From positions 1 to 32,195 of the forward strand of contig CAMBEK010000019.1 in NCBI GenBank assembly GCA_945865565.1: 32,195 nt of DNA, written 5' to 3'. The position numbers were made by a program, and so were the translations under genes. This document shows, piece after piece, positions 1 to 32,195 of the stretch; within the stretch, counting starts at the first letter, position 1, and every line of letters starts with the position of its first letter. This stretch comes from Pseudobacteriovorax antillogorgiicola. Its GTDB lineage: Bacteria > Bdellovibrionota_B > Oligoflexia > Oligoflexales > RGVZ01. The notes under the pieces were generated by a model. It worked only from the letters and a program-made list of their open reading frames with translations. It was not told where the DNA came from and ran no database searches.

Positions 1-3000
1 TCCCGTGCGTGCATCTTTCATAACGGTGCCCTCAACGCCGCCGCAGTAGTTGTCGGCAACGGACCATGTCGAAGAAGATGGAAAATTAGTGGGTGCGGGT
101 AGTCCGTAATAATCGTCGATCGTATCCCAGATGTCACCTGCGGTTGTGCTGCTACTAGCCGGAGCTGTCGTGTTGTTAAAGGAACCTGTACCTGAAAGCC
201 GAACTGCATTACGGCAATTCACTTTCAGTTTACCGGTGACACCACCAAAGACGCTGCCGGCGCGCAAGTCCCAGGCATTTGGCGGGGTCACCGCCGCGCC
301 GGCGTATGTGCCGGTCAGGCTCAAGTTCTCGAAAGCCACTGCAGTTTTAATGTTACCGGCCACGATATCGGCGTCGCCCGATCCTGTGCGGCGAATGCCG
401 CTTGAATCCCAGTACTCAAATGTCCCGGAGGATTTCGCCTGGGTCGCGAAATTAGTGAGATCGGTTTCATTGCTGCCCGTGGTGGCCGTGGTTGCGCCGT
501 TGTCGCTATAGCGCGGCAAAGGACTCGTTGCCGACGGGTAATTACCCGTTACACCGCCAATTCCAACGCCACGTTTGATGTTGCTGGCAAGGATCGTGGT
601 GAAGTCGGCGGATTTGTACGACGCCGTGGTGACGCAGCCCACAGCGCCGTTTGACGTACAGTCTGCCGGAGGATTGCAGGACTTTGTCCCGGTCTGTACG
701 GTCCCAGTGATGTCATAGTAACTTGTGCCGGCGCATACTTGCGAGGATGCCACGTTCGCAAATGGAGTTGCATCCACCGGGGCCCAATAAATCATATATG
801 CCGTGTTCCCGCCGGCAAGTGCCAGAGTCGTCGCGCCAATGGAAACTCCCGACGGCACGACGACGGATGCGGATGTGCTCGAGGCGACCGTCTTGGATGT
901 CACAGAGATCCCACCAACAGTGACCACCATGTCTTGGGCAAACCCTGTGCCGGTCAGCGTAACGGTGTCACCAGATTTGATGAATACTGGGCTACGCCCA
1001 GTCAGGGATGGGGTCGCGACGGTTAAGCTATAACCATTGTTCGTGGCATTGGTGGCGTTGCCCGCGCTGTCGGTGGCCGTCACGCAGACATACCAGGTTC
1101 CGGCGGCAAGAGATGTCAGTGCCTGCGGCGATGAACCTGGCGCGAAAGGTGGGACACCGTAAGTCTGATCTACGCCTGTGGAGCAGTCTGCTGAACTCGC
1201 CACCTTGAGCGCATACGTCACGGTATTTGCGTCGGTCGCGTCACTCCAAGTGACGGTCGGAGTCTGGTTGTTTGTTGGTGTCGCTGGGCCGGTGATGGTG
1301 AAGGCTGCGGGCGCGGTGGTGTCGATGGTGATTTCGAAACTTCCACTGGCGGACCAGTTGCCGGCATCGTCACGTTCCTGGACATAGAGGGTGTTGTCTC
1401 CGGCCGACAGGGCTGCGCCGGGCGTATAGCTGGCGGTCGTCGTGGTCGTTGCACCTGTTGAAAGGTCTGAGCTATCGAGCTTATAACGATAGCTTTCATT
1501 GCCGTCGCCGGCCGAAGTCCACGACCAAGTTGGTGTCGTGTCGTTAGTGGGCGTGGTTGCAGTAACCGTCGGTGCTGTCGGCGCGGTGGTGTCGATGACA
1601 AAACTATAACCATTGTTCGTGGCATTGGTGGTGTTGCCCGCGCTGTCGGTGGCCGCCACGCAAACATACCATGTTTCAGCGGCAAGGCTCGTCAGCACCT
1701 GTGGTGATGAACCTGGCGCGAAAGGCGGGACACCGTAAGTCTGATCTACGCCTGTGGAGCAGTCTGCTGAACTCGCCACCTTGAGCGCATACGTCACGGT
1801 ATTTGCGTCGGTCGCGTCACTCCAAGTGACGGTCGGAGTCTGGTTGTTTGTTGGTGTCGCTGGACCTGTGATGGCGAAGGCGGCGGGTGCTGTTGTGTCG
1901 ATGGTGATTTCGAAACTTCCGCTGGCGGACCAGTTACCGGCATCATCACGTTCTTGCACATATAATGTATGGACCGCCGCACTCAGCGTAGTGCTTGGGA
2001 CAAAACTCGTCGACGTCATGGTCGTTGCACCTGTTGAAAGGTCTGAGCTATCGAGCTTATAGCGGTAGCTCCCATTTCCGTCACCGGCCGAAGACCATGA
2101 CCAGGTGGGTGTCGTGTCGTTAGTGGGTGTGGTTGCAGTAACAGTCGGTGCTGTCGGCGCGGTCGTGTCGATGGTGATTTCGAAACTTCCGCTGGCGGAC
2201 CAGTTGCCGGCATCATCGCGTTCTTGCACATATAATGTATGAGCTGAGGCACTCAGGGCAGTGCCTGGGACAAAACTGGTCGATGTCGTGGTCGTTGCAC
2301 CTGTCGAAAAGTCTGAGCTGTCCAGTTTATAGCGGTAACTTCCATTTCCATCGCCGGCCGAAGTCCACGACCAAGTCGGTGTCGTGTCGTTAGTTGGTGT
2401 GGTTGCAGTAACCGTCGGTGCTGTCGGCGCGGTCGTGTCGATGGTGATTTCGAAACTTCCGCTCGCGGACCAGTTGCCGGCATCATCACGTTCTTGCACA
2501 TATAATGTATGAGCTGAGGCACTCAGGGCAGTGCCTGGGACAAAACTGGTCGATGTCGTGGTCGTCGCACCTGTCGAAAAGTCTGAGCTGTCCAGTTTAT
2601 AGCGGTAACTTCCATTTCCATCGCCGGCCGAAGTCCACGACCAAGTCGATGTCGTGTCGTTAGTCGGTGTGGTGCCAGTAACAGTCGGTGCCGTCGGCGC
2701 GGTTGTGTCTATGGTGATTGCAAAACTTCCACTCGCGGACCAGTTGCCGGCACCATCACGTTCTTGGACATATAACGTATGAGCCGTCGCACTCAGCGCA
2801 GTGCTTGGGACAAAACTCGTCGATGTCGTCGTCGTTGCACCTATTGAAAGGTCTGAGCTGTCGATTTTATAACGGTAACTTCCATTTCCGTCACCGGCCG
2901 AAGTCCACGACCAGGTTGGTGTCGTGTCGTTAGTGGGTGTGGTGCCAGTAACAGTCGGTGCTGTCGGCGCGGTGGTGTCGATGGTGATTTCGAAACTTCC

Positions 3001-6000
3001 ACTGGCGGACCAGTTGCCGGCATCGTCACGTTCTTGCACATATAATGTATGGGCTGCGGCACTTAGCGCAGTTCCCGGCGTGTAACTCGCCGATGTCGTG
3101 GTCGTTGCACCTGTTGAAAGGTCTGAGCTGTCGAACTTATAGCGGTAGCTCCCATTTCCATCGCCTGCCGAAGTCCATGACCAGGTGGGTGTGGTGTCGT
3201 TAGTGGGCGTGGTTGCAGTAACCGTCGGTGCTGTCGGCGCGGTCGTGTCGATGGTGATTGCAAAACTTCCACTGGCGGACCAGTTGCCGGCATCATCACG
3301 TTCTTGCACATATAATGTATGGGCTGCCGCACTCAGCGCAGTTCCCGGCGTGTAACTCGTCGATGTCGTGCTCGTTGCACCTGTTGAAAGGTCTGAGCTG
3401 TCGAGTTTATAACGGTAGCTCCCATTTCCATCGCCAGCCGGAGTCCACGACCAAGTTGGTGTCGTGTCGTTAGTGGGTGTGGCTGCAGTAACCGTCGGTG
3501 CTGTCGGCGCGGTCGTGTCGATGACAAAAATATAACCATTGTTCGTGGCATTGGCGGTGTTGCCCGCGCTGTCGGTGGCCGTCACGCAGGCATACCAGGT
3601 ACCGGCGGCAAGAGATGTCAGCGCCTGCGGCGATGAACCTGGTGCGAAAGGCGGGACACCGTAAGTCTGAACTACGCCTGTTGAGCAGTCCGCTGAACTC
3701 GCCACCATCGTGACATAGGTTACTGTATTGGTATCGACCGCGGATCCCCAAGTTACCATCGGAGTCTGGCTGTTGGTCGGTGTCGCCGGGCCGGTGATGG
3801 AGAAGGCTGCGGGTGCTGTCGTGTCGATGGTGATTGCGAAACTTCCGCTGGCGGACCAGTTACCGGCGTCATCACGCTCTTGCACATATAATGTATGGTC
3901 CGTCGCACTCAGCGCAGTTCCCGGCGTGTAACCCGCCGATGTCGTCGTCGTTGCACCTGTTGAAAGGTCTGAGCTATCGAGTTTATAGCGGTAGCTTCCA
4001 TTTCCGTCACCGGCCGGAGTCCACGACCAGGTTGGTGTCGTGTCGTTGGTCGGTGTGGTGCCAGTAACATTCGGTGCTGTCGGCGCGGTCGTGTCGATGG
4101 TGGTTGCAAAACTTCCACTGGCGGACCAGTTACCGGCATCGTCGCGTTCTTGCACATATAATGTATGGGCTGCGGCACTTAGCGCAGTTCCCGGTGTGTA
4201 ACTCGTCGATGTCGTGGTTGTTGCACCCGTTGAAAGGTCTGAGCTGTCCAGTTTATAGCGGTAGCTTCCATTTCCGTCACCGGCCGGGGTCCACGACCAT
4301 GTTGGTGTGGTGTCGTTAGTGGGCGTGGTTGCACTAACCGTCGGTGCTGTCGGCGCGGTCGTGTCGATGGTGATTGCAAAACTTCCACTCGCGGACCAGT
4401 TACCGGCATCATCACGTTCTTGCACATATAATGTATGGGATGCGGCACTCAGCGCAGTTCCCGGTGTGTAACTCGTCGATGTCGTGGTTGTTGCACCTGT
4501 TGAGAGATCTGAGCTGTCGAGCTTATAGCGGTAGCTCCCATTTCCATCGCCTGCCGAAGTCCATGACCAGGTGGGTGTGGTGTCGTTAGTGGGCGTGGTT
4601 GCAGTAACCGTTGGTGCTGTCGGCGCAGTTGTATCGATAGTGATTTCGAAACTTCCGCTGGCGGACCAGTTGCCGGCATCGTCACGTTCTTGCACATATA
4701 ATGTATGGGCCGTCTCACTCAGCGCAGTTCCCGGCGTGTAACTCGTTGACGTCGTGGTCGTTGCACCCGCTGAAAGGTCTGAGCTGTCCAGTTTATAGCG
4801 GTAGCTTCCATTTCCGTCACCGGCCGAAGACCACGACCAGGTTGGTGTCGTGTCGTTAGTGGGTGTGGTTGCAGTAACCGTCGGTGCTGTTGGCGCGGTC
4901 GTGTCGATGATGGTTGTGACAGCAGAGCTTGAATTGCTCTGATTCAACGCGGCATCAGTGGCTTTTGCCGTGATGGTATAAGTTCCGGCCGCAAGATTGC
5001 TTGACGGCGTATAAATCCATGCGCCGGATCCATCGGCTGCCGCAGTTCCAAGGGTTGATGCGCCATTATAAATGGTGACGGTTGAATTGGCCTCTGCCGT
5101 ACCGGCTACCGATGGCGTCAAGACGTTGGTGTAAATCGTGCTTCCGACACTCGTGTCGCCTAACACACTGGTGATGGCTGGTGCTGCAGGGGCAGTGACA
5201 TCAATGATAAAAGTCACGGCGACGCTGGCCACGCCTTGGTTGAGCGCTGCGTCAGAAGACGTTGCAGTAATGCTGTAATTCCCGGTGGCTAAATCAGATC
5301 CGGGCGTATACGTCCACGCACCCGAGCCGTCCGCTATGGCGGTGCCAATTGCAGATGACCCATTATAAATCGTGACGGTTGAGTTGGGCTCGGCCAATCC
5401 CTCAAGGATCGGTCTGAGGCTATTGGTGTAAGTTGTGCCGCTGACATTTGAATTACCCGATGCACTATTGATGCTTGGTGCAAGGGGGGCTGTTGTATCG
5501 ATGACTAACGTGACGTTTGTGCTGCTAGATCCCTGATTTAATGCCGCATCAGTGGCCTTGGCTGTGATTGTGTATGTGCCCGCGGTGAGTGAAGGCGTAA
5601 ATAACCAGACGCCCGATCCGTTGGCGGTCGTGGTGCCTATGGCCGATGCATTGTTATAAACCGTCACCGTGGAATTGGCCTCGGCCGTACCTGCAATGGC
5701 TGGCATTAGACCGCTGTATGAAATTGGGCCACTGACATTTGTATCGCCAGCAACGCTAGTGATGCCTGGGGCTGCGGGATCCGTGATGTCGATGTTTATG
5801 GCAAACGCGCCACTTTCGGACCAGTTTCCTGCAGCATCACCTTCCTGGACGAATAACGTATGAACCGCCTCGGACAGTGCATTGCTTGGGATAAAACTCG
5901 TCGATGTGGTGGTTGTCACACCAGATGAAAAGTCAGAGCTGTCCAGTTTATAACGGTAATTTAGGTTTCCCCCGCCGCCACCAGATATCCAAGTCCAAGT

Positions 6001-9000
6001 TGGGGTCGTGTCGTTTGTGGGCGTGGTGCCAGTAACAATCGGTGCTGTCGGCGCGGTCGTGTCGACTGTGATTTCAAAACTTCCGCTGGCAGACCAGTTG
6101 CCGGCCTCATCAAGTTCTTGCACGTATAATGTATGGGCCGTCGCACTCAGCGCGGTGCTTGGGATAAAACTGGCAGATGTCGTTGTTGTGGTGCCAGTGG
6201 AAAAGTCCGGGCTGTCGAGTTTATAGCGGTAGCTCCCATTTCCGTCACCGGCCGAAGTCCACGACCAAGTGGGTGTCGTGTCGTTAGTGGGTGTGGTTCC
6301 AGTAACAGTCGGTGCTGTCGGCGCGGTCGTGTCGATGGTGATTGCGAAACTTCCGCTGGCGGACCAGTTGCCGGCATCGTCACGTTCCTGCACATATAAA
6401 GTACGTGCTGAGGCACTCAATGCTGTGCCTGGGGTGTAACTCGTCGCTGTGGTGGTCGTTGCACCTGTTGAAAGGTCTGAACTGTCGAGTTTATAGCGGT
6501 AGCTCCCATTCCCATCGCCTGCCGAAATCCATGACCAGGTTGGTGCCGTGACGTTAGTTGGTGTGGTGCCAGAGACCGTCGGTGCTGTCGGCGCGGTCGT
6601 GTCGATGATGGTTATGACGGGGGTGTTTGCTGCACTTTGATTCAAGGCTGCATCGGTGGCCTTGGCCGTGATGGTGTAAGTTCCGGGTGCAAGATTACTT
6701 GACGGCGTATAAGTCCATGCGCCGGATCCATCAGCCGTTGCAGTTCCAAGAATTGACGCATCGTTATAAACCGTGACTGTTGAATTGGCCTCAGCCGTAC
6801 CTGAAATTGATGGCGTCAAAACATTTGTGTAAATGGTGCTGCTGACATTTGTGTCGCCCACCACGCTCGTGATGATTGGTGCTGACGGTGCAGTTGTGTC
6901 GATGACGACATTTACCGTGACGCCGGCAGGCCCTTGGTTCGATGCTGCGTCAGAAGCCTTCGCCGTGATGTTGTACGTCCCGGTGGCCAAGTCAGTGGCT
7001 GGCGTGTACGTCCATTCGCCCGATCCATCGGCTGTGGTTGTGCCAAGGACGGAAGTGCCTTGGTATATGGTGACGGTTGAAATGTTTTCTGCCGTACCAA
7101 CTATGACCGGCCTTAGTCCATTGGTGTAAATCATGCTACCGATACTCGTGTTGCCCGCGATGCTGGTGATGCTCGGTGCCGCAGGAGCCGTCGTGTCAAT
7201 GACCACGGTGACTGCCGTGCTGAATGAGCCGTGGTTTAAGGCCCCATCAGTGGCCTTTGCGGTGATGGTGTGTGTGCCCGCCGTAAGGACCGGCGTAAAC
7301 AACCATGCACCTGATGCGTTGGCGGTTGTCGTGCCGATGGCAGATGCGTTGTTATAAACCGTCACCGTGGAATTGGCCTCGGCCGCACCAGCGATCGGAG
7401 GCATCAACAAACTCGTGGATATAGCGCCGCCGATATTTGTGTTGCCCGCCACGCTGGAGATGTTTGGCGCCGCCGGTGCTGCCGTGTCGATGATTAAAGT
7501 TACCGATGCGCTTGCAGGGCTTTGAATCATCGCGTTATCAGTAGCCTTCGCCGTGATGGTGTAAGTGCCAGTGGTCAGATCGCTCGATGGTGTGTAAGTC
7601 CATTCGCCAGACCCATTTGCAGTGGTGGTTCCGAGGATTGAAGTCCCATTAAAAATGGTTACCTGAGAATTGCCTTCTGCCGTGCCCCTTATGGTTGGCA
7701 AGAGTCCGCTGGTGTAAATTGTGTTGCTGACATTTGTGTTTCCTGCGACCTCGATAACGGACGGTACGCCTGGCCCAGTCGTGTCGATGATCATCGTTGC
7801 GACGCTGCTGGGAGCGCTCGGGTTTGATGCGGCATCTATTGCTTTGGCGGTGATGGAATAGGTCCCCGTGGCAAGATCACTTGGCGGAGCGTAGTTCCAG
7901 CCGCCTGACCCGTCGGCCATCGTGGTGCCAAGAATCGAATTGCCGTTATAGACATTCACGGTCGAATTGTTTTCTGCGGTTCCGACGATCGCAGGCCTAA
8001 GTTCATTTGTGTAAATCGGGCTGCCGGTGTTTGTGTCACCTGCAATGCTGATGATGGCGGGTGCCGCAGGCGCTGTGGTGTCAATGGTCACCGGCACTGA
8101 AGTGCTGGACGCGCCCTGATTTAACGCGGCGTCAGTGGCGCTTGCAGTGAAAGTGTGGCTACCGGCTGCAAGGGATGCCGTAAACAGCCAGGCGCCAGAA
8201 GCGTTGGATGTAGCAGTTCCGAGGACTGACGAGGCATCGTAAACAGTTACGGTCGAATTAGCCTCTGCCGTCCCTGCAATCGCTGGCATCACAACGCTGG
8301 TGTAAATGGTTCCACCGACTCCCGTGTCTCCTGCGACACTGGTGATGCTCGGTGCGGCTGGCGCGATCGTGTCGTTGACGTAAGGGCCAATGCTCGTGCA
8401 GTTCGAGACGTTCGTCGTCGCATCTATGGCCATGGCATAAATTGTGGTTGTCGTATCGGCGGTCAGGCTGTTGGTGGTCATCGACCGCGCGCCATCTGCC
8501 GTGGCTATTGCCCCAGAAATTGCTGCACTGCAGGAACTGCTGTCATAAAGGGTGACCGTCGCGGTTTCGCTCAGGGTGAAGGCAACACTTGGAACGAGTG
8601 AGGTTCCGGGGGAAGCAGTCGAAACGCTCGGGGCGCTGATCAGAGGTGGAGTGACGTCGTTGATGTAGTTGCCGATGAGTGTGCATGCCGATGTGTTGGC
8701 TGCAGGATCACGAGCCGTCGCGTAGATCGTCGTGGTCGAATTGGCCGTCAAGGGGTTGGTTGCCATGGATTGACCACCGATTGGCATGGCGATAGCTTCG
8801 GATATTAACGTGCTACAGGAACTGCTGTTGTGAAGGGTTACGGTTGCAGCTTCGCTCAGGGTAAACGCAACGTTTGGAACGAAAGATTTGCCGGGTGATG
8901 TCGTGGAAATGCTGACTGAGCTAAGGGTGGGCGACGTTGTGTCTTTATTCCAGGTCAGAGGAACAACGGTTTCCGGAGCCTGCCAATTTCCTTCAACGTC

Positions 9001-9432
9001 CATCTTCAGAACGCAAAGGGCCATCATGCCGTCTGGAGTCCCACTCACATCCATGGTGAGTTGGGTTGTGACAGATATCCGCTCACTGTAGCCTTCCGCC
9101 ACACTGCAACTAACGGCGGCTTCCGGGCCAAACTTGTACTGATAGCCACGGATTCCAAGGGTGCTCATGTCGATGCTAAAGAGAGACAAATTAGAAAGTT
9201 GATCCGGCAGCGCATTTCCTGGGGAACTTGCTGTCTGTTCGGTTGTGGCTTGTAATTCGGCCGCTGCGCCTGCCGCTTCCAATAGGAGCTGGCAATCCGG
9301 CGCGCTTGGATCCTGGCAGGTCGTCGAAATCTTGCTGCCGCCACAAGAAGATAAAATCATGGCTAAGGCGCAAGTCAGGGCACCCTTAAAAAATAAACGG
9401 CAGAATGTCGAATTCGGTTTGATTTCCGCCAT
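1..9432 (-). CDS. Giant modular Ig-like repeat lipoprotein (partial, C-terminus beyond window)
   Basis: The minus frame is open from ATG at 9432 to the window edge (3144 codons, no stop seen). An AGAGG ribosome site lies 8 nt before the ATG. Residues 1-30 form a lipoprotein signal peptide with lipobox ILSSC-GG, so the protein is probably anchored in the outer membrane facing outward. After an N-terminal domain to about residue 165 come arrays of Ig/FN3-like modules, in order from the N-terminus: two C units, six B, three A, three B, four A, one D, six A, one D, one A, one D. A TIG/IPT-like domain follows (about residues 2807-2880), then a tail with IKRGVGIGGVTG-type motifs. B modules (AGTAEANSTVTVYN...GTYTITAKATDAALNQ) resemble bacterial Ig domains of the Big_6/Big_13 type. 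A likely role is adhesion or surface display, by analogy with other long Ig-repeat proteins; the ligand is unknown. The total length cannot be given. Confidence 0.93.
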   Translation of the reverse strand, partial: MAEIKPNSTFCRLFFKGALTCALAMILSSCGGSKISTTCQDPSAPDCQLLLEAAGAAAELQATTEQTASSPGNALPDQLSNLSLFSIDMSTLGIRGYQYKFGPEAAVSCSVAEGYSERISVTTQLTMDVSGTPDGMMALCVLKMDVEGNWQAPETVVPLTWNKDTTSPTLSSVSISTTSPGKSFVPNVAFTLSEAATVTLHNSSSCSTLISEAIAMPIGGQSMATNPLTANSTTTIYATARDPAANTSACTLIGNYINDVTPPLISAPSVSTASPGTSLVPSVAFTLSETATVTLYDSSSCSAAISGAIATADGARSMTTNSLTADTTTTIYAMAIDATTNVSNCTSIGPYVNDTIAPAAPSITSVAGDTGVGGTIYTSVVMPAIAGTAEANSTVTVYDASSVLGTATSNASGAWLFTASLAAGSHTFTASATDAALNQGASSTSVPVTIDTTAPAAPAIISIAGDTNTGSPIYTNELRPAIVGTAENNSTVNVYNGNSILGTTMADGSGGWNYAPPSDLATGTYSITAKAIDAASNPSAPSSVATMIIDTTGPGVPSVIEVAGNTNVSNTIYTSGLLPTIRGTAEGNSQVTIFNGTSILGTTTANGSGEWTYTPSSDLTTGTYTITAKATDNAMIQSPASASVTLIIDTAAPAAPNISSVAGNTNIGGAISTSLLMPPIAGAAEANSTVTVYNNASAIGTTTANASGAWLFTPVLTAGTHTITAKATDGALNHGSFSTAVTVVIDTTAPAAPSITSIAGNTSIGSMIYTNGLRPVIVGTAENISTVTIYQGTSVLGTTTADGSGEWTYTPATDLATGTYNITAKASDAASNQGPAGVTVNVVIDTTAPSAPIITSVVGDTNVSSTIYTNVLTPSISGTAEANSTVTVYNDASILGTATADGSGAWTYTPSSNLAPGTYTITAKATDAALNQSAANTPVITIIDTTAPTAPTVSGTTPTNVTAPTWSWISAGDGNGSYRYKLDSSDLSTGATTTTATSYTPGTALSASARTLYVQERDDAGNWSASGSFAITIDTTAPTAPTVTGTTPTNDTTPTWSWTSAGDGNGSYRYKLDSPDFSTGTTTTTSASFIPSTALSATAHTLYVQELDEAGNWSASGSFEITVDTTAPTAPIVTGTTPTNDTTPTWTWISGGGGGNLNYRYKLDSSDFSSGVTTTTSTSFIPSNALSEAVHTLFVQEGDAAGNWSESGAFAINIDITDPAAPGITSVAGDTNVSGPISYSGLMPAIAGTAEANSTVTVYNNASAIGTTTANGSGVWLFTPSLTAGTYTITAKATDAALNQGSSSTNVTLVIDTTAPLAPSINSASGNSNVSGTTYTNSLRPILEGLAEPNSTVTIYNGSSAIGTAIADGSGAWTYTPGSDLATGNYSITATSSDAALNQGVASVAVTFIIDVTAPAAPAITSVLGDTSVGSTIYTNVLTPSVAGTAEANSTVTIYNGASTLGTAAADGSGAWIYTPSSNLAAGTYTITAKATDAALNQSNSSSAVTTIIDTTAPTAPTVTATTPTNDTTPTWSWSSAGDGNGSYRYKLDSSDLSAGATTTTSTSYTPGTALSETAHTLYVQERDDAGNWSASGSFEITIDTTAPTAPTVTATTPTNDTTPTWSWTSAGDGNGSYRYKLDSSDLSTGATTTTSTSYTPGTALSAASHTLYVQERDDAGNWSASGSFAITIDTTAPTAPTVSATTPTNDTTPTWSWTPAGDGNGSYRYKLDSSDLSTGATTTTSTSYTPGTALSAAAHTLYVQERDDAGNWSASGSFATTIDTTAPTAPNVTGTTPTNDTTPTWSWTPAGDGNGSYRYKLDSSDLSTGATTTTSAGYTPGTALSATDHTLYVQERDDAGNWSASGSFAITIDTTAPAAFSITGPATPTNSQTPMVTWGSAVDTNTVTYVTMVASSADCSTGVVQTYGVPPFAPGSSPQALTSLAAGTWYACVTATDSAGNTANATNNGYIFVIDTTAPTAPTVTAATPTNDTTPTWSWTPAGDGNGSYRYKLDSSDLSTGATSTTSTSYTPGTALSAAAHTLYVQERDDAGNWSASGSFAITIDTTAPTAPTVTATTPTNDTTPTWSWTSAGDGNGSYRYKFDSSDLSTGATTTTSASYTPGTALSAAAHTLYVQERDDAGNWSASGSFEITIDTTAPTAPTVTGTTPTNDTTPTWSWTSAGDGNGSYRYKIDSSDLSIGATTTTSTSFVPSTALSATAHTLYVQERDGAGNWSASGSFAITIDTTAPTAPTVTGTTPTNDTTSTWSWTSAGDGNGSYRYKLDSSDFSTGATTTTSTSFVPGTALSASAHTLYVQERDDAGNWSASGSFEITIDTTAPTAPTVTATTPTNDTTPTWSWTSAGDGNGSYRYKLDSSDFSTGATTTTSTSFVPGTALSASAHTLYVQERDDAGNWSASGSFEITIDTTAPTAPTVTATTPTNDTTPTWSWSSAGDGNGSYRYKLDSSDLSTGATTMTSTSFVPSTTLSAAVHTLYVQERDDAGNWSASGSFEITIDTTAPAAFAITGPATPTNNQTPTVTWSDATDANTVTYALKVASSADCSTGVDQTYGVPPFAPGSSPQVLTSLAAETWYVCVAATDSAGNTTNATNNGYSFVIDTTAPTAPTVTATTPTNDTTPTWSWTSAGDGNESYRYKLDSSDLSTGATTTTTASYTPGAALSAGDNTLYVQERDDAGNWSASGSFEITIDTTAPAAFTITGPATPTNNQTPTVTWSDATDANTVTYALKVASSADCSTGVDQTYGVPPFAPGSSPQALTSLAAGTWYVCVTATDSAGNATNATNNGYSLTVATPSLTGRSPVFIKSGDTVTLTGTGFAQDMVVTVGGISVTSKTVASSTSASVVVPSGVSIGATTLALAGGNTAYMIYWAPVDATPFANVASSQVCAGTSYYDITGTVQTGTKSCNPPADCTSNGAVGCVTTASYKSADFTTILASNIKRGVGIGGVTGNYPSATSPLPRYSDNGATTATTGSNETDLTNFATQAKSSGTFEYWDSSGIRRTGSGDADIVAGNIKTAVAFENLSLTGTYAGAAVTPPNAWDLRAGSVFGGVTGKLKVNCRNAVRLSGTGSFNNTTAPASSSTTAGDIWDTIDDYYGLPAPTNFPSSSTWSVADNYCGGVEGTVMKDARTG
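1013..1894 (-). repeat. D-A-D block: a 576-bp duplication of module pair D+A
   Basis: Copies of the 306-bp D unit occupy 1013-1318 and 1589-1894, with one 270-bp A unit (1319-1588) between them. The D copies are offset by exactly 576 bp (306+270). They share an apparently identical stretch of over 100 bp, about 1154-1280 against 1730-1856. The duplication therefore involved a D+A pair as one piece. Confidence 0.9.
1895..3514 (-). repeat. Six tandem 270-bp A-type modules, near-identical
   Basis: The array is exactly 6 x 270 bp (1620 bp). Neighbouring units such as those around 2253-2430 and 2523-2700 are almost identical for about 150 bp or more, which indicates recent duplication or gene conversion. 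The encoded units carry the same YRYKLDSSDLS and HTLYVQERDDAGNWS landmarks as the other A units. Confidence 0.92.
3515..3820 (-). repeat. D-type FN3-like module, copy 3 (306 bp)
   Basis: A 102-residue unit with VTWGSAVDTNTVTYVTMVASSADCS, VPPFAPGSSPQALTSLAAGTWYACV and TATDSAGNTANATNNGY. The strand pattern and the TWYxCVTATDxAGN ending resemble fibronectin type III or related beta-sandwich folds. It separates a four-unit from a six-unit A array. It is more diverged than copies 1 and 2. Confidence 0.85.
3821..4900 (-). repeat. Four tandem 270-bp A-type modules
   Basis: The array is 4 x 270 bp exactly. Each unit starts at the GTGTCGATG linker (plus-strand view, at 3821, 4091, 4361 and 4631) and shows the NWSASGSF segment about 33 bp further on. 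The copies are highly similar in DNA, with mostly scattered third-position differences. Confidence 0.92.
4901..5785 (-). repeat. Three tandem B-type Ig-like modules
   Basis: Three B units of about 98 residues sit between two A arrays. Landmarks are the GTAEANSTVTxYN segment near 5085, 5371 and 5669, and the TYTITAKATDAALNQ segment near 4940, 5240 and 5540. The joints to the flanking A units fall at the shared DTTAP linker. Confidence 0.87.
5786..6598 (-). repeat. Three tandem A-type modules (270, 270, 273 bp)
   Basis: Three copies of the roughly 90-residue A unit are present. It contains TPTNDTTPTWSWTSAGDGNG, YRYKLDSSDLS, a TTTTTSYTPGTALS stretch, HTLYVQERDDAGNWS and the IDTTAPTAPTV linker. 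The unit at 5786 is 3 bp longer because of an extra codon in a glycine run. These copies are more diverged than those in the 1895-3514 array. Confidence 0.87.
6599..8368 (-). repeat. Six tandem B-type Ig-like modules, about 295 bp each
   Basis: Six units of about 98 residues run N to C from 8368 down to 6599. The pattern is ITSVAGDTxVGxxIYTxxLxPxIxGTAEANSTVTVYN, then LGTxTADGSGAWxYTP, then LAxGTYTITAKATDAALNQ and a closing IDTTAPxAP linker. This matches bacterial Ig-like domains found in long surface proteins. Units vary in DNA, so this array is less homogenised than the A arrays. Confidence 0.88.
8369..8938 (-). repeat. Two C-type modules, 285 bp each, in the giant lipoprotein
   Basis: Two in-frame units of 95 residues follow the N-terminal domain. 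Both share VPxVAFTLSExATVTLxxSSSCSxxIS, then SMxTNxLTAxxTTTIYAxAxD and a closing cysteine-containing stretch (CTxIGxYxND). Each unit has two or more conserved cysteines, which the A and B units lack, so disulfides are possible here. The units are similar but clearly diverged in DNA. They end at the same DTT-type linker codons at which the other modules join. Confidence 0.85.
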
Positions 9433-9564
9433 TTAAGCGACCTCTTCCTACAGAGGCCATCGGCAGAACAGACTGAATCTTGACGTGAAAAACAGGATTT
9501 TGCCGGACGGTTTCGCCGGAGCTTTTCTATTTTAATTCCCCATGGTTATCAGGGGGTTAGAACA

Positions 9565-9589
9565 GGCAGTGCCAAGACTTGGCACTGCC
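9565..9589. terminator. Perfect palindrome after the AsmA-family gene; probable terminator
   Basis: The arms GGCAGTGCCAAG and CTTGGCACTGCC (12 bp, perfect) surround a single central base. The element lies 8 bases past the stop codon of the AsmA-family gene and about 130 bp upstream of the giant lipoprotein start. On the minus strand the stem is followed by TGTTCT, a poor U-tract, so intrinsic termination would be weak. A dyad operator is the alternative. Confidence 0.5.
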
Positions 9590-9597
9590 CAAAAAGA

Positions 9598-12105
9598 TCA
9601 TTTTTTCTGAAATAAACCCTTCAGTTTATCCTTTGCCTGGGATTCAAACTTTTTGCGTGAATCCTCGGTTTTCTTAGAGATTTCATCGGCTTTCGCCTTA
9701 TCGATGCCCAAGGCTGGCAAGGCGCCTTTGATGGCCTGTCGCGCGGCATCCTCGAGAGCTTTTTTGGCTTCCTGCTCTAACCGAACCGCCGCATTGTCTT
9801 CAAAATTACTGGTCAGTAATCCCGTCTGCATTGAGACTTTCGGGCTCATCACGCTCCCACCAAGGTTGAACGGAAGGCGCATCGCCTTGTTCTTGTCCAG
9901 GAGCAGAGCCGCATATTCGCTTTGTTTGATCAGGGCAGCTTTGTCCGTTTCGGAAAGGGTGATCTCCATGTCCCCATCCAGGTTTCCTTCGAGAGAGGTG
10001 ATGGCATTCAACTTGAATTGCCCGAGGTCGCTCGAGGTGTCGGAAGTTATTTTTATTTTTCCGTCATTCACTTCGAACTGGCCGCTGCTGGTAGCAACCT
10101 TTTTTTCGCCGGCATACTTGTCCGGAATTCTGACGACTTTGATGCTTTCGATTTTCTTTTTGAGGTCATCGATTTTTGGTTTTTTGTCTTCGGGAATCCG
10201 CTTGCCAATGGGCGACTCCAAAAATTTCGCGATATTTTTAAAGGCTTTTTCTGCAGTCTTTCCTGATGTCAGTCCAGATACGAATCCCGAAAACGATTCC
10301 GCCACCAACGGACGGAGTGCAGCACCGCGCATTTTAACGTCACTGATCGAATAGCTTCCCTTGCCACTCAAAGTTTTGCTCAACGTCTGGCGCGTTGTAC
10401 CGCGTGCCGAAACCGCCATCGCCAGGCTCAGTTTTCCCGATAGGGCTTCTTTTTGTGCCGGCGCGATGACATCGATCGCTTCGCTTGCCGAAGCGCCATC
10501 AAGTTTAAACGAACCACGAAATTCAACCGGAGAAGATGCGAGATTCAATTTCCCATCGGCTCTGACACTGCCGCCAAGGGCCAGCAGGGAAAACTGCTGC
10601 AAGGCGATTTCCAGATCCTTCAATCCCGCTTTTACAACAAGGTTTTTGATCGCCAGGCGATCCCAGACGATTTCATTCATAGCGACATCGACATCGATCA
10701 CATGGGGTTTGATGGTGTCCTTAAGTTCTTGCGACAGGGCGAAGTCCTTTTCCAATCCTGCGGTTCCGCCAGAAGATGCCGTTGCGCCAGAATCTGCAGC
10801 CTTGTTTTCAGGCGTCGCTGGACTCGCCGTGGCGGCGGGGCCCTCTCCCGGCAGAGCCGCTGGCATAAATGGTTTTAGCAACGCGCCCAAGTCGATGTGT
10901 TGGCTGCTGAACTTGATTCCCGCCTTGGCTGGTAAAAGCGACGTTGCCGTCACGGCCAGATTGAAATCCGAACCCGACAATTTACTTTCAACACCCAAGT
11001 CAGCTTGAAGCGCCGAAAGGTCTGCGAGTGGGCCTTCGACCTTTGCCTTTACTTTCAACGATGCTTTTTGCAGCAACTTTGCGTGTTGGGGCAGCATCGC
11101 GCCAAGGCTGGAAACATCTGGGCTTTCAATGTTCATGTTGAATGCAGTTTTTAGGCTTTTGAAGTCGCTGACCGCCAGTTTTCCAGTGCCAGCGATGTTC
11201 AGTATGTCAAAGCCAAGTTCGTCGACATCAAGGCTGCTTGGAGACGCGGCGCCGCGGATCCGCATTGCGATGTTCTGCCCCGGCTTTTTAACCAGTGCGT
11301 TCTGGAAGTTAAGTGCCAGATCCTTCAAATCCAGGTTGCCGTTAAAGGCAAGGCGCTTGAAAAGGGCGTCAGCCGACGATTCAATCTTGGCTGTGAGGTT
11401 CATTTTGATCGCGCCGCCTACGACGGCTCCTGCCTCTTTGGCCTTCAGGTCGGTGCTGAGGGCGATGTCGATGTCGCGGTCCAGGCCGATGTTACGGATG
11501 CTGAAGTCGAGGTCGGACACCTTTGCCAGCGGTTTGCCGTTGGCTTTGACGCTGGCCGCGGCGCCGGAGATCGTGATGGATTTGATCAACACCCGGTCGC
11601 GCAGCGCAGAAATGGTCGCACCAGACAGGGGTGCGGCCGGTGCTTCTGGCGTTGCGGCCTGATTTTCGTCAGGCTTTGGTGTCGCGCCTGCATCCTCGGG
11701 CGCCTTGGCTAGGCTGGCCAGGTTGTTGGTGCCTCCGTTCAAGTGCAATTCAATGGCAGGATTGACGATCCGCAGTTCCCCCTCCATCTTTCCTTTCAAC
11801 AGGGGCCAGAATTCTGTGGCGAGAAACAGCTCGTCTGTCCTAAAGAGGGGGACTCCCTTGAAGGTTGGATCCGCGTTGCGAATTTCGGCATTCTTGATGG
11901 TGACCCCAAGTTTAGGAATTGCGTGAAGGCGGATCGACTTGAAGTCCAAGTCTGCATTCACAGCGCTGCCAACAGCGGCTTGGATTTGCGGTTTGAATTT
12001 TTCCAGGTCGACCAGGAATGGCAGGGCGATCGCAGCGCCGAGCAAAAGTCCCAGGGTGACAGCAGGAATCAGGATCCATTTTAGTTTTGAAGGTCTCGAC
12101 GGCAT
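9598..12105 (-). CDS. AsmA-family envelope protein
   Basis: 835 residues. The N-terminus has a short basic head (RPSKLKWI) and one membrane helix (about residues 9-31), then the AsmA-type start VDLEKFKPQIQAAV with LDFKSIRLHAIPKLGVTIKNAEI. Two Ala/Pro-rich linkers (about 135-160 and 415-450) separate beta-rich parts, and the C-terminal part (about 470-780) resembles the AsmA_2 domain. The tail is lysine-rich. AsmA/TamB/YhdP-like proteins are inner-membrane-anchored, span the periplasm and are implicated in lipid transport to the outer membrane and in envelope assembly. The start is supported by GGAGA 7 nt before the ATG. It is transcribed away from the 218-aa gene, with only 29 bp between starts. 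The family call is firm; a specific role is not. Confidence 0.88.
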   Translation of the reverse strand: MPSRPSKLKWILIPAVTLGLLLGAAIALPFLVDLEKFKPQIQAAVGSAVNADLDFKSIRLHAIPKLGVTIKNAEIRNADPTFKGVPLFRTDELFLATEFWPLLKGKMEGELRIVNPAIELHLNGGTNNLASLAKAPEDAGATPKPDENQAATPEAPAAPLSGATISALRDRVLIKSITISGAAASVKANGKPLAKVSDLDFSIRNIGLDRDIDIALSTDLKAKEAGAVVGGAIKMNLTAKIESSADALFKRLAFNGNLDLKDLALNFQNALVKKPGQNIAMRIRGAASPSSLDVDELGFDILNIAGTGKLAVSDFKSLKTAFNMNIESPDVSSLGAMLPQHAKLLQKASLKVKAKVEGPLADLSALQADLGVESKLSGSDFNLAVTATSLLPAKAGIKFSSQHIDLGALLKPFMPAALPGEGPAATASPATPENKAADSGATASSGGTAGLEKDFALSQELKDTIKPHVIDVDVAMNEIVWDRLAIKNLVVKAGLKDLEIALQQFSLLALGGSVRADGKLNLASSPVEFRGSFKLDGASASEAIDVIAPAQKEALSGKLSLAMAVSARGTTRQTLSKTLSGKGSYSISDVKMRGAALRPLVAESFSGFVSGLTSGKTAEKAFKNIAKFLESPIGKRIPEDKKPKIDDLKKKIESIKVVRIPDKYAGEKKVATSSGQFEVNDGKIKITSDTSSDLGQFKLNAITSLEGNLDGDMEITLSETDKAALIKQSEYAALLLDKNKAMRLPFNLGGSVMSPKVSMQTGLLTSNFEDNAAVRLEQEAKKALEDAARQAIKGALPALGIDKAKADEISKKTEDSRKKFESQAKDKLKGLFQKK

Positions 12106-12134
12106 TTTAATTCTCCAAGTCAGGCAGATACACT

Positions 12135-12791
12135 ATGAAACCACAAACTGGCGAATTCGTTGAGGGTCTTCGGAACCGAAAGACACAAAAACTGTTTATT
12201 TGTCTGGAAGCGTCATCCTCCCCCGGCAAAGTCCGGGTCGTCAACCCAAGTGGCGACGTGCTCGTCGTCATGGAAGAGTTGTTTGACCTGGAGCCGGTAG
12301 AAGTTCCAATGGACAATCTCGCTGAATTTTTCACCGACGAACAGGTCAATAGTTGGCGGGTTTATCTGGCTGATGAAGCCGAACGGCGTCGGATTGATGC
12401 TGCGCGTGAGGCCCGGACCCCGACCCTCAGGGTGGAAAGCACCAAACGCAGCGGCAGTTCTGCGAGTGGGCGGTCTGGAGAGTCCCGGGTTGTCGCCCCT
12501 CGAATTCCCCGTGCCCGCAAGGAGGCATCGGTCCCCGTTAAGGTCGTCCCCGGCCGGGTGAGCGCCAACTGGGCTTCGGAACGCCTCTGTTTTTACCGCC
12601 ATCGTATCGACCCGTTGCGCCCGGCAGAGCAGTTTCAGGTTAAAATACAGGGTGTTGGCACATTTCAAATCACCAAGGCCGATTTTCAGCGGGTGTTCAA
12701 TAACGTGATCATGTCGCCGCAGTACCGGTCTCAGGGTCTGTTTTCCTACGATCAAATTCCTGAGGCAGCGCGTCCGTTTATCAAAGGTTAA
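12135..12791 (+). CDS. Hypothetical protein, 218 aa
   Basis: I do not recognise this family. Residues 1-85 look folded (LFICLEASSSPGKVRVV, VVMEELFDLEPVEVP, LAEFFTDEQVNSWRVYLADEAERRRIDAAR). Residues about 88-145 are a low-complexity Arg/Ser/Pro/Gly linker. Residues 146-218 form a second folded part (ERLCFYRHRIDPLRPAEQFQVKI...FQITKADFQRVFNNVIMSP). There is no signal peptide or membrane segment, so it is probably cytoplasmic. No strong ribosome site precedes the ATG at 12135. The coding strand is supported by the length, sensible composition and lack of a better alternative on the other strand. Its promoter must overlap the start of the divergent AsmA-family gene. Confidence 0.75.
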   Translation: MKPQTGEFVEGLRNRKTQKLFICLEASSSPGKVRVVNPSGDVLVVMEELFDLEPVEVPMDNLAEFFTDEQVNSWRVYLADEAERRRIDAAREARTPTLRVESTKRSGSSASGRSGESRVVAPRIPRARKEASVPVKVVPGRVSANWASERLCFYRHRIDPLRPAEQFQVKIQGVGTFQITKADFQRVFNNVIMSPQYRSQGLFSYDQIPEAARPFIKG

Positions 12792-12825
12792 ATCCCTCTT
12801 TATTAAAAATATTATCCGTAATAAT

Positions 12826-12852
12826 AAATCCCCCTGCTTTTAAGGGGGATTT
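12826..12852 (+). promoter_or_regulatory. Perfect hairpin covering the ribosome site of the GMP reductase gene
   Basis: AAATCCCCC (12826-12834), a 9-nt loop, then GGGGGATTT (12844-12852) make a perfect 9-bp stem ending one base before the ATG at 12853. The AAGGGGG Shine-Dalgarno (12842-12848) lies mostly in the 3' arm. When folded, the ribosome site would be occluded. There is no U-tract after the stem, so it is a poor intrinsic terminator. The region just upstream (12800-12825) is very AT-rich and could hold a -10 element. Confidence 0.6.
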
Positions 12853-13893
12853 ATGGTTTCCATCATGCGCGGGCTGACTTTTGACGACGTGCTTCTGGTC
12901 CCGGGATACAACGGGATCAAATCAAGGCAGGACGTGACCACTTCGGTTCTGTTGAAGAACTTTGATTTTGAAATTCCCTTTGTCAGTTCAAATATGGACA
13001 CCATCACGGGCCAGCGCATGGCCGACGCCGTCACTGGTCTCGGTGGTATGGCTATTCTGCACCGTTTCATGTCGATTGAAGAAAACGTCGCGACGTTCAA
13101 AGCCTGCGCAAATCCACAGCGCACAGGATTTTCCATTGGAATCGGTGCGGACGCACTGACCCGGGCCGAGGCTCTTGTCTCCGCGGGTGCCAGCATTGTT
13201 TGCGTGGATGTCGCCCACGGTCATTCAAAAGAAGTGAACCGGACGATCCGCGGCCTTCGCAATTCTTTCAAAGATAATATTTTGGTCATTGCCGGGAATG
13301 TCGCAACCTATGCCGGCGCAGATTATCTGGCTGCTGCCGGTGCCGACATCATCAAGGTCGGTATTGGTCCCGGTTCCGTTTGCACGACCAGAATAAAAAC
13401 TGGCTACGGCGTGCCGCAGCTCACCGCCATTATGGAATGCCGCAAGGTTGATCGCGCGCTAATGGCCGATGGCGGGATCAGGACTCCTGGTGATGCCGTG
13501 AAGGCGTTGGCTGCCGGAGCCGATTTTGTGATGCTGGGCGGACTTCTTGCCGGAACCGACGAAACGCCTGGGCAGCTACTGGAACGTTCGCTTCCGAACG
13601 GTCAGATCCAGAAGTTCAAACAGTTTCGCGGCATGGCGTCAAAGGAAGCTCAAGATGACTTCATGGGCGGCATGAAGGAATGGAAAACGGCTGAAGGCGT
13701 TTCAGTTGAGATTCCCTACCGCGGTCCGGTTCGTGATGTGATTCAGGATCTTGTCGGCGGACTTCGTTCCGGACTGACGTACTGCGGTGCTTCGGACGTA
13801 AAAGGCCTGCAGCGCAAAGCCCAATTCATCGAGATCAGCGCAGCCGGCTTTCGCGAAGGAACGCCTCATGCTGTGGGGCGTTTGACCATCTAA
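12853..13893 (+). CDS. guaC: GMP reductase (IMPDH/GMPR family, no CBS domains)
   Basis: 346 residues, a TIM-barrel enzyme of the IMP dehydrogenase/GMP reductase family. The loop GIGPGSVCTTR carries the catalytic cysteine, and the phosphate-binding segments ADGGIRTPGD and FVMLGG are present. There are no CBS domains, and the length equals that of GMP reductases (about 346). The flap reads GGMKEWKTAEGVSVE rather than the Arg-Tyr flap (RYFQ) of IMP dehydrogenases, and the Glu of TAEG matches the GMPR position. I therefore prefer GMP reductase, which converts GMP to IMP with NADPH, over IMPDH. The PYRGPV and GLRSGLTYCGA segments are IMPDH-like, so misassignment is possible. The start is ATG 12853, after AAGGGGG; 12865 is an in-frame alternative. 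It is a single-gene unit closed by a strong terminator. Confidence 0.85.
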   Translation: MVSIMRGLTFDDVLLVPGYNGIKSRQDVTTSVLLKNFDFEIPFVSSNMDTITGQRMADAVTGLGGMAILHRFMSIEENVATFKACANPQRTGFSIGIGADALTRAEALVSAGASIVCVDVAHGHSKEVNRTIRGLRNSFKDNILVIAGNVATYAGADYLAAAGADIIKVGIGPGSVCTTRIKTGYGVPQLTAIMECRKVDRALMADGGIRTPGDAVKALAAGADFVMLGGLLAGTDETPGQLLERSLPNGQIQKFKQFRGMASKEAQDDFMGGMKEWKTAEGVSVEIPYRGPVRDVIQDLVGGLRSGLTYCGASDVKGLQRKAQFIEISAAGFREGTPHAVGRLTI

Positions 13894-13930
13894 CCCACAA
13901 ATATTTGACATGGATCCTTCATTGCATCGG

Positions 13931-13965
13931 AACCCGTGGCGTAGGCCGCGGGTTTTTCTTTTTTT
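13931..13965 (+). terminator. Rho-independent terminator after guaC
   Basis: AACCCGTGG and CCGCGGGTT pair as a 9-bp stem (one G-T wobble) around the 6-nt loop CGTAGG. It is followed by TTTCTTTTTTT. The position, 38 bases after the guaC stop and just before the next gene, fits a terminator that isolates guaC from 13981. Confidence 0.92.
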
Positions 13966-13980
13966 GGAAAGGACAGAGCC

Positions 13981-15924
13981 ATGAGATTGCGTTGGCCAAG
14001 TCAATTGACGATGCGTTTACTGATTCCTGGCGTGCTGCCATTGCTCGTTTTGAATTGCGATCTTCCTCAACCAGACGAAAGAGGATCCGCATTGCGCGAG
14101 GGCTGGGATGCCGCCAATGATCCTGGTTTGATGCTCGGGAGCACGCTAAACTTCAGCGAGATCAGGCGACCGGAGTCGCTTTCGGGATCCGTGGCACAAC
14201 CGTGGAGTGATTCCTACTGGCCTTTAAGTGAGGGGGGCATTGCAAGGCGCTGGATCAGCCCGGAAACGGTTCCTGATTTTCAAATTGCAGGTGATCCTCA
14301 TATTGAATCTGATGAAGCCTATGAGGCTGCATCGAGCCGGTCTATCGAAGCCGCAATTTCCGATGCCACAGATTTCCGGAACATGGGGACGGCAAAAACG
14401 TGGGCCGTATCTCCTGCCGAAAAATACGATATTGCTGCGGGGAATCAGGGTTTCAACCTGACCCGAAGTGAACTCAAGTCTTACGTTGATAATCGCAGGA
14501 CTTATGAAAAGCATGACATCCCCTGGGGTTGGATGGGGCATTGCCATGGGTGGGCCGAGGTAAGTATGGGTCTGCCTGCTCCGCGCCGCGCCGTTCTGGC
14601 CCGAAATCGCCAGACGGGAGAGCAAGTCCTCTTCAGTCCTGGTGATATTCGCGCCCTGCTGACCAAGATCGCGTCCGACAACGAAAGTGTCGGCGACTCA
14701 CGTTTTGCAGGGACTCGGTGCGAAGACAAGGACAATGATATTCCGCGCGACCGTAGTCAGCGGATTGTCGATGCCGCTCTTGGAATTTGGGATTCTGAGA
14801 TGGAAAGCCTGGCGCGAGACACTCGAGTTTCCTTTCGAGCCATCTTTCACAGCCGCTTTGATCAGGGCGAATCCTTCGCATACCCCTACGCAATCCTTGC
14901 GCGCCTGCCGAAGTCGCAGCAAGGTGTAAATGCGACGCCTGACGCTTCGGAACTGATCTGGGTACAAGGCAGCTCATGGCTGGATCAACAGCACCATGCT
15001 GCCAGTCCCCAGGTGTTCTCCGTTCGCCGCCTTCCAGACGGACAACTTGGACCTGATATGATCTTGTGGGCAAAAAATCAGGCGTGGATTGGTCGTAAAA
15101 TAACAACAGATGGAAATTGGGTCACGGATTCAAACGGAGCCATTTTCTCCGATATCGTCGGTGCCCGCGTGAAGTTGCAAAGCGTCTTGGGCGAGGAACT
15201 GGCCGCGGCCGCAGATGCCAATCCACAAGGGTTTGCTTTCAAGTCATTCAAGGAGTGTCGTGATGTCAATCCGGCAACATTTCACACGACACTGGTGCAT
15301 TGGCTTGGCGGTGGCGTTAACAGTTTGAAGCACGGGTTCGTCTTGGACAAGTCTCGCACAGAGCAAGTATGGAATCAGGGGGTCTGGCGGTTTCGCAGTC
15401 GCATTGGTGAACTGACGCCCCTTGATTTGGACAGTGATGGCAGAAGGCTCAGCGATCCATTTCAAGTTTGGCGCGATCCAAGAACCGTGGCCATTGCAGA
15501 CGTTGAAACGACTGTCGATTACGGCGTCGAAAATGGGCCAATGCTGGCCTACTCCGCCGAAGACGAATCATCGGGATCCATGACCCTCCGGTACACCCTT
15601 GAGTTTGACTCGTCCCAGCGCCTGGTGGGAGCAGAATGGCATGCCGTAAAGTCTGGCGGCCCGCTTTCCGGGGCAGAATTGCTTGCGGACCTTCAGGCTG
15701 GCATCAATGAACGGCTGCAAGGTTGGCAACAAGCTCCTGATTTTGTTTGGGGCAACGTATCGCCAACCATGAAGTTTAAGGATTCTCCAGTCCTTCGGGC
15801 TAGAGTGGTGGAAGCCATTCACGCCTGCAGCATATCGACATCTCCAGCCACGGGAAGGTATCGCTGGTTCCCCGATACCAACGAGGAAGTCGACATTCCT
15901 TATGTTTCGTGTGACATAGACTAA
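13981..15924 (+). CDS. Transglutaminase-elicitor-like secreted lipoprotein
   Basis: 647 residues. The N-terminus is a signal peptide ending LLVLNC-DLP (Cys26), a plausible though atypical lipobox with Asn at -1. The body matches the transglutaminase elicitor family (papain-like fold): PWSDSYWPLSEGGIARRW (residues 74-91), PWGWMGHCHGWAEVSMG with likely catalytic Cys188, NPATFHTTLVHWLG with candidate His435 or His440, and EQVWNQGVWRF. The family includes oomycete GP42 and bacterial secreted homologues, which crosslink Gln and Lys residues. Whether this copy crosslinks, hydrolyses or is inactive cannot be seen. GAAAGGA precedes the ATG. It begins a same-strand run with the SCO1 gene (gap 59 bp). 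Confidence 0.75.
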   Translation: MRLRWPSQLTMRLLIPGVLPLLVLNCDLPQPDERGSALREGWDAANDPGLMLGSTLNFSEIRRPESLSGSVAQPWSDSYWPLSEGGIARRWISPETVPDFQIAGDPHIESDEAYEAASSRSIEAAISDATDFRNMGTAKTWAVSPAEKYDIAAGNQGFNLTRSELKSYVDNRRTYEKHDIPWGWMGHCHGWAEVSMGLPAPRRAVLARNRQTGEQVLFSPGDIRALLTKIASDNESVGDSRFAGTRCEDKDNDIPRDRSQRIVDAALGIWDSEMESLARDTRVSFRAIFHSRFDQGESFAYPYAILARLPKSQQGVNATPDASELIWVQGSSWLDQQHHAASPQVFSVRRLPDGQLGPDMILWAKNQAWIGRKITTDGNWVTDSNGAIFSDIVGARVKLQSVLGEELAAAADANPQGFAFKSFKECRDVNPATFHTTLVHWLGGGVNSLKHGFVLDKSRTEQVWNQGVWRFRSRIGELTPLDLDSDGRRLSDPFQVWRDPRTVAIADVETTVDYGVENGPMLAYSAEDESSGSMTLRYTLEFDSSQRLVGAEWHAVKSGGPLSGAELLADLQAGINERLQGWQQAPDFVWGNVSPTMKFKDSPVLRARVVEAIHACSISTSPATGRYRWFPDTNEEVDIPYVSCDID

Positions 15925-15983
15925 ACAGGGTGTTGATGGCATGAGCCTGCCATAGAGATATTGAAGGCTATTGAGGGTTATTG

Positions 15984-16706
15984 ATGAACGGATTCATGAA
16001 GCGTTTAATGAACAGTTTTGTATTTTTCTTGGCCTCGGGACTTGCTTTAGCGTCGGTGAAATCCTTTGCCGTCTCGGCATATCCTGAGGCTGAAAAATTC
16101 TCCGGCCGACAACTCCGTACGATTGAACTCACCAGTTCTGATGGCAGCCGTTTTACCCTCGACAGGAATTCCGGCAAGCCAGTGGTTTTGATTCCGGTTT
16201 TTACCAGTTGTCCGGTGACTTGCCCGATGATCCTGAAGGATTTTCAGGCGTCATGGCGCGAGGCCCTGCCTGCGATTTCAAAATCTGGCGCAAAGGTTGT
16301 TGTGGTCAGTTTTGACCCGGCAGACACTCGCGCCTCATTCAAAAACATGATCACGCGTCAGAAATTGCCACGGGATTGGATTTACGCCGTCGCCTCGCCT
16401 GGAAAAAACTTCAAGGCATTTGAATCCCTGCTGGCCGACCTGGATTTCCGATATTTTAAGTTGACGGGACAGAGTGGGGGCTTTGCTCATCCGGCCGGAG
16501 CCTATATCTTTGATGGTAAGGGCACGGTTCGGCGGTTTCTCGCCCAGGCGGAGTTCACGAGGGAAGACATAGTCGATGCAGTCAACGGACCTGGCAACAT
16601 ATCCGGCAGCACAACTGGCAGCACAACTGGAAATGAATCCGTTGGTGTCGGAAGTCCCGCAAGGCCTTCCCCCGCAGGCGTTGCAAAACATCTGGAGCAC
16701 CGCTGA
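15984..16706 (+). CDS. SCO1/SenC-family copper/thiol protein
   Basis: 240 residues with an N-terminal signal sequence or anchor (FVFFLASGLALASVKSFA), then a thioredoxin-like fold. VFTSCPVTCPM holds the Cx3C copper/redox pair and GGFAHPAGAYIFD holds the third ligand histidine. These are the defining features of SCO1/SenC, which deliver copper to the CuA centre of cytochrome c oxidase or act in periplasmic thiol redox. No oxidase gene is adjacent. The start is ATG 15984, 6 nt after GAGGG; a TTG at 15981 is less likely. The last 27 residues (GNISGSTTGSTTGNES...) are low complexity, overlap the next gene by 131 bp and are probably not part of the fold. Confidence 0.9.
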   Translation: MNGFMKRLMNSFVFFLASGLALASVKSFAVSAYPEAEKFSGRQLRTIELTSSDGSRFTLDRNSGKPVVLIPVFTSCPVTCPMILKDFQASWREALPAISKSGAKVVVVSFDPADTRASFKNMITRQKLPRDWIYAVASPGKNFKAFESLLADLDFRYFKLTGQSGGFAHPAGAYIFDGKGTVRRFLAQAEFTREDIVDAVNGPGNISGSTTGSTTGNESVGVGSPARPSPAGVAKHLEHR

Positions 16707-18525
16707 ATCCTGGGACCAGATGACTTGGATGTGGGACTGGGACCACATGATCTCGCCAGCCCGGGTTTTGCGTCAGTATCTTTTTGAACATGGCACCGTC
16801 CCCTTTTGGAACTTGTACCTCTGTGGTGGGCAGTTCGAGCTTCAAAACCCGCAGAGCTTTACGTTCACCTGGCCTTCACTTCTTTATTATTTAATCCATC
16901 CGGCTGCAGCCATCATGGTGCTTTGGGCCCTGCTGACCGCAGCCGGGACGTGGGCCACGGCAAGGCTTCTGCAATACGCAGGCACGAGGCACTGGGTTTC
17001 CTGGACTTGCGCCGTTGCCTTCACTTTTTCAGGATATTTTGGCGCGCACTTCAATCAAGGTCACGCGACCTTCAGTTTTTTTCACATGGTGCCGTTGCTT
17101 TGCTGGGCTGTGACGCGCGAGTGGCATCGTCATATGGAATCAAGGCGTCCCAGGTTGATTGTCCCGTGGCTGTTTCTGCTGACTTTTTTGTTGTTTTCCG
17201 CCCCTGCCATCCAGGCGATGGTCTATTCATTTCCTGCATTTCTGATTTTGACGCTCCTTTTGATCTGGCCCGTCGCAACTGGTTTCGCCAGTGGCCTTGC
17301 GGTTTCACTGACGCTCGGGGTGCTGGCCGCTTCATACAAGTTTTTGCCGGTGTTGTTTCAATCGTTCTCGCGCCATCGCGAAGACATATTTACGGAACGA
17401 TACGGGCCTGAGATTTTGCTCAAGACCATGTTCACGTTTGTTTCCCAGCCCGCCCGGATGTGGCAGGACTATCATTTTCCTGAACGGTTTTTTGGATGGT
17501 GGGAGTACGCCGCTTTTATCAGCCCCGTGCTGATGATCTTGGCCTTGCTGATGCCTGTGGTCTACTTTGCATCGCGGACTTTGAAACGCATAAGGTCCCA
17601 CGAAAAATCGACTCCTGATATACGACCCACGACGATCTTCCGGCACCGGTTGCTGATTGCCGGCGTGTTGATGATGCTTGCGGGAATGGTCCTTTGTCTG
17701 GGGAACGGATTCTGGTTGGACGTCACCAAAAGTGGATCATTTGGCAGCGCACTGAGCGGACCGGTCGCGCGCCTTTTGCAATCGATTCGCGTTTTCCCGC
17801 GGTTTCAGTTTCTTTCCTTGTTTGGGGCAACCATTTGCGCTGGCATTGGTTTGGAATACCTTTTGTCCCGCCGCGCTTTTTTAAATGCCACGCCCACGAG
17901 GGCGATGACCATGCGTGTGATGATCATTCTGCTCGTGGCCGGTCCGTCGTTGGTTCAGTCGGCCGTGATGATCCATTCAATCAATGCCATCCCGGATCGA
18001 ATCATAGTGGAACGCTTTGGATTAAAAGAGTCCTTGGACGTCATGATCCAGGATAAAAGTTTGTTTCTTTCAAACAGGGTTCTTTTGATGCCCGGGATCC
18101 TTTCGGCGCAGGACATGATGGTCCGGCGGGGTGCGGTCGTGAGTGAATGTTACGATCCTTTTTTTCCCGTAAAGCCGGACTTTCAACGAAGGATCGCGAG
18201 TGTTCTTCGCCCAGCCACCAGCCCCGCCGCGGCACGCCTGGAAAATGTCACGACGCGTTCCTTCGACCTCGTTGTCCCGCCTGCTCTGACCCAAAACCTG
18301 CTTTTGAACCTGCCTCTTGTCATGGAGGCCAAGGTGACGCCGGAGCCGTTTCTTGGGCGCGGTGGAATGGAGTTTGACCGCGCTGCAGTTGCCGGGCGCG
18401 CCATCCACGTGGAGTTTCCTCTCGATGACGCCGTATTCGGTGGGTTGGTTTCGGTGATTGCCATCATCACAGCGGCCGGCATGTGGTTGAAAGAAAGAGA
18501 AAAAGAAAAGAAAAAAAACTCCTGA
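16576..18525 (+). CDS. Polytopic membrane protein, GT-C/YfhO-like
   Basis: Up to 649 residues with roughly ten hydrophobic segments. The segment MWDWDHMISPARVLRQYLFE...VPFWNLYLCGG followed by NPQSFTFTWPSLLYYLI is typical of the first periplasmic loop of GT-C glycosyltransferase-like and YfhO-like membrane proteins, where Asp residues sit near a lipid-linked sugar donor. The C-terminal 150 residues look soluble, and the end is a Lys/Glu tail after a last helix. Function is probably sugar transfer to an envelope component; substrate unknown. An in-frame stop at 16570 limits the N-terminus, and starts at 16576, 16633 and 16720 are possible. The first helix usually found before the Asp loop is absent, so an N-terminal truncation is possible. 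Confidence 0.75.
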   Translation: MQSTDLATYPAAQLAAQLEMNPLVSEVPQGLPPQALQNIWSTAESWDQMTWMWDWDHMISPARVLRQYLFEHGTVPFWNLYLCGGQFELQNPQSFTFTWPSLLYYLIHPAAAIMVLWALLTAAGTWATARLLQYAGTRHWVSWTCAVAFTFSGYFGAHFNQGHATFSFFHMVPLLCWAVTREWHRHMESRRPRLIVPWLFLLTFLLFSAPAIQAMVYSFPAFLILTLLLIWPVATGFASGLAVSLTLGVLAASYKFLPVLFQSFSRHREDIFTERYGPEILLKTMFTFVSQPARMWQDYHFPERFFGWWEYAAFISPVLMILALLMPVVYFASRTLKRIRSHEKSTPDIRPTTIFRHRLLIAGVLMMLAGMVLCLGNGFWLDVTKSGSFGSALSGPVARLLQSIRVFPRFQFLSLFGATICAGIGLEYLLSRRAFLNATPTRAMTMRVMIILLVAGPSLVQSAVMIHSINAIPDRIIVERFGLKESLDVMIQDKSLFLSNRVLLMPGILSAQDMMVRRGAVVSECYDPFFPVKPDFQRRIASVLRPATSPAAARLENVTTRSFDLVVPPALTQNLLLNLPLVMEAKVTPEPFLGRGGMEFDRAAVAGRAIHVEFPLDDAVFGGLVSVIAIITAAGMWLKEREKEKKKNS

Positions 18526-18547
18526 ACCCCGACCCGTAACCCTAAGG

Positions 18548-18666
18548 CGCACCCCGTCACCCTGACCCGCACTCCGTCATCCTGAGCCGCACTCCGTCAT
18601 CCTGAGCCTAGTGCGAAGGATCCTTTCTTCCGCATCGGGGAAAGGACTCTTCGGCCTCAGAACGAC
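18548..18666. repeat. Interspersed palindromic element, copy 1, with 20-bp tandem units
   Basis: Two identical 20-bp units CGCACTCCGTCATCCTGAGC (18568-18587, 18588-18607) follow a degenerate one (18548-18567). The last continues into TGCGAAGGATCCTTTCTTC. An imperfect hairpin forms from 18596-18606 with 18656-18666 (9 of 11 pairs) and from 18615-18627 with 18640-18652 (12 of 13 pairs including G-T). The core GTCATCCTGAGC...GAAGGATCC is a type of intergenic palindrome seen in many bacterial genomes. It fills the 306-bp gap between two convergent genes and may serve as a bidirectional terminator. Confidence 0.85.
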
Positions 18667-18831
18667 GATGTTCCCGTCGCTTTGTATGGACGTTGACCGT
18701 CCTTCCCTGGGGAAGCGGGCTCGGAGACTGCGTCTACCTCCGGCTCTGAATCTGCCAGGGCCTCCTTCGCTGGAGTTCGTCGTCACTTTCCTGACTAAGC
18801 GCAATGTTTTCTTTGCAAAAGGTATTAAGCA

Positions 18832-21800
18832 CTAAGGTGCCAGGCCACCATCAGAGATTTTCCAGCCCTTCGATAATTGAAGGCTCTCACGTGCCGCTTT
18901 TGCTGCCAAAGAGTATTGGATCAATGTGGCGTCTAATTGAACCTTCTCTTTGACGTCCTGCTTCGACCATCCGATAAGCAAAGCGTCATAGTTAGCGATC
19001 GAGAGCTCGGATCCAATAAGCATATTCCCCATCGTAGTTACGCTCGAGATGTTCCATGTTCCGATTGGCTGGTTGAACTTAGTGGCATTCTTGAACATCC
19101 ATCTCATGTCGGTGACAGCTGAGGTATTCCATGTTCCGATTGGCTGGTTGAACGCAGTGGCACCTTCGAACATCGATCCCATGTTGGTGACAGCTGAGGT
19201 ATTCCATGTTCCGATGGGCTGGTTGAACCGAGCGGCGAAATAGAACATGTGATCCATGTTGGTTACCGCGCTCATATTCCATTTGTCCATACCTGGAACG
19301 CTTTTAATCGAACTACAAAATAGGAATGCGGCGGACATGTTGCTCGTCCCGGTCAAGTCGGGGGTATCAGTTGCGGTAATAATCAAGCGATAAGCATTAT
19401 TAAAATAACCGCCTGTATTCCCGAAATTTAATGGTCCCCACGCCGAAATCTCGATCAACTTGAATGCATCGTTGTTGGTCTTATAACTAAATGACCAGCC
19501 AGTGATGTCACCAATAATGGTGACCGTGTATGTCCCAGTGCGGGCATATGTATGCGTTCGAGCCGGATCGTCTGCGGCCCTGATTAAATTTGATTTTCCG
19601 TCGCCCCAGAGGACGATGAAGTTGTATGTCCCAGACGGTACCAATGGCAAGCTGATCTGTTTTGTCGAAGAGCCGCTGTACCTTTCGTAGCTTGCATCTG
19701 TAATCCACCGTGAGACAAACGGAAGCGCGTTTTTAACGGGCACGGTTTGTACCTCCGGGCTGTAAGGGCCTTTTCCTTTTGAATTTACGGCCGCTACCCG
19801 GAACATGTATTTGTCTGCGTTAGTGAGTTCAGTGAGCAAGACTCCCGTGGATGGGGAAATACCGTCGCTAAAGGTTTGCCAACTTTCATCTGGTGACCCG
19901 GCGTTCTTGAACTCAATAATATAATCGATGATGTCGCCGCCTCCGGAACTCAAAGGCGGTGGCCAAACTAGCGAAACAGTCTTGTTCGATACGGCGGCAA
20001 AAATATTCATCGGTTGGCTGGGCTCGGGTGCCATCACGGTGAAGGTGTAATCATTGTTGGAAGCGATGGTGACGTTTCCGGCCACATCTGTCGCGCTCAA
20101 GCAAACGAACCACGTACCAGGGTCAAGCTTAGTCAAAGTTTGTTGTGTTGATCTGAGGCCAGCATATGTCTGGACAACGTTGGTGGCACAATTTGACGAA
20201 CGTGCGATCTCGAGTCTATACGCAACAGAGGTAGTATCCCAGGCTTGACCCCACGTGACTATCGGTTGCGCGCTAGCAACGTTCTCCATTGGGCCTGTGA
20301 CTTCAAAAAAGTTCGGCTTGATCGTGTCAATGTTGATCGAGAACGCAGAAGTAGACGACCAGTTGCCGACATCGTCGCGCTCTTGGACGTATAGAACATG
20401 ATCACCGTCAGCTAGTCTTCCCTCGGTTGTATAGCTGGTAGACGTAGTGGTGGTTCCGCCGGTGAGATCGTTATTATTAAGCCTGTAGCGGTACGTACCG
20501 TTTCCAGCGCCCCCAGACTTCCATTCCCAAGTCGGGGTGGAGTTGTTGGTCGCGTTCTTGCCAGTGGATACGGGAGCCTTCGGCGGAGTAGTATCGATGG
20601 TGATTACATGGCTACTACCCCTCGACCAGTTACCGGCGGCGTCGCGTTGTTCAACGTAAAGAGTATGGTCGCCATCCGTCAGGTCGCTTCCTGGAGTGTA
20701 AGTGCCATAGGAAGTTTCGTTGCGCAGGTAGCCATAAAAGCCGTCCCAGTTATCGTTATCTAATCGATAACGATAGCTGGTGTACCCGCCCGACCCAGGC
20801 GTCCAGGTCCAAGTTGGGGTCTTGTCGCCGGTTGGGGTCGTGCCGGAGATGCTTGGGGGATTTGGTGGAAAAGTGTCAATCATGATCGAGGAACTGGCGG
20901 TGCTGGACCAGTTGCCGGCGGAGTCGCGCTCTTGCACATACAGCGTGTGGATTCCATCTGGAAGCAGACTATCTGGGGTAAATCGGGTCGACTCAGTCTC
21001 TGTTCCACCAGAGGAATTGCTGTTATCCAGGCGATAGCGATACCTGCCCTCGCCGTCGCCCCCGCGGTCTGTCTGCCAAGTCCAAGTCGGGGTGTTATCG
21101 TTAGTGGGCGACAAATCCGAGAAGAGAACTATCGGAGGTTTGGGTGGAGTGAGATCAAATTGAATCATGCAAGTACCGGGATCTGACCAGTTACCAGCGT
21201 TGTCGAGCTCTTGGACGTACAGTGTGGTCGGAACAGTTTCTATAAAAATTCCCGGTGTATGGCTGGTAGAGGTCGTATAATCAGTAACGAAGGCGGTAAT
21301 ATTCTCCCTCCGATAACGGAACTTCCCGTTGCCACCGTTACCGCCAGATATCCACGTCCAGGTAGGGGCCTTCTCGTTAGTCAGACGGGGACAGGTTACT
21401 TTTGGCGCATTTGGTGGAACACTATCGACATTGATCGCGAAACTACCGGCGCTTGACCAAGTCCCGGTGAAATTGCGCTCTTGCACGTAAAGTGTGTTTG
21501 TTCCTTCCGGTAGTGCACTTATTGGTGCAAAGCTGGTTTCCTTTGTCACGGTGCCACCAGAGAGATCTTCGTTATTCAAGCGATAACGGTAAGTGCCATT
21601 ACCGCCACCATTTGAATTCCACCTCCAGGGTTGCCAACGGTTGTTAGTTGGCGTTGTGCTTATGACTTTGGGGGCTATTGGTGCCTTGGTCTCTATGATG
21701 ATTTCGAAGCTGCCGCTATTGGACCATTTACCGAAGCCATCGCGTTCCTGAACATAGAGTGTGTAACGGCCATCAGGAAGTGCGTCATTTGGCGTGAAGC

Positions 21801-23889
21801 TGGTATCCGACGTGGTGGTTCCACCAGAAAGGTCGCTGTTATTGAGCCGATAGCGATAGGCACCGGCGCCCCTGACACCAGACGTCCACTCCCATGTCGG
21901 CCGCATGTTGCTGGTCGGACTTGTGCCGCTCACCCTCGGCGCGGTTGGAGGCGGCGAACATGTAACGGCCACCGTGATGTCGGTTGATGAAAACGTACCA
22001 GATGCCTTGCTTGTTCCGCATGAGTAGCCATCTGGCTGGTTCGAGACAATAAGGTCACTATAAGAACTGCCGGCCGGAAATCCCTCACCCAACGCCTGTG
22101 CCAGTCCGTTACCCATCGATTTTGTGATGGACGACGATCTACCATCCATGCTCGCTGATACCTTTATGGACAGCATTGAGATGATATTTGGCAGGCCACT
22201 GATATCGAGGTTGAGCTTGTAGTGAATCGGGACGTCAGCGTCCCCGGTTGTCGGTCCTATCCGTGAGTCGATGGACTTGGCCAGGGTTCGAAATTCTTGT
22301 GGCGTGAGAGCCCGGTCCAACATGAACCACGCGTGATATGTCGCGTTATCGTGTTCAGTTCTATCCAGGCTGGCACCAATGACAAACGTCGAAAGGCCGG
22401 AGAGTATGTTCCGGGATTCATCGTGGGTTAATCTAAGAGTCGTTCCGTTTTCCGTGGCTACTGGGTCATCAAAAACCGCCAATTGGCCGTTTGCGAATAA
22501 GTTGACTCGGATGTCACCCGAAGGGTCCTCGGCCCCGGAACGCCTGACCATGGAAATTCCGACAAAGGATTTTACGAAATTAATCGAAACTAGCCTGCCA
22601 TCGTTGGCAAAGCTCCGTGATGCACAGACGTCATCGCGTCCATGGAGCTTCAAACACAAGGCCCAGCGCTGGTTATTGTTCGAGTAGGTTTTCATCTGCC
22701 AGTAAAGGCCGTTTACTCTCTGCTCGCTATCTGACGCGGCCAATCTACCGAAACCGAGCACGGGCAACATGGGCGGCCTGCTACCCGAATTTGCCGTGGT
22801 ACCGAGTTCTCTCGTGTGCATGAACCCAAAAGAAATGCCCTCACTTGTAACCGGTGGATTTTCACCCCTGAATCTCCCTGCGATTTCCTGTTTTACGGAA
22901 TCGCCAAGTTCGATGGTCACCCCCGAAGCACTTGCAACGGATGGTGACGAAATCCTCAAGCCGCGATGGGCACATGCGCCCTCGTAGGTCCTTACGATGG
23001 TGGAGTTCTCAATGTAGGTGCGTGTAAGGTTCCCGGCTCGTGAATCACTCAGGATCAACGAACTATAATCCCTTCGTGAATTATTTTCCGCAACGTCTGG
23101 CTGTATGACGCCAAGCGGTAGCGCGGCGTCGAAGTTGATCTGACTCCAGATTCTGCCGGTTTCACTGGTAAGTCCAGCAATCCCGGTCAGACATGATGTC
23201 TGATTAGTTGGGTTCTCTGGGACTTCATCAAAAACGACTTCCACGCTGTCACTTTGCTGCAAAGTCGAAAGCTGCCCGGAGGGAAACGGTTTGCGGACAA
23301 CGAAGTCGCGACGCGCAGTAGCCTGCTGTCCAGAACTGGTTTTGCAGGTGTTTATGACAGCTGAAACCTGCCGTGGCGTGCCGCCTTCAGCTGGTATCGT
23401 CTCGACGGTCCGCATACGAAGTGCAGGATCGGGTTCGCAGGACCATGTCACTGCCGGTCCTTTGGCGGTTGGCGGTGTTTCTGTAATCTCGACGCGGAAT
23501 TTATCAAGGTCGATGGCACAGTTTTCGTAATCCGCTGCTGCTGGAGCAAAAACGTTTGTGAAATTTGCCGTCAAGCCGGTAATGTCAAACGCCTGACGAG
23601 TTCCGGCTTTCGATGTTCCCGGGCACGAAACCGTGTAACTCACCCTCGTCGCCTCGAACTTGCTCTCTGAAGATGCGCCTCCCGGAGCGATGAGGTTGAC
23701 AGAACTGAGAATGGTTTTTGTTGGCCGCCCGTCCATTCCTGATCGAGTGTTGTTGGGCACGGAAATACGCTGGGGTCCGCAATGAGACATCAACAGGGCA
23801 AGTCCCACCAGGGACACATTAAGTCCGGTTGACCGGGCTCTAAGGAGAATTGACTGGGTCGTGGCATAGATGATTTTCAATTTGGACAT
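18832..23889 (-). CDS. Modular surface lipoprotein: lectin-like, Ig/FN3 repeats, BspA/DUF285 C-terminus
   Basis: 1685 residues. The signal peptide ends LALLMSHC-GP (about residue 38), a lipobox-like site with unusual His at -1. GAGG lies 7 nt before the ATG. Residues about 290-545 look like a concanavalin/LamG-type lectin fold (ending HAWFMLDRALTPQEFRTLAKS). About 555-645 is a domain ending QPDGYSCGTSKASGTF. Six A-type modules (about 650-1185) are followed by one D-like unit, one FN3 domain (about 1285-1385) and a PKD-like segment with VLWGDGKSN. The C-terminus carries DUF285 repeats (FNQPIGTWNTSAVTNM) and the typical end NYDALLIGWS...GWKISDGG. It is probably exported and adhesive. The A and D modules are those of the giant protein at 1-9432, so the two genes are related mosaics. 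Confidence 0.92.
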   Translation of the reverse strand: MSKLKIIYATTQSILLRARSTGLNVSLVGLALLMSHCGPQRISVPNNTRSGMDGRPTKTILSSVNLIAPGGASSESKFEATRVSYTVSCPGTSKAGTRQAFDITGLTANFTNVFAPAAADYENCAIDLDKFRVEITETPPTAKGPAVTWSCEPDPALRMRTVETIPAEGGTPRQVSAVINTCKTSSGQQATARRDFVVRKPFPSGQLSTLQQSDSVEVVFDEVPENPTNQTSCLTGIAGLTSETGRIWSQINFDAALPLGVIQPDVAENNSRRDYSSLILSDSRAGNLTRTYIENSTIVRTYEGACAHRGLRISSPSVASASGVTIELGDSVKQEIAGRFRGENPPVTSEGISFGFMHTRELGTTANSGSRPPMLPVLGFGRLAASDSEQRVNGLYWQMKTYSNNNQRWALCLKLHGRDDVCASRSFANDGRLVSINFVKSFVGISMVRRSGAEDPSGDIRVNLFANGQLAVFDDPVATENGTTLRLTHDESRNILSGLSTFVIGASLDRTEHDNATYHAWFMLDRALTPQEFRTLAKSIDSRIGPTTGDADVPIHYKLNLDISGLPNIISMLSIKVSASMDGRSSSITKSMGNGLAQALGEGFPAGSSYSDLIVSNQPDGYSCGTSKASGTFSSTDITVAVTCSPPPTAPRVSGTSPTSNMRPTWEWTSGVRGAGAYRYRLNNSDLSGGTTTSDTSFTPNDALPDGRYTLYVQERDGFGKWSNSGSFEIIIETKAPIAPKVISTTPTNNRWQPWRWNSNGGGNGTYRYRLNNEDLSGGTVTKETSFAPISALPEGTNTLYVQERNFTGTWSSAGSFAINVDSVPPNAPKVTCPRLTNEKAPTWTWISGGNGGNGKFRYRRENITAFVTDYTTSTSHTPGIFIETVPTTLYVQELDNAGNWSDPGTCMIQFDLTPPKPPIVLFSDLSPTNDNTPTWTWQTDRGGDGEGRYRYRLDNSNSSGGTETESTRFTPDSLLPDGIHTLYVQERDSAGNWSSTASSSIMIDTFPPNPPSISGTTPTGDKTPTWTWTPGSGGYTSYRYRLDNDNWDGFYGYLRNETSYGTYTPGSDLTDGDHTLYVEQRDAAGNWSRGSSHVITIDTTPPKAPVSTGKNATNNSTPTWEWKSGGAGNGTYRYRLNNNDLTGGTTTTSTSYTTEGRLADGDHVLYVQERDDVGNWSSTSAFSINIDTIKPNFFEVTGPMENVASAQPIVTWGQAWDTTSVAYRLEIARSSNCATNVVQTYAGLRSTQQTLTKLDPGTWFVCLSATDVAGNVTIASNNDYTFTVMAPEPSQPMNIFAAVSNKTVSLVWPPPLSSGGGDIIDYIIEFKNAGSPDESWQTFSDGISPSTGVLLTELTNADKYMFRVAAVNSKGKGPYSPEVQTVPVKNALPFVSRWITDASYERYSGSSTKQISLPLVPSGTYNFIVLWGDGKSNLIRAADDPARTHTYARTGTYTVTIIGDITGWSFSYKTNNDAFKLIEISAWGPLNFGNTGGYFNNAYRLIITATDTPDLTGTSNMSAAFLFCSSIKSVPGMDKWNMSAVTNMDHMFYFAARFNQPIGTWNTSAVTNMGSMFEGATAFNQPIGTWNTSAVTDMRWMFKNATKFNQPIGTWNISSVTTMGNMLIGSELSIANYDALLIGWSKQDVKEKVQLDATLIQYSLAAKAARESLQLSKGWKISDGGLAP
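19050..19290 (-). repeat. DUF285/BspA repeats, 75-bp period
   Basis: Three consecutive 25-residue units read FNQPIGTWNTSAVTNMxxMFxxA, with partial units on both sides. In DNA the block TTCCATGTTCCGATTGGCTG (plus view) recurs at 75-bp spacing near 19051, 19126 and 19201. This is the BspA-like/DUF285 surface repeat known from mycoplasmas, Bacteroidetes and others. Confidence 0.92.
20320..21945 (-). repeat. Six A-type modules, diverged, about 270 bp each
   Basis: Units begin with PRVSGTSPTSNMRPTWEW, PKVISTTPTNNRWQPW, PKVTCPRLTNEKAPTW, PIVLFSDLSPTNDNTPTW, PSISGTTPTGDKTPTW and PVSTGKNATNNSTPTW. Each continues to YRYRLxNxDLSGGT and LYVQERDxxGNWS. They match the A modules of the giant lipoprotein in protein sequence but differ widely from one another in DNA. 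Boundaries are approximate. Confidence 0.88.
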
Positions 23890-24021
23890 TATCGCACCTC
23901 GCCCCCGCCAGAATCATTCGCACTAGACCGACGAAAGAGGTTCGGCGGCCTGTTTTGGAACATTAGTTTTTTCTTTAGTCGGGAAATTGGCGTTTCTCAG
24001 GATCTTGGCTCCCCAACTTAA

Positions 24022-24228
24022 GTTACTGGATTCGCTGCTGAAAAATTCCTGCACCTACTGCGTATCGATCCGGAAAAAGATAAAAATTGGATCTCTGTTG
24101 TAGTGAGTCAGATTTTTTCCAGCCAGAAATCCCCCGACGAGATTTTGCGACACTGGGATCAGTATGTTTTTAAGTGCTCATGCGACTACGGAGGCAACGC
24201 GTCGTTCATCGGCACTTGCGTTCATTGA
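24022..24228 (+). pseudogene. Possible remnant of a degraded gene
   Basis: A 68-codon open stretch without an ATG reads VTGFAAEKFLHLLRIDPEKD, then KNWISVVVSQIFSSQKSPDE and ILRHWDQYVF, ending CSCDYGGNASFIGTCVH and TGA. The amino acid mix looks protein-like. The same frame continues upstream of a single TAA (24019) as FSREIGVSQDLGSPT. This fits the C-terminal remnant of a decayed gene, but chance cannot be excluded and I do not recognise the family. Confidence 0.3.
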
Positions 24229-24303
24229 GATCAAGTCATCAGCAAATTCCTCAAGCGAATTGCACTTGTATGAATGCGATCCACAACAGCGCCTAGCCGT
24301 GCC

Positions 24304-24368
24304 AGGAACTCGTCATCCTGAGCCGCAGCCCGTCATCCTGAGCCTATTGCGAAGGATCCTTTCTTCGC
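24304..24368. repeat. Interspersed palindromic element, copy 2
   Basis: Two 20-bp units ending CGTCATCCTGAGC (24304-24323, 24324-24343) are followed by TGCGAAGGATCCTTTCTTC, matching the copy at 18548-18666 almost base for base and in the same orientation. GCGAAG (24349-24354) and CTTCGC (24363-24368) form a short perfect stem. It sits 11 bp beyond the stop of the small lipoprotein gene at 24380. Confidence 0.85.
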
Positions 24369-24379
24369 GCCTCAGCGCA

Positions 24380-24937
24380 TTAATTAAAACGAATGGAAAT
24401 CGTCTGTGATTCGTTCAAGGCCCGGGACGTGACCCTCAGGGTATCGTTGACCCCTCGGAAGGACCCTGGAACAAGGATGATCAATTCTGCCGAACCTTGT
24501 CCTGACAAAAACTTTTCGAGATCAGCGTCATATCCAATCGTATGCGTATACCCATCCGTCCCGACCAGCGTTCCGCTTAAATCGCTTCGTGAATAAGAGG
24601 AAAGGGTTGCCGGGAGTTTGACCCGGACGTGTACGTAATAATCTTGTCCCTCCATCGGATTTGGCGGATTTGCAAAAACAGTGAAGCTGCCTTGGACAAT
24701 GGCCCCGGGTGGTAGCGGCGCTGGTGGCGCCACTGATGTTTGTAAGGTGTCGACGATTGCGTTCGATATCTGACGCTGCCGGGATGCCGGTGCTGGATTA
24801 TTGCCTGAAAAGGAATTCGATGGTCCACAGCTTACCAGTGATCCAATGCCGGCGACGGTGATGATGCCCAGCGCGGTGATTGCATTTAGGCGCTTGATTA
24901 AAAAGGCACCAATGCGATGCAGGCCAAAAGGGTTCAT
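24380..24937 (-). CDS. Small secreted lipoprotein, 185 aa, function unknown
   Basis: The N-terminus has a basic head, a hydrophobic stretch (ITALGIITVAGIGSLVS) and a lipobox SLVSC-GP, so a lipidated outer-membrane protein is likely. A Pro/Ala-rich linker (about residues 45-78) leads to a beta-rich domain with PNPMEGQDYYVHVRVKLP and SDLSGTLVGTDGYTHTIGYD. This pattern looks like a small Ig-like or immunoglobulin-fold domain describing a fluid-phase or surface beta sandwich, but I do not recognise the family. GGAG lies 8 nt before the ATG. It stands alone between the surface gene and tRNA-Ala. Confidence 0.8.
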   Translation of the reverse strand: MNPFGLHRIGAFLIKRLNAITALGIITVAGIGSLVSCGPSNSFSGNNPAPASRQRQISNAIVDTLQTSVAPPAPLPPGAIVQGSFTVFANPPNPMEGQDYYVHVRVKLPATLSSYSRSDLSGTLVGTDGYTHTIGYDADLEKFLSGQGSAELIILVPGSFRGVNDTLRVTSRALNESQTISIRFN

Positions 24938-25055
24938 CGGATTTTCTCCGGAAACAAAACGTGTTCTTTGAAAGACCCCGTCATATCGGAAAACCCAGAT
25001 GGAAAATCAAGCGAACGGGATTTTCGCAGTGAAAACGAGTTGATATCAGAGACCA

Positions 25056-25109
25056 TAAAAATCGAAACCCCGGATCTTTTCAGATCCAGGGTTCGACTTT
25101 TCTTTTTTT
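25056..25109. terminator. Bidirectional intrinsic terminator after tRNA-Ala
   Basis: TCGAAACCCCGGATC (25062-25076) and GATCCAGGGTTCGA (25083-25096) pair as a 14-bp stem with one bulged base and a 6-nt loop. On the minus strand a TTTTT run follows, which ends the tRNA transcript. On the plus strand CTTTTCTTTTTTTT follows, so it can work both ways. Confidence 0.88.
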
Positions 25110-25185
25110 TGGTGGAGGATAGGAGAGTTGAACTCCTGACCCCTAGAATGCAAATCTAGTGCTCTACCAACTGAGCTAATCCCCC
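25110..25185 (-). tRNA. tRNA-Ala (anticodon UGC)
   Basis: Read on the minus strand, GGGGGAT starts the acceptor stem and pairs with ATCCTCC, followed by discriminator A and an encoded CCA. The D-arm is TAGCTCAGTTGGTAGAGC. The anticodon stem CTAGA/TCTAG encloses loop TTTGCAT with anticodon TGC (plus positions 25150-25152). The T-arm contains GTTCAACTC. All arms pair, and the 76-nt length including CCA is standard. Confidence 0.97.
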
Positions 25186-25204
25186 ACACGCGACTTCTCG
25201 CGAG

Positions 25205-25233
25205 GAAAGAAAGATGCCCCAAAAATGTGGGGC
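25205..25233 (-). terminator. Terminator of the 124-aa gene, just upstream of tRNA-Ala
   Basis: On the minus strand GCCCCA and TGGGGC pair around a 6-nt loop (25216-25233), followed by ATCTTTCTTTCC. It lies about 50 bases after the stop of the gene at 25285 and separates it from the tRNA. Confidence 0.6.
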
Positions 25234-25284
25234 TGCGCAACTGGTTTTTCTTTAACCTAGATTATCGTAGTTTGGTCGGAGGTT

Positions 25285-25659
25285 TCAGGGCCATTCCAGG
25301 TAGCTGCTGTCGATGTATTCATCGGAGCCAGCGGACTGGTTTTCGACGGCGACTCGCTCTCCATCCACCTCGCGAAAGCGACGGACTTTTCCGGTTAGAT
25401 CAAAGTAGGGGACGAAGGTGGTCTGGCCATTCTCATTTTTTAATTTCAGGATATTCGGGTGCCGCGGATTGCTTGGCTCTATGTCGACATTGGTACCGCT
25501 GGGAAAGTCGTCGCCAAGGCGGCGATCCAAGGTCGCTTCATCCCCCGCATTAATATCGTGCAGCTTGGGTGGCGGAGTCCGTCGGATGCGCTGCATTTGA
25601 CCCTGGGCGTCCTTCCAGCTGACAAAATAGGGTTTGCGATCGTTGCTCACGCCGTCCAT
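25285..25659 (-). CDS. Hypothetical protein, 124 aa
   Basis: I do not recognise the family. The protein is soluble and charged, with no signal or membrane segment. Readable segments include PYFVSWKDAQGQMQRIRR, DINAGDEATLDRRLGDDFPS, NVDIEPSNPRHPNILKLKN and FVPYFDLTGKVRRFREV. It looks like a small beta-rich domain. The minus-strand reading is preferred over overlapping plus-strand readings because of its composition and the terminator right after its stop. The ribosome site is weak (GGTGG 6 nt before the ATG). Confidence 0.7.
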   Translation of the reverse strand: MDGVSNDRKPYFVSWKDAQGQMQRIRRTPPPKLHDINAGDEATLDRRLGDDFPSGTNVDIEPSNPRHPNILKLKNENGQTTFVPYFDLTGKVRRFREVDGERVAVENQSAGSDEYIDSSYLEWP

Positions 25660-25731
25660 GGGGGGCCACCATCTCCAATTCGAAGTTGGTGTTTTGTCGG
25701 GCGATTTCCATCGAGCTTTAGCGGAAATGCA

Positions 25732-25765
25732 AAACGCGCCATGACAAGAAGGCCACGGCGCGTTT
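25732..25765 (-). terminator. Hairpin after the zinc-ribbon gene, probable terminator
   Basis: AAACGCGCC (25732-25740) and GGCGCGTTT (25757-25765) form a perfect 9-bp stem around a 16-nt loop. Read on the minus strand the stem ends in GCGTTTTGCATTT, a moderate U-tract. It lies 26 bases beyond the stop of the gene at 25791. Confidence 0.7.
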
Positions 25766-25790
25766 AGATGTCTTTAATTTCAGGTACTTA

Positions 25791-26033
25791 TCAGATTATT
25801 TCGCGACCAGCGATAAACCCGGTGCTCCGCGTGTTGCAGCCGCAGGTGCGGTTGCCGGCTGATTCGAACATGGTTCCACAGGAAATGCAGGCGCGAACCT
25901 TGATCCGGATCGGGGACAGGTTTGCCAAGCGACGGGCGTGGTTTTTTAGCTCAATATCTTTAACTACCGAAGGCGGTAGTTTTTTTACCTTGGATGAATG
26001 AAAATCTTGGGATGATTCGAGGCCGATGCTCAT
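25791..26033 (-). CDS. Small zinc-ribbon-like protein, 80 aa
   Basis: The C-terminal half reads RIKVRACISCGTMFESAGNRTCGC, giving CxxC and CxC pairs spaced like small bacterial zinc-ribbon proteins of the form CxxCGxxFxSxGxxNRxC. The family is usually of unknown or regulatory function. The N-terminal 30 residues are Lys/Ser-rich. GAGGA lies 9 nt before the ATG at 26033. The start faces the start region of the next gene on the other strand. A terminator-like plus-strand hairpin falls inside its coding sequence (25962-25986). Confidence 0.75.
   Translation of the reverse strand: MSIGLESSQDFHSSKVKKLPPSVVKDIELKNHARRLANLSPIRIKVRACISCGTMFESAGNRTCGCNTRSTGFIAGREII
25962..25986 (+). terminator. Terminator-like hairpin on the plus strand, inside a minus-strand gene
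   Basis: AACTACCG (25962-25969), loop AAGG, CGGTAGTT (25974-25981) and a 7-T run form a textbook intrinsic terminator on the plus strand. It lies antisense to codons of the zinc-ribbon-like gene and just upstream of the 26104 operon. It could block read-through into the operon or end an antisense transcript, or it may be coincidence. Confidence 0.5.
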
Positions 26034-26103
26034 AGTTTTGAGTCCTCTGCGTCAGAAATACATAGAAAGCTTGTTGGTATTACTAAAGATGCAATATTTG
26101 TCA

Positions 26104-28629
26104 ATGAAAACTGCCTGTCGAGCCCGTTGCCTTTGGCTTTGCTGGCTGTGCCTGCAGGTCCTTTCTCTGGATGGTTGTGCGTCAGCAACATGGCGCAAAA
26201 AAAGTGTTTTTCAGTCGTCTAATCATTCGGTTGACTCATCTAGCGGCAGTGAGTCGCTGGGAAGTTTGGCCCCTACGGCTGTGCCAATTGGGCCAGATGA
26301 GGCCGCTAAATTTCCCCACTTGGCTTCTTTCAGAGGCAACCTTCTTTTGGTCCGCGAGGGCCTTCAAGTCGTGGTTTCCGGCGAACAGAATTCGTGGACT
26401 CCCGTATCTGTAACCGGACTTGTGCCCCTAGTTGTGGCGGTATTTGAGGCTCAGGGCATCGGCAGTAAGAGGGGGTATGTCCGCAGCCCTGCCTTGGATG
26501 GGGTCATGCTGCGGATCGAATGCTCAAAACAGTGCGCCCCCGGATTTTCTGTCCGCCTGGAGGGCCTCGATGAAATTGCCTCTGAAACCAGTCCCGACGC
26601 CGGAGTTTCCGGAATTTCATTAAATCTGGTGTCTGCGGAAGAAAAGAATTCGATTGCCCAAATTCGCATTCAAGTCGGCGGTGACGGTCCCGGAATTTTG
26701 TTGGAGGCCCTTCCGACAGCTCAGGCCAAGGCACGCCTCTATCTTGAAACCGTGACCGGTGCCGGGGGAAATTTACTCGCAGTTCCAGAGGCAAATCTCG
26801 TGGAAGGGGGGGATTCTAAACGGCTCAGTTATGTCCAGGTCGAGGCATCTGGTGGTCAGTTCCTCCTTCTGCCGGCCCCATCGAGTTCGGTCACGGTGAA
26901 TGGCAAGGCGGCGCGAATCGAGGCCTCTAAAATAGCGTCCAAGGAAGCTTCCAAGGTTGCGTCAGGCGCGCCCGTTCGCGGCTGGCTTTTTGTGGGCGAC
27001 AAGGCCGTGCAAAATGGTTTTCGTGCGGCACTGGAACAGGAGCTTGGCGCTCCATTCGGCGTTCAGGAACTCAAGTTTGACGGCAGCATTGCGGATGCCG
27101 GTTCCATGATGATGGCCGATTCATGGTTGGCCAACGATAGCGGAGATCCTCTCTTATTGCTCAACTTGGGGCGAAAACCGGTGTTGCGCCTGCCCGTCGA
27201 GGCCTCCGCTAAAGAGACCTGTGCTACCGAGACCTGCGTAAACGAGACTTCTTCGGGCGAGGAAACGCCCTTGCCTTTTGTCCTTCGCGTAGCCGGGTTG
27301 CAGGCGGGTGAGGACGCCCAGAAAGTTGCCGGTAAATTGCTGAAAGTCGTATCGGAGCCCCTCGAGCAGGTTAGCTTTTACGGGCAACCGCAGGCAGAGG
27401 CGACGACTCCTGAACAGATCACGCAGATGCCGGACATGGTTGCCGTGTCGCCGCTCGGTTCTCAGGGTGAGCAACGCAGGTTTTTTATGCGCGTCGTTGC
27501 CGGAGAAGGGGCCAATGTGGTTGGCGCTGGGATCGTCAGGGCGCAGCAGTGGCCGATCCGGATGCAGTTGCCTCAAGGTGTTTATGAAGCTCTTTTTTTC
27601 AAGCGATCGAGAGGCATGATGTGCCGCGTGCCATTCGATGTCTCCCGGCGGCGTGATCCAGGCAATATTCCGCCAGTCACATGCGGAGTCGGTCAGCGCG
27701 TGGCGCAACGTGGGCGCTTGCCTTCTTTTGCTGGCGTCTCCATAACCCCTGCCGATGAAAATTCTTTTGCTTCGGTGCGCAATCAACGCCTTGGTGTTGA
27801 TTTCGGAGTCTCTCCAGCAGGCGATAATGTCGCCGTATCCATACTTAAGGACTTAGGCAAGATCGATCTTGAGGATGCCGAAATCAGCCGACGTGTTGTG
27901 CCGTCGGGTAAAAGGGTTATTTTGCTGCCCTGCCCAATTGATTCCGGTGTGATCGAAAGCCTTCGGCAGACGCCTTTGGCCTCGAATGATACGACGTTCG
28001 TCTTACCCGTGCGCCGGTGCAGTCCAAATTTACAAAACGATTCATGGGACCGCATAGAGCAGATGAAAGCTTTTGGCCTTAACGGCATCGCGACGGCTCC
28101 TCGTGCCACGACGATTCCGGTTGGAGGCGTTGGCGCTGCAGAATTTGATCCGATTGATGCCGTGTTTCCTTTGGAGTCCATTGTGGCAGCCAAAGATCTG
28201 ACCAAGGTTCTGAGCAAGGTTCTGAGCAAGGTTCTGAGCAAGGACCCGGCCAAGGAAGTGGCCGTGGGCCTCGGAGCCCCTGTTCTTGGGCGGGCCGGGA
28301 CCTATATTTCTGTGGAACCAATCCGTCGTCTTGATGCCAACCGGGTCGAATTGACGGTGAAAATCGGTCGCGCTGGCAACATTTCGCGTTACCAGGACTT
28401 GCCGTGGACCCTTCGCAGTTTGAGGGTCTTATCAAGAGGGTCGGTCCTCTCTGAAGTCCGGATCGATCCAGGCAACAAGGAATACAAAATGGCATTTCAG
28501 ATGAATGCCAAAAACCCCATGCCTGTCAGGGTTGACCTTTTGGGCAGGTTTCAAGGTATTCTGTCTTCCACCTTTCATGCGCCAGATGATTTTATTGTCG
28601 CCGAAACCCAGTTATTGGAAATCAAATGA
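26104..28629 (+). CDS. Large lipoprotein of unknown function heading the nucleoside-salvage operon
   Basis: 841 residues from ATG 26104 (in-frame starts at 26026 and 26089 are possible; none has a good ribosome site). I chose 26104 because it gives a compact signal peptide, MKTACRARCLWLCWLCL, ending LSLDGC-ASA, a clear lipobox. The mature part is long, beta-rich and without recognised domains. It holds an ASK-rich stretch (IEASKIASKEASKVASG) and a KVLSKVLSKVLSK segment near residues 700-715. Several cysteine pairs (ETCATETC, CSKQC) hint at disulfides. Its last codon overlaps the start of deoA (ATGA), so the two are translationally coupled and share an operon. The role is unknown; an extracytoplasmic partner in nutrient handling is only a guess. 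Confidence 0.8.
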   Translation: MKTACRARCLWLCWLCLQVLSLDGCASATWRKKSVFQSSNHSVDSSSGSESLGSLAPTAVPIGPDEAAKFPHLASFRGNLLLVREGLQVVVSGEQNSWTPVSVTGLVPLVVAVFEAQGIGSKRGYVRSPALDGVMLRIECSKQCAPGFSVRLEGLDEIASETSPDAGVSGISLNLVSAEEKNSIAQIRIQVGGDGPGILLEALPTAQAKARLYLETVTGAGGNLLAVPEANLVEGGDSKRLSYVQVEASGGQFLLLPAPSSSVTVNGKAARIEASKIASKEASKVASGAPVRGWLFVGDKAVQNGFRAALEQELGAPFGVQELKFDGSIADAGSMMMADSWLANDSGDPLLLLNLGRKPVLRLPVEASAKETCATETCVNETSSGEETPLPFVLRVAGLQAGEDAQKVAGKLLKVVSEPLEQVSFYGQPQAEATTPEQITQMPDMVAVSPLGSQGEQRRFFMRVVAGEGANVVGAGIVRAQQWPIRMQLPQGVYEALFFKRSRGMMCRVPFDVSRRRDPGNIPPVTCGVGQRVAQRGRLPSFAGVSITPADENSFASVRNQRLGVDFGVSPAGDNVAVSILKDLGKIDLEDAEISRRVVPSGKRVILLPCPIDSGVIESLRQTPLASNDTTFVLPVRRCSPNLQNDSWDRIEQMKAFGLNGIATAPRATTIPVGGVGAAEFDPIDAVFPLESIVAAKDLTKVLSKVLSKVLSKDPAKEVAVGLGAPVLGRAGTYISVEPIRRLDANRVELTVKIGRAGNISRYQDLPWTLRSLRVLSRGSVLSEVRIDPGNKEYKMAFQMNAKNPMPVRVDLLGRFQGILSSTFHAPDDFIVAETQLLEIK

Positions 28630-29978
28630 GTTTGAATGATTCGACCAAATCCAAGCTGATCCCGCAGGAAGTCATTCGCATCAAACGCGATGGCGGCATC
28701 GTCTCTTTTGACGCATTAAACCAATTTTTGAGTGGTTTTCTGGCTGGCAATGTTGAGGACTATCAGGTCGCCGCCTTTCTGATGGCGACATGGTTGCGGG
28801 GAATGGCGGCGCAGGAGACTGCCGACCTGACGACCATTATGCGCGACAGCGGCAAGGTTCTTGCCTGGGATTATCCGCGCAATCTTGTGGTCGACAAACA
28901 TTCCACGGGGGGCATTGGCGACAAAACATCACTCGTGCTGTTGCCGCTGTGCATCCTTGAGGGTCTTTATATTCCGATGATTTCCGGCCGGGGCCTCGGG
29001 CATACCGGTGGAACATTGGATAAACTAGAGGCCATTCCTGGGATGGAAGTGCGAGTTTCGGCTGAAAAAATGCGCGCCATGCTGGACCGCTTTCACGGCG
29101 GATTTTTTGGTCAGACGGACGAAATCGCGCCGCTGGATCGTCGCCTTTATGCCCTGCGTGATGTGACGGCTACGGTAGAGTCAATTCCACTGATCACAGC
29201 CTCCATCTTGTCGAAAAAACTTGCCGAGGGGATTGGCGGACTCGTGATGGACGTCAAGTTTGGCAGTGGCGCTTTCATGCGCGAAAAGTCCGACGCGGAG
29301 GCCTTGGCGAATATGTTGGTTGCAACGGCCAGGCGTCTTGGATTGCAGATCCGTTGCTGTCTGACGGACATGGGCTCTCCCCTTGGCTCGATGGCAGGCA
29401 ATGGGCTCGAGGTTGCTGAGGCGATTGATATTCTAAAAAATGAAGGCCCTGCCGACACCACCCGGTTATCGATTGAACTTGCGGCCCACATGGTCATGCT
29501 GGCCCGACCCGATTCTGACTTTGATCAGCTTTGTGCCCGCCTGCATGGCCACCTTGCCAGTGGGAAGGCGTTTGAAGTTTTTGCTGATGTGATTTCGGCT
29601 CAGGGCGGTGATCGCCGCAGCCTTGAAGATCGCAATTGGTTTATCAAAGCACCGGTTCGCCGGCGTGTCGAACTACCGTCACATTGGGACGATGGTGCAG
29701 TGATCGAAAGCATTGATGTCAGACGGCTCGGTGTCGCGATTCAGATGCTCGGCGGTGGACGGATGAAGGTTTCCGATCGGATCAATCCGGATGTTGGCCT
29801 GTCTGCCCTTAAGCGGGTCGGCGATCATGTCGAACGCGGCGAACCTCTGGCAGAAATCCATGCTCAAACTGTTTCGGATGCAGATGCAGTTGCCAACTTG
29901 GTTGCGGCGGCATTCGTTGTTGTTGATCCAACGACAACGGTTCCACGGGAAAATCTTGTTTGGAAGGTGCTTTCATGA
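28626..29978 (+). CDS. deoA: Thymidine/pyrimidine-nucleoside phosphorylase
   Basis: 450 residues, close to the family length (about 435-450). The signature SGRGLGHTGGTLDKLE is complete, preceded by VDKHSTGGIGDKTSLVLLP (phosphate binding) and followed by YALRDVTATVESIPLITASILSKK, which holds the Arg, Ser and Lys that contact the pyrimidine. The enzyme splits thymidine or other pyrimidine nucleosides with phosphate into base and (deoxy)ribose-1-phosphate in the cytoplasm. The sequence alone does not separate thymidine phosphorylase from the broader pyrimidine nucleoside phosphorylase (Pdp). It overlaps the preceding lipoprotein gene and the following HPRT gene by 4 bp each. Confidence 0.95.
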   Translation: MSLNDSTKSKLIPQEVIRIKRDGGIVSFDALNQFLSGFLAGNVEDYQVAAFLMATWLRGMAAQETADLTTIMRDSGKVLAWDYPRNLVVDKHSTGGIGDKTSLVLLPLCILEGLYIPMISGRGLGHTGGTLDKLEAIPGMEVRVSAEKMRAMLDRFHGGFFGQTDEIAPLDRRLYALRDVTATVESIPLITASILSKKLAEGIGGLVMDVKFGSGAFMREKSDAEALANMLVATARRLGLQIRCCLTDMGSPLGSMAGNGLEVAEAIDILKNEGPADTTRLSIELAAHMVMLARPDSDFDQLCARLHGHLASGKAFEVFADVISAQGGDRRSLEDRNWFIKAPVRRRVELPSHWDDGAVIESIDVRRLGVAIQMLGGGRMKVSDRINPDVGLSALKRVGDHVERGEPLAEIHAQTVSDADAVANLVAAAFVVVDPTTTVPRENLVWKVLS

Positions 29979-30490
29979 AAACACGCCCCTTGTTTGACGA
30001 AGCCATGATTGCAAAACGGATCCGTGAACTAGGCGCTCAAATTACGACGGACTATGCAGGCGAGCCTCTGCTGGTGGTGTCGGTGCTCAAAGGTGCATTC
30101 ATGTTCACGGCAGATCTTGTCCGGCAAATTAAATTGCCGGTGGAAGTCGATTTTATCGGGCTTGCAAGTTACGAAGGGACACAGTCCACCGGCCATGTGC
30201 GGATCATCTCGGATCTTTCCTCGAAGATCGAGGGTCGTCATGTGTTGCTGATCGAAGACATTGTCGACTCTGGCAAAACCTTGGACTTTTTGCGGGACAT
30301 GTTCAGCCTGCGTCATCCGAAGTCCCTTAAAATCTGTACGCTTTTGTCCAAGCCAGAATCTCATGAGATGAAAACGCCAGTCGATTACGTCGGATTTGAA
30401 ATCACGCGTGAGTTTGTCATCGGCTATGGTCTGGATCTGGACCAGCGTTACCGGGAGCTTTCCTACATTGCACAGGTGATTGAAACCTGA
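29975..30490 (+). CDS. hpt: Hypoxanthine phosphoribosyltransferase
   Basis: 171 residues. The PRPP-binding motif LLIEDIVDSGKTLDF is intact. The N-terminal VVSVLKGAFMFTADLVR and the flexible loop LASYEGTQSTGHVRI match bacterial HPRT. VDYVGFEI and EFVIGYGLDLDQRYR near the end complete the family pattern. The enzyme joins hypoxanthine or guanine to PRPP, giving IMP or GMP. ATG 29975 overlaps the deoA stop (ATGA) and follows AAGG at 7 nt, so I prefer it to the TTG at 29960. Confidence 0.96.
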   Translation: MKTRPLFDEAMIAKRIRELGAQITTDYAGEPLLVVSVLKGAFMFTADLVRQIKLPVEVDFIGLASYEGTQSTGHVRIISDLSSKIEGRHVLLIEDIVDSGKTLDFLRDMFSLRHPKSLKICTLLSKPESHEMKTPVDYVGFEITREFVIGYGLDLDQRYRELSYIAQVIET

Positions 30491-30524
30491 CATCACCCCG
30501 ACTATGTCGGAGAAGGTCTTGAGT

Positions 30525-31418
30525 ATGGAAGCCTTTAACGTTCGTTCCTTTGGGCGGTTATTTGACAAGTACATCACGCCTCGCAACATACGGTGGATTG
30601 AGGTGTGTATCATCCGCCTCGCCATCGCGTTCTTTCTTGCCCACCTGACAATTCTTTTCTTATTTAATCATGTCCCAGCTTTATACCGCGGACATTCCTT
30701 TAATTACCTGAAAGCGGTCTATACCCCTTTTAGTTTTATCCTCGTGTACGAAGTCTTGCTCCTGGTTGTGATCCTTCCGGAATCGATGACTCAATTCATC
30801 GGAAAACAATTCGAAATTATCGCATTGATCACATTGCGAAGTTTTTTTCATGACATGTCCGCCATCAACATGCAGGGAACCATTCATCTCGGGGACCCGG
30901 AATTATTCTCGCTCGGATACGATCTTGTCGCGTCCGTCGTTATGCTTGGTCTGACGATCATTTTTCAGCGTTTGCACTCGCGTCATCGCGACCCTGAAGA
31001 CCCAGAAGCCCTCCATCGATTTATCAATCTCAAGAAAGCGATCTCGGTGTCTCTCATTGTGGTGCTGTTTTTTACCTGTATTTACAATGTGTCTCTGTGG
31101 ACTTTCAGTGCCTCACAATCCCTGCTGATCAACTCCGAGTTCCCTGATCCAAACGCTTTTTTCTACCACGACTTCTTTAATACGATGGTCTACGCCGACG
31201 TGCTGCTGCTCATCGTGTCCTTTTTATATGACTCATCTTTTTACTCGGTGTTTAGAAACGCAAGTTTCATCATTTCAACAATACTTTTGAGGCTGTCACT
31301 AAATATGGAAAGGCCAGCCAATCATCTCGTTGCGATCTCGGCCTTTTCTTTTTCGGTTGCCGTCATGTTAGTCCTTCAGATCCAAGCCAAAGATTCGGCG
31401 CGAGAAGCCAAGGTGTAG
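30525..31418 (+). CDS. Polytopic membrane protein, 297 aa, unknown function
   Basis: About seven hydrophobic segments: near residues 25-47, 60-85, 95-110, 138-158, 178-202, 222-243 and 270-290. Positive charges lie in loops such as RLHSRHRDPEDPEALHR and KKAIS, but no transporter or enzyme motif is visible. The start ATG 30525 is chosen because GGAGAAGG lies 8 nt upstream; a TTG at 30480 and an ATG at 30504 extend it upstream. It is 34 bp after hpt, so it is probably the last gene of the operon. A membrane step of nucleoside or base handling is conceivable from context only. Confidence 0.8.
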   Translation: MEAFNVRSFGRLFDKYITPRNIRWIEVCIIRLAIAFFLAHLTILFLFNHVPALYRGHSFNYLKAVYTPFSFILVYEVLLLVVILPESMTQFIGKQFEIIALITLRSFFHDMSAINMQGTIHLGDPELFSLGYDLVASVVMLGLTIIFQRLHSRHRDPEDPEALHRFINLKKAISVSLIVVLFFTCIYNVSLWTFSASQSLLINSEFPDPNAFFYHDFFNTMVYADVLLLIVSFLYDSSFYSVFRNASFIISTILLRLSLNMERPANHLVAISAFSFSVAVMLVLQIQAKDSAREAKV

Positions 31419-31431
31419 GCCGGAACACCTT
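31410..31431 (+). terminator. Weak hairpin at the end of the salvage operon
   Basis: AAGGTGT and ACACCTT form a 7-bp stem around an 8-nt loop, overlapping the stop codon of the membrane protein gene. Only TTTC follows, so termination efficiency is doubtful. Confidence 0.35.
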
Positions 31432-31574
31432 TCAATGATCCTGTAGCATTCGACGCGGCAGCAATAGATACCCGCGATTAGACTGCTAAAAATCAGGACC
31501 ACTCAAGTTTCGCTCCCGGTTTCCGACAATAGAGAGGCTTTTCGGTTTTGAAATTCTTGGTCGGAGGAAATTCG

Positions 31575-32195
31575 ATGGTCGCGGGTTCGAAAATTCGAAT
31601 TTTTTTCGGTTTGCTTTATTTTTCAGCCTTAATGGCTTGTCAGGGCGAGGCGCCCAAATCTTTAGTACGTCCGTCGAGCTCGCCGTTGTCTTCTTTTAAT
31701 CCCTACGGCGCCAGTACCCTTAATTCGACTATCCCGACCTATACACCAGTTCCGATGGGCACCCTCGATCCTTCGCTTGCTAACGCAGATGCTTATCGCC
31801 AGCAGCAGCTTGCTCAACAGCGGCAGCAATCGCAGACGGCCGGGCTGTTGACTTTTCTCAGTTGCTCCACTCGTTCCGGAGGCGGTGGTGGCGCAGGCGG
31901 CGCTAGCGCAGCAGGGCTCGGGAATTTGCTTGGTTGCGCAACGCAAGGGCTGATGACTTCGATGGGCGGCGGTCTTTCGGGAGGCCTATCTGGCGGTTAT
32001 GGTGGTTATGGTGGTTATGGTTCAACGAGTGGCCTTGGCGGCTTCAACAGTTACTCGACTGGCGGCGGATACGGCGCAACGGGTGGCCTTGGCGGCTACA
32101 ACAACTACTCGACCGGCGGCTTCAACAACTTCACAACTGGCGGCGGATACGGCGCGACGGGTTATGGCACCGGCGGCGGATTCGGCGCAACGGGT
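31575..32195 (+). CDS. Gly/Tyr-rich repeat lipoprotein (partial, C-terminus beyond window)
   Basis: ATG 31575 follows GGAGGAA at 5 nt; the frame is open to the edge (207 codons). The signal peptide ends LYFSALMAC-QG, a good lipobox. The mature protein has a Ser/Pro/Tyr-rich linker, a Gln-rich segment (YRQQQLAQQRQQSQ), a CSTRSGGGGG segment, then a region of GYGGYGGYG and TGGGYGATG/TGGFNNFTTGG repeats very rich in Gly with Tyr, Phe and Asn. Such composition is seen in fibrous, adhesive or low-complexity surface proteins. No enzyme domain is visible. The gene is preceded by a 156-bp gap and appears to be its own unit. Confidence 0.85.
   Translation, partial: MVAGSKIRIFFGLLYFSALMACQGEAPKSLVRPSSSPLSSFNPYGASTLNSTIPTYTPVPMGTLDPSLANADAYRQQQLAQQRQQSQTAGLLTFLSCSTRSGGGGGAGGASAAGLGNLLGCATQGLMTSMGGGLSGGLSGGYGGYGGYGSTSGLGGFNSYSTGGGYGATGGLGGYNNYSTGGFNNFTTGGGYGATGYGTGGGFGATG

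Follow-up and report, generated by a model that had tools for sequence, protein, structure and literature searches.

Does a pair of near-identical palindromes on either side of a gene delimit a removable cassette, or does it reflect the spread of a repeat that happens to share the same intergenic space? This question is raised by a 32,195-nt stretch of Pseudobacteriovorax antillogorgiicola DNA (hereafter the window), in which a gene encoding a 1685-aa predicted surface lipoprotein is flanked by two near-identical palindromic elements in the same orientation (18555–18667 and 24311–24359). In line with what had been noticed from the sequence alone, positions 18575–18630 and 24311–24366 are 95% identical over 56 nt on the same strand (repeat family D20), and no further forward copy with up to two mismatches was found anywhere else in the window. 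From this arrangement, the sequence-only reading had proposed that recombination between the direct copies could delete or exchange the intervening 5.7 kb. In the following, G000 designates the genome of the window and G001, G002 and G003 three other genomes of the genus.

The elements and the history of the locus

The locus comprises the following features:
16576–18525, plus strand: left neighbour, a 649-aa membrane protein, whose gene converges on the 185-aa gene at the pre-insertion site of G003
18555–18594, plus strand: left element, two 20-bp head units CGTCACCCTGACCCGCACTC and CGTCATCCTGAGCCGCACTC (family D20)
18595–18623, plus strand: left element, forward hairpin unit CGTCATCCTGAGCCTAGTGCGAAGGATCC (CGTC head, ATCCT/AGGAT stem), whose core recurs genome-wide
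18644–18667, minus strand: left element, inverted degenerate arm GGACTCTTCGGCCTCAGAACGACG, giving a head-to-head dimer (weak hairpin, z −1.4)
18657–18755, minus strand: relic (by residue match) of an HNH-family gene's 3' end; in G001, the N-terminal 230 aa of this gene form an open ORF at the corresponding site
18756–24275, no strand: G000-specific segment (by sequence comparison), G001 having an unrelated 0.83 kb at the same place
18832–23889, minus strand: 1685-aa predicted surface lipoprotein with Ig-like Big_13 repeats, fn3 and C-terminal DUF285/PARCEL repeats, absent from G001–G003
24311–24330, plus strand: right element, 20-bp head unit CGTCATCCTGAGCCGCAGCC
24331–24359, plus strand: right element, hairpin unit CGTCATCCTGAGCCTATTGCGAAGGATCC
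24360–24379, no strand: right element, truncated right half, ending beside the stop of the 185-aa gene
24380–24937, minus strand: right neighbour, a 185-aa protein, whose stop in G003 is ~1 bp from that of the left neighbour

The left element carries three forward CGTC heads (18555, 18575 and 18595) and one inverted degenerate head (18655–18667), and it therefore represents a complete head-to-head arm pair. The right element, with forward heads at 24311 and 24331, has a single hairpin core and a truncated right half. Inside the elements, the number of 20-bp head units is the sole clear difference between G000 and G001, the latter having one unit more at the orthologous place of the left element, which is a short-range array change.

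No match to the 1685-aa protein was found in G001, G002 or G003, and the gene is thus not fixed among the relatives. G001 is the closest of them, its 649-aa neighbour protein being 96% identical, and it is collinear with G000 on the left up to window position 18755 and on the right again from 24276. Both elements are kept in G001, where the 0.83 kb between them encodes the N-terminal part of an HNH-family protein; this truncated ORF takes its stop codon from the left element, and full-length relatives with the HNH motif were found elsewhere. The relic present in G000 is 92% identical to residues 194–230 of this protein (E 1.4e-14, frame 18660–18770). The breakpoints are located inward of the two elements, 88 bp past the left one and 35 bp before the right one, which argues against a crossover between the elements as the cause of the altered content of the locus. 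In G003, neither element nor gene is present and the 649-aa and 185-aa genes lie tail to tail, ~1 bp apart.

The likely history, as read from these alignments, is that an empty junction between two convergent genes received the elements together with an HNH-type gene, most of which would later have been replaced in G000 by the 5.5-kb segment carrying the 1685-aa gene, with no crossover at the elements; for the origin of the insert and for this ordering of steps, a single close relative is the basis. It is also possible, although we hold this tentatively, that the segment is mobile by itself, or that it was exchanged by natural transformation or homologous recombination in the common outer flanks. 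The 5.5 kb specific to G000 between collinear flanks would fit such an event, yet neither a transposase nor a terminal repeat or target duplication was found at its ends (18755/24276), and the composition of the segment is near that of its flanks (GC 0.517 vs 0.53), without a clear signal of horizontal origin for the 1685-aa gene. An exchange of this kind would be compatible with the explanation preferred here, in which the elements are copies of a dispersed repeat and the 1685-aa gene is a passenger.

HNH genes were considered as drivers of the elements and rejected, since G002 has several copies of the HNH family but 0 elements, and no elements were found near those HNH loci that were checked. 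The 16 matches of this family in G002, several of which are at contig ends, are up to 93% identical, and their number in an element-free genome suggests a separate spread of the HNH genes and the elements. Other clusters of elements also vary in content. At L076 (3237–4616, G000:C9), a 459-aa HNH-domain ORF is bracketed by elements, which are also present at its G001 counterpart (L209) with ~1.9 kb less DNA between the flanks; here, too, the DNA enclosed by a cluster has changed. At L011 (L193/L194) and L059 (L199), the element flanks are much closer together in G000 than at the orthologous sites, where ~1.8 and 2.1 kb (G001) and ~2.6 kb (G003) separate them, corresponding to other variable inserts.

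Copy number, placement and hairpin form of the repeat family

When counted genome-wide, the 12-mer core GTCATCCTGAGC of the element was found in 143 exact copies (76 forward and 67 reverse in 2.50 Mb), as compared to 0 for the reversed control, and the elements therefore belong to a dispersed repeat family rather than forming a pair peculiar to the 1685-aa gene. A degenerate version of the hairpin core gave 99 matches in G000 (control 0) and 101 in G001, as compared to 0 in G002 and 2 in G003. The same core occurs in some other genera (38 copies in G008, 16 in G024, 14 in G040 and 10 in G042) and is nearly absent elsewhere.

On contigs C1–C9 (1.75 Mb), used for the context statistics, the copies form 38 clusters, one per ~46 kb. 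Gaps of 6 kb or less separate neighbouring clusters in 3 of 29 cases, while ~12% are expected by chance, and the bracketing of a 5-kb gene is therefore unremarkable. The flanking elements, in which a possible cassette boundary had been suspected, rather mark a busy intergenic slot. Clusters are found between convergent ORFs in 21/33 cases, as compared to 13/67 for other ORF pairs at the same loci (Fisher p=3e-5), and between same-direction ORFs in 8/33. The flanks of 18 G000 clusters could be located in relatives, and at seven G000 element loci they adjoin in G002 or G003, where the junctions preceding insertion are thus preserved cleanly or almost so. A MITE of a classical insertion sequence would share terminal inverted repeats with a DDE-transposase IS and have a target-site duplication; at ~73% identity, such a duplication is not definable, and some clusters contain IS1182-like remnants. 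In this lineage, the repeats have recently expanded into the spaces between convergent genes.

Within two clusters, L064 and L065 (G000:C3 and C4), fragments resembling the C-terminus of IS1182 transposases lie between the element arms, the one at L064 with a weak NCBIfam match (E 0.02), and such clusters may thus be insertion hot spots. Another palindrome, GACTTTCCGCGGAAAGTC, recurs beside degenerate arms in element clusters of G000 and G001 (L007, L064, L076, L195 and L205).

The hairpin core has the form ATYCT-GA-(2–4 bp inner stem)-loop-GA-AGRAT. While the inner stem varies, 81/94 cores have a GNA or GNNA loop. Folded as DNA, the two elements of the window are weak by themselves (z −1.4 and −0.5) as compared to CGTC REPs with a perfect stem from other places (z −4.5 to −4.9). 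The CGTC-tagged REP superfamily, which includes dRS3 of Neisseria and RPE-4 and RPE-6 of Rickettsia, has been defined by Di Nocera, De Gregorio and Rocco (2013; PMC3733652). With these repeats, the elements share an unpaired head at one end (CGTC, or TGTC/CCTC; here at 18555, 18575, 18595, 24311 and 24331), complementary A-T pairs at stem positions 1–2 that start the palindrome (CGTC-AT-CCT...AGG-AT-CC), a short tail and head-to-head dimers, forward heads being followed by reverse heads in most clusters (PMC3733652). They also share the intergenic location between convergent or same-direction ORFs and a patchy distribution over phyla (PMC3733652). By contrast, the families CGTC-1 to CGTC-4 have a stem of 8–9 bp and a loop of 4–5 nt, while the stem is here interrupted, with five outer pairs, a GA/GA mismatch pair and 2–4 bp of inner stem closed by the GNA/GNNA loop, mostly 3–4 nt (PMC3733652); the elements are therefore outside all four described families. 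Clusters are also common among the elements, unlike described CGTC REPs. In the explanation preferred here, both elements of the window belong to a hairpin repeat of the CGTC-tagged REP type that is dispersed and non-autonomous. Many bacteria have CGTC REPs, Neisseria, Rickettsia, rhizobia and sphingomonads among them. In the survey that defined these repeats, they are said to "apparently lack a dedicated transposase", and their mode of spread has been left open (PMC3733652).

GIY-YIG nuclease genes between CGTC and TGTC hairpins

One of the G000 clusters (C1:18617–19371) contains, between convergent arms, a 99-aa GIY-YIG gene, which is encoded only once in this genome, the arms being elsewhere without it. 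Its locus is orthologous in G001 (90% over 1988 bp), and the presence of the gene at one place in both genomes indicates that the gene itself is not hopping. In relatives, close GIY-YIG homologs are adjacent to hairpins of the form CGTCAT-stem-ATC with other stems, while UPF0213-like matches mostly are not.

When named genomes were searched with an alignment of GIY-YIG proteins, 55 loci from many phyla were obtained, 43 of which have a GTCAT hairpin within 400 bp; at the other 12, none was found within this distance by the detector used. Hairpin density falls from 2.94 per kb near the GIY-YIG gene to 0.26 per kb at larger distance. Upstream, the nearest hairpin is forward in 29/36 loci (29:7), and downstream it is reverse in 35/42 (35:7), so that the heads point away from the gene, like those of terminal inverted repeats. 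The stem, which differs between organisms, usually matches to the left and right of the gene, the same 6-nt stem being present on both sides in 25/35 loci vs 2.2 expected. When the letters of the motif were permuted, GTCAT itself gave 114 near matches, the next permutation 25 and the median permutation 2. GIY-YIG genes are thus associated with CGTC/TGTC hairpins in many phyla.

The same detector found CGTC/TGTC hairpins at 12/16 GIY-YIG loci fetched from a plasmid collection, including several rhizobia and a record from Neisseria gonorrhoeae that contains dRS3 repeats and is apparently a chromosome deposited under the heading of plasmids. While the published survey of CGTC REPs reported no associated transposase (PMC3733652), a GIY-YIG nuclease gene is found here, and also beside dRS3. 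In Azospirillum lipoferum 4B, the hairpin-flanked GIY-YIG gene lies between sufB and sufC. Novosphingobium and Sphingobium were scored negative by the detector; by eye, they have CGTC-headed inverted repeats without the AT step. On plasmid p1 of Planktothrix agardhii (L221), a GIY-YIG gene with TGTC-type hairpins is located inside a defence cluster, between an MmeI-type restriction gene and DISARM drmA.

The hairpins beside the gene also have copies elsewhere in the same genomes. The stem pattern GTCATTCCYGCNNNRGCRGGAATC occurs 3–22 times in six genomes whose gene carries that stem and is absent (0 copies) from 8/10 others, and these repeats are often arranged as inverted pairs 40–80 bp apart. 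Among 56 relatives, the median excess of the CGTC motif is 92 with a close GIY-YIG homolog vs 11 without (p=3e-4). There are two exceptions, G024 with its 16 elements and no GIY-YIG match, and G002 with an excess of the degenerate motif and no close homolog. Cross-phylum pairs sharing a stem have a protein identity of 55.2% vs 51.5%, with 0/2000 shuffles as high, although this link between stem sharing and protein similarity is only suggestive, as the shuffle ignores relatedness. In the open-access literature searched, preprints being outside its scope, no paper containing both "GIY-YIG" and "extragenic palindromic" was found, nor any relevant paper on the exact core or on GIY-YIG with palindromic repeats.

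The nuclease has the GIY-YIG domain (PF01541, E 5e-15) with the catalytic Tyr, Arg and Glu. Y8, Y19, G21, R29, H33 and E66 are conserved in at least 76/79 aligned rows, and among the catalytic residues R29 is found in 77/79, H33 in 79/79 and E66 in 79/79. The hairpin-associated group is marked by a C-terminal NPxWxDL motif. UPF0213/YhbQ (PDB 1zg2 and 1ywl), which is likewise a single GIY-YIG domain of ~95 aa, is the best PDB sequence match but lacks this motif; 11/12 UPF0213-like relatives are unflanked by hairpins, and in a tree of only 93 columns with similarity-chosen outgroup rows they fall across a branch of length 1.89 (support 100/99). A structure model built with 30 sequences (pLDDT 90) replaced one built without an alignment (pLDDT 42). 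It is closest to UPF0213, the best Foldseek match, and to the nuclease domains of SLX1 (VIA-align Z 7.7, rmsd 3.1, 98 residues, 16% identity; unrelated rows start at 3.7); with Z below 8, the latter match supports the GIY-YIG fold alone. SLX1 is a structure-specific nuclease which cuts branched DNA, and the protein considered here corresponds to its catalytic domain only, with no RING domain and no SLX4 partner seen. On the basis of the model, the nuclease may cut branched or hairpin DNA.

A candidate mover of CGTC REPs and competing explanations

GTAG REPs are thought to be mobilised by RAYT (TnpA-REP), a Y1 HUH transposase. The GTAG REP/REPIN and RAYT system resembles the present one in its dispersed hairpins arranged as inverted pairs, in the presence of these hairpins on either side of a single, stable nuclease gene and in its non-autonomous spread. 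They differ in the head, which is CGTC in the elements and not GTAG, and in the enzyme, here encoded by a GIY-YIG gene instead of a Y1 HUH transposase gene. RAYT itself was rejected as the mover, with 0 matches to PF01797 in G000 (a genome ~90% complete).

The best explanation overall, which we regard as reasonably probable, is that the two elements are copies of a CGTC-type REP, that a GIY-YIG nuclease acts on the arms of these repeats and that the 1685-aa gene is a passenger. The CGTC arms are probably recognised and cut by the small, structure-specific nuclease encoded between two of them, which would mobilise CGTC REPs in the manner of RAYT with GTAG REPs. From the matching hairpins around the gene, we infer both recognition and mobilisation, and we think it fairly likely that the nuclease recognises its own hairpin and helps copies spread, host repair finishing the reaction. 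To our knowledge, GIY-YIG enzymes are not known as transposases, so that strand transfer would need host functions; no transposition was observed. The balance tips slightly towards a broader reading, in which the ~95-aa GIY-YIG nucleases with a C-terminal NPxWxDL would be dedicated to the mobilisation of CGTC REPs and co-evolve with them in all Bacteria, dRS3 of Neisseria included, and would form, as part of this same reading, a second REP-plus-nuclease system with an enzyme unrelated to RAYT. The GIY-YIG nuclease is the first strong candidate mover for this widespread REP family. With matching hairpins around the nuclease gene in many phyla, the question of how CGTC REPs spread becomes directly testable, and many small unannotated genes labelled "GIY-YIG nuclease family" or "excinuclease ABC subunit C" would, if this is true, gain a likely role.

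The main rival to mobilisation is homing, or hitch-hiking, in which a selfish GIY-YIG endonuclease gene inserts into existing head-to-head CGTC REP dimers as its target sites while the repeats spread otherwise. A gene inserted in the loop of such a dimer would yield an identical layout, the GIY-YIG enzymes include the homing endonuclease I-TevI, and G024 has repeats without the gene. We nevertheless consider homing unlikely, given that the gene occupies orthologous positions in G000 and G001, where the repeats have many copies, that genomes with a close homolog are richer in CGTC motifs, and that repeats with the gene-side stem are multi-copy in the same genomes.

It is still less probable that the elements are immobile bidirectional terminators or mRNA 3'-end hairpins selected between convergent genes. 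Their location between convergent ORFs and their hairpin fold with GNA/GNNA loops would agree with such a function, but the hairpin cores showed no terminator signal in the form of a T-run, the contrast between ~100 copies in two sister genomes and 0–2 in two congeners, with empty sites, points to spread, and the hairpins flanking GIY-YIG genes would be left unexplained. Very improbable, finally, is the removable cassette: the gene is variable, as this proposal implied, being absent in three congeners, and the differing head-unit number indicates that short-range recombination or slippage between units occurs, but no excision via the elements is apparent, as G001 retains both around a different 0.83-kb filler, the breakpoints are inward of the elements and not at them, and none of the relatives compared (G001–G003) has the empty site with one element copy that it predicted, G003 having neither.

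Preferring a dispersed CGTC-type REP with the 1685-aa gene as passenger, we also note other features of the window. On the minus strand, positions 958–7890 contain an open frame of 3144 codons with 14 copies of a 270-nt repeat (61–96% identical), which encode Ig-like domains; the 1685-aa protein has related ones, and paralogs of the open frame are present on contigs C11 and C14. An Rfam search of the window returned only a tRNA, and ARAGORN and Rfam agree on a tRNA-Ala at 25110–25185, while a tRNA-Thr predicted by ARAGORN at 24685–24781, inside the 185-aa ORF, is without Rfam support and probably false. Short tandem Gly-rich coding repeats occupy 32037–32195 and run off the end of the window.
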